A stretch of DNA of 64,000 nt from a virus. Position 1 is the stretch's first letter. Every line of letters starts with the position of its first letter. The notes beneath the pieces are model-generated. The model ran no database searches and had not been told where the DNA came from. It saw nothing but the letters and a program-made list of their open reading frames with translations. This document shows positions 1 to 64,000 of this stretch, one piece after another. The DNA lies in the IMG/VR virus record IMGVR_UViG_3300021185_002518, positions 1-64,000 of that record; one strand, written 5' to 3'. Both the position numbers and the translations under genes were made by a program.

Positions 1-97
1 TGTCTACAGCTTTTATGTGGTTTTGATTTGCATAAAAATTGTTTTCACTAGTTTTCATACCTGTAACTGTACAGATCTTCATTTTTGGTCTTCCCAT
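1..97 (-). CDS. Partial small protein, Cys-containing N-terminus
   Basis: Only the first 32 codons are inside the window; the gene continues leftwards. The N-terminus begins MGRPKMKICTVTG and reads on open to the edge. It starts 13 nt below the exonuclease stop and is the last visible cistron of the leftward bank. A single Cys followed by a conserved-looking basic segment recalls small phage zinc-ribbon-like proteins, but the rest is missing, so no function is assigned. Confidence 0.5.
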   Translation of the reverse strand, partial: MGRPKMKICTVTGMKTSENNFYANQNHIKAVD

Positions 98-109
98 AAT
101 ATTTGGTTT

Positions 110-874
110 TTAAAGGGTTTTGCTTATGAAATACTGTTTAGGATCAAAGTCCTTGGCCTTGTAAAACAAGTCATAAGCTTCACTTGCTTTACGTACCTTA
201 TCTTCACCTCTTTCGTAAAACTGTGGTGAACAGTCGAACACACCTATTTGATGTGTGCTTTTATCTATAACTATAAACAGAAACTCATACCCGAATAATT
301 TGCTGTATATGTATGCTTGTGAATCATAGTTATATTTAGATGCTGACCATTGAAACTTTTCAATATCAGCTGTTGTTTTTAAGTCAATAATTAACTTTTC
401 TTCATGGTTAACAATATCTGCTTTACCTTTCCATTTGTTACCGAACAACTCTGTAATCATAGGTACTTCATATTCAACTGGATTTCTTAAATCTGTTATA
501 TCCGAGCCTACATTAGAACCTTGTATTAAGTCTCTACATATATCATTTTCCATGACTTTCTGTCTCATTAACTCAATCATATCTACCTCGTGTTCTAGTA
601 AACATAGCTCTCCACCGGCTACATCTTTGTAGGCTTTTGTATTTCTAGTGCTTGCTTTTACTACCTTGTACTTTTTAAGTTTATCAGGTTCTAGTATGCA
701 CGTGTGAAAATATCCTCCTACTAAAAATGCAGGTGATGGCTTGCTTGGTGCGAAAGCATTTAACGGATCTTTTAGTAACTTGCCAACGTGTGAGTTGGAT
801 AAAAACTGGTTACCAAAATCACCGTAATAATCTTCGTCGTTTTTAAGCTTCTTTAGTATTTTTGCTTTGTCCAT
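110..874 (-). CDS. PD-(D/E)XK exonuclease (exonuclease VIII/YqaJ-like)
   Basis: A 254-aa nuclease, probably the 5'-3' dsDNA exonuclease half of a phage recombination pair. The catalytic core is visible as GKAD (residues 150-153), IDLKTT (163-168, giving D164 and K166) and a downstream QAYIY helix (186-190). The early GGYFHTCILEP segment (53-63) matches the G-x-x-x-H-x-x-x-x-EP block of DUF3799/exonuclease VIII-like proteins. It overlaps the ERF gene by 32 nt, so the two are translationally linked. Partner and fold agree. Role in phage recombination or host DNA breakdown is inferred from the family. Confidence 0.85.
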   Translation of the reverse strand: MDKAKILKKLKNDEDYYGDFGNQFLSNSHVGKLLKDPLNAFAPSKPSPAFLVGGYFHTCILEPDKLKKYKVVKASTRNTKAYKDVAGGELCLLEHEVDMIELMRQKVMENDICRDLIQGSNVGSDITDLRNPVEYEVPMITELFGNKWKGKADIVNHEEKLIIDLKTTADIEKFQWSASKYNYDSQAYIYSKLFGYEFLFIVIDKSTHQIGVFDCSPQFYERGEDKVRKASEAYDLFYKAKDFDPKQYFISKTL

Positions 875-1427
875 TTAATTTATTTAGTTCAACTAAGTGT
901 TGAGTATTAATTTTATATTTAGCTTCTATAGCTTTCATATCACCTCCAGCTCCTATATATTCTTTAGCTTTATCAAATTGATCTTTAGTCATCATTGGTT
1001 TAGCTGCTTGCTTAATTTTATCAATAGTTGTTGAAGTTGCTTTCTTGCCTGAATCAGCATCTTCTGTGTCATCAATAAGCAATAGATTACCTAAGGCATA
1101 TTTTTTACCGTAAGTTGATGCTGCGCCAAATTGCTGGGAAGTCTGCATACCTTTTTGGTTAAGGTCTACACCGACTAGGGCTGTGGCGTGTATAGCATTT
1201 GCACCGTCTGATATTGTTGCTGTTGATTGCATTGTTGGAACAGGGTCAGTTGCAACGATCTCTTCATTGATCGTAACTGTAACGCCTTGTTCGATTAAGA
1301 AAGGCTTTATAGCCTCTAAGATGTCTTCTGATTTACGGAAGTAATACTTACCGAACGAATTGTACGAAGACTTTTTCGCTTTTAGCTTAGTCTGTATGAT
1401 AGCTAATTTTTGGTTTAATTCTTTCAT
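843..1427 (-). CDS. erf: ERF-family single-strand annealing protein
   Basis: A 194-aa ERF-like recombinase. The family signature is clear at residues 100-125: a small, aromatic G-A-A-S-T-Y-x-K-K-Y-A-L core followed by an acidic DDTEDAD stretch. ERF proteins bind ssDNA ends and anneal complementary strands. The 32-nt overlap with the downstream exonuclease supports a two-component recombination module. The C-terminal third (130-194) is basic and probably flexible. The 60 nt upstream contains a TATATATATAC tract resembling half of the phage promoter element, but not the full element. Confidence 0.9.
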   Translation of the reverse strand: MKELNQKLAIIQTKLKAKKSSYNSFGKYYFRKSEDILEAIKPFLIEQGVTVTINEEIVATDPVPTMQSTATISDGANAIHATALVGVDLNQKGMQTSQQFGAASTYGKKYALGNLLLIDDTEDADSGKKATSTTIDKIKQAAKPMMTKDQFDKAKEYIGAGGDMKAIEAKYKINTQHLVELNKLNGQSKNTKEA

Positions 1428-1487
1428 TGGTTTATTGGTTTTGTATATATATAATTACACGTTTATTTACGCTTTTAACTCACTAAC

Positions 1488-2267
1488 TTACAGGTAATCA
1501 AGCACTTGTGAGTGGTCTACGTTCTCGATTAGTTTATCTACTGCTTGCTTTTTTAACTGTGAAACTCTCACATAAGAGCTACTGCCTTCGATGCCTATTT
1601 TATCCGCAATTTCAGTAGCTGAATGCTTGTCGCAGTCTAACCCGTAGCTTAGTCTTAACACTTGATATTCTTTATCATTTAGATGACTTTTTAATAAGCT
1701 CATTAAGTACATGTTTAATAAATCTACGTTGTATGGCTCTGACTCGTCAGGTATGTCGTATATCATATCGTCTTCTGTTTTAGCGTCTATACTTAAGAAT
1801 ATAGAGTTGAAGAACATAGCTACAGCTTTTTTGTCTTTGCCAAAGTTTTTACGTATTTCGTTTAGCTTATGTTCTGGTATTCTCATATCACCTCTATTCT
1901 TATCAATACCTCTACGTATTGCACCTCGTATACGTTTTGCAAAAAACGATTTAATAGTTTTCTCAGTATCTTCAGACTCAGCTAGTGTTTGCCTGTCTAG
2001 TTTTTTAACAGCTTTACATAGGCCTAAGTAACCTTCAGATATAAGATCCATTATACTCATAACACCTGATGCTTGTTGTGATGTAGCAAACTTACGCGCT
2101 AGCGCTTCACAAAGTGGCATCCACATTTTTATAATAGTATCATTATCCATTGTTGTATAGTCTACATTACCTTCACTGTCTATAACTATATCTTGTTCTG
2201 TTCTCTTAAGTTCTGATTCAAGATCCTTCTTGTGTCTTATATATCCCTGTATGTTATAATGTTTCAT
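1488..2267 (-). CDS. Phage RNA polymerase sigma-70 family factor
   Basis: A 259-aa sigma factor. Region 2 spans about residues 72-121 (MDLISEGYLGLCKAVKKLD, then FFAKRIRGAIRRG), a region 3-like basic segment follows (127-165, MRIPEHKLNEIRK), and region 4 with its helix-turn-helix spans 193-250 (DKEYQVLRLSYGL, then SATEIADKIGI). Size and domain order fit alternative/group 3-like sigma factors that redirect host RNA polymerase. It starts on the TAATG of the 36-aa gene upstream. The same arm carries seven copies of a bipartite promoter-like element, the obvious candidate target; that link is inference. Confidence 0.9.
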   Translation of the reverse strand: MKHYNIQGYIRHKKDLESELKRTEQDIVIDSEGNVDYTTMDNDTIIKMWMPLCEALARKFATSQQASGVMSIMDLISEGYLGLCKAVKKLDRQTLAESEDTEKTIKSFFAKRIRGAIRRGIDKNRGDMRIPEHKLNEIRKNFGKDKKAVAMFFNSIFLSIDAKTEDDMIYDIPDESEPYNVDLLNMYLMSLLKSHLNDKEYQVLRLSYGLDCDKHSATEIADKIGIEGSSSYVRVSQLKKQAVDKLIENVDHSQVLDYL

Positions 2268-2377
2268 TAGTATGATCTTTTTTTATTTCTTATTTCAGTT
2301 AATTTATCTAGCAACTTACATGCTATCTCTTGGCTGATCTCATCAGCATAGTACATATCATATATTAATCTTCTCAT
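2267..2377 (-). CDS. 36-aa conserved-context small protein
   Basis: This 36-codon reading frame is tightly locked into the operon. Its ATG overlaps the stop of the upstream 207-aa gene as ATGA, and its own TAA overlaps the ATG of the sigma gene as TAATG. The product (MRRLIYDMYYADEISQ...) is predicted helical, acidic in the middle and basic at the end. The double coupling suggests a real protein, possibly a sigma-associated regulator; the function is unknown. Confidence 0.6.
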   Translation of the reverse strand: MRRLIYDMYYADEISQEIACKLLDKLTEIRNKKRSY

Positions 2378-2997
2378 AATTGTTGATTTAGTAATTCTTT
2401 TTCTCGTTTAAGTTCTTCACACATGTTACGCTGTATTGTTCTTGTTGAACAGTCTAATAAGCCTGCAATACTTGCTAGTGTTATTTTTTTACCCCATTCA
2501 TTTATATCTATCATGCATTGATAAATATCATCTTGGTGTATTTGTTTTGATCTACCTATTAACTTACCTACAATTTTTAGTTTGTCTTCCATAGATAAAG
2601 TACAATGCCAGTTAAATATAATTTTCCGCATTTTGTTTTTAGGTGGCTCATCAAGATCCATCATGCTTACCTCGTATATTATTTTTTTTAGTAATTGTGG
2701 AGGAACTGTAAAGGTAATAAAACCTTTTGACTTATCAGCTATATATTCACACAAATTTGTAAAATCATCTGGGTCAAGCTGCGGGTTTAAATACCACAGA
2801 ACTAACATGTGCCATTTTAATGATTTATAAGTTGTGATCTTTGCTCTACTTCTAAAGAGTGAATAATACTCATTTGTACCGTCTTCATAATAATTGTAAT
2901 CCTTAGTTTTCATACTAGGTTTATCATTAATAGGATCTCGTACCCATTGTATTTTACGCCTGTTTAGGTATTCTAGGTTTCGTGGTATATGTGACAT
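2374..2997 (-). CDS. Putative DNA-binding protein with C-terminal HTH
   Basis: 207 aa. The last fifth (residues 171-200) reads as a helix-turn-helix: ITLASIAGLLDCSTRTIQRN, followed by a Glu/Lys-rich helix. The N-terminal part is rich in basic and aromatic residues (NRRKIQWVRDP near 12-22) and the middle is helical. It lies immediately upstream of the sigma gene and probably shares its transcript. It could be a transcription regulator or a replication initiator; the sequence does not decide between these. Confidence 0.6.
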   Translation of the reverse strand: MSHIPRNLEYLNRRKIQWVRDPINDKPSMKTKDYNYYEDGTNEYYSLFRSRAKITTYKSLKWHMLVLWYLNPQLDPDDFTNLCEYIADKSKGFITFTVPPQLLKKIIYEVSMMDLDEPPKNKMRKIIFNWHCTLSMEDKLKIVGKLIGRSKQIHQDDIYQCMIDINEWGKKITLASIAGLLDCSTRTIQRNMCEELKREKELLNQQL

Positions 2998-3007
2998 AAG
3001 CCTGTTA

Positions 3008-3127
3008 CTATTTACTATTAGGGGCTATTGTCAGCCCCAGGGTTGCTATAATTATTCTTTTATCTTTATTGCCGTTGAATTTAATCTTATTAAATTCTTT
3101 AATACGTTTCTTTAGGTCTTTGTTCAT
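3008..3127 (-). CDS. 39-aa small basic protein
   Basis: The frame is open further upstream, but that part runs inside the upstream gene; the ATG at 3127 (MNKDLKKRIKEFNK) is the sensible start, with a 29-nt overlap. The product is very basic at its N-terminus with a hydrophobic C-terminal stretch (IIIATLGLTIAP). It could be a small membrane-active or nucleic-acid-binding peptide. Coding status is uncertain; it fills the only space between two solid genes. Confidence 0.4.
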   Translation of the reverse strand: MNKDLKKRIKEFNKIKFNGNKDKRIIIATLGLTIAPNSK

Positions 3128-3596
3128 ATAATCTTTCGGTTTTAAGGTTTGCAATTTGTTTTTTGTCGCCAATGTAATAATTCCAGTAAGCCTGTACACT
3201 ACATTTATCTTTGTATTCTTCAGGCATACACTGAGGAGGTTGCTCAAACGCTCCTTCAGGTATATTATGTGGGTATAAGCTTAGTTTAGATTTGCATTTA
3301 ATTATTGATAAATGCTCTTTACTATATCTATCTGTATACTCTTGACCCAAGCCAATCATATGGTTGTATAACCATCTATAATGGTTTTTGTTCTGCCTAA
3401 CCCATATAGTTGACGGGTGATTATAATGAGCCTTTTTGTATGGTATGTAGTCCGCGTTGATCTCATGCTTCTCAGCATAATGATGGTGAGCTGTACATAA
3501 CATTTGAGCTGACTCAAGTATCATCTTTACCACATGTTTATTATATTGTAATTCAGCTGCTTTGTAAGGGCATGTATCTAAAAAAAATATATTCAT
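3099..3596 (-). CDS. Conserved phage protein, DKHVVKMILESAQ-type
   Basis: 165 aa. The N-terminus (MNIFFLDTCPYKAAELQ) followed by NKHVVKMILESAQMLCTAHHH (about residues 19-39) belongs to a family common in marine phages. Conserved polar clusters H-x-x-x-K and NHYRWLYNH (70-78) suggest an enzyme or nucleic-acid-binding protein. A distant resemblance of the C-terminal PPQCMPEEYK...YWNYY block to T4 endonuclease V-type pyrimidine dimer glycosylases was considered but is weak. It starts on a TAATG overlap with the 33-aa gene upstream. Confidence 0.7.
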   Translation of the reverse strand: MNIFFLDTCPYKAAELQYNKHVVKMILESAQMLCTAHHHYAEKHEINADYIPYKKAHYNHPSTIWVRQNKNHYRWLYNHMIGLGQEYTDRYSKEHLSIIKCKSKLSLYPHNIPEGAFEQPPQCMPEEYKDKCSVQAYWNYYIGDKKQIANLKTERLYEQRPKETY

Positions 3597-3697
3597 TACT
3601 GGTCTTTTGCTAACTTAGTTAATACTTTCACTAGTTTTTCTAGTGCCTTTGTTAAGGAGCTAATGTCCTTGTATAATTGTTGTTCGTTTCTATTCAT
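3596..3697 (-). CDS. 33-aa coiled-coil-like small protein
   Basis: Thirty-three residues (MNRNEQQLYKDISSLTKALE...), a single amphipathic helix with Leu/Ile heptads. It overlaps the gene upstream by 8 nt and its TAA overlaps the next ATG as TAATG, the same coupling seen across this operon. Function unknown. Confidence 0.55.
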   Translation of the reverse strand: MNRNEQQLYKDISSLTKALEKLVKVLTKLAKDQ

Positions 3698-3899
3698 TTT
3701 CTAATATTTTTCCAAAGACAATCAACTCTATATCACATTTAGTGTAGCAGTCTTTGTCTGTGTAGTTTAATGCGCGGCTGTGTATAGCAAAATGCTCTGG
3801 TGGATCAGCTGTGATTTGGTTATAACAGCCTATTGTCACGCCAAATATAAATGCAAACCACGTGATTGCTAGTATTAATAATCTATGTACGTTATTCAT
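3690..3899 (-). CDS. 69-aa single-pass membrane protein
   Basis: The open frame extends into the ligase gene, but the ATG at 3899 gives a product beginning MNNVHRLLILAITWFAFIFG, a clear membrane helix (residues 5-24), and only an 8-nt overlap with the ligase stop. The remaining 45 residues are polar with four cysteines (C27, then three in DKDCYTKCD and upstream context), so the soluble tail may bind metal or form disulfides. Role unknown; it could be an inner-membrane or exclusion protein. Confidence 0.55.
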   Translation of the reverse strand: MNNVHRLLILAITWFAFIFGVTIGCYNQITADPPEHFAIHSRALNYTDKDCYTKCDIELIVFGKILENE

Positions 3900-4752
3900 A
3901 GTTACGTAGGCATTTAAATAGCGGGTGCCTGTAACTACCTGCTTTAGTACGTTCGAAGAAAGTAAAGGTAGCACGTTGGCCAATATAGTCACCTATATTA
4001 TCGAGCATATTTTTAAGATCCTTGTAGGTATAGCCTTTACCGGGTGGACAACCGAACTCATTACCTTCGTCATCTTGCATTATGAACTTGCCAAGCGTGC
4101 CAGTCCTTTTACCTTTACCATCTAAGTAGCCTATGATAGTAGCTTCGGTGTCACTGAAGTCTTTGAATTTACGTAAGCTATGCGAACGTTTGCTTTGATA
4201 GAAGTCATTTAGACGTAATATAGAGCCTTCGTAGCCATTATCTAGATTTTGTTGGTGTATAACTTTAGCTAGAGATTCAGTGGCAACAGCTTGAGTTTTA
4301 ACGAGGCACACAAAAAGAGTTTGTGGTACGTTATTAAGAATAAAACTATTACGATCTTCGAACTTCATTGTTGGATTAACTATATCGTAACAATGAAATT
4401 GTGTTAGTTTTTCAGCTTCTAGACGATCCTCGTCTGTTGGTTTTTGTTTTCTGACTAATGATATAATCTTTTCGAAATCGTCCTTTAGACTGTGATTATA
4501 CAGTTCGCCGTCAAGTATAACATTAGGGTGCTTTTCGAAAAACGGGTGTAGTTCTTCTAGTATATGTTGTATGTTAAGCCACTGTTTACCTGTACGTGAA
4601 TAAGCTCTGACAACCCACGCGTAATTGCCGTAACTTTCTCGCTGTATAAGACAACGCACACCGTCAAGCTTTGGTTGTATAGATACTTTTTTACTGTAGT
4701 CAATTGGTTTGTCGCTAACAGGATATGCTAGCATTGGTTTTTGTTTCATCAT
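3892..4752 (-). CDS. ATP-dependent DNA ligase
   Basis: 286 aa, a minimal nucleotidyltransferase plus OB-fold ligase. Motif I is QPKLDGVR with adenylated lysine K28; motif III is ILDGELY (E83); motif IV is EGSILR (175-180); motif V is KFKDF (195-199). The C-terminal 80 residues would form the OB domain. It joins nicks with ATP, probably during phage replication or recombination. It abuts the 93-aa gene upstream with no spacer and belongs to the same leftward operon as the sigma and ERF genes. Confidence 0.92.
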   Translation of the reverse strand: MMKQKPMLAYPVSDKPIDYSKKVSIQPKLDGVRCLIQRESYGNYAWVVRAYSRTGKQWLNIQHILEELHPFFEKHPNVILDGELYNHSLKDDFEKIISLVRKQKPTDEDRLEAEKLTQFHCYDIVNPTMKFEDRNSFILNNVPQTLFVCLVKTQAVATESLAKVIHQQNLDNGYEGSILRLNDFYQSKRSHSLRKFKDFSDTEATIIGYLDGKGKRTGTLGKFIMQDDEGNEFGCPPGKGYTYKDLKNMLDNIGDYIGQRATFTFFERTKAGSYRHPLFKCLRNYE

Positions 4753-5034
4753 CTATTTTTTGTATTTTTTTATTATTCTTTTCGTCTCGTCAATTCTGTT
4801 TTTTATAATAGCACATTTTTCGTACTCTTCGTCTTGCTTGCATATATCCATTAGTGTCATTAGCTTAGCTAATTCACCATATGCAGCAGCCTCTTCGTCT
4901 ATTTCTAGATCTTTGTACACTTTCCACGCGGCAGAAGATTCATTTGCATCAGCAAACCACTCTTCTAAAGACTTTAGCTTTATCATTTTGTCTACTATTT
5001 TTATAGCTAACGTTTCTAGTTGTTCGTTATTCAT
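4753..5034 (-). CDS. 93-aa acidic helical protein, unknown
   Basis: Two starts are possible: 5055 (MTKDNIYMNNEQ) and 5034 (MNNEQLETLAIK). The longer start lies inside the promoter-like element at 5035-5071, so 5034 is preferred; it would then need a transcript from further upstream or a leaderless message. The protein is helical and acidic with several Leu heptads and a basic C-terminal KKYKK. No family recognised. It is the first gene before the ligase and is spaced from it by nothing. Confidence 0.6.
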   Translation of the reverse strand: MNNEQLETLAIKIVDKMIKLKSLEEWFADANESSAAWKVYKDLEIDEEAAAYGELAKLMTLMDICKQDEEYEKCAIIKNRIDETKRIIKKYKK

Positions 5035-5071
5035 ATATATATTATCCTTCGTCATTCGTATTTAGTTTGTA
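5035..5071 (-). promoter_or_regulatory. Bipartite promoter-like element, copy A
   Basis: On the minus strand: TACAAACTAAATAC (5071-5058), a 10-nt spacer, then GGATAATATATATA (5047-5035). It lies within the last codons of the 131-aa gene and directly ahead of the 93-aa/ligase/sigma/ERF operon. It matches six other copies in both blocks and in spacer length. Confidence 0.65.
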
Positions 5072-5437
5072 TTTATCTATTAACTTATCAGGTTTACCTA
5101 CAAATATACACTTAAAGCACTGTACTTCTTCATAATCTAAGTGCCAAGTCATTGGACTGTAGTCACTTCTTTCGAATATACTAATCCACGTGTCTTTACC
5201 TTCTGCTTGCCATACATAATATATGTACTCAAGGTCAGTGTGTCTAGACTCTAACGGTTCCAGCTCCCAACCTTCAAGTTTCCTAGGGTAAATTAATGAC
5301 TCAGCTATTTCTACGCCTCTGTGTGACGGATAACCATCCCAGTGTGCGTAAAACTTAGCGTTTACTTTTTCAGGTAATTCACTAAATGATATACCTTCTT
5401 CGCGTGTAGCGAACCTAATTGATGCTCTCGTAGCCAT
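5042..5437 (-). CDS. 131-aa protein of unknown function, HWDGYP-type
   Basis: 131 aa. The segment MATRASIRF...KFYAHWDGYPSHRG (about residues 28-41) matches a widespread phage/bacterial family that starts M-x-T-R-A and has an aromatic HWDGY core; its biochemical role is not known to me. The last residues, YKLNTNDEG, are encoded by promoter-like element A, so this gene's tail and the next promoter share DNA. It starts on a TAATG overlap with the following cistron's stop. Confidence 0.7.
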   Translation of the reverse strand: MATRASIRFATREEGISFSELPEKVNAKFYAHWDGYPSHRGVEIAESLIYPRKLEGWELEPLESRHTDLEYIYYVWQAEGKDTWISIFERSDYSPMTWHLDYEEVQCFKCIFVGKPDKLIDKYKLNTNDEG

Positions 5438-5652
5438 TATCTATATTTTTTAGAGTTTGCTAGCGCTTTACTAGTAGTAAATATATCTATTTTACTTTGC
5501 ACCTCATCAATCATTTGTTCCCAGTACTGTTGAGTAATTATGGGCCTTTTGTCCTCTATTTTGTACGCTACGTGCGTCTTGATTAGCTCTCTTTTGAAAG
5601 CATCTATCATTTCGTCTAAGACTATTCTGTCTTGAATATTGAATTTTCTCAT
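5437..5652 (-). CDS. 71-aa helical protein, unknown
   Basis: MRKFNIQDRIVLDEMIDAFK onwards: a charged helical protein with a basic C-terminus (ANSKKYR). The stop overlaps the next ATG (TAATG at 5435-5439). No recognisable family; part of the small-gene bank. Confidence 0.6.
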   Translation of the reverse strand: MRKFNIQDRIVLDEMIDAFKRELIKTHVAYKIEDKRPIITQQYWEQMIDEVQSKIDIFTTSKALANSKKYR

Positions 5653-5659
5653 ATTTAAT

Positions 5660-5923
5660 TTAATCTAATAGAACCATATAGGCTCTGGAGTTATTACTTC
5701 TAAACCAGTCAAGACCTTTTTGAAAGTCTTTAACCATGTTAGGTGTTGTCATTTTTGGTGTCATTTCCATGACCATTTGGCTGCCGACAATAAAGTCGTA
5801 CATTGAAAGCTCTACGTTATTTAGCTCACATACCTCTCCGCTGAAAGGGTTTTTTACTGTGTCGCCGTGTGTATAGCATTGGCCTTTGAACCATGTTGGT
5901 AGTTTAGTATTCTGTTTCTTCAT
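5660..5923 (-). CDS. 87-aa protein, unknown
   Basis: MKKQNTKLPTWFKGQCYTHG start, with a GDTVKNPFSGE turn (19-29) resembling a small beta-barrel or SH3-like segment, then a helical C-terminal half (MTPNMVKDFQKGLDWFRS). It overlaps the upstream gene by 20 nt. Family not recognised. Confidence 0.6.
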   Translation of the reverse strand: MKKQNTKLPTWFKGQCYTHGDTVKNPFSGEVCELNNVELSMYDFIVGSQMVMEMTPKMTTPNMVKDFQKGLDWFRSNNSRAYMVLLD

Positions 5924-6173
5924 AATAGTAATGTTGTATTGTATTAATTAAGTGTCTGCCTGTTGCAGTTTGAAAACTATAGCTGTGAGTATGCATGCCA
6001 GGTATTGGATCATTAAAGCATAGTAGCTTTAACATGTCAAGAGCACTGTTATGTTGAAATTCAATAGCAGTTTGATTACAAGCGTTAGCTAGTTTGTCAG
6101 GGTCGTGTCTTAATTCTTGGTTGCTACGATCTTTCATATAGCTTATTAGTTTTTTAGTTGTTAGTGATTTCAT
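5904..6173 (-). CDS. 89-aa protein, unknown
   Basis: The frame is open from 6200, but ATG 6173 follows the upstream stop as TAATATG, the junction used repeatedly in this arm; ATG 6182 is also possible. The product (MKSLTTKKLISYMKDRSNQ...) has a basic helical N-terminus and a His/Tyr-rich tail (HTHSYSF, HYYYEETEY). No family recognised. Confidence 0.55.
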   Translation of the reverse strand: MKSLTTKKLISYMKDRSNQELRHDPDKLANACNQTAIEFQHNSALDMLKLLCFNDPIPGMHTHSYSFQTATGRHLINTIQHYYYEETEY

Positions 6174-6174
6174 A

Positions 6175-6540
6175 TTATTCATTTGTTGTTTCGTCTTCAT
6201 CAGCTTCTTTAAACAGGTTACATACTCTGTCTACTATTGTTTCGTGTAAATCGCTAGTGTCAAAGCTTATATTACTTAATGAAACTCTACCTTCATAATC
6301 TAGGTCATACTCAAGATCTTGATAGTTGTCTGTGTCAGTCCAGTCAAAGTTATTTAACACTTTTTCAACAGCATTATATATCTGATCCATTACTATAGGA
6401 GATAATTCTGGTTTGTTATAGTCTTCTAGTTCTTGTTGAGTTGCCTTTAACGTAGTTTCATAAGTAGCAGCAAAGTCTTTGTGCTCTGTGATCGCTTTTT
6501 CTAGACCTTCGATCTTGGTCTTTAAATCCATTTCATTCAT
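6175..6540 (-). CDS. 121-aa acidic coiled-coil protein, unknown
   Basis: Residues 5-40 form a heptad helix (LKTKIEGLEKAITEHKD...). The rest is strongly acidic (DWTDTDNYQDLEYDLDYEG) and it ends DEDETTNE. Acidic small phage proteins of this kind often mimic DNA or bind host enzymes, but nothing specific is seen. It is the first gene downstream of promoter-like element B, 19 nt away, with no Shine-Dalgarno sequence, and heads a set of at least five overlapping cistrons. Confidence 0.65.
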   Translation of the reverse strand: MNEMDLKTKIEGLEKAITEHKDFAATYETTLKATQQELEDYNKPELSPIVMDQIYNAVEKVLNNFDWTDTDNYQDLEYDLDYEGRVSLSNISFDTSDLHETIVDRVCNLFKEADEDETTNE

Positions 6541-6558
6541 ATTATTTAATTTTATTTG

Positions 6559-6594
6559 TATATATTATCCGACTCGTGTCGTATTTAGTTTGTA
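6559..6594 (-). promoter_or_regulatory. Bipartite promoter-like element, copy B
   Basis: Minus strand: TACAAACTAAATAC (6594-6581), 10 nt, GGATAATATATAC (6570-6559). It directly follows the U-tract ending the structured RNA at 6594-6761 and precedes the gene starting at 6540, so terminator and promoter are back to back. Confidence 0.7.
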
Positions 6595-6761
6595 AAAAGA
6601 GAGGGAGGGCAGGTGTGGTTCTTCTCCGAGTTTCGGTTGAGATACTGTCGTCTCAGCCGTAATGTTACCTTTCGAGCAACCTGTGACTGTACTTAGATAC
6701 TGTCTACTACCGAGTTTCGGAACTCGCTTTATCCTGCCGTTAAACCACCCAAGCCTCTCTT
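6594..6761 (-). ncRNA. Stem-closed structured RNA with terminal U-tract
   Basis: Read on the minus strand. AAGAGAGG (6761-6754) pairs perfectly with CCTCTCTT (6604-6597) and runs into five U. A second nested helix joins GGGTGGTT to AACCACACC with one bulge. Inside are hairpins CGAGTT-CCGA-AACTCG, GTTGC-TCGAAAG-GTAAC and GGCTGAGA-8 nt-TCTCAACC. CCGAAACTCGG and GACAGTATCT each occur twice. GGCAGG near the 5' side could pair with CCTGCC near the 3' side as a pseudoknot. No known family was matched. It may be a separate RNA or the 3' domain of the longer region. Confidence 0.55.
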
Positions 6762-7329
6762 ATAAAACAGGCAAGTGAGTAAGATACGTGACTAGTATTG
6801 TTACTTTGTGCCTTATCCCTTCACACTTATCTGGATCTACTTTACAAGAACCAAGCCTCGTAGTAGCTCATGGTCTGTCATTCTGCTACATTTAAAGTCT
6901 TTCGTCTAGACCAGAATCAGTCGAACCTTAGAGTTTGCACCCCACGCCCTGTTTTATATATGTTCTGCGTACCTATTGCGCCAGACTTACGAACATTTAC
7001 TTTGTTTTTTCCGTGTTTACTCACGACCACTTCGGATTCATTTATTGTGCGGATGGTGGGAGTCGAACCCACAATTTTAACCACCATTGGCATCAGATTA
7101 CTAAGTCAGCTAAAGTTTTATTCTATTGGAGATTTCGTAAAACGTCTATCCCAAACCTCTTTGTGACTGTTGTCGATTTTTCGCCTGCAAGGACCTATTG
7201 TCGTTTTCCGGATAAGTATGGCTCGACTTCGTTTCCTATTGGACCCACTTCGATCTTTGTTCTTCCATACTTAGCGGTACGTTCCCACATTACCATAAGC
7301 CTACTATTCACTTGCACACCCGCATGTAT
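6762..7329 (-). ncRNA. Gene-free, GC-rich structured region with tRNA T-arm
   Basis: No credible protein gene lies here, and base composition differs from the AT-rich genes around it. On the minus strand a perfect T-arm (GTGGG-TTCGACT-CCCAC, 7072-7056) is followed by CATCCGC and A. The 7-nt partner GCGGGTG lies about 270 nt upstream (7323-7317) rather than in a normal tRNA position. Other helices include AAGTATGG/CCATACTT, GTTTTA/TAAAAC, TGTTC/GAACA and TGGTCT/AGACCA. Not a standard tRNA, and tmRNA hallmarks are missing. It may be one large RNA together with 6594-6761. Confidence 0.5.
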
Positions 7330-7539
7330 TTAGCCTAACATAGTACCATAACCCCTGCGTTGAGTCATCTTGGCTATTCTAGCAGCGTCACTGCTTGACA
7401 TTATCTGAATCGAATTGCCGGTTTTGTGGTTTATTAGTGGTGCGCAACCGTATGATTCTACTGTTGAGCAGTTGACACACACACTAAAGCCAAGACGAAC
7501 TCTGCCAGGTGGTATTATATTTTTGCATTTACATTTCAT
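7330..7539 (-). CDS. 69-aa zinc-ribbon-like protein
   Basis: The open frame starts at 7569, but that ATG is inside promoter-like element C; ATG 7539 (MKCKCKNIIPPGR) is preferred. Cysteines are arranged C-x-C near the start, then C-x-x-C (VCVNC) and one more, as in small zinc ribbons. The C-terminus is basic (MTQRRGYG). It is the only protein gene between element C and the structured RNA region, so it probably shares the RNA's transcript. Confidence 0.6.
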   Translation of the reverse strand: MKCKCKNIIPPGRVRLGFSVCVNCSTVESYGCAPLINHKTGNSIQIMSSSDAARIAKMTQRRGYGTMLG

Positions 7540-7552
7540 ATTTATTGTTTTT

Positions 7553-7591
7553 GTATATATATTATCCAAAAGTAATCGTATTTAGTTTGTA
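7553..7591 (-). promoter_or_regulatory. Bipartite promoter-like element, copy C
   Basis: Minus strand: TACAAACTAAATAC (7591-7578), 10 nt, GGATAATATATATAC (7567-7553). It lies 14 nt upstream of the zinc-ribbon gene's ATG at 7539 and would also drive the structured RNA region. It contains the stop codon of the membrane peptide gene upstream. Confidence 0.7.
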
Positions 7592-7734
7592 AAAATATAT
7601 ATTAAAGGGTATATTGCTATGTAGTAGAGAAATATTGTTAGTAATACACCCATCCATATAAACAATACGAATAGTATTTTCTTTAATAAACTAAACTTTT
7701 TAAAGTTATTACTATCATTTAATAGTTTACTCAT
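7582..7734 (-). CDS. 50-aa membrane protein
   Basis: A basic N-terminus (MSKLLNDSNNFKKFSLLKK) is followed by a long hydrophobic stretch (about residues 20-48: ILFVLFIWMGVLLTIFLYYI) and ends IFTN. The ATG overlaps the upstream stop as ATGA, and the TAA lies inside promoter-like element C. A small inner-membrane peptide of unknown role. Confidence 0.6.
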   Translation of the reverse strand: MSKLLNDSNNFKKFSLLKKILFVLFIWMGVLLTIFLYYIAIYPLIYIFTN

Positions 7735-7904
7735 ATTCCAAATTGTATTCCTCCTTTCTCATGTACCATCCAATGACAGTCTTCCGAGTTAAACCCTATT
7801 CTTTCCATGTACTCTTCACATGTTTCTTCATCTATATTCCAATTATCTATCGTTAATTGATGCACTATTCCTGTGCCAAAATCTAATATTGTTATATACT
7901 TCAT
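7731..7904 (-). CDS. 57-aa acidic protein, unknown
   Basis: ATG 7904 (MKYITILDFGTG) lies 1 nt after the upstream stop; ATG 7916 would overlap it. The beta-rich start (ITILDFGTGIVHQLTI) and acidic helix (DEETCEEYMERIG) look like a compact folded domain with two cysteines. Stop/start overlap with the membrane peptide downstream is ATGA. Function unknown. Confidence 0.6.
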   Translation of the reverse strand: MKYITILDFGTGIVHQLTIDNWNIDEETCEEYMERIGFNSEDCHWMVHEKGGIQFGI

Positions 7905-7905
7905 A

Positions 7906-8043
7906 CTATTTTTCATACCATACTGCGTATATTTTTACGCCATTTACATTGTTAATTAATTTCTTTTCTTTTATTACCGCTTCAGTTACCTGGCTTTTGT
8001 CCACGTACTTAGGGTTTTTGCTGTTTAGTTTTCTTCTCTTCAT
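7906..8043 (-). CDS. 45-aa basic protein, unknown
   Basis: Begins MKRRKLNSKNPKYVDKSQ: very basic N-terminus, then KKLINNVNGVKIYAVWYEK. The start is 3 nt after the upstream gene's stop and the stop is 1 nt before the next ATG. Packing argues it is coding. Function unknown. Confidence 0.5.
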   Translation of the reverse strand: MKRRKLNSKNPKYVDKSQVTEAVIKEKKLINNVNGVKIYAVWYEK

Positions 8044-8046
8044 AGT

Positions 8047-8181
8047 TTATTCTTCTTCTGAGTATTTCTCTATTATCTCTTGTACTTCACATAGTAACAT
8101 TTCATCTATGCGCTCTTTAGTATAGTCTTCTTTTGCTAATTCAAAAGCTATATCCCATGGTGTTGCGTAGTATTTTATCAT
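8047..8181 (-). CDS. 44-aa acidic protein, unknown
   Basis: MIKYYATPWDIAFELAKEDY then acidic helices ending KYSEEE. Starts 1 nt after the upstream stop (TAATATG junction). Predicted helical; no family recognised. Confidence 0.5.
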   Translation of the reverse strand: MIKYYATPWDIAFELAKEDYTKERIDEMLLCEVQEIIEKYSEEE

Positions 8182-8182
8182 A

Positions 8183-8749
8183 TTATTGTAGTTTGTATTT
8201 ATGGCCATCTATTATTACTGTTACATCATTTATAGTATTTCTGTATTCATTCGCTCTTTGCTCGTGAAACTCTACGTTTTGCTTAGCAAGATCGAGTTTG
8301 TTTTGCAAGTTTTCAATTTCTTCAGAATTGTCAATATATACGTACTTAGTTGGTCTTACATTACTGTAATTTGCACGCTTTATAAACTCGTTCTTGATTA
8401 CATACTTCATCATATACTCGAGTCTATCGATTTCTATTGGTATTGTCTTGCATACTTTGCCTACATACTTTCTGTAGTCACCGTTTGATAGTTTGAAATA
8501 GCGAGGCTCGTCGTTAACTCTTTTGTTGATTTGCCAATTACTATGATGCTGCTTACCTTGATTTCTTACATAACCGCTCGCAAACGAACCATATTCGATG
8601 TGAGTATTACCTCTACCTTTCATTGGTAGTCGCCACACTATCGTGCCATTTTTTACTTGTGTTGGTGATGTAACGTCTTGTATGCCAAGTAGTTGCATCT
8701 GCTCGTATATTTTCTCATAGCGTGAGTCGCCTTTATATATTGTCTTCAT
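8183..8749 (-). CDS. 188-aa protein with C-terminal coiled coil
   Basis: The N-terminal half looks globular with beta features (KNGTIVWRLPMKGRGNTHIEYG). Residues about 145-175 form a coiled coil (SEEIENLQNKLDLAKQNVEF). The last segment, NDVTVIIDGHKYKLQ, is a short beta end. It heads a run of five smaller cistrons reading to element C. No family recognised; the largest protein of this sub-cluster. Confidence 0.65.
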   Translation of the reverse strand: MKTIYKGDSRYEKIYEQMQLLGIQDVTSPTQVKNGTIVWRLPMKGRGNTHIEYGSFASGYVRNQGKQHHSNWQINKRVNDEPRYFKLSNGDYRKYVGKVCKTIPIEIDRLEYMMKYVIKNEFIKRANYSNVRPTKYVYIDNSEEIENLQNKLDLAKQNVEFHEQRANEYRNTINDVTVIIDGHKYKLQ

Positions 8750-8757
8750 ATTATTAT

Positions 8758-9012
8758 TTAATCTAGTGAGTCTCTTGTACTCGTTGTTATTCCTGCTATT
8801 CTGTCAAGCGTTATTGCTTCTTTAATAGCTTTGTTCATTAAGTCTGAAGCGTGTTTACGTTTGTCCGCTTCTTCGCACCATGTTTTAGCATAGTTTAGTG
8901 CTGATTTAACACTTTGTTCGTACACTACAGTTTTAGCGCCGTAGTTGTCAGTTAGCGATACTTTGTAAAAGTTATCGTGAGAATATTGTATATTTATATT
9001 GTATTTACTCAT
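8758..9012 (-). CDS. 84-aa protein, unknown
   Basis: MSKYNINIQYSHDNFYKVSL with beta-strand character, then a helix (QSVKSALNYAKTWCEEADKRK). The ATG overlaps the upstream stop as ATGA. Such a beta-helix layout occurs in many small phage modulators; function unknown. Confidence 0.6.
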   Translation of the reverse strand: MSKYNINIQYSHDNFYKVSLTDNYGAKTVVYEQSVKSALNYAKTWCEEADKRKHASDLMNKAIKEAITLDRIAGITTSTRDSLD

Positions 9013-9194
9013 GACTTTGCAACTTTGTCAAAGATATAAGTGTAACCTTTGTGGTTGAACCATTCGCTAATGCCTTCACGTTCGTTGAACTCGATACAGC
9101 CAAAGTTAGCAGGCAAGTCGCACACAGTGTGTGGTTTGTAAATTAAGTTGTTGATTTGAACGTAGTCGTTTTTTAAGTATTTTATTTTATTCAT
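9009..9194 (-). CDS. 61-aa protein, unknown
   Basis: MNKIKYLKNDYVQINNLIYK; aromatic, mostly beta, ending GYTYIFDKVAKS. First gene after promoter-like element E (17 nt from the element), with no Shine-Dalgarno sequence. Function unknown. Confidence 0.6.
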   Translation of the reverse strand: MNKIKYLKNDYVQINNLIYKPHTVCDLPANFGCIEFNEREGISEWFNHKGYTYIFDKVAKS

Positions 9195-9210
9195 AATTTT
9201 TATAATTTCT

Positions 9211-9247
9211 GTATATATTATCCGTTAGTGTTCGTATTTAGTTTGTA
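9211..9247 (-). promoter_or_regulatory. Bipartite promoter-like element, copy E
   Basis: Minus strand: TACAAACTAAATAC (9247-9234), 10 nt, GGATAATATATAC (9223-9211). It encodes the last codons of the 52-aa gene upstream and precedes the 61-aa gene at 9194. Confidence 0.7.
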
Positions 9248-9376
9248 ATCGTACTCGTACTTTTGAGTGTCTTCATTCCATACTAAATCACCATTAATTA
9301 TTTCTTGCTCTCTCAGCTCTTCAAGTATCATTGCACCTGGTTTTTCTGCTGGTTTTTGTATATATTTTTTACTCAT
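9218..9376 (-). CDS. 52-aa protein ending in promoter-encoded YKLNTN tail
   Basis: MSKKYIQKPAEKPGAMILEE onwards; acidic. The final residues YKLNTNTNG and the TAA come from element E, just as the 131-aa gene ends YKLNTNDEG in element A. It starts after a TAATATG junction. Function unknown. Confidence 0.55.
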   Translation of the reverse strand: MSKKYIQKPAEKPGAMILEELREQEIINGDLVWNEDTQKYEYDYKLNTNTNG

Positions 9377-9377
9377 A

Positions 9378-9470
9378 TTAGTTTGTTATTATTAAGAAAC
9401 AGCACCAAGCGATGAACGTAATCCACGCAATTGCACCTATTTCTAGTATTATTCTACATATTTTCTCCAT
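9378..9470 (-). CDS. 30-aa transmembrane peptide
   Basis: MEKICRIILEIGAIAWITFI then AWCCFLIITN: essentially one membrane helix with three cysteines. Its ATG overlaps the upstream stop as TAATG and its TAA leads into the next ATG as TAATATG, so the reading frame is positioned like a gene. It may be a small inhibitor or a holin-like peptide; unknown. Confidence 0.5.
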   Translation of the reverse strand: MEKICRIILEIGAIAWITFIAWCCFLIITN

Positions 9471-9715
9471 TACTTTATTATTAGTTCATAACCTTCATAG
9501 TAATCGTCACTTAGTATTGATTTAGCTCGCTCTAACGCTTGTTCAAACGTGTTGAAGTTAGCACTACTACTTGACCAGTAAGAATCAGTTTGAGTCTTAC
9601 GCTCGCACGAGTAATGATTGTCACCGTGTCTTTCTACTACTACCGCTTTAATTTGTTTTACTGGTTCTGTTCTTGGTATAGAAAACCATAATCTTTTTAA
9701 TTCTTCTCTGTTCAT
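9470..9715 (-). CDS. 81-aa protein, unknown
   Basis: MNREELKRLWFSIPRTEPVK, a beta-rich middle (IKAVVVERHGDNHYSCERK), a Ser-rich loop (SYWSSSSANF) and a final helix with EQALERAKSIL. The Ser-rich loop between strands is reminiscent of small stress-type beta proteins, but no family is assigned. Confidence 0.6.
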   Translation of the reverse strand: MNREELKRLWFSIPRTEPVKQIKAVVVERHGDNHYSCERKTQTDSYWSSSSANFNTFEQALERAKSILSDDYYEGYELIIK

Positions 9716-9716
9716 A

Positions 9717-9887
9717 TTATATATTTGTTACTCCGTTATTTACTACTAACTTGTTTATAAAGTTATCCATCTGCTTTTCAGCTTGCTTTTGTTTTACTAA
9801 TTTTATTAAGAATGGAGTCATTTTCATTGCTTTATTATTAGATTTTTCTTGTTTATACTGCTTCCAGTGCTCGATTGCTTCGTACAT
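9717..9887 (-). CDS. 56-aa basic helical protein
   Basis: MYEAIEHWKQYKQEKSNNKA, then a Lys/Gln-rich amphipathic helix. Follows promoter-like element F by 17 nt and runs into the next gene through TAATATG. Function unknown. Confidence 0.55.
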   Translation of the reverse strand: MYEAIEHWKQYKQEKSNNKAMKMTPFLIKLVKQKQAEKQMDNFINKLVVNNGVTNI

Positions 9888-9904
9888 ATTTATTTGTTTT
9901 TACA

Positions 9905-9940
9905 TTTATATTATCTAAGAGTGTTCGTATTTTGTTTGTA
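9905..9940 (-). promoter_or_regulatory. Bipartite promoter-like element, copy F
   Basis: Minus strand: TACAAACAAAATAC (9940-9927, one mismatch to consensus), 10 nt, AGATAATATAAAT (9916-9905). It sits directly after the stop of the small lipoprotein gene and upstream of the 56-aa gene. Confidence 0.65.
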
Positions 9941-10078
9941 TTATCTACGCTCAGTGCACATCAATCTGTTACTTGTTGAGTCTTGAGTGCTTGCACAACT
10001 TGACATACAAAATATTGTTATTGCTACTATTAAAATTGTGTAGTAGTACACCGCTAAAAGTTTTATTACTTGTTTCAT
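9941..10078 (-). CDS. 45-aa putative small lipoprotein
   Basis: A basic start (MKQVIKLLAVYYY) leads into a hydrophobic helix (TILIVAITIFCM) and SSCAS, a plausible lipobox with Cys28. The mature peptide would be under 20 residues (CASTQDSTSNRLMCTERR). It may be an outer spanin-like or exclusion lipoprotein; its early location argues against lysis. It starts 15 nt downstream of the tRNA-like minihelix and ends against element F. Confidence 0.5.
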   Translation of the reverse strand: MKQVIKLLAVYYYTILIVAITIFCMSSCASTQDSTSNRLMCTERR

Positions 10079-10092
10079 ATTTATATTTTTAG

Positions 10093-10132
10093 TTGTAGTG
10101 TGAGAATCGAACTCACGAAAACCATTACTACA
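10093..10132 (-). ncRNA. tRNA-like T-arm/acceptor minihelix in a leader
   Basis: Minus strand: TGTAGT (10132-10127), a 10-nt linker, a perfect T-arm GTGAG-TTCGATT-CTCAC (10116-10100), then ACTACA (10099-10094) pairing with TGTAGT. This is the T-half of a tRNA without a recognisable D or anticodon arm. Upstream a 6-bp hairpin CTATTC/GAATAG also forms. It lies in the 113-nt gap between two genes, just before the lipoprotein ATG. Confidence 0.45.
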
Positions 10133-10191
10133 TTATTACTATTCATGTTTGATTATACGAGGGAATAGTGAACTAACTCGACTTTGTATTA

Positions 10192-10413
10192 CTACTCACA
10201 GATTTCTCTAGCAACTAGTGGAACGTTATTACTTGCAGTATAACTTTTGTACTTAATAAAGCACGCCATTTTTTCTAGTTTTTCTGACATTACTTCATAC
10301 ACTTTGTCGTGATTATAAGTAGCAGATTTGCCATTTTTGAAGTTTACTGTTATTACTGCGTTTTTACCGATTAGCGACTTGCGTATTACAAATCTTTTAG
10401 AATTTAATTTCAT
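10192..10413 (-). CDS. 73-aa basic protein, unknown
   Basis: MKLNSKRFVIRKSLIGKNAV, mostly beta with many Lys/Arg, then YEVMSEKLEKMACFIKYKSY. Follows promoter-like element G by about 37 nt. It could bind nucleic acid; no family recognised. Confidence 0.6.
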   Translation of the reverse strand: MKLNSKRFVIRKSLIGKNAVITVNFKNGKSATYNHDKVYEVMSEKLEKMACFIKYKSYTASNNVPLVAREICE

Positions 10414-10448
10414 AGTTTTTTTATTTATTTATTATTAATTTAATTTAG

Positions 10449-10487
10449 TTATATATATTATCTGTTTTGCGTTGTATTTAGTTTGTA
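10449..10487 (-). promoter_or_regulatory. Bipartite promoter-like element, copy G
   Basis: Minus strand: TACAAACTAAATAC (10487-10474), 10 nt, AGATAATATATATA (10463-10450). Precedes the 73-aa gene. The roughly 75 nt on its upstream side (10488-10563) holds a G-rich minus-strand tract (GTGGGGGTAGTGGG) but no gene. Confidence 0.65.
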
Positions 10488-10563
10488 AGAGTACTATTAT
10501 TATTTAGTTGCTATTTATCGTGCTCACCCACTACCCCCACGCTCTGACTGTGCAGTTATTTTA

Positions 10564-10677
10564 TTATAGTTTATTTATTAAATCGCTTAGCGTTATTTGT
10601 ATACTAGTTTTAGTTACGTTGCCTTCTAAGTATTGGTTTAATTCGTCGATTGCTGCTATAATTTCTGCATTTTGCAT
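10564..10677 (-). CDS. 37-aa acidic helical protein
   Basis: MQNAEIIAAIDELNQYLEGN followed by VTKTSIQITLSDLINKL. First reading frame downstream of promoter-like element H, 47 nt away. Well-formed amphipathic helices; function unknown and coding status likely but unproven. Confidence 0.5.
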   Translation of the reverse strand: MQNAEIIAAIDELNQYLEGNVTKTSIQITLSDLINKL

Positions 10678-10716
10678 AGTCTAGATTTTATTTAGTTAAT
10701 TAGTTTATTTGTTATC

Positions 10717-10754
10717 TATATATATTATCTAAATTGCTTCGTATTTAGTTTGTA
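10717..10754 (-). promoter_or_regulatory. Bipartite promoter-like element, copy H
   Basis: Minus strand: TACAAACTAAATAC (10754-10741), 10 nt, AGATAATATATATAG (10730-10717). It is the most upstream copy, next to the divergent intergenic region, and would open the whole leftward bank. Confidence 0.7.
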
Positions 10755-11036
10755 TAAAACGTAATAATTATGCAAAAATAAAAACGTAAAAATTACTATA
10801 AAAAAATTAATATATTTGTAAAAGCAAAAAAAAACGTACGAAACGAATAAGCGGGGGCGGGGCCCGGTAAATCGATTTGACTTTTATATTACCAACTAAA
10901 TTCGAGTATAGTGGGGCAACGCTATACCCCAATATTTACGATAACTTTTTTTATGGACATTAGCCAGTTATAGTTATCTAGTAACACCCTATTGTCCACT
11001 TTTAACATTCACCTAATACAGGTAACTATATTCTAT
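10755..11036. promoter_or_regulatory. Divergent intergenic control region
   Basis: No gene is seen in these 282 nt, which separate leftward from rightward genes. It contains an A-rich segment with TATATTTG at 10811-10818, matching the Bacteroidetes -7 box TAnnTTTG but without a clear -33 box. A GC-rich island (10851-10867, GCGGGGGCGGGGCCCGG) stands out in an AT-rich genome, and a hairpin GTATAG-10 nt-CTATAC (10906-10927) has GGGG in its loop and CCCC just after. It probably holds the rightward promoter; a replication origin is possible. Confidence 0.45.
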
Positions 11037-11357
11037 ATGAGAACACTTATACTAGCCATTACTTTACTATGTACAAATGTTAAGGCGCAGAGTCTAAACG
11101 AGGTGTTGTCTCTACATCAAGATAAACAGCTACACGTGGGTTATACGTACATTATATCTTCAGTTACCGCTAGCTATGTTTTGAAGAAAACTAACAACAA
11201 AAAGAAGGCAATTTTTATAGGCATCGGTGTCGGCATGACAATTGGTATTGCAAAAGAGGTTTATGATGCTAGAAATAGTGGTGCTCAAGGCAGTGATTTA
11301 ATAGCTGACTTAGTAGGTGCTACATGTGGGTCTTTAGTTATCACTATACCTTTTTAA
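11037..11357 (+). CDS. Exported/membrane protein, YfiM/DUF2279-like
   Basis: The frame is open from a TTG at 10992, but ATG 11037 gives a proper signal sequence (MRTLILAITLLCTNVKAQS). The mature part has DKQLHVGYTYI near residue 30, two small-residue membrane segments (FIGIGVGMTIGIAKEVYD and VGATCGSLVITIPF) and a conserved KExxDARN turn, the pattern of YfiM/DUF2279-type envelope proteins. In phages similar proteins occur near lysis genes. It is the first rightward gene. Function inferred only from layout. Confidence 0.6.
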   Translation: MRTLILAITLLCTNVKAQSLNEVLSLHQDKQLHVGYTYIISSVTASYVLKKTNNKKKAIFIGIGVGMTIGIAKEVYDARNSGAQGSDLIADLVGATCGSLVITIPF

Positions 11358-11387
11358 ATTTACTTTTAACTATGTAATAATTATCTT

Positions 11388-11666
11388 ATGAATTCACCTA
11401 TAAAACTAACCAAGCAAAAACTATCTAAGTCTGCTGCTAAGAAAAAAGCAGATAGAGATAAGCGTTATGCTATGTCTACAGATAGGAAAGCTAAAAAAGC
11501 TGATAACCAAGCAAAACGTAGAGCAGCTATTAAAGCAGGTAAAAATATAGTTGGCAAAGACTATGATCACAAAGATGGTAAGTTTAAGCCCGTTGCTAAA
11601 AACAGAGGTAACGATGGTAAAGGAACGAGGAGAGAAGGTAAAAAGAATTACAAAATAAAAAGATAA
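11388..11666 (+). CDS. Small very basic protein with SPIK start
   Basis: 92 aa, extremely rich in Lys, Arg and Ala. It starts MNSPIKLTKQKLSKSAAKKK and has a conserved-looking C-terminal part KDYDHKDGKFKPV...GKGTRREGK. Such a composition fits a nucleic-acid-binding or virion DNA-condensing protein. The SPxK motif near the N-terminus recurs in several neighbours. No catalytic motif is visible; homology is not recognised. Confidence 0.65.
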   Translation: MNSPIKLTKQKLSKSAAKKKADRDKRYAMSTDRKAKKADNQAKRRAAIKAGKNIVGKDYDHKDGKFKPVAKNRGNDGKGTRREGKKNYKIKR

Positions 11667-11670
11667 AGAT

Positions 11671-11928
11671 ATGAAAAAAGGACCATTTAAAATGAAAAAG
11701 TTTAGTGGGTTTGGAAACGAGTCACCAGTTAAACATAATCAAGTAGCAAAAGAAGTTGGAGCTGGAGAAGTTGGAAGAATGTTTGCAGTTGGGATGAGTG
11801 GTAATCGAGGTTATAAAAGAACTGCTGATATAGGTTATTATAAAGACGGTAAGTTTCATTCTCGTATCGACGAGATGAAGGGTTTGGGCAAAAAATACGC
11901 TAATCCAACAGGAGCAAAAATATTTTAA
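11671..11928 (+). CDS. 85-aa basic protein with PFKMK and SPVK motifs
   Basis: Begins MKKGPFKMKKFSGFGNESPV, combining the PFKMK and SPVK motifs that recur in this cluster. The rest is Gly-rich and basic (VGMSGNRGYKRTADIGYYKDGKF). It starts 4 nt after the preceding gene. Likely a virion- or DNA-associated small protein; unknown. Confidence 0.6.
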   Translation: MKKGPFKMKKFSGFGNESPVKHNQVAKEVGAGEVGRMFAVGMSGNRGYKRTADIGYYKDGKFHSRIDEMKGLGKKYANPTGAKIF

Positions 11929-11935
11929 TATAAAC

Positions 11936-12478
11936 ATGTTTAAAGATTTTGACATAAGCCCTTTTAAGAAAATGAAACCACCTGGTAACAATACGTTTGA
12001 TACTATGCAGGAGGTTAAAGCTCTTAATAAAATACCTTTAGATAAATCATTTGTAAAAAAATACGATGATATAGAGAGTGCTTTTAAAAAGGTAGCTAAA
12101 GAGCAAGGTATAAAAGATTATGATAAAAACATTGCTGCAGATCTTATAAACAACTCAGCACCTGTAATACTAAAACTTAAGGGTTATTTCAATAGGCCAA
12201 GACCAAAAGTAACTGCTGCTAAAATGAACGTTAAAATGAAAGACATAGAAATGGAGTCAATGAAAACACCATCTTATCCTTCTGGTCATTCAGTTCAAGG
12301 TATACTAATAGGTAAAACTTTAGCTGACAAATACCCTAAGTCTAAATCAGCTTTTAATAAAACAGCAGAAAATATATCTTATAGTAGAAGAGTTGCTCAT
12401 GCTCACTATAAGTCAGATAGCGAAATGGGCATCGAACTAGGAAAAAAAATGTACAACTATACAAAAAACAAAACATAA
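11936..12478 (+). CDS. PAP2/class A acid phosphatase-like protein
   Basis: 180 aa. All three vanadium-haloperoxidase/PAP2 motifs are present in order: K80-x6-R87P88 (KLKGYFNRP), PSGH at 115-118, and S150R151-x5-H157-x3-D161. Thus an active phosphatase on phosphate monoesters or lipid/sugar phosphates is likely. Unlike membrane PAP2 enzymes there are no transmembrane helices, and unlike periplasmic class A enzymes there is no signal peptide; the N-terminus carries SPFKKMK instead. It lies among small basic proteins, so it may be packaged or act in the cytoplasm. Substrate unknown. Confidence 0.82.
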   Translation: MFKDFDISPFKKMKPPGNNTFDTMQEVKALNKIPLDKSFVKKYDDIESAFKKVAKEQGIKDYDKNIAADLINNSAPVILKLKGYFNRPRPKVTAAKMNVKMKDIEMESMKTPSYPSGHSVQGILIGKTLADKYPKSKSAFNKTAENISYSRRVAHAHYKSDSEMGIELGKKMYNYTKNKT

Positions 12479-12479
12479 A

Positions 12480-12740
12480 ATGAAAAAAGCACCTGCAAAA
12501 ATGAAAAAGAAATCAATGGCAAAAAAAGCTATTCCAGCTGGGGCAAAAGGAAAAGGCGTAAGTAAACTTCCTAAAGATGTTAAGCAAAAAATGGGATATA
12601 CTAAAAATGCTGACGGATCACCTTTAGCTATGAAAAAAACTGCTATGAAAATGAAAAAAGAATCTATGGCAATGATGAAAAAATCTGTTGCTATGATGAA
12701 AAAAGCATCTGCAATGAAAATGAAGATGAAAAAGAAATAG
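12480..12740 (+). CDS. Lys/Met/Ala-rich low-complexity protein
   Basis: 86 aa, over half Lys, Met and Ala. It starts MKKAPAKMKKKSMAKKAIPA; the C-terminal half repeats AMKMKKE/MAMMKKS units. The composition resembles histone H1-like tails or antimicrobial-type cationic peptides. It starts 1 nt after the phosphatase stop (TAAAATGAA junction). Probably binds DNA or the membrane; unknown. A short connecting region (13-55) is less repetitive. Confidence 0.55.
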   Translation: MKKAPAKMKKKSMAKKAIPAGAKGKGVSKLPKDVKQKMGYTKNADGSPLAMKKTAMKMKKESMAMMKKSVAMMKKASAMKMKMKKK

Positions 12741-12779
12741 GGAAATACCCTATACCAAGTATTAACCAAAATAAAACCA

Positions 12780-13073
12780 ATGACATACTTATATTACAAG
12801 ACTAGTACATATACTAGCAACCAAAAACCGAATGAAAAAGAAATTAAACAGTGGAACCATTTAGCTAACAAAGCTAATTGGAGAATAACTCAACTGCCAA
12901 ATGGATTTTTCCAAACTGAATGTTTAACTCCTGATAGTGAAGATACATGGCAAGACGTCACTAGAAGAGAAACTATAGAAGGAGCTGAAGCTGCAATTGA
13001 CGGAAGTATCGATCACTTTGCTAAAAAGCTAGAAGCAACCAAAGGACCTAAGGTCGTTAAAACATTCAAATAG
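12780..13073 (+). CDS. 97-aa protein, unknown
   Basis: MTYLYYKTSTYTSNQKPNEK, a mixed alpha/beta protein with several Trp (QWNHLANKANWRITQLPNG), ending in a basic tail (TKGPKVVKTFK). It sits directly upstream of groEL and could be co-expressed with the chaperonin. No family recognised. Confidence 0.6.
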   Translation: MTYLYYKTSTYTSNQKPNEKEIKQWNHLANKANWRITQLPNGFFQTECLTPDSEDTWQDVTRRETIEGAEAAIDGSIDHFAKKLEATKGPKVVKTFK

Positions 13074-13099
13074 TATACAATAAAATTAAATTTAATTAA

Positions 13100-14665
13100 A
13101 TGGAATATAACCAACCCAGCGAACTCATCAAAGAGCTAAACTTTGGTGACGAAGCTAAAAGTAAAATAATTGCGGGTGTAGATAAATTAGCGAAAGCTGT
13201 AAAGTCTACTCTAGGAGCATCTGGCAAGTGTGTAATATACGAAGATGCTAGAGGCAACCCGGTCATCACAAAAGACGGTGTAACAGTAGCCGAATCTGTT
13301 GTCTTATATGACCCGGTTGAAAACCTCGGTGCTACTCTAATTAAAGAAGCCGCTAAAAATACAGTGAAGGAAGCAGGTGACGGTACCACAACGGCAACCG
13401 TCCTTGCTGAAGCACTACTAAAAGAAGTTAACAAAGACAAGTACAAAGACTTTTCTACACGTTTTATGAAACAAGGCATAAATTCTGCTTTGGAAAAAGT
13501 AACAAAACACCTAACAAACAAAGCTATAGCTGTAAAAGGTACTATGTTAAAAGACGTTAGTAGTATAAGTTGTAATAATGATGGTGAATTAGGAGCTATT
13601 ATAGCTGAAGCTTACGAAAAAGTAGGTAAAGATGGCGTTGTGTTTATGGAGACATCAGAAACAGATGAAACATATGTTGATATTGTTGATGGTGTGCAGT
13701 TTGATTGTGGTATAACATCACCACACTTCCTTACAGATACTGAAAAACATGAAGCTGTGCTTGAAGATCCACTAGTTTTAATAGTCGGTAGTAAAATACC
13801 TAACATACGTAAGATACAACCTATACTAGAACACGTTATAAAGCACAAAAAAGAGCTACTTATAGTAGCAGAAGTTGATCAACAGCTAAAATCAGCCCTT
13901 ATGATGAACAAAGTAAAGGGTAATATTAAGGTAAACATTATAGATTTACCAGGTTTTGGTCAAAACAAGCAAGACACAGTACAAGATCTAGCATTTTTAA
14001 CTGGAGCAACGGTAATAAACGAAGAATTAGGTGATGATATGGACTTAATCACTGTTGATTGCCTTGGAAAAGCAGAAAAATCTGTTACAAACGCTAAAAA
14101 TACCGTTATAACTACATTAGAATTAGAAATAGATCTTGAAGAACGTATAAAAACTGTAAAAAAAGCCATAAAAAACGAAAAAAATCCGTTTTTGCAAAAA
14201 AAGCTTAAAGACAGGCTTGCAATGCTAACAGGAAAAGTTGGTATGGTGCGAGTTGGCGCTGTATCTAAGGTAGAATTAAAAGAAAAGAAAGATAGAGTAG
14301 AAGATGCAATATATGCTACTAAAGCTGCTTTGAAAGAAGGTATAGTTCCAGGTGGTGGTGTAGCACTATTAAATGCTGCTCAAGAAATAATACCTGAAGG
14401 TTGGGGTGAAGAAGCTCTGCTAAGAGCTATAAGAGCACCTTTTTATACTATATTAGATAATGCAGGTATAGACAATGTAGATGAACCGTCATCAGGTGAA
14501 GGAATAGATGTAACAAACGGAAATGTACATGCTATGGTTAAACATGGTATTATAGATCCAGTGCTTGTTACTAAGTCAGCACTTAAAAATGCGGTAAGTG
14601 TTGTAACTACTATTATATCTGCAGATTGTATAATTTCAAATATGAGAGGAAATGAAAGCAGTTAA
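13100..14665 (+). CDS. groEL: Phage chaperonin GroEL (Hsp60)
   Basis: 521 aa, near full length. ATPase elements are intact: TKDGVTVAE with D59 (E. coli D52), GDGTTTATV at 93-101 (D94, E. coli D87), the PGGG loop, and D402 in VEDAIYATKA (E. coli D398). The apical domain reads SPHFLTDTEK. The C-terminus lacks the GGM-repeat tail of bacterial GroEL and ends MRGNESS, so the cavity floor may differ. It overlaps groES by 14 nt, in the order EL-ES rather than the usual bacterial ES-EL. It probably folds capsid or very large tail proteins. Confidence 0.95.
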   Translation: MEYNQPSELIKELNFGDEAKSKIIAGVDKLAKAVKSTLGASGKCVIYEDARGNPVITKDGVTVAESVVLYDPVENLGATLIKEAAKNTVKEAGDGTTTATVLAEALLKEVNKDKYKDFSTRFMKQGINSALEKVTKHLTNKAIAVKGTMLKDVSSISCNNDGELGAIIAEAYEKVGKDGVVFMETSETDETYVDIVDGVQFDCGITSPHFLTDTEKHEAVLEDPLVLIVGSKIPNIRKIQPILEHVIKHKKELLIVAEVDQQLKSALMMNKVKGNIKVNIIDLPGFGQNKQDTVQDLAFLTGATVINEELGDDMDLITVDCLGKAEKSVTNAKNTVITTLELEIDLEERIKTVKKAIKNEKNPFLQKKLKDRLAMLTGKVGMVRVGAVSKVELKEKKDRVEDAIYATKAALKEGIVPGGGVALLNAAQEIIPEGWGEEALLRAIRAPFYTILDNAGIDNVDEPSSGEGIDVTNGNVHAMVKHGIIDPVLVTKSALKNAVSVVTTIISADCIISNMRGNESS

Positions 14666-14912
14666 CCATTATATAATCGTAGAAAAAATAAAACAAGGGC
14701 CAAAGAAAGTTGGTGGGCTTATACTTACAGAAGATATAGACGAGGACAATAGGTATATAAAGGCTAATGTAATATCTGTTGGTAACCTTGTAGAAGGAAT
14801 TAAAGACAATGATATTGTCTATTATGACAAACATGCTGGACATGGAGTTCAGTATAAAGAAACATTATATCACGTTATCAGATCTGGTGACGTGGTACTA
14901 ATTGATACCTAA
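14652..14912 (+). CDS. groES: Phage co-chaperonin GroES
   Basis: 86 aa, shorter than typical GroES. Core strands align: YIIVEKI, a shortened mobile loop KKVGGLILTE keeping the G-G-hydrophobic-L contact tripeptide, KANVISVGN, DNDIVYYDKHAGHGVQYKE, and the final YHVIRSGDVVLID. It would cap the phage or host GroEL ring. Translation is coupled to groEL by a 14-nt overlap. The missing residues are mainly in the loop after the mobile segment. Confidence 0.9.
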   Translation: MKAVNHYIIVEKIKQGPKKVGGLILTEDIDEDNRYIKANVISVGNLVEGIKDNDIVYYDKHAGHGVQYKETLYHVIRSGDVVLIDT

Positions 14913-14976
14913 ACCATAAACCAAAACCTTAAACTTAAAACTTAAAACAAATTATTAATTAAAAAAAAAGAAAAAA

Positions 14977-15387
14977 ATGAAAAATTTTTTGTATTTTAGA
15001 ACAGACGCTGCTGTTGCTGATGATGATGGCTCAGGAAATTCAGTTTTATTTCCAGCTACTTCTTTTAGAGGCGCAGAAATGTCAGCTGACACTACTATAG
15101 TGTTAAGCTTTGATCCTTCAAAAAGACCAGGTGATACTGGTGTTGCTGGAGCTGCGGATAGCGCTGCTAATTTACCTTTAGTAGATACTGTAGTTCTTAA
15201 TATTACAGCTAACAAAGGTAAAGAAGTTTTAGAAGCTATTGTTGGTGCTATGAATGCTGGATTAAACTCTGGTTTTGTTGTAGTTGCTGATGATGCTGCT
15301 GACGCTGCTGGAGGTACTCAGTATATATCTTCTGATATTACATCTTGTGGTGCAATTACAATCAACGCTGCTTTAACTAACTCTTAA
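14977..15387 (+). CDS. Small Ala/Asp-rich structural-type protein
   Basis: 136 aa: MKNFLYFRTDAAVADDDGSG, then alternating beta strands and Ala/Gly/Asp-rich loops, with codon use like the capsid gene. Probably a virion decoration or minor structural protein. It is preceded by a 64-nt gene-free A-rich leader containing repeated aaacttaa units, which may hold a promoter. Family not recognised. Confidence 0.55.
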   Translation: MKNFLYFRTDAAVADDDGSGNSVLFPATSFRGAEMSADTTIVLSFDPSKRPGDTGVAGAADSAANLPLVDTVVLNITANKGKEVLEAIVGAMNAGLNSGFVVVADDAADAAGGTQYISSDITSCGAITINAALTNS

Positions 15388-15393
15388 TAGTAG

Positions 15394-15834
15394 TTGAGAT
15401 TAACCGCGCAAGATTTGCGTGAAATGAATATCCTTAAGTATTACAGGCTCACAAGAAAGTGGGCTTGTAAGACTTACGGGATTTTAGACGCAGACTTAGA
15501 ATTATTATTTTATTTAGATTGTGAAAAAAGATTCACACGAAAAGATTTCATGGACGGAGCATACACATTTTCTTGGGACAAAGCAAGGTGGGACAGGCTT
15601 AGGCAAGATGGCTGGGTAGATGTATGGAGACATAGAAATCGTACCACTATAAAGTATAGTGTGTATCAAACATCATATAGATGTAAACAATTAATAAATA
15701 GAATATATCGTATATTATTAGGTGAAGAAGACATGCCTACATCTGATCGTAGTGTATTCTATAATAACAAATCATATACAGACAAGGTTTATAATAAAGC
15801 TATAGATGATATGATTAAAGATAAAAATAGATAA
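15394..15834 (+). CDS. Winged-helix-like protein, conserved in flavophages
   Basis: 146 aa, probably starting at TTG 15394 because the conserved-looking N-terminus (MRLTAQDLREMNILKYYRLT) begins there; the next ATG would remove it. Middle WDKARWDRLRQDGWVDVWRH...TTIKYSVYQTS reads as a MarR-like winged helix with a basic wing, and the C-terminal half is a basic helix (CKQLINRIYRILLGEE). It probably binds DNA and may regulate late genes or packaging. Confidence 0.6.
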   Translation: MRLTAQDLREMNILKYYRLTRKWACKTYGILDADLELLFYLDCEKRFTRKDFMDGAYTFSWDKARWDRLRQDGWVDVWRHRNRTTIKYSVYQTSYRCKQLINRIYRILLGEEDMPTSDRSVFYNNKSYTDKVYNKAIDDMIKDKNR

Positions 15835-16196
15835 TGCCTTATATTCAAAAAAACAATCCTTATCCAGTTACAAGTTGTGGTAGACGTAGAACGTTTATGC
15901 AAGGTGGTGATCCTGGAGATGATAGAACTAAAGAAAGTCCTTTTGGTAAAAGAATAAGAAAAACAACAAAAGGTAAGGGGCGTAATTTTAGAAGTACATC
16001 AGAAGGTGCTGGTATGACAGCAAAGGGTGTCAAGGCATACAAAAGAGCAAACCCAGGTAGTAAGTTAAAAACTGCAGTTACTGGTAAAGTAAAAGCTGGT
16101 AGTAAAGCCGCTGGGCGTAGAAAATCATTTTGTGCAAGATCAAAAGGTTGGACAGGTGAAAGGGGTAAAGCCGCTAGACGTAGATGGAGATGTTAA
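15834..16196 (+). CDS. Very basic 120-aa protein, RRKSFCAR/RRRWRC type
   Basis: Rich in Lys, Arg and Gly. It has SPFGKRIRK near residue 37, the block GAGMTAKGVKAYKRANPGSK (59-78), then RRKSFCARSKGW and the C-terminal RRRWRC. The KSFCAR plus terminal W-x-C pattern matches a marine-phage family that I associate with DUF6321-like proteins. Likely DNA-binding and perhaps packaged in the virion. It starts on a TAATG overlap. Confidence 0.6.
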   Translation: MPYIQKNNPYPVTSCGRRRTFMQGGDPGDDRTKESPFGKRIRKTTKGKGRNFRSTSEGAGMTAKGVKAYKRANPGSKLKTAVTGKVKAGSKAAGRRKSFCARSKGWTGERGKAARRRWRC

Positions 16197-16213
16197 ATAA
16201 CAAAACTAATAAT

Positions 16214-16366
16214 ATGAAAAAAGAATATACACCGTTTAAAATGAAAAACGCTAACTCACCTGCAAAATGCTGGAAGACACACAAAAAAGTAGGTATGAAA
16301 AAATCGCCATCAGGAAGAACTAAAAATGGCAAGGTGGTTATGGTTAATGATTGTGTTAAAAAATAA
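16214..16366 (+). CDS. 50-aa basic protein with PFKMK motif
   Basis: ATG 16214 is preferred over 16184, which overlaps the preceding gene. MKKEYTPFKMKNANSPAKCW has both shared motifs (PFKMK, SPAK), followed by KKSPSGR and a final VNDCVKK. Two or three cysteines may bind metal. The stop overlaps the next ATG (TAATG). Function unknown. Confidence 0.55.
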   Translation: MKKEYTPFKMKNANSPAKCWKTHKKVGMKKSPSGRTKNGKVVMVNDCVKK

Positions 16367-16785
16367 TGGGATTTAAACTAGGATCAGAAAAAGGCAATAA
16401 TGCTGTTGGTGGTGAAATACGTAGAAAAATGCGTTTTGGTAAAGAAGCTGGTGGTGATGCATCTGTGCCAGGCACGCCTGTTATAAGAAAAAATTTAGAA
16501 CCTGGTATTATGGGCGAGGCTAATATGGACGGCAGTATATTTATAAGTAATAAAATACAACCAGGTAGCTTTGAAGAAAGACAGGTTTTAAATCATGAGA
16601 TGGTACATGCTACACAAATGCGTACAGGTAAATTAGAGTATGGTGATAACTTTGTTAAGTATGATGGTGTTACATACCCAAGAGAGACTAGAAATGGTAG
16701 AGATATGATTAAAATAGATGGTAAATGGACTGAGGCTGGTGGAAACTTTCCTTGGGAAAAAGATGCTAATTATGGAAATATTTAA
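16366..16785 (+). CDS. Small HExxH metallopeptidase-like protein (DUF4157-like)
   Basis: 139 aa. The zincin motif is NHEMVHATQM with H77, E78, H81, and Q84 in the HExxHxxQ arrangement seen in DUF4157-like proteins. A third ligand is not obvious; candidates lie in the downstream GKLEYGD (89-95). A Gly-rich N-terminus precedes it. It could be a virion peptidase or a phage-toxin-like domain. It lies between SPxK proteins and holins, so a late role in processing or cell-wall entry is possible but not shown. Confidence 0.6.
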   Translation: MGFKLGSEKGNNAVGGEIRRKMRFGKEAGGDASVPGTPVIRKNLEPGIMGEANMDGSIFISNKIQPGSFEERQVLNHEMVHATQMRTGKLEYGDNFVKYDGVTYPRETRNGRDMIKIDGKWTEAGGNFPWEKDANYGNI

Positions 16786-16984
16786 AGACAACAACGATTG
16801 GAATGAGAAATCTGTAGTGGGTTTTATTGCATTTGCAATAATGTGTGTGATTATGATAGTAGATCTTATAACCGGTTGGTTAGGTAGAGATCTAATGATT
16901 AATGAATTTGTATACGATTCGTTTGTACTTGTGGTGTTAGGTTGCTTCGGTATAAGTGGCGTGGAAAAATTCGCAAAAAAATAA
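16772..16984 (+). CDS. 70-aa two-helix membrane protein, holin-like
   Basis: ATG 16772 (MEIFKDNNDWNEKSVVG) is preferred over upstream starts inside the previous gene; overlap is then 14 nt. Two hydrophobic helices are visible (GFIAFAIMCVIMIVDLITGW and SFVLVVLGCFGISGV) with a short charged C-terminus (EKFAKK). Size and layout fit a class II holin or a holin partner; the next-but-one gene is a better holin match. Confidence 0.6.
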   Translation: MEIFKDNNDWNEKSVVGFIAFAIMCVIMIVDLITGWLGRDLMINEFVYDSFVLVVLGCFGISGVEKFAKK

Positions 16985-16989
16985 AAGAT

Positions 16990-17169
16990 ATGTCATTTAA
17001 AATGAAAAATAAAAAAGATTTTGACTTTGGTAACAAAGGTAATTTTAAATTTAACAAGAAAAACGATTACTCAGCGGACCCTGCAAGAGATTATTCACCT
17101 GAAAACATAAGCACTAGAAAAACTGAAGGCACACTAAAAGAGCAAAAGAAATTAAGAGATGCTAGGTAA
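16990..17169 (+). CDS. 59-aa protein with FKMK and FNKKNDYS motifs
   Basis: ATG 16990 (MSFKMKNKKDFDFGNKG) is the sensible start. It carries FKMK and then FKFNKKNDYS (19-28), which closely matches FNFNKKTDYS near residue 85 of the 2961-aa virion protein. The rest is charged and probably disordered. It overlaps the next gene by 11 nt. Perhaps a virion-targeted or regulatory peptide; unknown. Confidence 0.55.
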   Translation: MSFKMKNKKDFDFGNKGNFKFNKKNDYSADPARDYSPENISTRKTEGTLKEQKKLRDAR

Positions 17170-17545
17170 ACTATTTTCAGGTGGAGCAACAGAACTTATA
17201 AAAGGTGTTGGCGGTGTAATAGACAATCTACATACTTCTGGTGAGGAAAAACTAGAAGCAGAACAAAAAATAAAAGAATTAATAGCTAACTACGAAGTTG
17301 AGATGGAAAAGAATATCACATCTCGCTGGGAAGCGGATATGAAGAGTGATTCGTGGCTAAGCAAAAATGTTCGACCGCTAGTATTAATATTTTTAGTAGT
17401 ATGTACTATGCTAATAATATTTGTTGATGCTGGTAAACTTAACTTTAACGTAAAAGATTCTTACATAGACCTTTTGCAATTAGTATTAATAACTGTGATC
17501 GGTGCTTATTTTGGCGGTAGATCATTAGAAAAAGTAAAAAAATAA
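17159..17545 (+). CDS. Holin, GTA_holin_3TM-like
   Basis: 128 aa. The N-terminal half is an amphipathic helix (EEKLEAEQKIKELIANYE); then WLSKNVRPLVLIFLVVCTML (first membrane helix), and DLLQLVLITVIGAYFGGRSLEK (second). The W-L-x-x-N-x-R-P-L and GAYFGGRSLEK blocks match the GTA/3TM holin family, which makes inner-membrane lesions and times lysis. The endolysin is far away at 57.3 kb, so lysis genes are dispersed. Confidence 0.8.
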   Translation: MLGKLFSGGATELIKGVGGVIDNLHTSGEEKLEAEQKIKELIANYEVEMEKNITSRWEADMKSDSWLSKNVRPLVLIFLVVCTMLIIFVDAGKLNFNVKDSYIDLLQLVLITVIGAYFGGRSLEKVKK

Positions 17546-17548
17546 ATT

Positions 17549-17941
17549 ATGGGATTAAATTCAACAGAAGTAGCATATGGCTTTGGACAACACGGAAGTG
17601 GTCATTCAAAAACTGCAGCTAACACTTTATACGCACCTACTGGAAAGGTAATTGTAGCTATAGCTTGTTTAGATTCAGTTTCATTTTCAGCTTTAGTAGC
17701 TGATACTACGTATGTAAATGTAACAACAAGCGCAGCATTAGAAGATGGTGTTGCTTACTTTGGGTCAGGTACGCAGGTTTTACCTAACGGTGAAGATAAC
17801 GATGGAGACACTGTAACAAGTGAGGCAATAGCAGCAACAGTGGTTTTTCCAAAAGGATCTACTATTTATGGCAGATGGACACGAGTATCATTACAAGCAA
17901 ACGCGACTAGCGGTATTATAGTTTATTACGGTCCAAAATAA
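17549..17941 (+). CDS. 130-aa beta-rich virion-type protein
   Basis: MGLNSTEVAYGFGQHGSGHS, then Ala/Thr/Val-rich strands with GSTIYGRWTRVSLQ near the end. The fold resembles small head- or fibre-associated beta proteins. Its stop overlaps the next ATG (TAATG). It resembles the 55.6-56.9 kb family only in composition. Function unknown. Confidence 0.55.
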   Translation: MGLNSTEVAYGFGQHGSGHSKTAANTLYAPTGKVIVAIACLDSVSFSALVADTTYVNVTTSAALEDGVAYFGSGTQVLPNGEDNDGDTVTSEAIAATVVFPKGSTIYGRWTRVSLQANATSGIIVYYGPK

Positions 17942-18741
17942 TGTTAGGACTAGGTAACAGCATAATATCTGGTAGCTATCCATCTTGGTCACCCGAAGAT
18001 ATAGACAACCTAACGCTTTGGCTTGGTGTTAACACAAATATACTTGCGAATCAAGATGCTAGTAATAACACTATATCTCACTCATCTAATGCAGGTGACA
18101 TGGACGATGACGATCAAATTAACAGATGGGACGCTAATGGTAGTACTACTATAGATGCAATACAAACTACACAAGCTGACAAGCCTAGATGGGAAACAGA
18201 TGCTAATGATCTTGGTGGAGTAAATTTTAAAGCTGGTTTAAAGTTTATGGACTTAGATACACAGATAAATTGTACTGGTGCTTGTAGCTTTGTAATTAGA
18301 TTAAAACCTACAAATTTTAACGCTGTTAGAGCTATTTTAGGATCTACAAATACTGAATTTTTACAGTATCAATCTAGCGCGCAAATTAGAATAAAAGTCG
18401 ATAATAATCAAATTAACTTTACACACGACACTGAAACTATACCAACAAATAAGTACAGCGTACTTACGTTAACTAGAAATTCTAGCAACCAATGGAATGC
18501 ATACATTAAAGTTCTAGGTGCATTATCTACAGAGAAACAATGGGGAGATGCTAATCAATACGAAAATGCTAGTGATACAAGTCAAGCTGGTACTTTTACA
18601 GTGACTAATCTTGGTTGCAAAGCAGATGATAGTGCTAACTTTGATGGCTTTATAAAAGACGTACTTATTTACAACGGAACAGCTTTAAGCTCGGCTGAAA
18701 GAGCTGACATTTTTGATTACATAAAAGATCAAGATTATTAA
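17941..18741 (+). CDS. LamG/concanavalin-like lectin domain protein
   Basis: 266 aa. Residues about 60-260 read as a laminin-G/ConA-like jelly roll: a VNFKAGLKFMDLDTQ opening strand, CSFVIRLKP, TLTRNSSNQWNAYI, and the closing FDGFIKDVLIYNGTALSSAE, the hallmark of the family's last strands. Such domains bind carbohydrate; in a phage this suggests host-surface or capsid-displayed adhesion. No signal peptide, so probably a virion component. Confidence 0.7.
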   Translation: MLGLGNSIISGSYPSWSPEDIDNLTLWLGVNTNILANQDASNNTISHSSNAGDMDDDDQINRWDANGSTTIDAIQTTQADKPRWETDANDLGGVNFKAGLKFMDLDTQINCTGACSFVIRLKPTNFNAVRAILGSTNTEFLQYQSSAQIRIKVDNNQINFTHDTETIPTNKYSVLTLTRNSSNQWNAYIKVLGALSTEKQWGDANQYENASDTSQAGTFTVTNLGCKADDSANFDGFIKDVLIYNGTALSSAERADIFDYIKDQDY

Positions 18742-18767
18742 ATAACAATTAACTTAAATTAAATAAA

Positions 18768-19040
18768 ATGGGAAAAAAGAAAGAAAAGGTTGTAGACCTT
18801 AAACCTACATCAGTTACAGAAGAACAACTAAAAAACATACAAGATATAGTTTCACCTATTAATAATATACAAATGGAAATAGGTAGAATCGAGTCTAGAA
18901 AACATGCGCTATGTCACGATGTCATAGAGTTACAGTCAAGACTTAAGGTTGTTCAAAAAGAACTAGAAGAACAATACGGTACCGTTAATGTTAATATACA
19001 AACTGGAGAGATAAACTACGATGTCGAAGCTAATTCGTAA
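18768..19040 (+). CDS. 90-aa coiled-coil protein, flavophage type
   Basis: A long coiled coil (EEQLKNIQDIVSPINNIQME ... ELQSRLKVVQKELEEQYG) is followed by a short beta end (VNVNIQTGEINY). This layout is common upstream of terminase genes in flavobacterial phages. Overlaps the next gene by 20 nt. Unknown role; possibly assembly. Confidence 0.6.
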   Translation: MGKKKEKVVDLKPTSVTEEQLKNIQDIVSPINNIQMEIGRIESRKHALCHDVIELQSRLKVVQKELEEQYGTVNVNIQTGEINYDVEANS

Positions 19041-19242
19041 AATATCTATAGGTAAAGATTATAAGAATGACGCCATGCACTATGCCGTTGGGCAAGAAGT
19101 GTATGGTGGTCATACTATCTGTGATATTATAGAGGAAGATGAGAAGTTTAGTGTTTATATTAAAAAAGGTAAAGATGTGTTACCATGGAAAGATTTTAAT
19201 AAAAACATGGCTGTATCTGTAGAGTATAACCTAACATACTAA
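19021..19242 (+). CDS. 73-aa protein, unknown
   Basis: MSKLIRKISIGKDYKNDAMH, then a beta pattern ending VSVEYNLTY. The stop overlaps the next ATG (TAATG), linking it to the GroES-like gene. Probably a small beta-barrel; function unknown. Confidence 0.6.
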   Translation: MSKLIRKISIGKDYKNDAMHYAVGQEVYGGHTICDIIEEDEKFSVYIKKGKDVLPWKDFNKNMAVSVEYNLTY

Positions 19243-19832
19243 TGAAAGGTGTTTACAACTTTGTTGTAGCTCCTTTAAAATCTAGATATAATAACACTAA
19301 AAATATTGATGGTAACGAGCTTATAGTTAATACAGGTATTTTTAATCACCATTATGTTAGTAGAGAAGCTATAGTCAAACAAATTCCTACTGTAGGTGTA
19401 ACAGATATAAATATAGGAGACACGGTGATAGTACATCACAATGTGTTTAGAAGATGGCACAATCAGTACGGTGTCGAAAAAAATAGTAGAAGTTATTTTG
19501 ACGATGAAACATATTTAGTTACTAGTGATCAAATATTTCTATATAAAACAAAAGACGTTTGGAAGCCACAGAAAGGATATTGCTTTGTAATACCTTTAAA
19601 GCAAACAGACAGCTTTAGTGTTGAGTCTGAAAAACCACTACAAGGTATAGTCAAGTATTCAGATGGAACTGTTGAGGTTGGAGATTTAATAGGTTTCAAA
19701 CCAAGCAGCGAATATGAGTTTATCGTTGATGGCGAAAAGCTATATAGGGTATTATCTAATTTTATTACAATCAAATATGAACATCAAGGAAACGAAAAAA
19801 AATATAATCCAAGCTGGGCACAAAGCAGTTGA
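19242..19832 (+). CDS. Tandem GroES-like fold protein (putative)
   Basis: 196 aa that read as two similar halves. Half 1 (5-102): NFVVAPLKS, AIVKQIP, INIGDTVIVHHNVFR, YLVTSDQIFLYK. Half 2 (112-180): YCFVIPLKQ, QGIVKYS, VEVGDLIGFKP, EYEFIVDGEKLYRVLSN, ITIKYE. The order 'hydrophobic-PLK / AIVK / VGD-x-V / K-x-Y-V / ILxxx' is that of GroES strands, and a mobile-loop-like insert is present in half 1. It may cap the phage chaperonin or be a structural protein with the same fold. Based on pattern only. Confidence 0.45.
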   Translation: MKGVYNFVVAPLKSRYNNTKNIDGNELIVNTGIFNHHYVSREAIVKQIPTVGVTDINIGDTVIVHHNVFRRWHNQYGVEKNSRSYFDDETYLVTSDQIFLYKTKDVWKPQKGYCFVIPLKQTDSFSVESEKPLQGIVKYSDGTVEVGDLIGFKPSSEYEFIVDGEKLYRVLSNFITIKYEHQGNEKKYNPSWAQSS

Positions 19833-20049
19833 AGAGTTAATTAAAGTTGCTAAAGAAGCTATTGTAGATTCTGACGATGACATATCAGCTGACAGGTTAA
19901 AAAATGCTGCAGCAACAAAAAAGCTAGCTATATTTGATGCTTTTGAAATACTTAACAGAATACAAGAAGAAGAGAATATACTAGAGGGTAAAGAAACTAA
20001 AACCGAAGTTAAAGTATTTAAAGGTTTTGCAGAGGGTAGATCTAAATAA
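19777..20049 (+). CDS. Candidate small terminase subunit
   Basis: ATG 19777 (MNIKETKKNIIQAGHKAVEE) starts inside the end of the previous gene (56-nt overlap). 90 aa, all helical and acidic, with ADRLKNAAATKKLAIFDAFE in the middle. Its position directly before TerL and its TAATG overlap suggest a small terminase or packaging partner. No HTH is evident, so the assignment rests on position. Confidence 0.45.
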   Translation: MNIKETKKNIIQAGHKAVEELIKVAKEAIVDSDDDISADRLKNAAATKKLAIFDAFEILNRIQEEENILEGKETKTEVKVFKGFAEGRSK

Positions 20050-22262
20050 TGTACGAACAAAGTTTATACAGTATTGTAGAACCTATAAAAAAGACTACTA
20101 TAAGTAGACTTAATAAGGGTAAAAAGTGGAAGTATGGTTACAACAAAGAACACGATCTTGTTGTTATATCTAAGACTGGTGAGATAGGTGATATATACGA
20201 GATACAAAACTTTCAAATAGCGCTACCTAAAGAGCGTAGTGTGTATAGCAACAAAGAAAAAAAATGGAAACAGTTTGAATATCCAAAAGAATTAGGTAGA
20301 CTTAAAAATATATTTGACTGGCGTAGTTATCCTGAAGAAAAGAAAGCTGACTGGTTTGACTATATAGATGAAGAGTTTAAACGTAGAGAACAAGGTTTCT
20401 GGTTTAACAACAACGGTAAAGCAACATATATAACAGGTACACATTATATGTACTTGCAGTGGAGCAAGATTGATGTGGGCGCACCAGACTTTAGAGAAGC
20501 TAATAGATTATTCTATATATTTTGGGAAGCTTGCAAAGCAGATAAAAGATGTTATGGTATGTGTTACCTTAAAAACAGAAGATCTGGTTTTTCTTTTATG
20601 TCATCAGCTGAAACAGTTAACCAAGCTACAATATCAAGTGATGCAAGATTTGGAATACTATCTAAAACAGGTGCTGATGCAAAGAAAATGTTTACAGATA
20701 AAGTAGTACCTATTAGTATTAATTATCCATTTTTCTTCTCACCTATTCAAGATGGTATGGATAGACCAAAGTCAGAGCTAGCATATAGAGTTCCTGCTAG
20801 TAAGTTTACAAGAAAGAAAATAACCGCAAACGAAAAGCTAGAAGATTTAGAAGGACTAGACACAACGATAGACTGGAAGAACACGGGTGATAATAGCTAT
20901 GATGGTGAAAAGCTAAAGTTATTAGTTCATGATGAAAGTGGTAAGTGGGAAAGACCCGATAATATATTAAATAACTGGAGAGTTACAAAAACATGTTTAC
21001 GATTAGGTAGTAGGATTATAGGTAAATGTATGATGGGCTCAACATCAAACGCATTAGATAAAGGTGGAGAAAACTTTAAAAAATTATATGCAGCATCTGA
21101 CGTTACTAAGCGAAACAGAAATGGACAAACAGCGTCTGGCTTGTATTCTCTCTTTATCCCAATGGAGTGGAATTACGAAGGATTTATTGACGAGTACGGA
21201 ATTCCAGTCTTTGATAATCCAGACTATGATGTACTCGACCCACACGGAGAGTTAATAGACGTAGGTGTAGTAGAAAACTGGCAGAACGAAGCTGATGGGT
21301 TAAAGGGAGATCAAGATGCGTTGAATGAATTTTACAGACAGTTTCCAAGAACTACAGAACACGCGTTTAGAGATGAAACAAAGAATAGTATATTTAATTT
21401 AGTAAAAATATACGAACAAATAGATTACAATGAAGAAATGTCTAGAACACTAGGTATTACTAAAGGTAATTTTCAATGGGTGAATGGTGTAAAAGATTCT
21501 AAAGTAATATTTTACCCAGATCCAAAAGGTAGATTTAAAGTAAGCTGGACACCACCTCAACAGTTGCAAAACAAAGTTGTAATTAAAAACGGTGTGAAAC
21601 ATCCAGGCAACGAACATATGGGTGCTTTTGGCTGCGATAGCTACGATATATCAGGTACCGTCGATGGCGTCGGCTCCAAAGGTGCACTCCATGGATTAAC
21701 TAGGTTTAGCATGGAGGACGCTCCTGCTAACCAGTTCTTCTTAGAATATTTAGCTAGACCACAAACAGCAGAGATATTCTTTGAAGACGTTCTAATGGCA
21801 TTAGTGTTTTATGGGATGCCAATACTTGCAGAGAACAACAAGCCTCGTTTATTGTACTATTTACGAAGACGTGGTTATAGAGGTTTTAGTATGAATAGAC
21901 CTGACAAAATATGGAATAAATTATCTGTAGCTGAAAAAGAAATAGGTGGTATGCCTAACTCTAGTGAAGATATAAAACAAGCCCACGCTGCTGCTATCGA
22001 AATGTACATACAAGATAACGTTGGTTTACAACAAGATGGTAGTATTGGTAGTTGTTATTTTAACGAGCTACTAAATGACTGGGCAAAGTTTGATATAAAT
22101 AAAAGAACAAAGCATGATGCGTCTATTAGTTCTGGTTTAGCTATAATGGCTAATAATAGACATCTTTATAGACCAAATGCACCGATACAAAAACCTAAAC
22201 TAAACTTAAGTATTGCTAAGTATTCAAACAACGGTAGTACATCTAAATTAATTAAAAAATAA
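20049..22262 (+). CDS. Terminase large subunit (TerL)
   Basis: 737 aa, the DNA-packaging ATPase/nuclease. A deviant Walker A is KNRRSGFSF at about residues 175-183, after YGMCYL; Walker B is LLVHDES with D295/E296; TSN in MMGSTSNALDKGG is a coupling motif. The C-terminal nuclease begins with GCDSYDISGT, an acidic catalytic cluster, with further Asp near KRTKHDASI. It is longer than most TerLs (about 500-650), mainly from an N-terminal extension. Followed 2 nt later by the portal gene. Confidence 0.88.
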   Translation: MYEQSLYSIVEPIKKTTISRLNKGKKWKYGYNKEHDLVVISKTGEIGDIYEIQNFQIALPKERSVYSNKEKKWKQFEYPKELGRLKNIFDWRSYPEEKKADWFDYIDEEFKRREQGFWFNNNGKATYITGTHYMYLQWSKIDVGAPDFREANRLFYIFWEACKADKRCYGMCYLKNRRSGFSFMSSAETVNQATISSDARFGILSKTGADAKKMFTDKVVPISINYPFFFSPIQDGMDRPKSELAYRVPASKFTRKKITANEKLEDLEGLDTTIDWKNTGDNSYDGEKLKLLVHDESGKWERPDNILNNWRVTKTCLRLGSRIIGKCMMGSTSNALDKGGENFKKLYAASDVTKRNRNGQTASGLYSLFIPMEWNYEGFIDEYGIPVFDNPDYDVLDPHGELIDVGVVENWQNEADGLKGDQDALNEFYRQFPRTTEHAFRDETKNSIFNLVKIYEQIDYNEEMSRTLGITKGNFQWVNGVKDSKVIFYPDPKGRFKVSWTPPQQLQNKVVIKNGVKHPGNEHMGAFGCDSYDISGTVDGVGSKGALHGLTRFSMEDAPANQFFLEYLARPQTAEIFFEDVLMALVFYGMPILAENNKPRLLYYLRRRGYRGFSMNRPDKIWNKLSVAEKEIGGMPNSSEDIKQAHAAAIEMYIQDNVGLQQDGSIGSCYFNELLNDWAKFDINKRTKHDASISSGLAIMANNRHLYRPNAPIQKPKLNLSIAKYSNNGSTSKLIKK

Positions 22263-22264
22263 AT

Positions 22265-24685
22265 ATGGCAGAGTCTGTTATAAAAAGTTATTTTCCAAGT
22301 CAAGTCGTAAGCGATGCTGAAAAGCTTAGCTACGATTATGGTTTAAAGGTTGCTAAGGCAATAGAAACAGAGTGGTTTAATAATGACAATAGATCAACAA
22401 GATACGATGCGAATCAAAACAATTTTCATGAACTAAGGCTTTACGCTAGAGGAGAGCAATCTGTACAGAAATATAAGGACGAGTTATCTATAAATGGTGA
22501 TTTGTCCTATTTAAATTTAGACTGGACACCTGTACCTATTATACCTAAGTTTGTAGATATAGTTGTAAATGGCTTAGCTGAAAGAATGTATGATATAAAA
22601 GCTTATTCGGTTGACCCTTATGGAGTATCTCAAAGAACAGAGTACATGGAAGCTTTGTTAGAGGATATAAACATGAAGACTTATAATGATTTTGTTAATG
22701 CTGAATTAGGTATAGACATATCAAACTCAGATCAAGAAACTTTACCAGTAAATGAAGAAGAATTAGCATTGCATATGCAGTTAACTTACAAGCAGTCTGT
22801 AGAGATAGCTGAAGAACAAGCTTTAAAAGTTTTGATGGATGGTAATAAATATGAATTGATTAAAAAGCGTTTTTATTATGATCTTACTGTTTTAGGTATT
22901 GGAGCTGTAAAAACAAGTTTTAACACTTCTGAAGGCGTAACAATAGACTATGTTGACCCTGCTGACTTAGTATATTCATATACTGAATCACCTTACTTTG
23001 ATGATATATATTACGTAGGTGAAGTTAAAAATATACCTATTAATGAGTTAGCAAAACAGTTTCCACATTTAGATGCTGAAGACTTAGATGATATAGTAAA
23101 AAATAAAAGTTACAACCAAACTAATAGAAACAACTCTTCAAGTTACAATAACGAGGCAGACAATAATAAAGTTCAAGTTTTATATTTTAACTATAAAACA
23201 TATATGAACGAAGTTTATAAAGTAAAAGAAACTGGTAGTGGTGCTGAAAAAGCTATTGAAAAAGATGATACATTTAATCCACCAGCTGAAGCTGTTGATT
23301 ATTCAAGATTACAAAGAAGTATAGAGACTTTGTATGAAGGTGCTTTAGTTTTAGGTAGTAACAAGCTACTTAAATGGGAGATGGCTAAAAACATGATGAG
23401 ACCTAAAAGTGATTTTACTAAGGTTAAAATGAATTATGCTATTGTTGCACCTAGAATATATAAAGGTAAAATAGAAAGTTTAGTGAGACGTGTAACAGGT
23501 TTTGCTGACATGATACAACTTACACATCTAAAGATACAACAAGTGTTAGCTAGAATGGTGCCAGATGGTGTTTATTTAGATGCTGATGGTCTTGCTGAAA
23601 TAGATTTAGGTAACGGAACAAATTATAGTCCACAAGAAGCTTTAAACATGTTCTTCCAAACAGGTTCTGTTATTGGTAGATCGTTTACAAGCGAAGGCGA
23701 AATGAACCCTGGAAAAGTACCTATTCAAGAAATAACATCAGGTTCTGGTGGTGCAAAACTACAATCACTTATAGGTAATTACAATTATTACTTACAAATG
23801 ATTAGAGATACCACAGGTCTTAACGAAGCTAGAGATGGTAGTTCGCCTGATAAAAACGCTTTAGTTGGAGTGCAGAAATTAGCTGCAGCTAACTCTAACA
23901 CTGCAACAAGACATATATTACAGTCTGGTTTATTTTTAACAGCTGAGGTGGCAGAGTGTTTATCTCTTAGAGTGTCTGATATTATAGAGTACTCACCAAC
24001 TGCAGACGCTTTTATACAGCAACTAGGCGCTCACAACGTTGCAACTCTTGGGGAAATGAAAAACTTACATTTATATGACTTTGGTATATTTATTGAGCTT
24101 GCACCAGATGAAGAAGAAAAAGCTTTATTAGAAAACAATATACAAGTTGCTTTAGCTCAACAAACTATAAACTTAGAAGATGCTATTGATATTAGAGAGA
24201 TTAAAAATTTAAAACTTGCAAATCAACTTTTAAAACTTAGAAGATCTAAAAAAGAAGAAAAAGACTTTCAAATAAACCAAGCTAACATACAGGCGCAAGC
24301 CCAAGCTAACGGAGAAGCGCAGCAAGTAGCGGCTCAAGCAGAAATACAAAAAAACATGGCGATAACAGAATCAAAAGTAAGTTTAGCCCAAGTTGAAATG
24401 CAGTTAGCGCTTCAAAAAATGCAAGCAGAAGGCGCTCTTAAAAAAGAACTAATGGAGCAAGAGTTTAGGTACAATATAGAGCTTAGAAAAATGGATGCTG
24501 AAGCTAATAACAATAAAGACAAACAGAAAGAAGATCGTAAAGACGAAAGAACAAAAATACAAGCAACACAACAATCAGAAATGATTGAACAAAGAAATAG
24601 TGGAAAACCACCTAAAAACTTTGAGTCCGCAGGTAATGATATATTAGGCGGCGGCTTCAATTTAGGCGGCTTTGAACCTAAATAA
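22265..24685 (+). CDS. Portal protein
   Basis: 806 aa. Position directly after TerL and large size suit a podovirus portal. The central region (about 400-560: RRVTGFADMIQLTHLKIQQ ... TTGLNEARDGSSP) contains the conserved T-G-x-N-E-A-R-D-G-S-x-P-D crown segment seen in large portals of marine phages. The last 150 residues form a Gln/Ala/Lys coiled coil (barrel extension) and end in a Gly-rich tail GGGFNLGGFEPK. It would form the dodecameric vertex for DNA entry. Confidence 0.82.
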   Translation: MAESVIKSYFPSQVVSDAEKLSYDYGLKVAKAIETEWFNNDNRSTRYDANQNNFHELRLYARGEQSVQKYKDELSINGDLSYLNLDWTPVPIIPKFVDIVVNGLAERMYDIKAYSVDPYGVSQRTEYMEALLEDINMKTYNDFVNAELGIDISNSDQETLPVNEEELALHMQLTYKQSVEIAEEQALKVLMDGNKYELIKKRFYYDLTVLGIGAVKTSFNTSEGVTIDYVDPADLVYSYTESPYFDDIYYVGEVKNIPINELAKQFPHLDAEDLDDIVKNKSYNQTNRNNSSSYNNEADNNKVQVLYFNYKTYMNEVYKVKETGSGAEKAIEKDDTFNPPAEAVDYSRLQRSIETLYEGALVLGSNKLLKWEMAKNMMRPKSDFTKVKMNYAIVAPRIYKGKIESLVRRVTGFADMIQLTHLKIQQVLARMVPDGVYLDADGLAEIDLGNGTNYSPQEALNMFFQTGSVIGRSFTSEGEMNPGKVPIQEITSGSGGAKLQSLIGNYNYYLQMIRDTTGLNEARDGSSPDKNALVGVQKLAAANSNTATRHILQSGLFLTAEVAECLSLRVSDIIEYSPTADAFIQQLGAHNVATLGEMKNLHLYDFGIFIELAPDEEEKALLENNIQVALAQQTINLEDAIDIREIKNLKLANQLLKLRRSKKEEKDFQINQANIQAQAQANGEAQQVAAQAEIQKNMAITESKVSLAQVEMQLALQKMQAEGALKKELMEQEFRYNIELRKMDAEANNNKDKQKEDRKDERTKIQATQQSEMIEQRNSGKPPKNFESAGNDILGGGFNLGGFEPK

Positions 24686-24713
24686 CAATTATTAACTATT
24701 ATTATATTATATT

Positions 24714-25877
24714 ATGGCAAAAAAGAAAAAGGTAACTGAAGAAGTTACAAAAGTAGACTTGTCTAAAAAGGTTAAACCTGAAGACAATGTTACTAAAGTA
24801 AACCTAGATAAACCAATAGACAATGAAACCAAAGATGAAACTAAAGAAGATAACCCTGTCGACGAGGGAGTGGTTGGAGTCGATGAAAATGCCGATGCCA
24901 CACAAGAACAAGAAGAAGTACAGCCGGAAGCTGAAACACAGGAAGAGCAATCTGTATTAGAAGAAATCACTGAAGAAGAAGTGGTGGAAAAAACAGAAGA
25001 ATTAACTGAACAAGTTGAGGAAGCTATAGCAGAAGCTCAAGAAACTGGAAAAGCAATACCGGAGAATGTACAAAAGTTAATGGACTTTATGGAAGACACT
25101 GGTGGAACACTAGAAGATTACGTAACACTTAACCAAGATTTTTCTAGTTATGATGACATGACAGTTCTTAGAGAATATTACAAAAAAACAAAATCTCACT
25201 TAACACCTGAAGAGGTAGAATTTTTAATTGACGATAGATTTTCATATGATGAGGATGTTGATGAAGAAAGAGAGATTAAAAAGAAAAAAATAGCGTTAAA
25301 AGAGCAAGTTGCCGACGCTAAAGCCCATCTGGACAGGCAAAAGTCCAAATACTATGAAGAAATTAAAGCTGGGTCAAAGCTGACTAATGAACAACAAAAA
25401 GCTGTAAATTTTTTCAATAGATACAACAAGGAATCAAAAGAAAACGAAGCGGTTCTTGAAAAGCAAACAAATACTTTTAAAATGAAAACTAACAATGTTT
25501 TTAACAAAGACTTTAAAGGCTTTGATTATAATGTTGGTGACAAGAAGTATAGGTTTAATGTTAAAGACAGCAACAAGGTAAAAGAAAACCAAAGCGATAT
25601 TAATAATTTCGTCAAGAAGTTCTTGAATGAAAACAACGAAATGTCAGATGCTACAGGTTATCACAAATCTTTGTTTACCGCTAACAATCCTGATGCTATT
25701 GCAAAGCATTTTTACGAACAAGGAAAAGCAGACGCTTTAAAAACAAGTGTTGCTAAAGCTAAGAACGTAGATATGAGCCCTAGACAACAACATGGTGTTG
25801 TTGAGGCTGGTGGTATGAAAGTAAAAGTACTAGGTAGCAATTCTAATGATTTTAAGTTTAAATTAAAAAACAAATAA
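24714..25877 (+). CDS. Capsid scaffold-like protein
   Basis: 387 aa between portal and capsid genes. The N-terminal 110 residues are very acidic and low in complexity (Glu/Thr/Val-rich), the middle is a long charged helix (REIKKKKIALKEQVADAKAH), and the C-terminus is basic and ends VLGSNSNDFKFKLKNK. This pattern of acidic start, coiled coil and basic capsid-binding tail is typical of scaffold proteins. No protease motif is visible. Confidence 0.65.
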   Translation: MAKKKKVTEEVTKVDLSKKVKPEDNVTKVNLDKPIDNETKDETKEDNPVDEGVVGVDENADATQEQEEVQPEAETQEEQSVLEEITEEEVVEKTEELTEQVEEAIAEAQETGKAIPENVQKLMDFMEDTGGTLEDYVTLNQDFSSYDDMTVLREYYKKTKSHLTPEEVEFLIDDRFSYDEDVDEEREIKKKKIALKEQVADAKAHLDRQKSKYYEEIKAGSKLTNEQQKAVNFFNRYNKESKENEAVLEKQTNTFKMKTNNVFNKDFKGFDYNVGDKKYRFNVKDSNKVKENQSDINNFVKKFLNENNEMSDATGYHKSLFTANNPDAIAKHFYEQGKADALKTSVAKAKNVDMSPRQQHGVVEAGGMKVKVLGSNSNDFKFKLKNK

Positions 25878-25903
25878 ATTATAAATTTTAAAAAAACAAA
25901 ATT

Positions 25904-27439
25904 ATGGCAATTACTGCAGGTGATAATTTGAATAGCGTACCTTCTCACGTACAGAAGACGTTATCTACAAATTACTTAGACCTAAACTCTTCAACGGGTT
26001 GGGCACAACAATATGTTCCAGATCTTATGGAAAAAGAAGCAGAGGTATTCGGACAAAGAACTATCTCAGGTTTTCTTTCACAAATAGGAGCTGAAGAAGC
26101 GATGACTGCTGACCAAGTTATTTGGTCTGAGCAAGGTCGTTTACATTTATCTTACAAAGGTAAGATCGCAACTAACGGTGGTTCTGGTGGATCAGGACCT
26201 GGTGGTGCTGACATCGACGGTTCTGGAGCTGGTGGTGCAACTACTCAAATTACTATTGAGCAAGACATGGACGGAAATGACAAAACTACTGATCACGGTA
26301 TTAGAGTTAATGATACTGTTATAGTAGCTAACGCTGCTGGTGTTCACAAATGTTTAGTTGTTACAGCTGCTGCTGCTACAGCTACTATTGACGTTGCACC
26401 TTATGGTGGAGCTGCAATAGCTGATAGTAATGGTACTTTATCATGTACTATATTAGTTTATGGTTCTGAATATGGAAAAGGAACTTCTTATATGACTGGT
26501 GGTACTTCAACTGCTCAGCAAGATTCAAGAGGAGCTAACGAACCATCTTTCCAAACTTTCCAAAACAAGCCGATTATCTTAAAAGACTACTACTCTGTAT
26601 CAGGTTCTGATGCTTCAAGAGTTGGTTGGGTTGAGATAACTGCTGAAAGCGGTGCTTCTGGGTACTTATGGTACTTAAAAGCTGAAGCTGACACAAGAGC
26701 TCGTTTTAATGACTACTTAGAAATGGCAATGTTAGAAGGTGAATTAAACGCTGCTGGATCTTTAGCTGATGGATCAAACTTAATTCCTGGATCAACTACT
26801 GGTGCTGGTCACGTAGGTACTGAAGGTTTATTTGCTGCTATCGAAGATAGAGGTAATTTAACTTCAGGTGTTACTGGTGTTAACGCTGCTACTGATTTAG
26901 CTGAATTTGACGCTATCTTAGCTGAGTTTGATAAGCAAGGTGCTATTGAGGAAAATATGATGTTTGTAAATAGAGCTACGTCTCTTGCAATGGACGACAT
27001 GTTAGCTTCAATGAATTCTTACGGTGCTGGTGGTACATCTTACGGTGTATTCAACAACTCTGAGGATATGGCATTAAATTTAGGTTTCTCTGGTTTCAGA
27101 AGAGGTTCTTATGACTTCTACAAGTCTGACTTCAGATACTTAAATGACTTAGCTACAAGAGGTGGTATTAACGCTGCTAACGCTGCTAATGCAATCAGAG
27201 GGGTTATTGTTCCAGCTGGTACTTCTAACGTTTACGATCAACAATTAGGTAAAAACCTAAAACGTCCTTTCTTACACGTTAGATATAGAGCTTCACAAAC
27301 TGATAACAGAAAGTTAAAAACTTGGGTTACTGGTTCTGTTGGCGCTACTACGTCTGCTTTAGATGCAATGGAAATACACATGTTATCTGAAAGATGTTTA
27401 ATTACTCAAGGTGCTAACAATTTCATGTTAATGAAATAA
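25904..27439 (+). CDS. Major capsid protein
   Basis: 511 aa; rich in Ala, Gly and Thr, with codon use typical of a highly expressed gene. The N-arm is TTNYLDLNSSTGW-like and the P-domain helix is YLWYLKAEADTRARFNDYLE. A large Gly/Ala-rich insertion (about 86-185) probably makes the E-loop or a surface domain. The final part (SERCLITQGANNFMLMK) resembles an HK97 A-domain end. Its own terminator follows at 27459, fitting high expression. Confidence 0.82.
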   Translation: MAITAGDNLNSVPSHVQKTLSTNYLDLNSSTGWAQQYVPDLMEKEAEVFGQRTISGFLSQIGAEEAMTADQVIWSEQGRLHLSYKGKIATNGGSGGSGPGGADIDGSGAGGATTQITIEQDMDGNDKTTDHGIRVNDTVIVANAAGVHKCLVVTAAAATATIDVAPYGGAAIADSNGTLSCTILVYGSEYGKGTSYMTGGTSTAQQDSRGANEPSFQTFQNKPIILKDYYSVSGSDASRVGWVEITAESGASGYLWYLKAEADTRARFNDYLEMAMLEGELNAAGSLADGSNLIPGSTTGAGHVGTEGLFAAIEDRGNLTSGVTGVNAATDLAEFDAILAEFDKQGAIEENMMFVNRATSLAMDDMLASMNSYGAGGTSYGVFNNSEDMALNLGFSGFRRGSYDFYKSDFRYLNDLATRGGINAANAANAIRGVIVPAGTSNVYDQQLGKNLKRPFLHVRYRASQTDNRKLKTWVTGSVGATTSALDAMEIHMLSERCLITQGANNFMLMK

Positions 27440-27458
27440 GCACTGTTTATACTAAAGA

Positions 27459-27485
27459 ACCGGGGCTTCGGCCTCGGTCCTTTTA
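27459..27485 (+). terminator. Rho-independent terminator after capsid gene
   Basis: ACCGGGGC-TTCG-GCCTCGGT forms an 8-bp stem (one G-U pair) with a C(UUCG)G tetraloop, followed by CCTTTTATTTATT. It starts 19 nt after the capsid stop. It may partially terminate so that capsid message exceeds tail message. Confidence 0.85.
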
Positions 27486-27512
27486 TTTATTAATTTTATT
27501 ATATATTATATT

Positions 27513-28334
27513 ATGGCTAAAAAACAAAAAACACAAGAGGTAGAGGTACCTGTTGTTGAAACACCAGTTGTTGAAACACAAAAACCAAAAGTAAAAATTG
27601 AACCTAAAAAACCAACTTGGGAAATAAAAGATAGGTTGTATTATTTAAAAGGTGGTAAAAAACCTTTGTCAAGATCAATAAAAGCTGCAAATGTTTATTA
27701 TTTTGACGAGGAAAAAGGTTATGAAAGAGAACTTAAGTATTGTCAAAATCAAAAAACACCTTTTGTTGATGAGATGGTAGGTGATCAAAGATTAGAACAT
27801 ATTATATTTAGATCTGGTTCTTTATTTGTACCAAAAGAAAAAACAGTTTTACAAAAACTATTGTCTTTATACCACCCACATAGAGACAATGTATTTTATG
27901 AGCATAAACCTCAAGTTATAGCTGAACAACAGTTAAATTCTCTAGAAATAGAAGCTGACGCAATAATAGCTGCTAGAAACATAGATGTAGATATGGCTGA
28001 AGCGATAATGAGAGTAGAGGTTGGTTCTAGAGTTTCAGAGATGAGTTCTAAGGAACTTAAAAGAGATTTACTTATATACGCTAAAAACAACCCTTATTTA
28101 TTCTTAGATCTTTTAGAAGATGATAACATACAACTTAGAAATTTTGGTATAAAAGCAACTGAAATGGGATTGTTGAAATTATCTAGAGACCAAAGAACAT
28201 TTAGTTGGGGTTCTAACAATAGAAAATTAATGAACGTTCCTTTTGACGAGCATCCGTATACGGCTCTGGCTTCTTGGTTTAAAACTGACGAAGGTATGGA
28301 GATTTACACGACTATTGAAAAACAATTAAAATAA
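27513..28334 (+). CDS. Head-associated protein, unknown
   Basis: 273 aa. The first 35 residues are a Val/Pro/Thr/Lys linker (VEVPVVETPVVETQKPK), probably flexible. The folded part includes WEIKDRLYYLKGGKKPLSRS and a helical C-terminal region (ELKRDLLIYAKNNPYLFLDL). Position after the capsid gene suggests a head completion or connector-associated role. Flanked by a terminator upstream and a hairpin downstream. Confidence 0.55.
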   Translation: MAKKQKTQEVEVPVVETPVVETQKPKVKIEPKKPTWEIKDRLYYLKGGKKPLSRSIKAANVYYFDEEKGYERELKYCQNQKTPFVDEMVGDQRLEHIIFRSGSLFVPKEKTVLQKLLSLYHPHRDNVFYEHKPQVIAEQQLNSLEIEADAIIAARNIDVDMAEAIMRVEVGSRVSEMSSKELKRDLLIYAKNNPYLFLDLLEDDNIQLRNFGIKATEMGLLKLSRDQRTFSWGSNNRKLMNVPFDEHPYTALASWFKTDEGMEIYTTIEKQLK

Positions 28335-28340
28335 TCAAAC

Positions 28341-28379
28341 TGTAGAAGCGGTCGCTCTACGGGGCGATCGCAAACTACA
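28341..28379 (+). repeat. Strong intergenic hairpin
   Basis: TGTAG...CTACA encloses GCGGTCGC (28348-28355)-8-nt loop-GCGATCGC (28364-28371): an 8-bp GC-rich stem with a 5-bp outer stem. It lies in the 56-nt gap between two virion genes and is followed by A-rich sequence, not U, so it is not a usual rightward terminator; an mRNA processing or stability element is possible. Confidence 0.6.
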
Positions 28380-28390
28380 ATAAAAAAAAT

Positions 28391-29098
28391 ATGGTAAATA
28401 TAAACACAGTGTACCAAACGGTATTAGCTTTAGCTAACAAAGAACAAAGGGGTTATATAACACCACAAGAATTTAATTTATTTGCAATACAAGCACAAAT
28501 GCAAATATTTGAACAATATTTTTACGACTTAAACCAGTTTTTAAGAGCACCTAGTAATAATACATCACATTCTGACATGGTAGACTTGTTAGAAGAAAAA
28601 ATAAGTTTGTTTGAGCGAACAAACGTAGCTGTTGGAAGTGGTACTCAATTACCAAGTGATTTGTACAAGCTACAGCAAGTAATGTGGAAAGAGTTTGGTC
28701 AAGGCAATAGCAATCAAATATACGACGTTGAATATGTTAGCCAAAAAACATATACTCAAATGAGGAGAGTTAGTCTTGTTAAACCTACAGATGAAAGACT
28801 AGTATATATTAGAAATGCATTCGGTATAGCTGTCATAGGTAAAGAACAAAAAACAATTGGAGTAACTTGTAATTACATTAAAGCTCCTGAAAATCCAAGC
28901 TGGACATATGTTGTTGTAGGTGAAAAAGCACTGTTTAATCCAGATGGTGGAGCTGTAGACTTTGAGCTTCATCACTCAGAACAAACAGAACTTGTGACAA
29001 GAATTTTGGGCTTAGCTGGAATAACATTAAAAGACCAAAGCCTTTATCAAATAGCTTCAAACGAAGAATCTAAACAAATCCAACAACAAAAAAGATAA
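28391..29098 (+). CDS. Connector/tail adaptor-type structural protein
   Basis: 235 aa starting MVNINTVYQTVLALANKEQR; the opening helices (GYITPQEFNLFAIQAQMQIF, EQYFYDLNQF) match a family common in marine flavophages. The C-terminal half is a beta domain and ends in a Gln-rich tail (KQIQQQKR). The position suggests a head-tail connector. Exact role unknown. Confidence 0.6.
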   Translation: MVNINTVYQTVLALANKEQRGYITPQEFNLFAIQAQMQIFEQYFYDLNQFLRAPSNNTSHSDMVDLLEEKISLFERTNVAVGSGTQLPSDLYKLQQVMWKEFGQGNSNQIYDVEYVSQKTYTQMRRVSLVKPTDERLVYIRNAFGIAVIGKEQKTIGVTCNYIKAPENPSWTYVVVGEKALFNPDGGAVDFELHHSEQTELVTRILGLAGITLKDQSLYQIASNEESKQIQQQKR

Positions 29099-29101
29099 GA
29101 A

Positions 29102-30694
29102 ATGACAGTAGATCCAAATAGAATTCAGAAAGACTATTACGAGGGAAACAATCACGGTGATTATCAATTTACATCTCTAAAAGATATTATACAGCAATTT
29201 TTAGTAGTGTACGTTGGTGAGGGTAAAATAATAAGTAAAGCTAGTGAAACAGATGTTTCTTTTCACGCCCAAAGAGCTTTACAAGAACTTTCTTTTGACA
29301 CTTTCAAATCCATTAAGTCTCAAGAAATAGTATTACCACCATCACTACAAATGATGCTTCCCCATGATTATGTTAATTACACTAAAGTTTGTTGGTCAGA
29401 TTCGTCTGGTATCGAACATACTATGTACCCTACCAGCAAGACATCAAACCCAACATCAATAATTCAAAACAACATTGGTGGTTATGATTTCTCTGGAAAC
29501 GATTTTAACGTTTCAGACTTGCACAACCCGGAGTTCAACACTACTTTAGACTCTGTTTTAGACTGGACTGCTTCTCCAGCTAGATTCCACCAACAATATT
29601 CACCTACTACAACAGATCCAGTAACTGGTTCAACTATAACTAATCCAAATTACCCTAGCCCTACAAATCCAAACTCTCTACCTCAAAAAGATATATTTAA
29701 CGCTGTAAACGGTAAGTTAACGGCAAATATATTTCAAGAAGTACATGATCCTAGTGGAGCTAATATTAGTTTTGGTAGACACTACTCTTGCTGGCAAGAA
29801 ATAAACGTTGATGGTGTTGATGATATTACTATTTCTGGTTTTGGTGATGTTCCAGCCGATGGAACTGGTTTTTCTAATGCCACTATAAGGCTTGGTATAA
29901 GTTCTACAAAAGGTGATACAAGGACAAATCCTCATATAACCTTTGCAAACCCAAGTACAAATGGCCAAACTTTTGGTTTTGCTGGTTACGGGCCAAACTT
30001 TGTACCACATAATAATACTGTAGCATTTATACAGTGGAGAGGTGGTTTTGCAGGTGAGGCAAAAAGAAAAAGCTTGTCTAGTATAGACGTATCTCAGTAT
30101 CAAACTGTTTTTGTTTTAGTTACCATGTTTGTACCTGGAGATCTTAGTAATTTACCAGACAACACAAGTGTTGACTTTACATTAGATACTATAAAGGTTG
30201 TAGCAACAGGTGAGTATAATAATTTACAGTTAAATCCAGAATCTAAAACTTGGGAAAATTTTAAATCATCAAATACTTCTGAAACAAACACTCAAGAATA
30301 CGATACGGACAATTACGATTTAATTGTTGGTAAAAGATATGGTCTCGATCCACAGCATTCTCAAGTTAATGGTTCTTTTTATATTGATAACTTAAAAGGT
30401 TTAGTGCACTTTAGCTCTAACATTTCAGGAAAAACTGTAATCTTAAAATATATAAGCGATAGTCTTGGTACTGATCAAGAAATGCAAGTACATAAACTAG
30501 CTCAAGAAGCTTTGTATAAACATATAATGTACGCTATATTATCAACAACTGCAAATATTCCAGAGTATATAGTTAGAAGGTACAAACAAGAAAGGTTTGC
30601 AGCAACAAGACAAGCTAAACTAAGACTATCAAATATAAAGCTAGAAGAAATAACACAAATACTTAGAGGTAAGTCTAAGTTGATAAAACACTAA
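29102..30694 (+). CDS. Tail adaptor/tubular protein A-like (T7 gp11/P22 gp4-like)
   Basis: 530 aa. N-terminal SLKDIIQQFLVVYVGEGKII, then SFHAQRALQELSFDTFKSI and LPPSLQMMLPHDYVNYTKVC form the helical adaptor core seen in podovirus head-tail adaptors. A central insertion (about 110-400) is Asn/Thr/Gly-rich, with a carbohydrate-binding-like beta domain (VTISGFGDVPADGT). The C-terminal helices (AQEALYKHIMYAILS, RRYKQERFAATRQAKLRLSN) close the core. Thus the core is split by a large inserted domain. Confidence 0.6.
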   Translation: MTVDPNRIQKDYYEGNNHGDYQFTSLKDIIQQFLVVYVGEGKIISKASETDVSFHAQRALQELSFDTFKSIKSQEIVLPPSLQMMLPHDYVNYTKVCWSDSSGIEHTMYPTSKTSNPTSIIQNNIGGYDFSGNDFNVSDLHNPEFNTTLDSVLDWTASPARFHQQYSPTTTDPVTGSTITNPNYPSPTNPNSLPQKDIFNAVNGKLTANIFQEVHDPSGANISFGRHYSCWQEINVDGVDDITISGFGDVPADGTGFSNATIRLGISSTKGDTRTNPHITFANPSTNGQTFGFAGYGPNFVPHNNTVAFIQWRGGFAGEAKRKSLSSIDVSQYQTVFVLVTMFVPGDLSNLPDNTSVDFTLDTIKVVATGEYNNLQLNPESKTWENFKSSNTSETNTQEYDTDNYDLIVGKRYGLDPQHSQVNGSFYIDNLKGLVHFSSNISGKTVILKYISDSLGTDQEMQVHKLAQEALYKHIMYAILSTTANIPEYIVRRYKQERFAATRQAKLRLSNIKLEEITQILRGKSKLIKH

Positions 30695-30697
30695 TAT

Positions 30698-33600
30698 ATG
30701 CCAGAAATTAAAAACACTTTTGTTGGGGGTAAGATAAATCAAGACCTTGACGAAAGAATTGTTCCTAATGGAGAGTACATAGATGCGATGAATATTAAGG
30801 TTAATTCATCTGACGACTCTAGTGTTGGTACGGTTCAAAACATATTAGGAAACTCTAGAGCAGACATAATAGTGCCGCAAGACTATTTGTGTATAGCAAC
30901 TATTGCTGATGAAAAAAATAATAAGTTATATTGGTTTGTAACAAAACAATTGCCAACTCCAATTAACGCTATATTACAGTATGACTTAAATGAAATAGGC
31001 TCTGCAGCTAAAATAGTTTTAATTGATAAAAACAACTCTACTTTAAAGTTTACAACAAAAATTATTACTGGTATAAACATTATTGACAATTTGTTGTTCT
31101 GGACAGATGGTGTTAACGAACCTAGAAAAATCAATATAGATGATTGTATAGAGGGTACAAAAATATCAAACCCTTCTGTTCAAGACTTAGACACCTCAAC
31201 TCATACTAGGCTAGTTGTTAACGGTGTTGATAAAGGTGATATTAAAGAGAAACATATAACTGTTATTAAAACAGCGCCTAGAGTAGCTCCTCTAACAACT
31301 TTACTTCCTAACTACGCAAAGCCAGCCGTGCTTTTCGAAAAAGTTTTCCCAAGATTTTCTTATAGATACAAATACAAAGACGGAGAGTATTCTTCTTTTG
31401 GTCCTTTTACAGATGTAATATTTAATCCTATATATAAAGACGAGTACAACAATGATAACGCCTACTCGATTGAAGAGGGTAACAACGCTGGTATGGTAAA
31501 CAACATAAAAGCTATAAGTTTTAAAGGTTTTAGACATGCTAAAATGGTGCCAAACGTAGTTCAGGTGGAGTTGCTTTACAAAGAAGAAGGTTCTAGCGTT
31601 ATTTTTTCTGTTAAAAAAATAAACTATGATGACTACGAGTGGTCTCAAAACAGCTTTGTTTTAGAATCACAAGATATATTTGCGGCAATACCTGAAAATC
31701 AATTACTAAGACCTTGGGATAACGTGCCTACTAAAGCTTTAGCTCAAGAGGTAACAGGTAATAGAATTGTATATGGTAATTACACACAGGGTGAAGATTT
31801 AATCTCTAGTGATGGCACTAAAGCGGTATCATCTGTTGAGGCTGACTACGAGCAAAGAGACACAGAGTACACTTTAAATGATGACTTCAGTTTAGGTGGT
31901 ATAAATTCTTTGAAATCACAAAGAGAATATAACGTTGGAATTGTATGGGGCGATAAGTATGGTAGAGAAACGCCTGTTAATGAAAATGTAGGAAGTGTTG
32001 CAATACCTTGGTTTAATGAAGACACGGGTTATCTTACAGCAAGTAGCTCTACTTCTTTAAAGTTAAACGTTAATGGTAAAAAACCTGCTTGGGCAGATTA
32101 CTATAAGTTTTTTGTTAAAGAAAACTCAGGAGAATACTATAATATACTAATGGAAAAAGCTTATTCTACAGAAAAAGTAAATTTCTTTGACAAAACGGAC
32201 GAGAAAATATGGTTAGGTTTCGTGTCTTCAGATAGAAACAAGATTACAGATCAAGAATATATAATTCTCAAAAAACAAATTGGAACAAATGAAGGGCAGA
32301 TACCTTTAGAGAATAAATTTAAAGTATTCGACGTACAAAATGAAGCTCCAGACGCTATAAAATATAGACATGTAGACATGGGTCGAGTTGTAAAGGGAAC
32401 TACTGGATCAGCTAATTATTTTGATGATATATTTACTGAAGCGCTCTTTAGGCCAGACGAAGAAACAGACATGCTTTATATAGATAGGGCCGAGTGGGTT
32501 AATGGTGTTGGTGGTTCTTTACAGCAAAGCGCTGACAACAAAGAAATGTGGGTTGAAACTTTATACACCTCATGGAAAGATACTGTAACTGGTAAAAGCT
32601 CTGAAAAATATAGAATAATATCTTCTGTATTTAATGCTACAGGTGAATACATGTTAAAGTTAGATAGAAAGATAAGTACTGATGACGCTGCTATAGCTTT
32701 AGACTCAAGTGGCGATCTTAATGCGGACTTAGAGTTTTTAATAGAAAAAAGAGAAGAGGTAGAGCTAGAAGAGTTTACTGGTAAGTTTTTTGTTCAGATA
32801 AGTTCTCTTTCTTCTGTTCAACCAAGTCTTACGGACGAAGAGCTAAACGCTAACCACATGCAAGTTGCAACCCAAAAATTATTTTGGTTTTATGACGATT
32901 CTGATAACACCGTAAACGAACTATTTGGTAACGTGTCAATACCAAATCCAGAACCAGCTTTTGCCAATGCAGTTGGTGGTGTAAGTGGTGACTTAACAAA
33001 CACACATACAGACTATTCTTCTTTAATGGGACAGTTTGGTAATATTAACAAAGGATTTTTTGTTGACAACCTATATATGGCTGGTGGCCAAGTACATGAT
33101 GCTAACTATGCTAAGAGTACCGGTAGATCTTGGATGGGTAAACATGACCAGCACGCAGTAACGCCAACATGGGGTTTATTACTACGCGATGGGGATGTAT
33201 TTGATATTACCACAACTAACGACGAAGTTTATGGTTGGGGTTATGGTTTTTTTTATGGTCATATTAATCCCTCTCTGCCTGATCCTAGTAGTCCTCATTT
33301 TGGTAAAAAATTTCCACTTGTAGATTTATTACAAGGTGGTGGTAATTTTGCCCATGGTAATGGCTTAAATGCAAATTGGGTGCAAGGTCAAAAGCTTCGA
33401 CAAAACCCATCTACTCAAAAAATGGTTAACAGTATAGAAGGTTTTGTAACCACAACCAATGCTTACTCTTCAATAAATGGAAGTGCTACCGCTTACAGAA
33501 GATGGAGAAAACCTGGTTTTACTAACGATTTTGGAAATTATTTTGATGGAGATCCCGAAGAAACATATGGTACTGAAAATGGTGTTCATTATATGCAAAT

Positions 33601-36600
33601 ATCATTTATGGCTCCAGGAGAAGACCTTGTTGGTACTATTGATTCAAACTTAATAGATACTGCACCAAATTTTGGAGACGGAAGTCCTGGTAATTACTTG
33701 CAAGCAATATGGGGTGGTGGTATATTTAATGATCCTGTCAATGGTGTTACTGTTGAAATGGAAGGTAACTATGATCTTGTTAGCGAAGACCCTTTGAGCG
33801 CAAGTCCAGGACCAAACTTTGGCTACGGTTACGATGATACTCTTGATTATAGAATTAAACATGAAAACCAATGGAAACCTACTCATGGTTTAAATGCAAG
33901 TCAAACTGATGAAATTGAAGATTTTATTAAAAAATTAGCAAAAAATTCAAAGTTTAAGTTCGCAAGTAATGACGATGAAATATTTACTATTCTTGGTAAC
34001 CCTATAATTAAAAAAGTATATAACCACACGGCTTGGAATAGAGACTATGACTATAAAAATGGTACTTCTTTTGAAGAGGTTGATAGTGTAGAAAAAGCTG
34101 CCTTAGCTTGGGCTAACGACAAAACACAAGCAAAGCTTGACGCATTTAAAGATAAAATCGTGGACTTTGGTAGAGCAAGTAACAGAAGACTTGTTTATAT
34201 ATTTCCTATAAACAAAAACCCTTTAACGCTTGGTGGTATAGACAACTCTAATTTTGATGCTACTAATGGATTAGATATAAATTTTATAACAGCTGATTCT
34301 AGTGAGGTGTTAAACGAAGTTGTAAGAGGCTCTGCGATATGGGAAACAGAACCAAAAAAAGATAACAAGTTAGAAATTTACTATGAAGCTAGTGACGCTT
34401 ACCCTACAGAGTTAACTACAGATACAAACATTGATTTTGCTCCACCTGGTAGTTTTGTAGAGTTTATTGATATTCCTGAAGCTAAAAATGGACAAGTGCT
34501 TGTAGATAAAAAATTTATCCTTGGAGCTTGGAACGGAAAAAATAGATTTGTACTAACAACTAGTAAAACTTCAACAACTGCTAGTGGTGCTAACAAGTTT
34601 GACGATGCTAATAATGTTATAGATTATAAAGGTGGTCTAGTTAGGTTTTATAGAAGAGGCGGTGGTTATACAACAGCTAGAATTAGCTCTGACCCTATAG
34701 CTGCAGCTGGAGAAACTTTTACTGAAACGGACCCAGTAACTGGTCAAGTTTATGTATACACTGCTTCTCCAGAATATTATAACCAGTTTTATATAGAAAA
34801 AGATATAGACATTTCTCTAGACACTGGTTTAAATTGGTACAATTGTTTTTCTTTTGGTAATGGTATTGAGTCAAATAGAATTAGAGATGATTTTAACAAC
34901 CCTACTATTAGCAATGGTGTTAAAGCATCTATAGTTTTAGAAACAGATTACAAAGAAGAAAATAGAAAATCAGGATTAATATTCTCAGGTATTTATAATT
35001 CAAACTCTGGCGTTAACAATTTGAATCAGTTTATAATGGCTGAAAATATCACTAAAGATCTAAATCCTACTTATGGTAGTATACAAAAGCTATTTCAAAG
35101 AAGAATAAGCTTAGTTGCTTTTTGTGAAGATAGAGTTGTTAGTATAACGTCTAATAAAGATGCATTATTTAACGCAGACGGTAACTCTCAGTTAGTAGCT
35201 ACAAATGCTGTCTTAGGTGATGCTACTCCTTTTGTTGGTGACTTTGGTATATCTAAAAACCCAGAGTCTTTTGCTAAAGATTCTTATAGAGCTTATTTTG
35301 CAGATAAACAAAGAGGTGCGGTACTTAGGTTATCTATGGACGGTATAACACCTATTTCAGAAGCTGGAATGGACGATTACTTTAGAGATAATTTAAAATT
35401 ATCAGGAGAAATTATTGGTAGTTTTGATGCTTATGATAAAAATTATAATATTACATTTTCTGGTTTAAAACCAACACAAAGTCTTGTTTTAAATAGTTTT
35501 ATTGATACTGGTGATGAAAATACTACTCTATCTACTCCTACTTCAATAATAACAGATCCACATATTAATTCGTTAACACCTATTACTCTTCCAACACCTC
35601 TTGATATAAATAATGGTAATTCAGAGTTAAATAATAGATATTTACAATTTAAAACAAACATAACAAATTATGATGAGATAGCTGCAGGTAGCATACAGGC
35701 GGAAACATCAACAACAACAACAACGGGTGGTGATCCAACAGTTTTTACTACTAGTGCGAATTTAATAGCACAGCTTCAGCTTGATGACCAAGGAGCTGGT
35801 TTTCCTTTTATGCTAAACGGTTTTGGTTATGGTGTAAATAAAAAATACCAAGTAGGAAGAACTTACACTTCTGATTACACTTTAGCTAGCACTTTAACTG
35901 GTGCAATGTTTCCACAAGAAGTAAATCTTGGAATAGCAGCTTCTAAAACTGGTAATTGGTATACTGGAGAGGTTAACAACTCTACTCCAACTAACGTTGG
36001 TACTTCAGGAGATATTTTTTGGAATCCAATTCGTAACGGTTACGGCATGCAAAATGCACCTCTTAATTCAATACTAGATTGGATGCGTGTTTCGTACAAC
36101 AATGGAAATCAAAATATTACTAATGGCAGTTGGTTCCCGTCGAATCAAGCACCTTGGTTCCACACAACTTCAGGCACTGCTAGTGGAAAAGGAATTTGTT
36201 TTGATGGTACTGATACCACGCAGTTTCTAGCACTTCCTGGAGCTAAAGCTAATAGTGTTGATGATGTTACTCCAACTCCTGTTTTAACCAAATACTCTGG
36301 GGCTGTTCCTACAACAGTGTTTAACGGTGAAGAAATAGAAATTATAATTGGTGCTAGAAACCATAGCTATGTATTGCCTTACCCACAAAATGGTGCTATT
36401 GGAGAACAAGATTCTGGCACTTCTTCTGATTATCATAGGTATTTAACAATACAACTTTATGATGGTAACACAGCTTTGACAGACTCAGTACTTATGGACC
36501 CTAGTAATTTACAAGGATCAATAACTCAAGGTTATGCTGACTATCAATACGTACCAGCGCCTAATGGAGCTGGAGCAGATGAGTGTAAAATAGGTTTTCA

Positions 36601-38965
36601 AACAACAGCTGGCGTAGATTTCCCACTACTAACGCATAATTCAACTAGATCACACCAGATTTGTTTTAAATTTACAAATGGTGTTGATGAAAACGAAGAG
36701 ATAGTTGTTCAAGATCTGCAAGTTAGAATAAGATTTGCAGGTGGTACCGACCCCAATAAACTTTACGGTGGAGTTGATGCTTTTTTTATTAAAAAACAAC
36801 ATTATTTATCTGATGTCTCTACTCCTTTAGTAACTACCACGACACTAAACGGTGATGCACAGCCACCATTAACAATACCTCCTTTTGTTGAAGTTGATCA
36901 TAATCATTATCCTTATTGGGCACTACAAGACGCAGCTGGAAACGTTTTAGATGAAGACCCTTTTGCTGAGGTTGCTTTAGGTTATTATGGGCCTAATCAC
37001 ATAGCGGATTCAGTTACCGAAACTAATAATGATGGTGTGACTAACACATGGCCTGTTCCTCCTAGTGGTGTTGTAAGCAACGGTACTACTTTTTATGATG
37101 ATGGTACTGGTGGTAACGGTATGCATACAACTGGCACGAAAACAACAAATGATAAATTTGCGTGGAACGGTGGTAGCGTAGATAATTACTTAATACAAAG
37201 TAACACGACAACAAATGGCAACTGGTATGCAATAGCTTTGATGAGAGTGGGAGTACCAACTGGTGATGTTCCAGTTTTAGAAGGGTACAATGTTAACTTT
37301 GAGCTCACACAAGTTCCTTACGAGTTTGTAGAAGGCAACACTTTGTACGATGCTTACTTTTGTATATTTGAAGGTGACGACACTATAGCTGAAATAAAAA
37401 TAAAACTACCTGCTAACGCTGATTTTACAATGTCTACTATTAACATGATAGATATAAGCGAAACATGGTCACCAGCAATCACTAATCAAATGACTCATTG
37501 GACTACAAATATAGGTTATGCTGGAAACCCAGTTCCACAAAATTTTTATGACAAACCAAAGCTTTATGGAGAGGCGTCAAGCGGTATAATATTTGACTCG
37601 CCCGTGCCTGGCAACTACATTAGTGTTCGTCAAAATCATGGTGGTAATTTTACTGACACCATTAATGGTTGGTTATTACAATTTACTGTATCTAACCACA
37701 CTAGTGGTACATTAAGTTTTCACATAACAGATGCTAATGGTAATGGTATTTCTGGGAATGACGTAATTGATAGGAATGGTTCTTATAGAATTTATTTTGA
37801 AGACTTTACTAGCACATACGACGTTCTTATAGATGAAGGCTCTGGTTATGCAGCAGTACACACAACTAGCCCTCTTTCTGGATCTTCATATCCAAACTTA
37901 ATTTGGTTTGCTGACAACGGAGGTATTGAATGTACTGTTAAGTCTATTTTGCTGACAGACCAAACTCAGACTTTTTCTGGTGGATCTGCTGATAACTTTA
38001 CTTTTAGTGGTTTTAATGAATTAGTTGATGGTTATATTATTTTTAACGCAGCAAACCAAAACATTGAGTTTGTTAACGCGCCTATAACGGATTTAGATCA
38101 AGTTCAGGTTCAACAAGCTATTACACAAACTACATACGCTGGACAGTTTTTTAGAGTTCTATTTGAGCATAGTATAACACAGGGAGCTATAAACGGTTAT
38201 TACTTCAACGATGATGGGTTAGGGTTTAGGTTTGGAACTATAAGCGCGCCAACATTTCAACAAACTTACAACACTTTGCATACTATAGGAGAAGCAACGT
38301 GGGCAGCTGGAGAATTAAAAAACACTTTTGTAATCTTTGTAGAGCAAGATCAAACTAGTGGAACTATTGATAATATAATATTTAGACAAGAGTTTAGTTT
38401 TCTTGATGAAAATGGTAATGATATGTCAAGCACAATATCTTTTAGCGAAAGCGTTAGAGGTTGGGTTAGTAGAAAATCATTTGTGCCTGAGCAAGGTGTT
38501 AGTTTATCTAGTGATTACTTTACTTTTAAAAACGGTGGTATTTTTAAACACAACGAGGAGATAATAGATATTAATAGTGGTGATGATACAAATAGAAATA
38601 CTTTCTATGGCACGCCGTATCTTTCAACAGTAACTACAGTTTTAAATACCGAACCTTCTGTTATAAAGTCTTTTAATACTATTAAATACGAAGGATCACA
38701 ATCCAAGGTAGAAGCTGGTAACCCTGCTGTTTTAATAACAAATCCAGATTTAACCGTTAGCTCTTACAGTACGCTAGAAACTTACAACCAGTACGATAAA
38801 GCTGGGTGGAGTGTAGAGTATATAAAAACAGACAAACAAGAAGGTAGTGTAAAAGAGTTTATAGAAAAAGAAGGTAAATGGTTTAATTACATTAGTGGTA
38901 ATGAAGAAATAAAAACAAGCGATTTAAGTTTTCAAGGACTAGGAATTGTAAAAGAAATACAATAA
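30698..38965 (+). CDS. Giant tail protein (2755 aa), tubular protein B-like start
   Basis: The N-terminus MPEIKNTFVGGKINQDLDER and the following NGEYIDAMNIKV belong to a marine-phage tail family thought to replace T7 gp12/P22 gp10-like tail proteins. Residues up to about 650 read as repeated YWF-type beta-propeller blades (NKLYWFVT, NLLFWTDGVNEPRKINI). The remaining 2000 residues are Asn/Gly/Thr-rich beta domains, including segments resembling carbohydrate-binding modules. It probably forms the tail nozzle plus spike, and is far longer than T7 gp12 (about 800). No protease or hydrolase motif was found. Confidence 0.6.
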   Translation: MPEIKNTFVGGKINQDLDERIVPNGEYIDAMNIKVNSSDDSSVGTVQNILGNSRADIIVPQDYLCIATIADEKNNKLYWFVTKQLPTPINAILQYDLNEIGSAAKIVLIDKNNSTLKFTTKIITGINIIDNLLFWTDGVNEPRKINIDDCIEGTKISNPSVQDLDTSTHTRLVVNGVDKGDIKEKHITVIKTAPRVAPLTTLLPNYAKPAVLFEKVFPRFSYRYKYKDGEYSSFGPFTDVIFNPIYKDEYNNDNAYSIEEGNNAGMVNNIKAISFKGFRHAKMVPNVVQVELLYKEEGSSVIFSVKKINYDDYEWSQNSFVLESQDIFAAIPENQLLRPWDNVPTKALAQEVTGNRIVYGNYTQGEDLISSDGTKAVSSVEADYEQRDTEYTLNDDFSLGGINSLKSQREYNVGIVWGDKYGRETPVNENVGSVAIPWFNEDTGYLTASSSTSLKLNVNGKKPAWADYYKFFVKENSGEYYNILMEKAYSTEKVNFFDKTDEKIWLGFVSSDRNKITDQEYIILKKQIGTNEGQIPLENKFKVFDVQNEAPDAIKYRHVDMGRVVKGTTGSANYFDDIFTEALFRPDEETDMLYIDRAEWVNGVGGSLQQSADNKEMWVETLYTSWKDTVTGKSSEKYRIISSVFNATGEYMLKLDRKISTDDAAIALDSSGDLNADLEFLIEKREEVELEEFTGKFFVQISSLSSVQPSLTDEELNANHMQVATQKLFWFYDDSDNTVNELFGNVSIPNPEPAFANAVGGVSGDLTNTHTDYSSLMGQFGNINKGFFVDNLYMAGGQVHDANYAKSTGRSWMGKHDQHAVTPTWGLLLRDGDVFDITTTNDEVYGWGYGFFYGHINPSLPDPSSPHFGKKFPLVDLLQGGGNFAHGNGLNANWVQGQKLRQNPSTQKMVNSIEGFVTTTNAYSSINGSATAYRRWRKPGFTNDFGNYFDGDPEETYGTENGVHYMQISFMAPGEDLVGTIDSNLIDTAPNFGDGSPGNYLQAIWGGGIFNDPVNGVTVEMEGNYDLVSEDPLSASPGPNFGYGYDDTLDYRIKHENQWKPTHGLNASQTDEIEDFIKKLAKNSKFKFASNDDEIFTILGNPIIKKVYNHTAWNRDYDYKNGTSFEEVDSVEKAALAWANDKTQAKLDAFKDKIVDFGRASNRRLVYIFPINKNPLTLGGIDNSNFDATNGLDINFITADSSEVLNEVVRGSAIWETEPKKDNKLEIYYEASDAYPTELTTDTNIDFAPPGSFVEFIDIPEAKNGQVLVDKKFILGAWNGKNRFVLTTSKTSTTASGANKFDDANNVIDYKGGLVRFYRRGGGYTTARISSDPIAAAGETFTETDPVTGQVYVYTASPEYYNQFYIEKDIDISLDTGLNWYNCFSFGNGIESNRIRDDFNNPTISNGVKASIVLETDYKEENRKSGLIFSGIYNSNSGVNNLNQFIMAENITKDLNPTYGSIQKLFQRRISLVAFCEDRVVSITSNKDALFNADGNSQLVATNAVLGDATPFVGDFGISKNPESFAKDSYRAYFADKQRGAVLRLSMDGITPISEAGMDDYFRDNLKLSGEIIGSFDAYDKNYNITFSGLKPTQSLVLNSFIDTGDENTTLSTPTSIITDPHINSLTPITLPTPLDINNGNSELNNRYLQFKTNITNYDEIAAGSIQAETSTTTTTGGDPTVFTTSANLIAQLQLDDQGAGFPFMLNGFGYGVNKKYQVGRTYTSDYTLASTLTGAMFPQEVNLGIAASKTGNWYTGEVNNSTPTNVGTSGDIFWNPIRNGYGMQNAPLNSILDWMRVSYNNGNQNITNGSWFPSNQAPWFHTTSGTASGKGICFDGTDTTQFLALPGAKANSVDDVTPTPVLTKYSGAVPTTVFNGEEIEIIIGARNHSYVLPYPQNGAIGEQDSGTSSDYHRYLTIQLYDGNTALTDSVLMDPSNLQGSITQGYADYQYVPAPNGAGADECKIGFQTTAGVDFPLLTHNSTRSHQICFKFTNGVDENEEIVVQDLQVRIRFAGGTDPNKLYGGVDAFFIKKQHYLSDVSTPLVTTTTLNGDAQPPLTIPPFVEVDHNHYPYWALQDAAGNVLDEDPFAEVALGYYGPNHIADSVTETNNDGVTNTWPVPPSGVVSNGTTFYDDGTGGNGMHTTGTKTTNDKFAWNGGSVDNYLIQSNTTTNGNWYAIALMRVGVPTGDVPVLEGYNVNFELTQVPYEFVEGNTLYDAYFCIFEGDDTIAEIKIKLPANADFTMSTINMIDISETWSPAITNQMTHWTTNIGYAGNPVPQNFYDKPKLYGEASSGIIFDSPVPGNYISVRQNHGGNFTDTINGWLLQFTVSNHTSGTLSFHITDANGNGISGNDVIDRNGSYRIYFEDFTSTYDVLIDEGSGYAAVHTTSPLSGSSYPNLIWFADNGGIECTVKSILLTDQTQTFSGGSADNFTFSGFNELVDGYIIFNAANQNIEFVNAPITDLDQVQVQQAITQTTYAGQFFRVLFEHSITQGAINGYYFNDDGLGFRFGTISAPTFQQTYNTLHTIGEATWAAGELKNTFVIFVEQDQTSGTIDNIIFRQEFSFLDENGNDMSSTISFSESVRGWVSRKSFVPEQGVSLSSDYFTFKNGGIFKHNEEIIDINSGDDTNRNTFYGTPYLSTVTTVLNTEPSVIKSFNTIKYEGSQSKVEAGNPAVLITNPDLTVSSYSTLETYNQYDKAGWSVEYIKTDKQEGSVKEFIEKEGKWFNYISGNEEIKTSDLSFQGLGIVKEIQ

Positions 38966-38966
38966 C

Positions 38967-40223
38967 ATGGAAAAGAAATTAATTAAAAAAGTATCTATAA
39001 ATAGAGCTAACATGCTAGATTCCGGAGAGAGTAGAGAGCTAGTTGTTTTTGGAGATGTTGGTGCTGAATTCAATGTTAATGTTATAAAAATAAATGGCAA
39101 CTTAAAAGAAAGTTATTATAATTTTGTGACAAACACATTTACAGAGGCTTTTGTTGCTGCTAATAACCTACACGTTACATTAGATGGTGATAGGTTTTCT
39201 AGGGTAATTATTTTTCCAGCTGACACAAGTGGAGATGTGTATAGCATAAAAACCATAGCAAAAGAACCAACTACAAAGCTTAGAAACAATAGTTTTGTTG
39301 ATACAAAAACAATAAATCAAGTTGGTCAAACTATAATTGCATTTCAGGTGCCTGATGACTTTAACTCAGATAGTAAACTTACAGCGCTTCCAAACGCTGT
39401 TCAAAGTACTGGATCCACAGCTTTGTCATCAACAGTTACAGTTCCCATAGAGTGGACGTTTACAAACACAAGTAGTGACACAAAAGGATTTGGGCTGCGA
39501 CTACCAGGTACGCCAGTTTCAAACGAATTTATTATACCTGATAACTACTGGTATTCTCAACAGGTGGTTGTAGTAGATGGCAATCATGTTAGTGTTACCG
39601 AGATTACAGTAGATTCTATTGGCAATACTGTTGCCGGCATGGAGTTAGATGGTGTTTTAGCTGCAGGAGGAGGTAAAATATTTGTAACATCTATTTCTGG
39701 TACTACTATAACATTTAGCTCTGTAGTATCAGCTAACAATAATGATCAGTTAAAACTTAAGGCTTACGGTCCAAATCTTATAAAAAGTATTTTTGGTCAA
39801 GAAGTTGAGTTTAGTAATTTTATAGCTAAAGGTGTGCCTTTAGAAAAACAAGTTAGAACAGAGACAACATTTCCACTGTCCACAGGTAATGTTACATTAA
39901 ATCTTAACGGAACATATGGTGTTGGTGGAGGTGGTCATGTTAGATTAGAAGGCTTTAACATGAACAATAGTGCAAACAATAATTTAATAACAACTGTTAC
40001 AGCTAGCTCAACGGCCGGTAGTGTTGTTATAAACTACGCTGGTGGTGGCGATGACATTACTAAAGTAAATGTTATACCCGTTGGAACAAAGTTAAATGTA
40101 ATAGGTTCTCATCAAGTAATAACTGTTACCGGTAACGTTAAGATAAAAAAATATCCTGACGCTAACGCTAAAGTAGTTTTAGACATGACGCAAATTATAA
40201 CCGCTGGTACAGCTGATGAATAA
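38967..40223 (+). CDS. 418-aa tail structural protein
   Basis: MEKKLIKKVSINRANMLDSG then mostly beta structure with Thr/Val/Gly-rich strands; C-terminal GNVKIKKYPDANAKVVLDMT. It follows the giant tail protein by 1 nt and precedes a 107-aa partner. Likely part of the tail hub or fibre base; no specific family recognised. Confidence 0.55.
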   Translation: MEKKLIKKVSINRANMLDSGESRELVVFGDVGAEFNVNVIKINGNLKESYYNFVTNTFTEAFVAANNLHVTLDGDRFSRVIIFPADTSGDVYSIKTIAKEPTTKLRNNSFVDTKTINQVGQTIIAFQVPDDFNSDSKLTALPNAVQSTGSTALSSTVTVPIEWTFTNTSSDTKGFGLRLPGTPVSNEFIIPDNYWYSQQVVVVDGNHVSVTEITVDSIGNTVAGMELDGVLAAGGGKIFVTSISGTTITFSSVVSANNNDQLKLKAYGPNLIKSIFGQEVEFSNFIAKGVPLEKQVRTETTFPLSTGNVTLNLNGTYGVGGGGHVRLEGFNMNNSANNNLITTVTASSTAGSVVINYAGGGDDITKVNVIPVGTKLNVIGSHQVITVTGNVKIKKYPDANAKVVLDMTQIITAGTADE

Positions 40224-40229
40224 TAAAAT

Positions 40230-40553
40230 ATGAAAATAATATTAAAAAGTAATTTACAAAACTCCTCTCTACAAGTTCATGATAAAGCATGGAAAAGTGT
40301 TCCTGATGCAAATGGTTTTGGTAGTGAAAAAGTACTTATTGGAGAAATAACAGAAGTAGGGATTAATTATATCAAAATTGATAGCCCTCTTACGTCTGTA
40401 GACCCAGACGATTTTATAATGTTTAACAAAGATAACAAGGTGAATAAAAACAGCCTTGTTGGTTACTACGCTGAGGTTAAGTTTGAGAATAATTCTAATA
40501 GCAAAGCTGAATTGTTTTCAATAGGTTCTGAGATAACTGAAAGTAGTAAATAA
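40230..40553 (+). CDS. 107-aa tail-associated protein
   Basis: MKIILKSNLQNSSLQVHDKA; short beta protein with LIGEITEVGINYIKIDSP and FIMFNKDNKVNKNSL; ends with AELFSIGSEITESSK. The closing phrase is common in small virion proteins preceding internal virion genes in marine phages. Role unknown. Confidence 0.55.
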   Translation: MKIILKSNLQNSSLQVHDKAWKSVPDANGFGSEKVLIGEITEVGINYIKIDSPLTSVDPDDFIMFNKDNKVNKNSLVGYYAEVKFENNSNSKAELFSIGSEITESSK

Positions 40554-40580
40554 CACTTAAAAAATGTAACTATAATAGAT

Positions 40581-41285
40581 ATGAATAACAAAATAAAGAA
40601 AAAAAGTCCAGTTAAAAATTTATTTACAGCTTTAGGTACTGCTTTAGGTGCAGGCGCTACTTTTGCAACTCCAGTTGGTATAGGAGTTACTTTAGCTGGT
40701 TATGCAATGTATAAAGCTGGAAAGAAAGATAAAAGATTAAAAGGGCAGCTTAGCAGCGCTCAAGCTGATTTTGACGAAAGACTCAAGCAGTACGAAGAAA
40801 TGAAATTCCAACCAATCGACCCTAGCATAGCAGATCAAGAAAATATATTTGAAGATATGGAAATTGATACTACTTCTTATGAATTACAGCGTAAAGCTTT
40901 TTTGCAACAACAAGCAAACATACTACAAAGTTTACAATCAGTTGGTGGTTCTTCTGGCGCTGCTAGTTTAGCTACAGCATTAAGCAGAAGCGCTGAACAA
41001 CAGTCGGAACAAGCAGTGATGACTACTGCTCAAATGATAAATAGACAAAAAGAATTAAAATTACAAGAACAAGGTAGAATAAACCAAGCAGTTACAAACA
41101 TAGAGCTTGCTAACGCTGAAGGAGCTAGACAATTTGAGTTAGATAAACTATCAACATTGTTAGGTGTTGAAGGTCAAAAGATAGCAGGTATTAGAGGTGA
41201 TATAGCTGGTAGAAGACAAATGTATGGGCAAATAGCGTCAGGCGTTGGCTCGGTAGTTGGTGCTTCTATAGGTAAAATGGGATAA
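40581..41285 (+). CDS. Internal virion protein, T7 gp14-like by position
   Basis: 234 aa. N-terminal KKKSPVKNLF carries the shared SPxK motif. A Gly/Ala-rich hydrophobic segment follows (about 14-50: LGTALGAGATFATPVGIGVT), suitable for membrane insertion. Then come a coiled coil, a helical region with AGSSGAASLATALSRSAEQQ, and a Gly-rich C-terminus (IASGVGSVVGASIGK). Position and layout match the first ejection protein of T7 (gp14), which forms an outer-membrane pore. Inference from layout. Confidence 0.6.
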   Translation: MNNKIKKKSPVKNLFTALGTALGAGATFATPVGIGVTLAGYAMYKAGKKDKRLKGQLSSAQADFDERLKQYEEMKFQPIDPSIADQENIFEDMEIDTTSYELQRKAFLQQQANILQSLQSVGGSSGAASLATALSRSAEQQSEQAVMTTAQMINRQKELKLQEQGRINQAVTNIELANAEGARQFELDKLSTLLGVEGQKIAGIRGDIAGRRQMYGQIASGVGSVVGASIGKMG

Positions 41286-41298
41286 TAAAAATAATAAT

Positions 41299-42735
41299 AT
41301 GGCAGCCAATCAAACAATAATAAACGCAGCGGGTGCGGCATACAAACCTGTAAAAGGCCAATACGACATATCTGGCTTTGTAAACGGTATAGCTAGTGTA
41401 GCTAACGGACTTGTTACGAGACAGAAGTCAATAGCAAAAAGACAGTCTTCTGCAAATAAAGTATATGTAAAAACTGACAACGCAACTTTGCAGACTAGAG
41501 TAGCAGGTATTACAAATCAGTTTAAAAACTTTAACATTAATGAAAAACAAATGCAAAGTGAGATACTTAGAGTAAAAGAAGACAACGCCACTATAAACAG
41601 AATAAACAAATTGTTAGTCAATGTAAACAAAGAAGGTCTAGCACTTAACGGTGGGCCAATTGAAGAAGCTTGGTATTTAGGTGTAAAAGACGGTTCTCTT
41701 ACAGATGGTGCACAAGTTAGGATTAATACAAAATCTGGTTCAATTCTTAAAAGTACATTTTATGAATATGATGAAAATGGAGTTTTATTAATGTTGGCTC
41801 CTAGCGGAGAAATGCTACCTGCAACCGAAGTAGAGGCTATAGTAGAGCAAATGCCAACAAGAAAACTTAAAGAGAAATTTAACTCAAAAATGAGAGATTG
41901 GCAAAACGATAATTATGGTATTGGTAAAGAATCTCAATGGGGAGCTAAAAAAACCTCATTTGTTGGATCAGTAATACAAGATATTTTTAAAGATGGTCAA
42001 GCCAAATCAACGATGTACACTTCTCTTATTGACAACATGTCAGGTTTTGATGTTACAAACGGTAACAATGTAACTAAGAACTTTAATTGGCACGATTGGT
42101 ATTTAGATCCAAAAAATAACGCTTTAACTGCAGATCAAAAAGCTGAGTATGATAGAATTTTAAATGGCTATGACGAAGATGTTCGCGATAGAGCTAAAGG
42201 TATAGTTTTAAAAGAAATAATGGACGGAGATAAAAGCCTAATGACTGACGTTAAGAAATTTATAAATCAAATCGCTGATTACAAAAAACCTGAAGAGGGC
42301 GTTAGTCCTATACCTATTATATCAGAAAAAACCGCAAGATCAGGCTTTCAAGTAAAAGGCGAGTTAAACAAGTCAGACGCTGAAGATCTTGCAATTATTG
42401 GTTCTTTAGAACAATCTATTGTTGATGTTAAAAAAATGGAAACTAGTGTTGATATAGGCGGAGTTGCTTCTACAGCTAAGGGTGGTAAAATAGAACTTGT
42501 TAGAGGTGCTGATGATGAAGGTAAAGAAACGTATTACTTTAGACACGATACTGCAGGTAAAAAAGATAGAGATGGAAATATTATAGAAACAAGATTGTCG
42601 GCTCCTTTTCTTTTACGCGAAATTAGTGATGAAGGTTACAAAAAACTTATGCTAAAAGTTATACAAGAAGCTGGCGTGAGGTTTGGTGGTGACGGTTCAA
42701 TATACAAACAATATGAAACACATATAACAAAGTAA
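41299..42735 (+). CDS. Internal virion protein, T7 gp15-like by position
   Basis: 478 aa, largely helical and charged, starting MAANQTIINAAGAAYKPVKG. No enzymatic motif. It sits between the gp14-like protein and the giant 2961-aa protein, the place of gp15 in T7-like ejection assemblies. Ends YKQYETHITK, 3 nt before the next ATG. Confidence 0.55.
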   Translation: MAANQTIINAAGAAYKPVKGQYDISGFVNGIASVANGLVTRQKSIAKRQSSANKVYVKTDNATLQTRVAGITNQFKNFNINEKQMQSEILRVKEDNATINRINKLLVNVNKEGLALNGGPIEEAWYLGVKDGSLTDGAQVRINTKSGSILKSTFYEYDENGVLLMLAPSGEMLPATEVEAIVEQMPTRKLKEKFNSKMRDWQNDNYGIGKESQWGAKKTSFVGSVIQDIFKDGQAKSTMYTSLIDNMSGFDVTNGNNVTKNFNWHDWYLDPKNNALTADQKAEYDRILNGYDEDVRDRAKGIVLKEIMDGDKSLMTDVKKFINQIADYKKPEEGVSPIPIISEKTARSGFQVKGELNKSDAEDLAIIGSLEQSIVDVKKMETSVDIGGVASTAKGGKIELVRGADDEGKETYYFRHDTAGKKDRDGNIIETRLSAPFLLREISDEGYKKLMLKVIQEAGVRFGGDGSIYKQYETHITK

Positions 42736-42738
42736 TAA

Positions 42739-45700
42739 ATGGATAAAACTTACTATTTAAAAGGAGAGGCATATAGTTTTAAAACAGAAGCGGAGCTGAG
42801 CGCGTGGTTAACCAATAACCCTGATGCTAGTGAAACTAACAACGAGGTAAGCGTTGATAGTGTCGAAAAGACTGATACTGTAGACGTTATAGAAGAAGTT
42901 GTTTCACCTAGCTTAAGTTCAAGTGATTTTTACTATAAAGCCTACAACATGGAAAAACCTGTAAAAGTTGTAGAAGAACCTACAGGACCTTTTAATTTTA
43001 ACAAAAAAACTGACTATAGTAAATCAACCTACGATTTTAGTCCAGACGCAAAAATAACAGAAGAAAAGCGTATAACTCAACCGGGCTACATGCGAGACAA
43101 AGAAGTTTTACAAGACTGGTTAAACAACGAGTATTTTGCTAAAGGCATGGCTAAAGATATTACAAGAGGTAATATTGTTGCTTACCAAGCTGGCGAGGCT
43201 GATTTAGGTGAACTAAAAAAACATTTTAGAAACGACCTTGGGCAGCTTAACGTAAGTAGAAACGCATATCCTAATTTAACAGACTCTGATTTAGATAAAA
43301 TATTTAGCGAAATAGCTGACCAACAGATTAGACTAAGAAAGAAAAACGAGAGCGTAAAAGATGAGTATGCTAAAATAAATTATATTCTTTCTAAAAAAAA
43401 TAGCGAACAGTCTGATGCAGAAGCTATATCAAACGCTGTAGATAGATTAGACAACGCTACTATAAACTCTTACCCAGATGTACTTGAAGCTGAGTTTGCA
43501 CAAATCATGAAAAGATACAGGGCAGGTGATATGTCTGTTAAAGAACAGCTAGACCCAAACGTTGTTGGATCTGTAGCTGATCGTTTATTTAATAAAGATG
43601 AAACTAAACTTGTAGATGGTATACTTACTTTAACTGGCGGGCGTATACCAAAAGACAAAGAGTATAAAATGTTTCATGACCCAATAACAGGAAGAAACAT
43701 TAAGGTTGGTAAAGATAGAGAGGCGCCACAAGGTGGAACTCTTGTTAATATAACTGATTCTTATGAATTATATTTACAAGGTTTTAAAAATACATCTCAA
43801 GCTGATTTAAAAAAATACAATCAAAGATTGCTTTTAGAAGAAGCTGGTTTTGAAATGGAAAATCAACAAAAAGGTGATTATTATGTAGGTGATAAAAATA
43901 TGTCTAGTTTGTTAAAAGAGCAAGGCTACAAGGTTGATTCAAAAGGTGTATTTAAAGATGTACCGTTAGGCGTTTTAACAAAATTATCGCACATTCCAGG
44001 TACGTCTGATTTTTGGTCACCTGACTCATTTATGTCTAAAGGAGAAATAATACCTCAAAGCTTTGAAAATACACCTTATACAAATGAACAAGAGTTTGTA
44101 GACTTTTTAGTAGAAAGAAGAAAACAAAACAACGATATAACTTCTAAAAAAGCTGCCTTGTGGCAAACTTGGTATCTAAATAGAGACCCAGAAACTATAA
44201 GTAAAAATAGACTTGGTCAAATTGGTGGTGCTTTCATGCAGGCAATGTTTGGCGAAGACATAACTATAGAACAATCATCAAAAGACTTTGCTATTCCTAT
44301 ACCTCTTACCAATCAAAAGAAACTTGATATAATAGCTAGTCAAATTATACCAGATTCAGGTGTTGATGTTGCCAAACAACAAGAAGCTTATCTTGAAGAT
44401 GATTTTTCTGATGAATTTTTTAGAGGATTAGGTGGTCTTAACGCTATGCTTTTAACATTATCACCTGTAAGCAAATTTCAAAAAGTTTTAGGTATAAATA
44501 AGCTTTTAACAAGTTTTAATATTCCAAAATATATTAAAAATGGTAGAACAATTACACAAGGCCGAGCAATAAAACTGGCTGCTAAAAAAGGTAAAAATTT
44601 AGACGATTGGGCATTAAAAAATGGTTGGAAAACAAAACCAGCCACTAGCTTAGATAAAGGAAAAGGTATAGTTCTTGGTGGTATATGGGAAGATATTAAA
44701 ATGCGTGAAATTTTAGGTGCTGTAAACGAAAATATGCAGTTTGAAAGAGGTGTTGGTTGGGGTTTTTTTGTAGCTCCTAAATTTTTACCAGTTGGATTTG
44801 GTAAGTTTGGTAAAGGTAAACCTTTTGGCTATAGTTTTAAGCGTAATCAAATGAATACCTTTATGCAATCAACGTTTGTTAACGCACCTGCGTTTGCTTT
44901 AGCTGTTGAAGGTGGTGATGCGTTAGGTGCTGTTGTAAAAGACTTACAAGGCAAACAAGAAGTTAGCACTTGGGTAGATAAACACTGGAGTGATTATGAT
45001 GTTAATTTAAGACGTATAGGGTTAAACCTTATAACTGGTAAAGGATTAGGTTTAATGCACCTTAATCATCTTGACGTTAAAACAACTGCTGGTATAGGTA
45101 AATTTCAAAGAAGATCTACTGAGCTTATTGGCGAGCAGATAGATGTTATCCAAAAGAAAGCAGATGCAGCCGAATTTTATAACGACAAGGGTAAAAAAAT
45201 AAAAATTAAAGACCCACAACAAAGATATGAAACTTGGGTAGAACAAAACACTAATAGCAAAGAGGTTTTAAAACTTGAAAAACACTTAGAAGATTTTAAC
45301 ATGTCTTCGCAAGCTCTAAACACTATCAATGAGACTGCGGAGTGGGTGGATCCTGTTAAAGCTAAAGAAAATTATGACAAACATTACGAGCCGTTAAAGA
45401 AAATGTTTGAGTCCAAAGGTAAAGAACTTAAGGTAATTCTTACCGACAAGCCTATTTATCAAGAAGTTATACAAGAAGATGGTAGCATAGTAAAACAAGA
45501 GGTGAATGCTTTATACACTAGAATGGGTAACGGTAAGGTTGGAACAATACAGTTAAACACTAGAAAAGCAAAAGGTAAAGATATTATAAATCACGAAGGT
45601 TTACATGCTTATTTAGACATGATGTTCGATGGTAATCCTAGCTTTAAGCTTAAGTTTGAAACATCTTTTAAAGCTGCTATGAAAAGTATTAAAACGCCAA

Positions 45701-48700
45701 ACAGTAACTTGTACGAAGATATACTTAAGACTAAAGATATACAAAAAGAACTTAAGCTGGAAGAAATGATGGCTTATTCTGCAGAGTACTTAAGTAAAGC
45801 TGAATATTACACAAACATGGTTAACAGTGGTGCTTTTATTAAAGTTAAAAAGTTTTGGAATAACTTTGCTAAAAGTACTTTTAATAAAAATGCTGATTTA
45901 ACTACAAAACAAGATATAATAGATATTTTAGGTAGTTATGGTAAGACTGGTGATTTTAAAAAGCTAAAAGCGTTAAATGAAATAATAGAGTTTGATCCTA
46001 CTGGTAAAGCTGGAGAAGCACAGCTTGCTTCAAAAGAAAACATAAATAAAACTATTGAGAAAATAAAAACTCAAAAAATAGAAGTACAACAGGAAATAAA
46101 AGACTTAAGAACAGCTCAAGGTAATACAAGTAAATTTCAAAAACAAATAGATAAAAAATACGAGCTTTTTGGTGAGCTAAACGCTAATCAGAAAAAACTA
46201 GAAAACAAAGCTGAATTAAAAGAAGTTCAAGAAACTGGTTGGGAAAAACAAATTGATAAAGACTACACTGGTAAATACAAAACTAAAGAAGAGTTTCAAG
46301 TTAGTGCTGAAAACAGTAGGACACAAAAAAATATAATGGAAAGCTCTGGTCTAAAAAACATGATCAGACAAGGACAAAGATCTTTAGACATAACAGACAA
46401 AGTAGAAGGTGAGTTTATGGAAAATGTTTTATTTGAAATAATAAAAAGATTTAATAAAAATTACGATCCAGGTAAAATAAACAAAGAATTTGGAAGAGCA
46501 CTTACTCCGTTTGAATACTTAACTACAGGACAGCAGTCACAATCGTCTATTATATATAGAGCTATTGGTGATGTTGCTATAAAAATGGGTAAACAAGTAA
46601 AAACTGTTGCCGCTGACGCTTATGAGGGTGGTTACGGTGCGTTTGAAAATATGGTTTCTGAAAGCGGTTATTCCAAGCTTGATAGCCATACAGGTTCTCC
46701 AATTGAAGCTAAAGGTATTGTAGTTGCTACTGCACTAAATATAAACCCTATAACTGTAAAAAGAGCTGCAGGTGACGCTAAAAACTTAAACTTTGAAACA
46801 GATGCTGGTGCAAAAGAAAAAGCTAGCTATAAAAACATAGGTAAAAATTACAAAGAAACAATAGAAAAAGATATTGTTGTAGATTATTATGGCGTTAGCG
46901 AAGTTGTGTATAACAAGATGAAGAAAAACGCTTCAGAGCAATTGAACAAAGCTGATTTTGAAGCTATTCAAGCAAAGATAAAACCTACAATAGAAACACA
47001 TATAAAACTAATACCTAAGTGGGGTCAAGTTTCTGTTGACCCAATAACTGGCGAAAGTATATCTATGAAAACTGTTTCTGGTGTTAAATCTGAAACTAAA
47101 GCAACAGGTATTACAACTGTACTACTTAAAAACAAATTGTTATTTAATGAAATACAACAAACAGGTACTAAAGGTTCTAAATACGAGTGGACAGCAGAAC
47201 TAAAAGAATATCACAAATCAATAGACCCTGTTTTCAAAAAACAATTTGAGCAAAAAGTTTTAGATTCTTGGGGTATGGGTGAAACCGTGTTTAACAGAGG
47301 GAAACTTAGTGGTATATACAAAGCTATAATGACACAGACAGGTAAAGCTGTTTATTTACAAAGTGTAAAACAAGCAATACCAAACACGCCTTCTTTAAAA
47401 ATAAAACATATTGTAGCTAACATGATAAACCAGGTCTCTGCTGGTCAATCTCCGAGTTTAGCTTCAACAAATATTAATGAATTAATAAAATTAGTACAAA
47501 AAACAAAAGTAACTTTAGAAGATATTTCTAATCTTTCAAAAGACATACCCGCTGTCAAAGTGTTAGAGGAAATTATAATGGAAAGAGATTCTTTAACAAA
47601 AGATACTAAAATTGTTGAATTAAATGAAAAGTTACAAGCAGAACTAGAAAGTAAAACAACAGCTGAACTAGACGTTGCTTATTTAGAGTCAGTTAACAAC
47701 TCTAAAAAAGTAGCTATAAAATATAAGCTAAATAAAAAGTTTGCTGATCCAAATTACATTGCTAAAAATTCAGCTGAAATTGTTGGTACTAAAATAGTTA
47801 ATGGTAAAAAAGTAGATGTTACTCTAGGTGAGTGGAGAAAAGATATTGACAGACAAGTTATTGAAGAGTTAGGTATTAATCTTAATGACTTCGGATCTTT
47901 AACAACAAGAAGCAATCAAAAAAACCACCATGCTTTAGAATCTTTGTTAGTTGAATTAGGTTTTGGTAGTAAAAGCAGAAAACAAGTACTACCTAATGGC
48001 GAGGTTGTTTATTTAAACAAAGAAGGTAAAACTAGCGCTGAAGCCATTGAATCTTTTTTAGGTAAAAAGTTTACAGCTGTAGAAGGTAAATCTGCTGGTA
48101 AGTATAAAAATGTATATAGACCAGACTGGAGCAATTTAAAGAAAAAACTAGACGCTCTTGAGAAAAAAATGCTTAGTGAAAATAAAACTGTAGAGCAAAT
48201 CAAAGATGCTAAAATAGAGCTCTATAGACAAGAAGCTTCTTATAGCGGTAAATCAAAAGACTTTGAAGCTACAGAACAAGCTAATAGAGAGTTTTTTGAA
48301 GATTACTTTACTGCTATGGCCAAAGTAGCTTATAAAAACAAAAACAATAACGGTGTTGAATATTTTCTACAATCTAGAGCTATGCAAACTAACCATGCTA
48401 AAGGTATAAGCAAGTCTTTAGGATATAAAATGGCATCATTAAACGCTATAGGTAGTAAGCCTGGTGAAATACAAACAACTAGTGCAAAAGGAGAAATAAA
48501 AACTAAAGACAACAAAGGTGTGAGTAATCACTGGGAGCATGGTTTACAACTTTTAAATCAAACAAATAGATTTGTTGATCTTATGCGTAAACATAAAAGT
48601 GTTACACCTGCGTTTAAAAAAGGACTTAAAGAGATTTTAGATATATCAGAGCAACATTTAATTCCTAAAAATGGCCAGCTATTTAACGACGCTAAAGGTC

Positions 48701-51624
48701 CTACAACATTTACAAAGTCTTATATTGAAGCTATGAAAAAAGGCTCTGATAACCCACTTTTAAATGTTTTTGCAAACAAGTACGCAAGGCTAGATAACAA
48801 CTTTGTAGTTAGTGGACCTAACAAAGGTAAAAGTCTTTTAGAAGTGCAAGTAGAAAGTATTGATCTTAACCTTGCTAAAAAAATAGTAACAAAAATTCCT
48901 AAAAATAAATGGAGTATTCTTGAGTACATGCTAGACTCAAAAGCTAAAAACTCTAAGGCGGTTGAAAAACAAGGTGTTGATTTAATAAAGCAGAGTTTAG
49001 GTGAAAAAATTGCCAAACAAGTAGCTTCAAAAGATATTAATCAAACAATAAAAAATATTGATAAAGCTTTAGAAAACGGTAGAAAAAGAAATAAAAAGTC
49101 ACAAGGTATGAGTACTTTTGATTTTGATGAAACAGTTGGTGTTAGTGAAAACTACGTTTTTGCTACTAAAGATGGTAAAAAGAAAAAAATAGCATCTGCA
49201 GAGTGGCCTTTTGTTGGTGAAAAGCTAGTTAATGAAGGTTGGAAAATGGATTTTACAGATTTTAACAGAGTTACAAATGGTAAGCCAGGACCTTTAATGC
49301 AAAAAATGAAAAATCAAATAAAAAAGTTTGGGCCTAAAAACGTATTTATATTAACCGCTAGAGCTAAAGAAAGTCAAAAAGCAATACACGACTGGTTGAA
49401 AAGTGAAGGTGTTGAAATACCTGTTGAAAATATAACTGGCTTAGGTAATAGTACTGGCGAAGCTAAAGCACTTTGGATGTTAGAAAAGTTTGCTGAAGGA
49501 TATAACGATATGTATTTTGTTGACGATGCCTTACCAAATGTTAAAGCTGTTAAAGATGTATTAAGTCAGCTAGATATTAAATCTAAAGTTCAACAAGCAT
49601 TAGCTAGTAAAAACTTAAACGAAACTACAAACAAAATATTACAACACTCTTTAGGTGTGGATGCTAATAAAAACTTTTCAAAAGCAGAGGCAAAAGTTAG
49701 AGGTAAAGATATTAAGCGAAGAAGAATATTTATGCGAGATAGCGCTGCTGATTTAGAATTACTTATAGAACCTCTGTACGGTAAAGGCAAGCAAGGTAAC
49801 GAAAATAAAAAATGGTTTAAAGAGGAGTTTATAATGCCATTTGAAAGAGGCACAAGGGATTATAACACAGCTAGACAGTCATCTAAAAACGACTACATGG
49901 CTCTTCGTAAACAAAACAAAGATGTTGTTAAAATAATTTCAGACCAAGTAGAAGGCACTAGCTTTACAAATGACATGGCGATGAGAGTTTATTTATGGAA
50001 CAAAGCTGGTTATAAAATTCCAGACTTAGCCGCGAAAACAGAAACAAAGCTTGTTGAGCATATATTAAAATACCCAAGGTTACAAGCTTATGCAGAGCAA
50101 TTTGGAAAAATTACAAAACAGGAAAAAGGTTTAAAAGAACCAAGCGAAAACTGGTGGGGAGAAACAATGGCCGGTGAAATTACTAACTTAGACAGAGGTG
50201 TTAGTAGAAAACAATACTTACAAGAATTTATAGATATTAAAAATGAAATATTTTCTGAAGTTAACTTAAATAAAATGGAATCTCAGCTTGGTACTAGATG
50301 GAGAGAAAACATAGAAGATATGTTTGATCGTATGGAAACTGGTAGAACTAGATCTTTAAAACTAGATAGAGGTAGTAGTGCTATGATGAACTATTTAAAT
50401 GGTGGTATTGGTACTATCATGAACTTTAACACTAGGTCTGCTGCTCTACAAACTATATCTACTCTTAACTTTATTAACATGAAAGAAAACAACCCGTTTT
50501 CTGCTGCTAAAGCAATGGCTAATGTACCTCAGTTTTCTAAAGATTTTATGACTATCATGAACTCAGATATGCTGAAACAAAGAAGAGATGGTTTAGCTAT
50601 AAATGTCACTGAAGCTGAAATTGCTTCTGCGGCAGCATCTTCACCGAACATGATACAAAGTGTAATATCTAAAGTGTTAAAAGTTGGTTACACACCCACA
50701 AAACTTGCAGATAGCTTTGCAATATCATTTGGTGGTGCTACTTACTACAGAAATAGAATTAAAATGTATGAAAAGCAAGGTGTAGAAACTAAAGAAGCTG
50801 AAAAAAAGGCTTTTTTAGATTTTCAAGTTTTAGCAGAAAGAACGCAGCAGTCATCGAGAGCGGATCTATTGTCTAAACAACAAACATCGTTAATAGGTAG
50901 AATAGTATTGCCTTTTGCTAACACTCCTATGCAGATGAACAGAGCTGGTATGAAAGATATACTTGATATAGCTAAGGGCAGAACAAAAGGTTTGAGAAAC
51001 ACGTCTGAAGCTATGGGTAGAATAACTTATTACATGGGAGCTCAGGTTTCTTTGTTTGCTGGTTTACAATCAGCACTATTTGGTATGTTGTTAAATGATG
51101 AAGATGTTACTGACGAAAAAATAGCTAGCACAAAAGCTTACACATTGCAATCAACTGGTGATTCTATGTTAAGGGGTTTTGGTGTGCAAGGAGCTCTTAT
51201 ATCGTCATTTAAAAATGCTACGCTTGAATTCTTTAAACAAAACAACAAATCTGCATTTGCAGCTGATTACAGCGAGGTAGCTGAAGATTTTCTAAATATA
51301 TCGCCTCCAATTGGTTCTAAATTTGGTCTGTTAGATTCTGCTGGCGATAATTTAAAATGGAGCAGAGATACTCCGTTTAAGTTTAAACTAGGTAATCCAA
51401 AACTAGAAGCTGGGTTAAAAACTATACAAGCACTTACTAACGCGCCTGTTTACTCGCCGTACCAAAACATTACTAACATACAACACGCGTTAAGTGATAA
51501 ATACGAAACATGGCAAAGAATGCTTATGTTTGGTGGTTGGACGCCTTATAACGTTGGTATAGAAAAAGAAAAGAAAAAAAGCAAGAAAACAAAAAAATAC
51601 GAAGGAGTACCTACTATAAAATAA
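42739..51624 (+). CDS. Giant internal virion protein (2961 aa), HExxH and HAD-like
   Basis: The largest gene, where T7 has gp16. Residues 85-102 carry FNFNKKTDYS, shared with a 59-aa protein. A zincin motif INHEGLH (H952, E953, H956) is followed by EEMMAYSAEY, a plausible third zinc ligand. At 2127-2132 FDFDET (D2128, D2130), then ILTARAKES and YFVDDALPNVKAV (D2262/D2263) give a HAD phosphatase fold. The C-terminal 450 residues have LPFANTPMQMN and a hydrophobic GAQVSLFAGLQSALFGML stretch, probably membrane-active. No transglycosylase motif was seen. Likely injected with the DNA. Confidence 0.72.
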   Translation: MDKTYYLKGEAYSFKTEAELSAWLTNNPDASETNNEVSVDSVEKTDTVDVIEEVVSPSLSSSDFYYKAYNMEKPVKVVEEPTGPFNFNKKTDYSKSTYDFSPDAKITEEKRITQPGYMRDKEVLQDWLNNEYFAKGMAKDITRGNIVAYQAGEADLGELKKHFRNDLGQLNVSRNAYPNLTDSDLDKIFSEIADQQIRLRKKNESVKDEYAKINYILSKKNSEQSDAEAISNAVDRLDNATINSYPDVLEAEFAQIMKRYRAGDMSVKEQLDPNVVGSVADRLFNKDETKLVDGILTLTGGRIPKDKEYKMFHDPITGRNIKVGKDREAPQGGTLVNITDSYELYLQGFKNTSQADLKKYNQRLLLEEAGFEMENQQKGDYYVGDKNMSSLLKEQGYKVDSKGVFKDVPLGVLTKLSHIPGTSDFWSPDSFMSKGEIIPQSFENTPYTNEQEFVDFLVERRKQNNDITSKKAALWQTWYLNRDPETISKNRLGQIGGAFMQAMFGEDITIEQSSKDFAIPIPLTNQKKLDIIASQIIPDSGVDVAKQQEAYLEDDFSDEFFRGLGGLNAMLLTLSPVSKFQKVLGINKLLTSFNIPKYIKNGRTITQGRAIKLAAKKGKNLDDWALKNGWKTKPATSLDKGKGIVLGGIWEDIKMREILGAVNENMQFERGVGWGFFVAPKFLPVGFGKFGKGKPFGYSFKRNQMNTFMQSTFVNAPAFALAVEGGDALGAVVKDLQGKQEVSTWVDKHWSDYDVNLRRIGLNLITGKGLGLMHLNHLDVKTTAGIGKFQRRSTELIGEQIDVIQKKADAAEFYNDKGKKIKIKDPQQRYETWVEQNTNSKEVLKLEKHLEDFNMSSQALNTINETAEWVDPVKAKENYDKHYEPLKKMFESKGKELKVILTDKPIYQEVIQEDGSIVKQEVNALYTRMGNGKVGTIQLNTRKAKGKDIINHEGLHAYLDMMFDGNPSFKLKFETSFKAAMKSIKTPNSNLYEDILKTKDIQKELKLEEMMAYSAEYLSKAEYYTNMVNSGAFIKVKKFWNNFAKSTFNKNADLTTKQDIIDILGSYGKTGDFKKLKALNEIIEFDPTGKAGEAQLASKENINKTIEKIKTQKIEVQQEIKDLRTAQGNTSKFQKQIDKKYELFGELNANQKKLENKAELKEVQETGWEKQIDKDYTGKYKTKEEFQVSAENSRTQKNIMESSGLKNMIRQGQRSLDITDKVEGEFMENVLFEIIKRFNKNYDPGKINKEFGRALTPFEYLTTGQQSQSSIIYRAIGDVAIKMGKQVKTVAADAYEGGYGAFENMVSESGYSKLDSHTGSPIEAKGIVVATALNINPITVKRAAGDAKNLNFETDAGAKEKASYKNIGKNYKETIEKDIVVDYYGVSEVVYNKMKKNASEQLNKADFEAIQAKIKPTIETHIKLIPKWGQVSVDPITGESISMKTVSGVKSETKATGITTVLLKNKLLFNEIQQTGTKGSKYEWTAELKEYHKSIDPVFKKQFEQKVLDSWGMGETVFNRGKLSGIYKAIMTQTGKAVYLQSVKQAIPNTPSLKIKHIVANMINQVSAGQSPSLASTNINELIKLVQKTKVTLEDISNLSKDIPAVKVLEEIIMERDSLTKDTKIVELNEKLQAELESKTTAELDVAYLESVNNSKKVAIKYKLNKKFADPNYIAKNSAEIVGTKIVNGKKVDVTLGEWRKDIDRQVIEELGINLNDFGSLTTRSNQKNHHALESLLVELGFGSKSRKQVLPNGEVVYLNKEGKTSAEAIESFLGKKFTAVEGKSAGKYKNVYRPDWSNLKKKLDALEKKMLSENKTVEQIKDAKIELYRQEASYSGKSKDFEATEQANREFFEDYFTAMAKVAYKNKNNNGVEYFLQSRAMQTNHAKGISKSLGYKMASLNAIGSKPGEIQTTSAKGEIKTKDNKGVSNHWEHGLQLLNQTNRFVDLMRKHKSVTPAFKKGLKEILDISEQHLIPKNGQLFNDAKGPTTFTKSYIEAMKKGSDNPLLNVFANKYARLDNNFVVSGPNKGKSLLEVQVESIDLNLAKKIVTKIPKNKWSILEYMLDSKAKNSKAVEKQGVDLIKQSLGEKIAKQVASKDINQTIKNIDKALENGRKRNKKSQGMSTFDFDETVGVSENYVFATKDGKKKKIASAEWPFVGEKLVNEGWKMDFTDFNRVTNGKPGPLMQKMKNQIKKFGPKNVFILTARAKESQKAIHDWLKSEGVEIPVENITGLGNSTGEAKALWMLEKFAEGYNDMYFVDDALPNVKAVKDVLSQLDIKSKVQQALASKNLNETTNKILQHSLGVDANKNFSKAEAKVRGKDIKRRRIFMRDSAADLELLIEPLYGKGKQGNENKKWFKEEFIMPFERGTRDYNTARQSSKNDYMALRKQNKDVVKIISDQVEGTSFTNDMAMRVYLWNKAGYKIPDLAAKTETKLVEHILKYPRLQAYAEQFGKITKQEKGLKEPSENWWGETMAGEITNLDRGVSRKQYLQEFIDIKNEIFSEVNLNKMESQLGTRWRENIEDMFDRMETGRTRSLKLDRGSSAMMNYLNGGIGTIMNFNTRSAALQTISTLNFINMKENNPFSAAKAMANVPQFSKDFMTIMNSDMLKQRRDGLAINVTEAEIASAAASSPNMIQSVISKVLKVGYTPTKLADSFAISFGGATYYRNRIKMYEKQGVETKEAEKKAFLDFQVLAERTQQSSRADLLSKQQTSLIGRIVLPFANTPMQMNRAGMKDILDIAKGRTKGLRNTSEAMGRITYYMGAQVSLFAGLQSALFGMLLNDEDVTDEKIASTKAYTLQSTGDSMLRGFGVQGALISSFKNATLEFFKQNNKSAFAADYSEVAEDFLNISPPIGSKFGLLDSAGDNLKWSRDTPFKFKLGNPKLEAGLKTIQALTNAPVYSPYQNITNIQHALSDKYETWQRMLMFGGWTPYNVGIEKEKKKSKKTKKYEGVPTIK

Positions 51625-51631
51625 ATAAATA

Positions 51632-52711
51632 ATGAAAAAAATAATTATAATACTATGTATAGCATTATCTGCTTGCGCCGTGCCAAAAGATTGTTGCTCG
51701 CAAAACTTTAAAAAGTATTTTAAGTTTGCGACGTTTTACGCTGCGGCTAATGGTGGTAACTCTATATCAGACGTAGACGTGTTTTCTGTAACTAACGGAT
51801 TAGAAACTGTAACCGTAGAAACTCCTTATGATTATAACCTAGCTTTGGGTATACGTAAGATCGCAAGGTTTGGTTATGAAAACAGAGCTAGTACATTTTA
51901 CGATGGAACAGAAGAGTCATGGTCAGATGGTGCTAGTATAGGTAAAGTACGTGGGTTAGAATTTTTATTTGAAGTAGATTATAAAAGGCAACAAGGTGAT
52001 GAATACTTAGACCAACATCACTTTATTAGATATGTAAGTGACGATGGTTGCGGTAAAGGTTTTTGCTTAAATCATTTTATACTAAAAGGTGAATACTTAG
52101 AAGACGGTTTCGCTGATATTAAATACTTTGAAACTTCACAAAGATATAGATATAAAGTTAATGACAAATTATCATTCAATGCTGGGCTTGCTCAAAGGCT
52201 ATCCGAACCTTACGGATATGATCCATTAGAAGAGTGGGTGCTCAGCAATGGTAATATACATTACACTTACCTAGCACTACAAGAAGGCTACAATGTCGAT
52301 GTTGCTGCTAGTGAGTATTTTTCTCCAGATGGAGAACTCGTTGCTACAAGCAAAGAGGTTTGGGAAGAGGTTGTGATACCTACAGTGCTGTCAGATTATA
52401 CACAGAAAAAGCGTAACGAGCTAAATCAAATCATACAACACTCTGTTGTTTTAGGTTTTGATTATTATCGCTATACTAAATCATTTTGGTCGCACGCTTG
52501 GGCAAGTTTAATGCCATACCATTATGACGACGGTAACGATTACTCTTATCATAAATACGAGGGTAAACAATGGCTTGATTATAGTGGTGGTTTAATACTT
52601 GGTTATAAAGTAAATAAACACCTAGGTACGTTTGTTGAGGGTAAATATAATAAATACTGGAATAGAAAGTGGTATGACTTTAAATTTGGAGTAAATTACG
52701 TAATCTTCTAA
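51632..52711 (+). CDS. Outer-membrane-type lipoprotein, beta-barrel-like
   Basis: 359 aa. Signal peptide MKKIIIILCIALSACAVPKD with lipobox LSAC (Cys15). The rest alternates aromatic/polar strands (YNLALGIRKIARFGYENRAS, LEFLFEVDYKRQ, GGLILGYKVNKHLGTFVEG) and ends KFGVNYVIF with a terminal Phe, typical of an outer-membrane barrel. It could be a surface-blocking (superinfection exclusion) protein, or act in lysis with the spanin-like gene downstream. Not a usual virion protein because of the signal. Confidence 0.65.
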   Translation: MKKIIIILCIALSACAVPKDCCSQNFKKYFKFATFYAAANGGNSISDVDVFSVTNGLETVTVETPYDYNLALGIRKIARFGYENRASTFYDGTEESWSDGASIGKVRGLEFLFEVDYKRQQGDEYLDQHHFIRYVSDDGCGKGFCLNHFILKGEYLEDGFADIKYFETSQRYRYKVNDKLSFNAGLAQRLSEPYGYDPLEEWVLSNGNIHYTYLALQEGYNVDVAASEYFSPDGELVATSKEVWEEVVIPTVLSDYTQKKRNELNQIIQHSVVLGFDYYRYTKSFWSHAWASLMPYHYDDGNDYSYHKYEGKQWLDYSGGLILGYKVNKHLGTFVEGKYNKYWNRKWYDFKFGVNYVIF

Positions 52712-52730
52712 CTATAACAAATCTACAAAA

Positions 52731-53006
52731 ATGGCAAAAGAATTAAACGAAGATACTGGCTTTAACATAAGTATTAAAACGCTCATAGCGGTTGGCTTTG
52801 CACTATCTGGAATTATAGGTATGTGGTTTGCTTTACAAGCTGATATAGCTGAAGCTAAAGAGTTACCAAAACCAGATGTTACACGCATGGAGTTTAATAT
52901 GAAAGATGTTAATGTTAGAAATACTATTATGGAAACTAGAGACGACGTTAAGAAGTTGGAAGAACGTATGATTAGAATAGAAGATAAAATAGACGACTTA
53001 AGATAA
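52731..53006 (+). CDS. Inner-membrane coiled-coil protein, i-spanin-like
   Basis: 91 aa: cytoplasmic MAKELNEDTGFNISIKT, one membrane helix (LIAVGFALSGIIGMWFALQA, about 17-36), then a periplasmic coiled coil (RDDVKKLEERMIRIEDKIDD). This is the topology of Rz-type inner spanins; the preceding lipoprotein could be a partner, but it is larger than a usual o-spanin. Conserved in flavophages as far as I recall. Function inferred. Confidence 0.6.
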   Translation: MAKELNEDTGFNISIKTLIAVGFALSGIIGMWFALQADIAEAKELPKPDVTRMEFNMKDVNVRNTIMETRDDVKKLEERMIRIEDKIDDLR

Positions 53007-53011
53007 ATTAA

Positions 53012-53371
53012 ATGGAAAAAATTGACACAGCTTGGAAAATTTTTGGTGCTTATGTGCTAATTATTTTTTTAATGCTACTTACAAACCTATTGTCAGCACA
53101 GGTTGTGGTAACACAGTTTAACGCAGAATGGAACTCTACAAACGATGTAGAGTGGTTTGGTAAATTATCCGACTGTGATATCGCTAAAGTAGATATAGTC
53201 AAACAGCCAAAACTACAAGATAAGCACAAAATAGTCATAGTGCCTACTATAATAGTTTTTAAAGATGGAGAAGAAATAAAAAGATACCAAGCTGATCTTA
53301 GTTTCAAAATGGAGGCAACAAGGAAAGAGATACAACAATTTATTAATGAACAAATAATGAGTGATTTTTAA
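53012..53371 (+). CDS. Membrane-anchored thioredoxin-fold protein lacking CxxC
   Basis: 119 aa. A membrane anchor (9-28) is followed by a thioredoxin-like domain: VVVTQFNAEW (31-40), where NSTN replaces the WCxxC redox site, DIAKVDIVKQ, and the cis-proline strand VPTIIVFKDGEEI (77-89). With no catalytic cysteines it cannot act as a redox enzyme; it may bind a protein partner, as E. coli thioredoxin does for T7 DNA polymerase, or block one. Overlaps the next frame's upstream extension. Confidence 0.62.
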   Translation: MEKIDTAWKIFGAYVLIIFLMLLTNLLSAQVVVTQFNAEWNSTNDVEWFGKLSDCDIAKVDIVKQPKLQDKHKIVIVPTIIVFKDGEEIKRYQADLSFKMEATRKEIQQFINEQIMSDF

Positions 53372-53372
53372 T

Positions 53373-55595
53373 ATGAAAAATCTAATTTTAATTTTATTTC
53401 TACCGTTAGGTTTACTCGCACAAGACTCTTGGGTTAGGTTTCAAGTTCAGTTTGATTTCTATGCACCTACAGAGTCTAACTTCTTTATGGTTTCAGACGC
53501 TTCTGGTGATACTTCTATGTTTTACCAGCCCACAATTCAATATGAATACTTAGACACTATTATAAACGTGTTTAGCGGAGATTATACTATATCGTTAAAT
53601 GACTCGTATGGTGATGGTTGGACATCTACAAATCCCGCTAGCTTTCGCATGGGTAACGCTTGTCAAGGGCCAATATTACACTGGGATCCAGTTGTAGGTT
53701 CTTTTTTTCAAAGAGACAGTACGGTTACAATATTACCCTGCCCACCTCCAGGTCCACCACCTGTTTGTGTGCAAACTGTAGTATTAATAAATCTAGATCA
53801 ATACCCAGAAGAAACTTCTTGGGACATAAAAGACTCATTAGGAAACGTACTTCTGTCAGGAGGCGTTTATTCTAATGTTCCTGACTACCAACCACAAGTA
53901 ATAATTAATTGTTTACCTGTAGGCGAGTTATCGTTCACTATATATGATTTATATGGTGATGGGCTTGAAGGTAGTTTATGGGGAGGACAAGATGGTTCAT
54001 ATTACGTAATACAGTGTGGCGATACCTTAGTATACGGAGATGATCCTAGCTTTGGGCAAGATTCCACTCATGTATTTATATCTGATACCTGTGTTCCACC
54101 TCCTCCAGTTTTAGGCTGTATGGACGACGACTACGTAGAATACGACCCATCAGCCACTGTAAGTGATAGTAGCTGTGCTACTTTAAAAATATATGGTTGT
54201 ACAGATGACACAATGTTCAACTACAATCCCATCGCAAATACAATGGAGAACATCGACCAGTGTTCTTACGATCTAATACTGCATGACCTCGTAGGAAATG
54301 GTTGGGTTGGAACTAGACTAGAAATATATCAAGATGGAGATACCTCTATCTTTAATATGACTGGTGGTTTTAATCAAGCTTTCACCTTGGATTTGTATGC
54401 ACCAGCTCAAGTTGGTGCTAAACTATTTGTTAGTCAACAAGCACAGTCAACTTCTATCGAATGTGGTTTTACTTTAATAGGACCAGAGGGTGATACCGCT
54501 ATAAGTATATCGCCTCCATTTATAGTTCCATTTGTTTTGTACGAAGGTTTTACTTATTGTGGAAATATTTGTGAAGAAAAAATATATGGTTGTATGGACT
54601 CAACCGCGTACAACTACTCAGACACAGCTAATACAGCTGATTTTTGCTACTGGTTCCCAGGTTGTGCTTCACCTGCTTATGTAGAGTATCATAACGATAC
54701 AACTAATGGATATACAACTGATTTTAATGTTATCGACAGTTGTTTTAATTTAGCAACTTTTGGCTGTATGGACTCAACGGCTTATAACTACGATAGCACT
54801 GCTAACGTAGATAACGGGGGTTGTTTAGCTTATATATACGGCTGTATGGACGGAACAATGTTTAACTACAATCCACTTGCAACAGCACCTGACACCTGCA
54901 TACCATTTTTATATGGCTGCACAGACCCTACAATGTTTAACTACGATCAACTAGCAAATAGTGATAATGGTAGTTGCACACCTTTTGTTTATGGTTGTAC
55001 TGATAGTACAGCTTTCAATTATAACCCACTAGCTAATGCTGATAACAATTCTTGCGTTCCTTTTATATATGGTTGTACGGATCCTAGCGCTCTTAATTAT
55101 TCCCCACAAGCTAACACGGAGGATTTTAGTTGTGTTGCTTATATTTATGGGTGTATGGATAGTTTGGCTCTTAATTACGATTCATTGGCTAACACGGATA
55201 ACGGTTCGTGTATTTCTATCATTGTGGGTTGCATGGATCAAACAGCGTATAACTATAATGGAAATGCTAATGTTGACGATCCTTTATCTTGTCTTTACAG
55301 TGCAGGTTGTGCTACTGGTGATAGCATACCTTACTGGCTTAACGATCCATGTTACGCCTGGGTAATAGATATAGACGAATACTGTTGTGAAAATGAGTGG
55401 GACACAATATGTCAAGCTACCTATAGCTACTGTGAAGGTACTTGGTCTGGCCCACTGTTAACTAGAGGGCAAGCTGAGAAAAAATTAGTTGCTGTAACTG
55501 ATCTTCTTGGTAGGGAAACAAAAATAATAAAAAACAAGCTTCTATTATTTATATACAGCGATGGAAGCGTAATAAAACAATTAATAAAAAAATAA
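53373..55595 (+). CDS. Secreted repeat protein with T9SS-like C-terminal tail
   Basis: 740 aa from ATG 53373 (MKNLILILFLPLGLLAQDSW, a clear signal peptide). Two N-terminal beta domains each contain a DSYGDGW-type block (SLNDSYGDGWTS; YDLYGDGLEG; HDLVGNGW). About ten repeats follow of the type GCxDxxAxNYxxxANxDNGSC, with two cysteines each, found in marine flavobacterial surface proteins. The last 38 residues (LVAVTDLLGRETK ... LFIYSDGSVIKQLIK) match the flavobacterial T9SS-like C-terminal domain. A phage gene with a host secretion signal implies export to the cell surface or medium. Confidence 0.75.
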   Translation: MKNLILILFLPLGLLAQDSWVRFQVQFDFYAPTESNFFMVSDASGDTSMFYQPTIQYEYLDTIINVFSGDYTISLNDSYGDGWTSTNPASFRMGNACQGPILHWDPVVGSFFQRDSTVTILPCPPPGPPPVCVQTVVLINLDQYPEETSWDIKDSLGNVLLSGGVYSNVPDYQPQVIINCLPVGELSFTIYDLYGDGLEGSLWGGQDGSYYVIQCGDTLVYGDDPSFGQDSTHVFISDTCVPPPPVLGCMDDDYVEYDPSATVSDSSCATLKIYGCTDDTMFNYNPIANTMENIDQCSYDLILHDLVGNGWVGTRLEIYQDGDTSIFNMTGGFNQAFTLDLYAPAQVGAKLFVSQQAQSTSIECGFTLIGPEGDTAISISPPFIVPFVLYEGFTYCGNICEEKIYGCMDSTAYNYSDTANTADFCYWFPGCASPAYVEYHNDTTNGYTTDFNVIDSCFNLATFGCMDSTAYNYDSTANVDNGGCLAYIYGCMDGTMFNYNPLATAPDTCIPFLYGCTDPTMFNYDQLANSDNGSCTPFVYGCTDSTAFNYNPLANADNNSCVPFIYGCTDPSALNYSPQANTEDFSCVAYIYGCMDSLALNYDSLANTDNGSCISIIVGCMDQTAYNYNGNANVDDPLSCLYSAGCATGDSIPYWLNDPCYAWVIDIDEYCCENEWDTICQATYSYCEGTWSGPLLTRGQAEKKLVAVTDLLGRETKIIKNKLLLFIYSDGSVIKQLIKK
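54114..55291 (+). repeat. Cys-paired GC(M/T)D...NY...AN...C repeat array
   Basis: About ten in-frame repeats of roughly 20-22 codons; the first few are separated by longer inserts, and six are tandem from 54771 to 55230. Each starts YGC(M/T)D and ends SC or GC. Their DNA is clearly diverged between copies, so they are old rather than freshly amplified. Suggested as disulphide or Ca-binding stalk units. Confidence 0.75.
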
Positions 55596-55596
55596 T

Positions 55597-56001
55597 ATGG
55601 CAACAACAACGGCAACTATAACGCTGAGCAGTACAGACTTATTGTCTGACGAATTATCGCTAGCTACAACTTGTACTTTGACAGGTGCTGATAACTCTAC
55701 TGGAGTAATAGGTACTAGTGGTTTAGCTAGAAAAACAACGGCAAATACAGATGAATACACTTTGTTTGCAGCGGCTGATTACACAGACGACAAAGCTCAT
55801 AAGGTATATTTAAAGAATACTTCAACTACAGCAACTCAATACTTTGAAATTCAAGTTGCAGGCACTGTTGTTGGTAGAATATGGGCTGGTGACTGGGCTT
55901 TTATACCTTGGTCAGCAGATTCAACAGGTACAAACTGTGATATAGACATAACTCCACAAGCGGCAAATATGACGTTGGAGTATATGCTTTTTGAAGATTA
56001 A
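55597..56001 (+). CDS. Small virion-type protein, paralogue 1
   Basis: 134 aa; MATTTATITLSSTDLLSDEL, beta-rich, with VVGRIWAGDWAFIPW near residue 90-104. Same N-terminus and GDW-x-x-x-PW motif as the two genes downstream. Likely a homomultimer in a virion or fibre accessory; role unknown. Confidence 0.6.
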   Translation: MATTTATITLSSTDLLSDELSLATTCTLTGADNSTGVIGTSGLARKTTANTDEYTLFAAADYTDDKAHKVYLKNTSTTATQYFEIQVAGTVVGRIWAGDWAFIPWSADSTGTNCDIDITPQAANMTLEYMLFED

Positions 56002-56024
56002 TAATAACTAAACAATAAATAAAA

Positions 56025-56444
56025 ATGGCAACAACAACAGCAGCGGTAACGCTAACTAGTGATCTACTGTCAGATAATATGTCCGTAACTACATCAACAA
56101 CATGTATGAAAGCGGGTACTACTGCTGACGGTTTAGATCAAATGGATATGGGGCACATTGAACTAGCTTCAGGTGCTCAAAAACAATTTATAGACGCTAC
56201 AGCTTTAAGCGTGGGTAAAGGAAATAAAGTTTATATATGTAATGATTCTACTGACGAAACTTACTACATTTCAATAATGATAGATGGTATGTTAATAGGT
56301 CACTTATATGCAGGCGATTGGATGTTTCTTCCTTGGGACGCAAATGATGCAGCGGCAGATATAGAAGTAGAAGCATTCAACGGTACAAATAAAATTGGAT
56401 ACGCTGTATTTCATGAAGGTAGAACTTTACTTGCAGTAGATTAA
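56025..56444 (+). CDS. Small virion-type protein, paralogue 2
   Basis: 139 aa; MATTTAAVTLTSDLLSDNMS and LIGHLYAGDWMFLPWDAND. Clearly related to its upstream neighbour in both segments. Ends FHEGRTLLAVD. Function unknown. Confidence 0.6.
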   Translation: MATTTAAVTLTSDLLSDNMSVTTSTTCMKAGTTADGLDQMDMGHIELASGAQKQFIDATALSVGKGNKVYICNDSTDETYYISIMIDGMLIGHLYAGDWMFLPWDANDAAADIEVEAFNGTNKIGYAVFHEGRTLLAVD

Positions 56445-56468
56445 TAATAATATAAAAAAAATAATAAT

Positions 56469-56924
56469 ATGGCAACAACAGCAACAATAAGTATAGCTTC
56501 AGATATTTACCCAGCATTTGGAGGTATATCAAAGTCTATGACTTTAACCAAAGCAGGAACAACAAACGATATAGAAGAAACTACAGGTTTTTCAAGAAGA
56601 AAGTTTACAGCTACAACTGCAAAAGATTTAATAGTTATGGCAGATCTTCAAGTTGAAACAGGTGATAGTAAAGCGGCAAAGCTATTTGTTAAAAACATAG
56701 GAGATGGTAAAGGAAACGTTGATAAGTCAGTAGCAGTATCTATTGGTTTAGGTACAGTAGGTAGTGCTGGAACAACAGCTTCTTACCAAGAAATTTCTAA
56801 ATTATACGGTGGTGATTGGATGATGATACCTCTTACAGGTATCGATACAACTGGTGATGTTCAAGTAGTACCAGCAACTGACGATACTGTAGTTTTAGAA
56901 TATGTAATGTTCTTCGAGCAGTAA
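56469..56924 (+). CDS. Small virion-type protein, paralogue 3
   Basis: 151 aa; MATTATISIASDIYPAFGGI and EISKLYGGDWMMIPLTGID. More diverged than the first two, with an insertion near DGKGNVDKS. It ends YVMFFEQ, like YMLFED of paralogue 1. Function unknown. Confidence 0.6.
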   Translation: MATTATISIASDIYPAFGGISKSMTLTKAGTTNDIEETTGFSRRKFTATTAKDLIVMADLQVETGDSKAAKLFVKNIGDGKGNVDKSVAVSIGLGTVGSAGTTASYQEISKLYGGDWMMIPLTGIDTTGDVQVVPATDDTVVLEYVMFFEQ

Positions 56925-56925
56925 A

Positions 56926-57252
56926 ATGGCGTTTGTTCCTTATCATAATATAATTGGTAGCAACGGAGTAACTACAACGCTTATTGAGCAGGGTAGTAGG
57001 TCTGGTGGTATAAAATCTATTTTGATAACCAACGTTCACGCTTCTGCAGATGCAGCAGTAACTTTGTTTTTACAGAGCAACCCAACATCAGGGGAACCAC
57101 AAAGTTTTAATATACTTTCATCGGTAGCAATACCTGTGAATGTTTCTTTGTTATTAGACAACGAGTCTATGGTTTCTTTTAACAATAGCAAATACGGTTT
57201 ATATATTACGGTTAGCCCTAGTGATACAGTAGATGTTTTAATAAGCAAATAA
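56926..57252 (+). CDS. 108-aa beta-rich virion-type protein
   Basis: MAFVPYHNIIGSNGVTTTLI, then GGIKSILITNVHASADAAVT and a final YGLYITVSPSDTVDVLISK. The 'ITN-x-H-x-S-x-D' segment is typical of phage head- or fibre-associated jelly-roll proteins. It starts 1 nt after paralogue 3 and lacks the GDW motif. Function unknown. Confidence 0.55.
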   Translation: MAFVPYHNIIGSNGVTTTLIEQGSRSGGIKSILITNVHASADAAVTLFLQSNPTSGEPQSFNILSSVAIPVNVSLLLDNESMVSFNNSKYGLYITVSPSDTVDVLISK

Positions 57253-57253
57253 A

Positions 57254-57709
57254 ATGATAAGTAACCATATAAGTAGTAAAGAAGGAGTGTATAGCAGAAC
57301 TGCAACAAGGTTGAATATAGATAATACTCCTACAGATGAACATGAGAGAAACATGGTTTTAGTGGCAGAAGAAATATTTGAACCACTTAGAACCTATGTT
57401 GGTGGGCCAATAAAAATTAATAGTTTTTATAGATCACCTGAGCTCAATAAAGCTATAGGCGGAAGCTCTAAATCACAACACTGCAAAGGTCAAGCTATAG
57501 ACATAGATGATACATTTGGTAAAATGAGCAATGCTGAAATGTATGAGTTTATAAAAGAGAATTTAGACTTTGATCAAATGATATGGGAATTTGGAAATGA
57601 CAAAAATCCTGATTGGGTACATGTAAGTTATGTGTCACCTGAAAAAAATAGAAACAGATGTTTAAAGGCGTACAAAGAAAAAGGAAAGACTAACTATCAA
57701 ATAATATAA
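57254..57709 (+). CDS. Endolysin, peptidase M15-like
   Basis: 151 aa. Zinc ligands fit peptidase M15: SKSQHCKGQAID gives S-x-H76-x-x-G-x-A-x-D83, and WVHVSY gives H123; E112 in WEFG is the likely catalytic acid. INSFYRSPELN (55-65) is the family's SxyRs segment. It would cleave peptidoglycan cross-links (D-Ala-D-Ala or L-Ala-D-Glu type), as in phage lysis. No signal peptide, so it needs a holin; the two holin candidates are 40 kb away. Confidence 0.85.
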   Translation: MISNHISSKEGVYSRTATRLNIDNTPTDEHERNMVLVAEEIFEPLRTYVGGPIKINSFYRSPELNKAIGGSSKSQHCKGQAIDIDDTFGKMSNAEMYEFIKENLDFDQMIWEFGNDKNPDWVHVSYVSPEKNRNRCLKAYKEKGKTNYQII

Positions 57710-57712
57710 TAA

Positions 57713-57961
57713 ATGGCGAAATATATAGGGCAACCAACAACACCTGTAAATAATGTTTACACTACTGATGCAAATTTTATACACACGCAAGGTACGCCGG
57801 CCTCACAGTGGGTTATTAACCATAACTTGGCTAAAAAATGCTCTGTTACTGTAGTTGACTCTGCAAACGAGGTAGTTGTAGGGCAGATAACATATAATAG
57901 TGTAAATCAAGTTACACTAGACTTTGAGGGTTCTTTTTCAGGAAAAGCATTCTTTAATTAA
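57713..57961 (+). CDS. Fibre-accessory small protein
   Basis: 82 aa: a tip-like fold WVINHNLAKKCSVTVVDSAN ... QVTLDFEGSFSGKAFFN. The NHNL...V-x-V-V-D...F-x-G-K-A pattern is common at the C-termini of phage tail fibres; here it stands alone. The long fibre downstream ends in a related segment (AVNHALGTRDVVVQMYDASS). Role inferred as fibre tip or attachment cap. Confidence 0.6.
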   Translation: MAKYIGQPTTPVNNVYTTDANFIHTQGTPASQWVINHNLAKKCSVTVVDSANEVVVGQITYNSVNQVTLDFEGSFSGKAFFN

Positions 57962-57996
57962 AATAAAACAAAAAAATAACATAAAACAAAAATAAA

Positions 57997-60471
57997 ATGG
58001 CAGATGTAAAATTTCTAGCTAATATTGATCTGAATGACAATCAGCTCTTAAATATGAAGCTACAGCACTTAAGTTCTGATCCTACTGGTGTTGAAGGACA
58101 ATTATTTTATCATAGCGGTAGTAACGTGGTGAAATTCTATGACGGGTCAAACTGGATTTCTCTTTCGTCAGCTACTGGTGATATATCAGGAGTAACAGCT
58201 GGTGATGGTTTAACTGGTGGTGGTAGTTCAGGTGGTGTAACACTAAATGTTGTTGGTGGTACTGGTATAACTGCCAATGCTAATGACATCGCAATTGATT
58301 CAACTGTTGTAACAAAAACAGGAACTCAAACGTTAACTAACAAAACTATTGCGGCATCACAGGTAACTGAAATATCTAATTTAACTGCTGGAGAAGGTGC
58401 ACAGCTTGAAAACATCGGTAGTACAACTATATCAGCAGCGCAATGGGGTTATCTCGGCGCAGCAACAGGCGCTATAACTAACACTGACACTAACACTGTT
58501 GATATGGGTGATGGATTTGTTATAGAGGATGGTGATGGTACGGAAGTAATAATTACTGAAAACAAAGAAGTTAAATTTGTTGAAGGTGGAGGTATTGATA
58601 TTAATTGGACAGACGTAGACAGTGGAGCTGATGGTGATCCTTACGATTTAACATTTACAGTTCAAACTCTTAATCAAGACACAACTGGTTCAGCCGCAAC
58701 GTTAACAACCGCTAGAACAATTGGTGGTGTGTCTTTCAACGGTAGTGCCAACATTAACTTGCCAGGTGTAAATACTGCTGGTAATCAAAACACTAGTGGA
58801 TCCGCGGCTACGCTTACAACAGCTAGAAATATTGGAGGTGTATCATTTGACGGTAGCGCAAACATAGATTTACCCGGCGTTAACAGTGCTGGTAACCAAG
58901 CAACTTCTGGAAATGCTGCAACAGCTACAAAAATAGCAAGTATAACGAACAGTAACATTGTACAGTTAACAGCTTCACAAACGTTAACTAACAAAACAAT
59001 AGCTGCTTCTCAAGTTACAGAGATTTCTAATATTACAGCGGCTGAAGGTGCTCAATTAGAAAACATTGGTTCAACTACAATATCTGCTACACAATGGGGA
59101 TATTTAGGAGCTGCTTCTGGGGCTATTACAAACACTGATGTATCTGTAAGTGCTGCAAACTTAAAAACAACTTTAGGTGGTGTATTTGGTAGTAGTGCTC
59201 TTGCTATTGGTACTTCTGCTGAAACCGTAACTGTTAAAGGTGATTTTGTTGTTGATGGTAGTATAACATTAAAAGGTGATACTGTTTTAGAATCGACTAC
59301 AAATACAGCCATAAAAGATAAGATCTTACTATTAAACCAAGGTGCTTCTGGTGCAAACACTAATGACTTAGCTGTATTATGGTCAAGAGGTTCTGGAACA
59401 ACAAATGGTGAAGCTAATGTAGCTTTAAAATGGGACGAAGGCGACTTAGAGTTTCATTTAATATGTACTACTGCAACTGGTGCTGAGGCAAATGGAGCTA
59501 TCGATCCTGCTGGAAGTGGAGAAGATAGTGCTGGAGCTGAAGGTTTCCAAAGTATAAGAGTAGCTAAGGTTACTGCAACTGGTTTAGGAATGGACGGTAA
59601 TACTATTAGTGGTATTGATGACTCAGGTGAGTTTACTGATAACGATGCTCACCTTATGACATCTGCTGCGATTAATGATAGATTTGCTCAGATCAACGCT
59701 AATACAACAGGTTCATCTGGCTCATGTACTGGTCTTGCTGCAACAGCAACTGCATTAGCGACAGCAAGAACAATTGGTGGTGTAAGTTTCGATGGTACTG
59801 CAAATATAAATTTACCTGGTGTAAACTCTGCTGGTAACCAGAACACATCGGGCTCTGCTGCTACTTTAACTACTGCGCGCACAATAGGTGGCGTTAGTTT
59901 TAATGGTAGTGCTAATATTAATCTACCTGGTGTTAATAGCGCAGGTAATCAAAATACCTCTGGATCTGCAGCTACATTAACTACAGCAAGAACTATAAAT
60001 GGAGTATCGTTTAATGGTAGTGCAAATATTACAGTAACAGCCGCTGCTGGTACTCTAAGTGGTGCTACATTAAAATCTAGTGTAACAGCCTCTTCATTAA
60101 CTTCAGTTGGCACACTTACTGGTGGTAATGCAACAGCGATTGTAAGTGCTGCATCTACAAGTGCTGCTGGTAAAGTTGAACTTGCTACAACTGCTGAAGC
60201 TTTAGCTGGTACTGACACAGCAAGAGCTGTAACTGCCGCAGGTTTAGCTGCAAGAAGTTATAAAGCTACAATTGGTAATGGATCTGCTACTTCAATAGCT
60301 GTAAACCACGCTTTAGGAACGAGAGATGTTGTTGTACAAATGTATGATGCAAGTTCTTATGAAACCGTGTATGCACAAGTTGTAAGAACAGATACTGCAA
60401 ATGTTACAGTAGACTTTAATACTGCTCCTGCGAGTAACGACATTATAGTTTTAGTAACTAAAATAGATTAA
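57997..60471 (+). CDS. Tail fibre with internal repeats
   Basis: 824 aa. N-terminal NIDLNDNQLLNMKLQHLSSD resembles fibre attachment domains. Repeated units occur: a QTLTNKTIAASQVTEISN plus TISAAQWGYLGAA block twice, and GSAATLTTAR-x-IGGVSFNGSAN-x-x-LPGVN-x-AGNQ five or six times. The end is IAVNHALGTRDVVVQMYDAS then NDIIVLVTKID, a common fibre tip. Probable receptor-binding fibre; the repeats would form a triple-beta shaft. Confidence 0.8.
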   Translation: MADVKFLANIDLNDNQLLNMKLQHLSSDPTGVEGQLFYHSGSNVVKFYDGSNWISLSSATGDISGVTAGDGLTGGGSSGGVTLNVVGGTGITANANDIAIDSTVVTKTGTQTLTNKTIAASQVTEISNLTAGEGAQLENIGSTTISAAQWGYLGAATGAITNTDTNTVDMGDGFVIEDGDGTEVIITENKEVKFVEGGGIDINWTDVDSGADGDPYDLTFTVQTLNQDTTGSAATLTTARTIGGVSFNGSANINLPGVNTAGNQNTSGSAATLTTARNIGGVSFDGSANIDLPGVNSAGNQATSGNAATATKIASITNSNIVQLTASQTLTNKTIAASQVTEISNITAAEGAQLENIGSTTISATQWGYLGAASGAITNTDVSVSAANLKTTLGGVFGSSALAIGTSAETVTVKGDFVVDGSITLKGDTVLESTTNTAIKDKILLLNQGASGANTNDLAVLWSRGSGTTNGEANVALKWDEGDLEFHLICTTATGAEANGAIDPAGSGEDSAGAEGFQSIRVAKVTATGLGMDGNTISGIDDSGEFTDNDAHLMTSAAINDRFAQINANTTGSSGSCTGLAATATALATARTIGGVSFDGTANINLPGVNSAGNQNTSGSAATLTTARTIGGVSFNGSANINLPGVNSAGNQNTSGSAATLTTARTINGVSFNGSANITVTAAAGTLSGATLKSSVTASSLTSVGTLTGGNATAIVSAASTSAAGKVELATTAEALAGTDTARAVTAAGLAARSYKATIGNGSATSIAVNHALGTRDVVVQMYDASSYETVYAQVVRTDTANVTVDFNTAPASNDIIVLVTKID
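58318..60030 (+). repeat. Internal fibre repeats
   Basis: Block 1 (58318-58480) recurs at 58975-59110. Block 2 units (GSAATLTTAR...GVNxAGNQ) occur at about 58690-58900 (two) and 59730-60030 (three to four). Protein similarity is much higher than DNA similarity because codons differ between copies, which would limit recombination between them. Confidence 0.7.
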
Positions 60472-60496
60472 GTTTAACTAATTAAAATTAAATTAA

Positions 60497-61606
60497 ATGC
60501 CGGTAAAATTTTTACATGATGTAGAGTCGTCTGGCGAGGTACAAGGTACTTCGCTGGACATAAACGGTAACGCTGATATAAGTGGTAACTTAACAGGTTG
60601 TGCCTACCAAGGTGATGTTATTGCATCAGCTTATTTAGACTCAGATACAATGCACTTAAGTGTTAGTCAAAATATAACTGGGCACAAAGAGTTTCAAGAT
60701 AGTATACAATGTAGGTTTGGAAACGATCAAGATCTTAAAATACAGCATACTGGTTCTCATGGTTATATAGATAATGAAACTGGTAATTTTTATATAAGAG
60801 CAGAGGCTAATGACTCTCACATATACATTCAAGCTGATAACGGTAGTGGTGCAAACGCTACTTATATAGATGTAGATGGTGCTTCTGAAAAAGTAACATT
60901 TAGCAAGGCAATACACATGCCAGATTATATATACCACGTTGGTGATACAAATACTTATTTTGGCTTTAGTGGTGCAGATACTTATAAAGTTTTTACTGGT
61001 GGAGCTGAAAGGTTAAAAGTAGATAGTTCTGGTTTAACTACTGGACAAAACATAACAGCTTCAAATATAATTATAGACGATGATGGCCAAATAGGTTCTG
61101 CATCTGACCCTGGCGCTATGGAAATTGCTGATGATGGAACTGTAAGTTTTAATGGTGGTATTTCAGTAAGCGGTAGTATCAAGTCTACAATAAAAACAAG
61201 AGTAGGTGCTATAAGTAGTGGTAACGATGCTGACTACAAAATGGGTGATGTAGCTTTTTTTGGCAGTACAACATCTATGGACGCTGGTAAAATATATTAT
61301 TACAACTCAAGTGGTAATTGGGCTTTAATTGATGCTGACGCCGCTTCTACATCTACAGGTATGATTGGTGTTGCTTTAGGTTCAGCTTCAAATACTAATG
61401 GTGTTTTGTTAAGAGGTTTTGTTACTTTAGATCATGACCCAGGAAGTGTAGGTAACACGTTGTTTTTATCAACAACAGCTGGTACCGCAACTGCAACAGC
61501 ACCTTCAGGTAGTGGTGATATAGTTAGAGTTATAGGTTATTGTTTACATGCTAGTAATGGTGCAATATATTTTAATCCAGACGGAGCATTTGTTGAGGTT
61601 GCATAA
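60497..61606 (+). CDS. Second tail fibre/baseplate-type fibre protein
   Basis: 369 aa. MPVKFLHDVESSGEVQGTSL starts a typical fibre: strands DINGNADISGNLTG, the RFGNDQDLKIQHTGSHGYI block found in marine phage fibres, and a C-terminal knob (GMIGVALGSASNTNGVLLRG, IVRVIGYCLHASNGAIYFNP). It would attach to a receptor or bridge other fibres. Stop overlaps the methyltransferase ATG (TAATG). Confidence 0.75.
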   Translation: MPVKFLHDVESSGEVQGTSLDINGNADISGNLTGCAYQGDVIASAYLDSDTMHLSVSQNITGHKEFQDSIQCRFGNDQDLKIQHTGSHGYIDNETGNFYIRAEANDSHIYIQADNGSGANATYIDVDGASEKVTFSKAIHMPDYIYHVGDTNTYFGFSGADTYKVFTGGAERLKVDSSGLTTGQNITASNIIIDDDGQIGSASDPGAMEIADDGTVSFNGGISVSGSIKSTIKTRVGAISSGNDADYKMGDVAFFGSTTSMDAGKIYYYNSSGNWALIDADAASTSTGMIGVALGSASNTNGVLLRGFVTLDHDPGSVGNTLFLSTTAGTATATAPSGSGDIVRVIGYCLHASNGAIYFNPDGAFVEVA

Positions 61607-62187
61607 TGAGCTATATAGACGAAACATTAATATTTGAATCTGATAAGATTTATTATAAGGCTGCAAATGACAGCATCGACATGGAAGTAATGATGGACTG
61701 GGAAGATGCTATTATGAAAAAATCTGCTGATTACGTTTGCAAAAATGGTGGTGATATATTAGAGATAGGATTTGGTATGGGTATAGCAGCAAACTACATT
61801 CAAGCTAACTCTATAAATTCTCACACTATAGTTGAAAATCACCCGCAGATAATAGAAAAAGCAAAAGCTTGGGCTAGTGATAAACCTAATGTAACTATTA
61901 TAGAAAGCGACTGGAATACAGTTAAAGACAAAAGAAGAAAAATTTGTTTAGCTACTTATGATGGTATATTCTATGATACTTTTGCTGACGACAATATGGA
62001 TAAGTTTAAAAGCTCTTTAGCTAATTTAGCTAACACAGGTTGTAAGGTTACGTGGTGGAACAGTGTTAATAGCGAAAACAATTACTACAATATTGACGGT
62101 GTTACTTATGAAGCTATTACGGTAAACCCTCCTAGCAATTGCTACTTTAATCACACTACTTATTACTTACCTAAAAAAGAATTTTAA
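61606..62187 (+). CDS. SAM-dependent methyltransferase, GAMT/RMT2-like
   Basis: 193 aa. Motif I is DILEIGFGMGIAANYIQ (50-66), followed by HTIVENHPQIIEKAKAWA (73-90) where E77 should hold the SAM ribose; IFYDTFADDN (about 125-134) is the post-motif acidic loop. E-x-G-F-G-M-G-I and HTI-x-E-x-H are diagnostic for guanidinoacetate/arginine N-methyltransferase (RMT2) relatives. It is translationally coupled to fibre genes, so it may modify a fibre or small host metabolite. Target unknown. Confidence 0.72.
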   Translation: MSYIDETLIFESDKIYYKAANDSIDMEVMMDWEDAIMKKSADYVCKNGGDILEIGFGMGIAANYIQANSINSHTIVENHPQIIEKAKAWASDKPNVTIIESDWNTVKDKRRKICLATYDGIFYDTFADDNMDKFKSSLANLANTGCKVTWWNSVNSENNYYNIDGVTYEAITVNPPSNCYFNHTTYYLPKKEF

Positions 62188-62868
62188 ATGGGTACACTAG
62201 CATCAAATAGAAAAGGTTTTATAGTAGGAGCAAGCTCTGGTAGTTATTCAGCTGCACTTAATGCTACTACTGGTACAGCTTATGATAGCTCAACTAATAC
62301 TCAAAGCGCAATACAATATTATAAATCAACAGGAAGAGGTGGGGGAACATATAGATTTATAAGAACTTTTATACATTTTAATACTTCTGGTATATCAGGT
62401 GGTTCTAGTTTTCAACTTCAACTAACTTCTGCTGGTGCAAACGGTGGGAACAATTCTAATACAAGAGCAATAAAACATACAGCTGGTAGTAGCAATGGTG
62501 GTGAGCTTGCAAATGCTGACTTTAACAACATAGATCGTAGCACAGCATACTCTTCTGACACGAGTTTTTCTACTAGTGGTACTGTAACTTTTACTTTAAA
62601 CGCTGCAGCTGCTACTCAGATTATAAACAACAATGATTTCAATGTAGCGTTACTTTTGGCTCATGATGCTGGAGAAGAAGAAGAAGATTTATTAGAAGAA
62701 AGTGGTGATGTAACCAACCAAATTAATTTTGCTAGCGCTGTAAACTTAACATACACAGATCCTGCTAGTGGATATACTCATAAAGTAAATAGTGTTGCTG
62801 CTGCTAGTGTTGGTAAGGTAAATACAGTTGCAGCGGCAAGTATAGGAAAAATAAACACAGTAGATTAA
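62188..62868 (+). CDS. Fibre/adhesin protein with VAAASxGKVN tail repeats
   Basis: 226 aa. A jelly-roll-like domain (about 50-190, RFIRTFIHFNTSGISGGSSF; FNVALLLAHDA, DNRLRE-like) is followed by YTHKVNSVAAASVGKVN and a second unit TVAAASIGKINTVD. V-N-x-V-A-x-A-x-I-G-K-V-N repeats end many marine phage fibres. Starts directly after the methyltransferase stop. Likely a receptor-binding or fibre-tip protein. Confidence 0.7.
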   Translation: MGTLASNRKGFIVGASSGSYSAALNATTGTAYDSSTNTQSAIQYYKSTGRGGGTYRFIRTFIHFNTSGISGGSSFQLQLTSAGANGGNNSNTRAIKHTAGSSNGGELANADFNNIDRSTAYSSDTSFSTSGTVTFTLNAAAATQIINNNDFNVALLLAHDAGEEEEDLLEESGDVTNQINFASAVNLTYTDPASGYTHKVNSVAAASVGKVNTVAAASIGKINTVD

Positions 62869-62889
62869 TTAACAATTTCTTAATGTTGT

Positions 62890-63006
62890 ATGTATAAACT
62901 ATACGATTTATTTAGTGATAGTAGCACTATGGAAACAAAACAAATAGATCTTAGTTGGCTAGTATACCTAGTTATTATGATCACTATCTTTACGGTAGCA
63001 ATATAA
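62890..63006 (+). CDS. 38-aa single-pass membrane peptide
   Basis: MYKLYDLFSDSSTMETKQID then a helix LSWLVYLVIMITIFTVAI. An inner start at the second Met is possible. It is the last rightward gene, followed 2 nt later by the bidirectional terminator. Unknown; maybe a lysis or exclusion peptide. Confidence 0.45.
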   Translation: MYKLYDLFSDSSTMETKQIDLSWLVYLVIMITIFTVAI

Positions 63007-63008
63007 AA

Positions 63009-63036
63009 AAAGGGGACAACTTTCGTTATCCCCTTT
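63009..63036. terminator. Bidirectional terminator between convergent genes
   Basis: AAAGGGGACAAC-TTTC-GTTATCCCCTTT forms a 12-position stem with one mismatch. It is followed by TTTATTATTTT on the plus strand; on the minus strand it runs into seven T. It separates rightward and leftward genes. Confidence 0.85.
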
Positions 63037-63055
63037 ATTATTTTCTAACAGTTAG

Positions 63056-63250
63056 TTAAAACTCAGAATTTTTCTGATTTTGTACTTCAACTCTTAGTTC
63101 TTGTGCCAAGCCTTTAATTGCTTGCATTGCTTTTCTGACTCTCGTGCCTGCAGAGTTATTACCCTCTACAAACTTAGTCATATCTGACTGAGTGTCATTT
63201 ACTAGATCTTGTAATTGATCATATATTCCTGCACATTTATTAAAACTCAT
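63056..63250 (-). CDS. Histone H1-like protein (Bacteroidetes Hc1 type)
   Basis: 64 aa. The core TKFVEGNNSAGTRVRKAMQA then IKGLAQELRVEVQNQKN (25-61) follows the Bacteroidetes Hc1/histone-like family (K-F-x-x-x-G-N-x-x-A-G-T-R-x-R-K-x-x-Q-x-x-K-x-L-A-Q-E-x-R). Cellular homologues bind DNA. A phage copy may condense phage DNA or compete on host nucleoid. Lies alone at the left edge of a minus-strand set. Confidence 0.75.
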   Translation of the reverse strand: MSFNKCAGIYDQLQDLVNDTQSDMTKFVEGNNSAGTRVRKAMQAIKGLAQELRVEVQNQKNSEF

Positions 63251-63279
63251 AATTTAATTTAATTTAATTGATTTATAAT

Positions 63280-63522
63280 TTATTTTCCTTTAACACAAAC
63301 ATCACACAGAAAGAAGTACATAATAAATATCAATGATAAAAGACCAACAAAACCGTTAGCTCCTAATTGATTTACCATGTCCATAAAGTTTGCTATGATA
63401 TTCATACCAAACACTGATGTTCCCGTTAATAATGTCCATAGAATTGTCACTGGTACGATAGCCATCATAACCGCAACTAATCCCGAAAAAAATCCTGTTA
63501 AATACTTTATTACTTTATCCAT
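63280..63522 (-). CDS. 80-aa two-helix membrane protein
   Basis: MDKVIKYLTGFFSGLVAVMM and MAIVPVTILWTLLTGTSVFG form one hydrophobic half; NGFVGLLSLIFIMYFFLCDV forms the second helix; ends CVKGK. Perhaps a holin or an exclusion protein, paired with the outer-membrane protein upstream. No family recognised. Confidence 0.6.
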   Translation of the reverse strand: MDKVIKYLTGFFSGLVAVMMAIVPVTILWTLLTGTSVFGMNIIANFMDMVNQLGANGFVGLLSLIFIMYFFLCDVCVKGK

Positions 63523-63547
63523 AATTGTTTATTGTTTTAAGTTAATA

Positions 63548-63961
63548 CTAAAATTTAAGGCCAACACCTAACATTAAGTTAGTTGTCTTTTCGCTTGTGT
63601 TATATACAACTTTTGGGTCAATGTATATTCCTCTGTGGAACGTAAACATTTTACCAACACCAATAGTTAGTCTATCAGTATCTAAGTTAGGAGCAGATAC
63701 ATATCCAAATAATCCGTTGTAGAAATATCTAACATGTGCATCTAGTACCATTTCTGCAGACGAGTCTGCTTGAGATACGTTACATCCAACCATAAACTTA
63801 TCAGCTATTGCATAGCCTACAGTTGGAGCTATAGACCACTCAGTCCAAGCGGTATTAGCGATGTCACCAGTACCTATGTACCAGTCACCTTTTGCATTTT
63901 GTGCGTTAACAGCAACAGTACATAGTACAGCTAAAGTTAAACTCATTAACATTTTTTTCAT
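63548..63961 (-). CDS. Small outer-membrane beta-barrel protein
   Basis: 137 aa. Signal peptide MKKMLMSLTLAVLCTVAVNA, then about six to eight amphipathic strands (WSIAPTVGYAIADKFMVGCN, LDAHVRYFYNGLFGYVSAP) ending TTNLMLGVGLKF with terminal Phe, which is the BAM signal. Related in style to bacterial porin-like proteins. In a phage genome it may alter the host surface to prevent reinfection. First gene of the minus set; leader has no Shine-Dalgarno. Confidence 0.72.
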   Translation of the reverse strand: MKKMLMSLTLAVLCTVAVNAQNAKGDWYIGTGDIANTAWTEWSIAPTVGYAIADKFMVGCNVSQADSSAEMVLDAHVRYFYNGLFGYVSAPNLDTDRLTIGVGKMFTFHRGIYIDPKVVYNTSEKTTNLMLGVGLKF

Positions 63962-64000
63962 AATAATTGTTTTAATTAAAGGCCTGTTATTTCACAAGAT

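Follow-up and report, generated by a model that had tools for sequence, protein, structure and literature searches.

We report a bipartite element that occurs in seven minus-strand copies in a 64,000-nucleotide stretch of viral DNA (hereafter, the window) and recurs across a clade of uncultured phages. We consider it a dedicated early or middle promoter for host core RNA polymerase working with a phage sigma factor and aided by an HTH protein, and we put the probability of this reading at about 70%. The element keeps its geometry and its placement ahead of genes, is linked to the sigma and HTH genes, and belongs to a clade in which host-type promoters are not enriched. As judged from these sequences, the element would be transcribed, with the sigma factor binding to it and the HTH protein contributing.

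The phage and its seven copies of the element

The window is part of a 69,748-base (69.7-kb) record of an uncultured phage, identified as such by its terminase, portal, capsid, and GroEL, which match phage families. By terminase and portal, the closest annotated records are MW202828 (unclassified), Maribacter phage Panino, Elemovirus, and Cellulophaga phi38:1 (Pervagoviridae), with Pachyviridae as more distant kin. The phage is related to podoviruses of Flavobacteria (phi38:1, Elemovirus, Panino), and Flavobacteria are probably the hosts of the sigma-carrying clade. The leftward arm runs from 10754 down to 1 and then from the right end of the record down to 63056; it holds small unknown genes, ligase, HTH, sigma, ERF, and exonuclease genes, plus three genes assigned by eye (helicase, thymidylate synthase-like, and ribonucleotide reductase-like). 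The virion genes make up the rightward arm.

All seven leftward-pointing copies described by the sequence-only reading were found (Table 1), six of them exact and the one at 9940 with two mismatches, against a chance expectation of 0 in dinucleotide shuffles. Motif search on both strands of the whole 69,748-base record gave no eighth copy, and a backwards-read control motif had 0 matches in the same record. The rightward (late) arm thus lacks the element, as had been noticed by eye. A 451-site matrix found exactly these seven copies and none in cultured relatives, with scores of 40–46 for the window copies versus maxima of at most 9.8 in Markov sequences, values that are conditional because the site collections started from a pattern. 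Element 7, the most upstream copy, sits where the early and late arms diverge. Separately, the record holds an extra half-site, TACAAACTAAATAC, without a −10 (record position 66481-66494), and a noncoding stretch of about 730 nt follows the gene of element 3. A conserved putative RNA maps to 10080-10190.

Table 1. Coordinates of the elements, the divergent region, and the proposed readers in the window
Feature	Position	Strand	Remarks
Promoter element 1	5037..5071	−	Inferred +1 A at 5034 = A of ATG; leaderless gene 4753-5034
Promoter element 2	6560..6594	−	Inferred +1 A at 6557; leader 17 nt; gene 6175-6540
Promoter element 3	7557..7591	−	Inferred +1 A at 7554; leader 15 nt; gene 7330-7539
Promoter element 4	9213..9247	−	Inferred +1 A at 9210; leader 16 nt; gene 9009-9194
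Promoter element 5 (2 mismatches)	9906..9940	−	Inferred +1 G at 9903; leader 16 nt; gene 9717-9887
Promoter element 6	10453..10487	−	Inferred +1 A at 10450; leader 37 nt; gene 10192-10413
Promoter element 7	10720..10754	−	Inferred +1 A at 10717; leader 40 nt; 37-aa ORF from 10677
Divergent region between early (−) and late (+) arms	10755..11040		Holds conserved GGGGcaacACtatACCCC..TTTATAA block
Sigma-70-family factor, 259 aa, proposed reader of the element	1488..2267	−	Pfam, PHROG, structure model
HTH-domain protein, 207 aa, proposed co-factor for outer half of box	2374..2997	−	Directly upstream of sigma

Six copies end 16–42 nt before the ATG, in line with the 15–50 nt first proposed; the copy at 5071 departs from this, ending 2 nt before it, and its transcript would be leaderless, as predicted from the ATG at 5034. 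The spacer proved to be of fixed length, TAC and GATAAT being 11 nt apart in 311 of 313 family sites, but its bases are not fully variable as had been thought: the first two are GA in six of the seven window copies (93% and 96% across the family).

Geometry, start site, and spread

The consensus of 471 pooled sites is T-ACAAAc-TAAATAC-GA-N7-T-R-GATAAT-A; the site sets differ by test, the matrix using 451 sites and the spacing 313. In the proposed mechanism, GATAAT would be the −10 and ACAAAcTAAATACGA an upstream box (−36 to −22), and transcription would begin 7 nt after GATAAT at a purine, at times the A of the start codon. When the upstream half-site was searched in 11 whole genomes with up to two mismatches and without use of the −10, GATAAT stood exactly in the expected place at 79 of 91 half-sites (79 of 79 on the early strand). 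This search, and the sigma-first and upstream-region tests below, were designed to avoid pattern-based selection. An ATG opening an ORF follows within 60 nt of 87% of sites in 11 genomes, as compared with 19% of random positions.

A purine lies 7 nt after GATAAT in 467 of the 471 sites (99%), and an ATG begins exactly there in 86 (18%); one base to either side, an ATG begins in only 1–2 sites (<0.5%). The purine and the ATG peak at this one offset pin the putative +1 and place GATAAT at −12 to −7, and with the ATG at +1 in nearly a fifth of sites, many mRNAs would look leaderless. No SD-like word was found in the leaders of the 329 sites that have one (0/329). In Flavobacterium psychrophilum, 5.5% of mRNAs are leaderless (PMC9723704). 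The start site also bears on whether the element is an operator (bound by a repressor or a replication protein) or part of an RNA leader, with no core promoter. The upstream box, at 15 bp, does exceed a usual −35, but a strict purine and an ATG peak at one offset fit only a transcription start, and where the ATG is +1 (18% of sites) the element would be wholly outside the RNA; we regard this explanation as highly improbable.

We found the element in at least 116 stretches in an exact-pattern scan of IMG/VR. Twenty large contigs, picked mostly for having the motif, carry 4–16 copies each on one strand only (control, 0), counts that represent non-independent events because the contigs are related to one another. 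The typical number in marine relatives is 4–12, on the early strand; the figure of 16 comes from one 129-kb record resembling two genomes. Contigs picked by terminase only and seen to reach the leftward arm (L045, L073, G023, and G024) also have the element. No convincing copy was present among 50,697 public phage records.

Outside this phage group, an exact copy occurs in four Flavobacteria MAG contigs: in one it neighbors a tRNA at the contig end, in another it precedes a TerB-like gene, and in two it precedes members of one secreted-protein gene family. We estimate that well under one such copy would be expected by chance. A host regulon was considered and rejected, as whole host genomes hold only 1–2 copies. 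In a Prochlorococcus single-cell assembly, one copy lies in a phage-like contig of another kind (assigned by eye), and the gene that it precedes has homologs in these phages. The element had been proposed as a phage-specific early or middle promoter. Its position, orientation, fixed spacing, +1 purine, ATG peak, and absence from the late arm back the promoter part; the specificity is that of a whole clade rather than of a single phage, given its clade-wide occurrence and the few stray exact copies in Flavobacteria chromosomes.

Host-type promoters, the phage sigma factor, and its HTH neighbor

The element differs from the Bacteroidetes TTTG/TAnnTTTG promoter, as first noted: it does not have TAnnTTTG at −7 with TTG near −33. 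Upstream of genes in sigma-minus relatives, TAnnTTTG is enriched (MW-like, 112 vs 30.6; elemoA, 14 vs 2.8; MW202828, 9 vs 1.3; Gundel, 14 vs 4.5; Panino, 14 vs 6.5; phi18:3, 11 vs 5.2; phi38:1, 7 vs 2.4), and the element is absent. Upstream of genes in the sigma clade, TAnnTTTG does not exceed background (13 vs 14.9) and the element stands at 43 vs 0, so host-type promoters were rejected there for lack of enrichment. The clade has probably swapped the TAnnTTTG host-type promoters used by its relatives for the element. A search for late promoters gave nothing convincing; the word TATATTATAT was rejected as a late promoter, since it forms the leader of the gene that follows the capsid terminator.

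That the clade has no remaining host-type enrichment would also suit a virion-packaged or other phage RNA polymerase as reader, as in crAss-like or N4-like phages, and the virion genes encode giant proteins of 2755 and 2961 aa, one with a crAss muzzle C-terminal domain. However, neither protein matches a polymerase family, and a DxDxD scan gave one match, at chance level; on these grounds, a virion RNA polymerase in the giant proteins was rejected. Moreover, Gundel and other sigma-minus relatives have giant virion proteins yet use host-type promoters, and the spacing is typical of a sigma-type −10 whose +1 follows seven nt later. A phage polymerase as reader is therefore very improbable.

The reader that we favor is host core RNA polymerase with the phage sigma factor, whose region 2.4 is unlike that of the host at the −12 residues. 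The protein has the two sigma-70-family regions expected to handle core binding and −10 recognition (region 2) and −35 recognition (region 4): Pfam Sigma70_r4 matches at E 1.6e-5 (24.7 bits; cut-off 24.1) and Sigma70_r2 at E 2.5e-4 (21.2 bits, slightly under the cut-off of 24), regions 2.1–2.4 align to SigA at 1e-11 in a profile search, and PHROG 351 matches at 6e-21. Its structure model resembles sigma factors. The best PDB sequence matches are primary sigmas, the profile also matches FliA structures, and the region 4 HTH has a short insertion relative to host RpoD. The sequence-only reading had overlooked both this gene and the neighboring HTH gene.

The sigma gene is present in 20 of 20 large motif-selected contigs and in none of six related records, a co-occurrence that is phylogenetically non-independent; sigma and element might each mark the same clade independently, and this possibility counts against our proposal. 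Among contigs with the motif and no sigma gene, G066 and G069 end within the ligase gene, short of where sigma would lie, and in the rest the motif cluster sits at the edge of the contig. We rejected motif-without-sigma genomes as apparent, since the contigs appear cut before the sigma position. Starting from sigma instead, the element was found in 86 of the 92 loci that extend 8 kb or more upstream (646 sense vs 11 antisense sites); five of the other six have variant elements of the same architecture, and L503 has none that is clear. Most sigma genes are without an element of their own, the nearest usually being 1–4 kb upstream.

E. coli promoters have T at −12. In the element, G at −12 is invariant in all sites of the matrix set. 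In region 2.4 of all 37 phage sigmas compared, W433-W434 are replaced by K-R, Q437 by G, and T440 by R, where host RpoD has W-W, Q, and L; the register of the E. coli row in this comparison matches alignments to solved SigA. Residues Q437 and T440 read −12 in E. coli (PMC2613000). The apparent match of R/G in sigma with G at −12 is a correlation between two invariants. Mutual information between sigma columns and element bases was dominated by variable columns and gave no informative association. A link between the −13 base and sigma was rejected, as none was seen: G019 has two element sets that differ in their −13 preference and nearly identical sigmas, so this base does not track sigma.

Alternatively, the element may be an early promoter for the host polymerase with its housekeeping sigma, possibly assisted by an activator bound at the upstream box, leaving the phage sigma for other (late) genes. 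The elements do lie ahead of the small genes closest to where the arm begins, on the upstream side of the sigma gene, as if firing first; the late genes show no element and no host-type promoters, which would leave room for sigma to act on them; and a few exact copies occur in host chromosomes. Nevertheless, GATAAT is not the flavobacterial TAnnTTTG, sigma-minus relatives use TAnnTTTG and never the element, whole host genomes hold just 1–2 copies, and the boxes vary concertedly between genomes, as a phage-encoded reader would predict. We therefore consider the housekeeping sigma an unlikely reader. With the phage sigma as reader, the position of the element does not fix early versus middle timing, because a sigma-dependent promoter cannot fire before sigma exists; the first sigma supply might come from a weak host-type promoter, a virion-carried sigma, or weak use of the element by host polymerase.

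The adjacent HTH protein probably helps by touching the outer part of the box. Among 150 sigma loci with sufficient DNA, 147 have its gene immediately or a short way upstream of sigma, and 35 of 36 homologs match HTH_11; against the PDB, its best overall-fold E value was 0.38, which is no match. Neither it nor sigma had a tblastn match in any of the 50,697 phage records. In G075, G076, and G077, two of which are near-identical, the HTH gene is absent anywhere in the record, and CGAAA or CGAAT replaces ACAAA in six copies each with unchanged geometry. HTH loss and box change may be a single evolutionary event. Boxes also differ in genomes that keep the gene (L506 and L582, TATAAG-type; L542, L565, and L495), so the HTH link is only suggestive. 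We tentatively propose, at somewhat less than even odds, a two-part system: a sigma without the region 2.3 tryptophan pair would read GATAAT and the inner box, and the HTH protein the outer box, with its loss accompanying the rewriting of ACAAA to CGAAA in every copy across the genome; host specificity would have been left in both arms, and many mRNAs would be leaderless.

Significance and comparison with known systems

Transcription control is little known in marine Flavobacteria phages. Our analysis offers a promoter class predicted at single-base resolution, together with candidates for its reader and partner, and relatives with host-type promoters provide a contrast that makes the switch in promoter specificity testable. 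Since sigma, partner, and element lack matches in the public records, the system would be that of a large uncultured group, in which the element flags putative transcription starts and leaderless genes in many genomes from metagenomes.

The crAss-like virion RNA polymerase system likewise belongs to podoviruses of Bacteroidetes and shares the muzzle domain, but no polymerase was found in the virion proteins here. The sigma-A promoter of Flavobacteria and other Bacteroidetes (−33 TTG, −7 TAnnTTTG) is enriched in sigma-minus phages and missing from the element. Sigma-28 (FliA) promoters (TAAA..GCCGATAA) resemble the element in the GATAA core of the −10 and the upstream TAAA; however, TAAA and GATAA are 18 nt apart in the sigma-28 consensus and 14 nt apart here. 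In SPO1 (gp28 with gp33/gp34) and T4 (gp55/gp33), a phage sigma and its partner redirect host core polymerase to phage promoters. The proposed pairing is similar, although the promoter sequence differs and the proteins here have no match among the public phage records. T4 middle promoters (MotA/AsiA) also combine a phage box near −30 with a sigma-type −10 at fixed spacing and, as may be the case here, a small DNA-binding partner. For its middle genes, T4 supplies no sigma and remodels host sigma-70, whereas the present phages encode a full sigma beside an unrelated HTH protein, and their −10 is GATAAT.

Element copies and sigma genes in other genomes

Three of the four exact copies of the promoter-like element on Flavobacteria MAG contigs precede host genes on long chromosomal contigs (see table).

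Among genomes with additional sigma genes, one (locus L565) bears a second sigma factor, ECF-like and assigned by eye, close to the pair formed by the phage sigma-70-family gene and its HTH-protein neighbor, and the element in this genome takes a variant form. The IMG/VR record G019 (129,537 bases; locus L136) contains two sigma genes and two element clusters, which differ in their preference at position −13 (A versus T/C); this record is probably a join of two related genomes.

Coordinates of the features discussed
Feature	Location	Strand	Context
Exact element copy	L361 4720-4750	+	Flavobacteria MAG contig
Exact element copy	L363 324-354	+	Flavobacteria MAG contig
Exact element copy	L364 149-179	-	Flavobacteria MAG contig
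Exact element copy	L365 4275-4305	+	Flavobacteria MAG contig
ECF-like second sigma factor	L565 7970-8491	+	near sigma/HTH pair
Upstream half-site	L008 16481-16494 (record 66481-66494)	-	
Conserved block region	window 10755-11040		divergent intergenic
Noncoding stretch, ~730 nt	window 6595-7330	-	between elements 3 and 2
TpsiC-like hairpin	window 7056-7072	-	inside noncoding stretch
Conserved structured RNA	window 10080-10190	-	downstream of element 6

Half-site and divergent region

The upstream half of the element also occurs as an exact match without the −10, approximately 35 nt upstream of the next gene start, and is perhaps a decayed promoter. Between the divergent arms, the block GGGGcaacACtatACCCC..TTTATAA is conserved in 11 genomes, and the region possibly represents a late promoter or an origin.

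Structured RNA on the early strand

The conserved RNA consists of an acceptor-like stem enclosing a TpsiC-like hairpin, plus a pseudoknot. Across 10 relatives, paired cells amounted to 98.6%, against at most 53% in slid controls, and two-sided changes were found at seven pairs. ARAGORN predicted no tRNA in this RNA, and no Rfam family reached the gathering threshold. Another TpsiC-like hairpin lies within the noncoding stretch, and the early strand of relatives often carries a single genuine tRNA, specific for Met, Arg or Asp.
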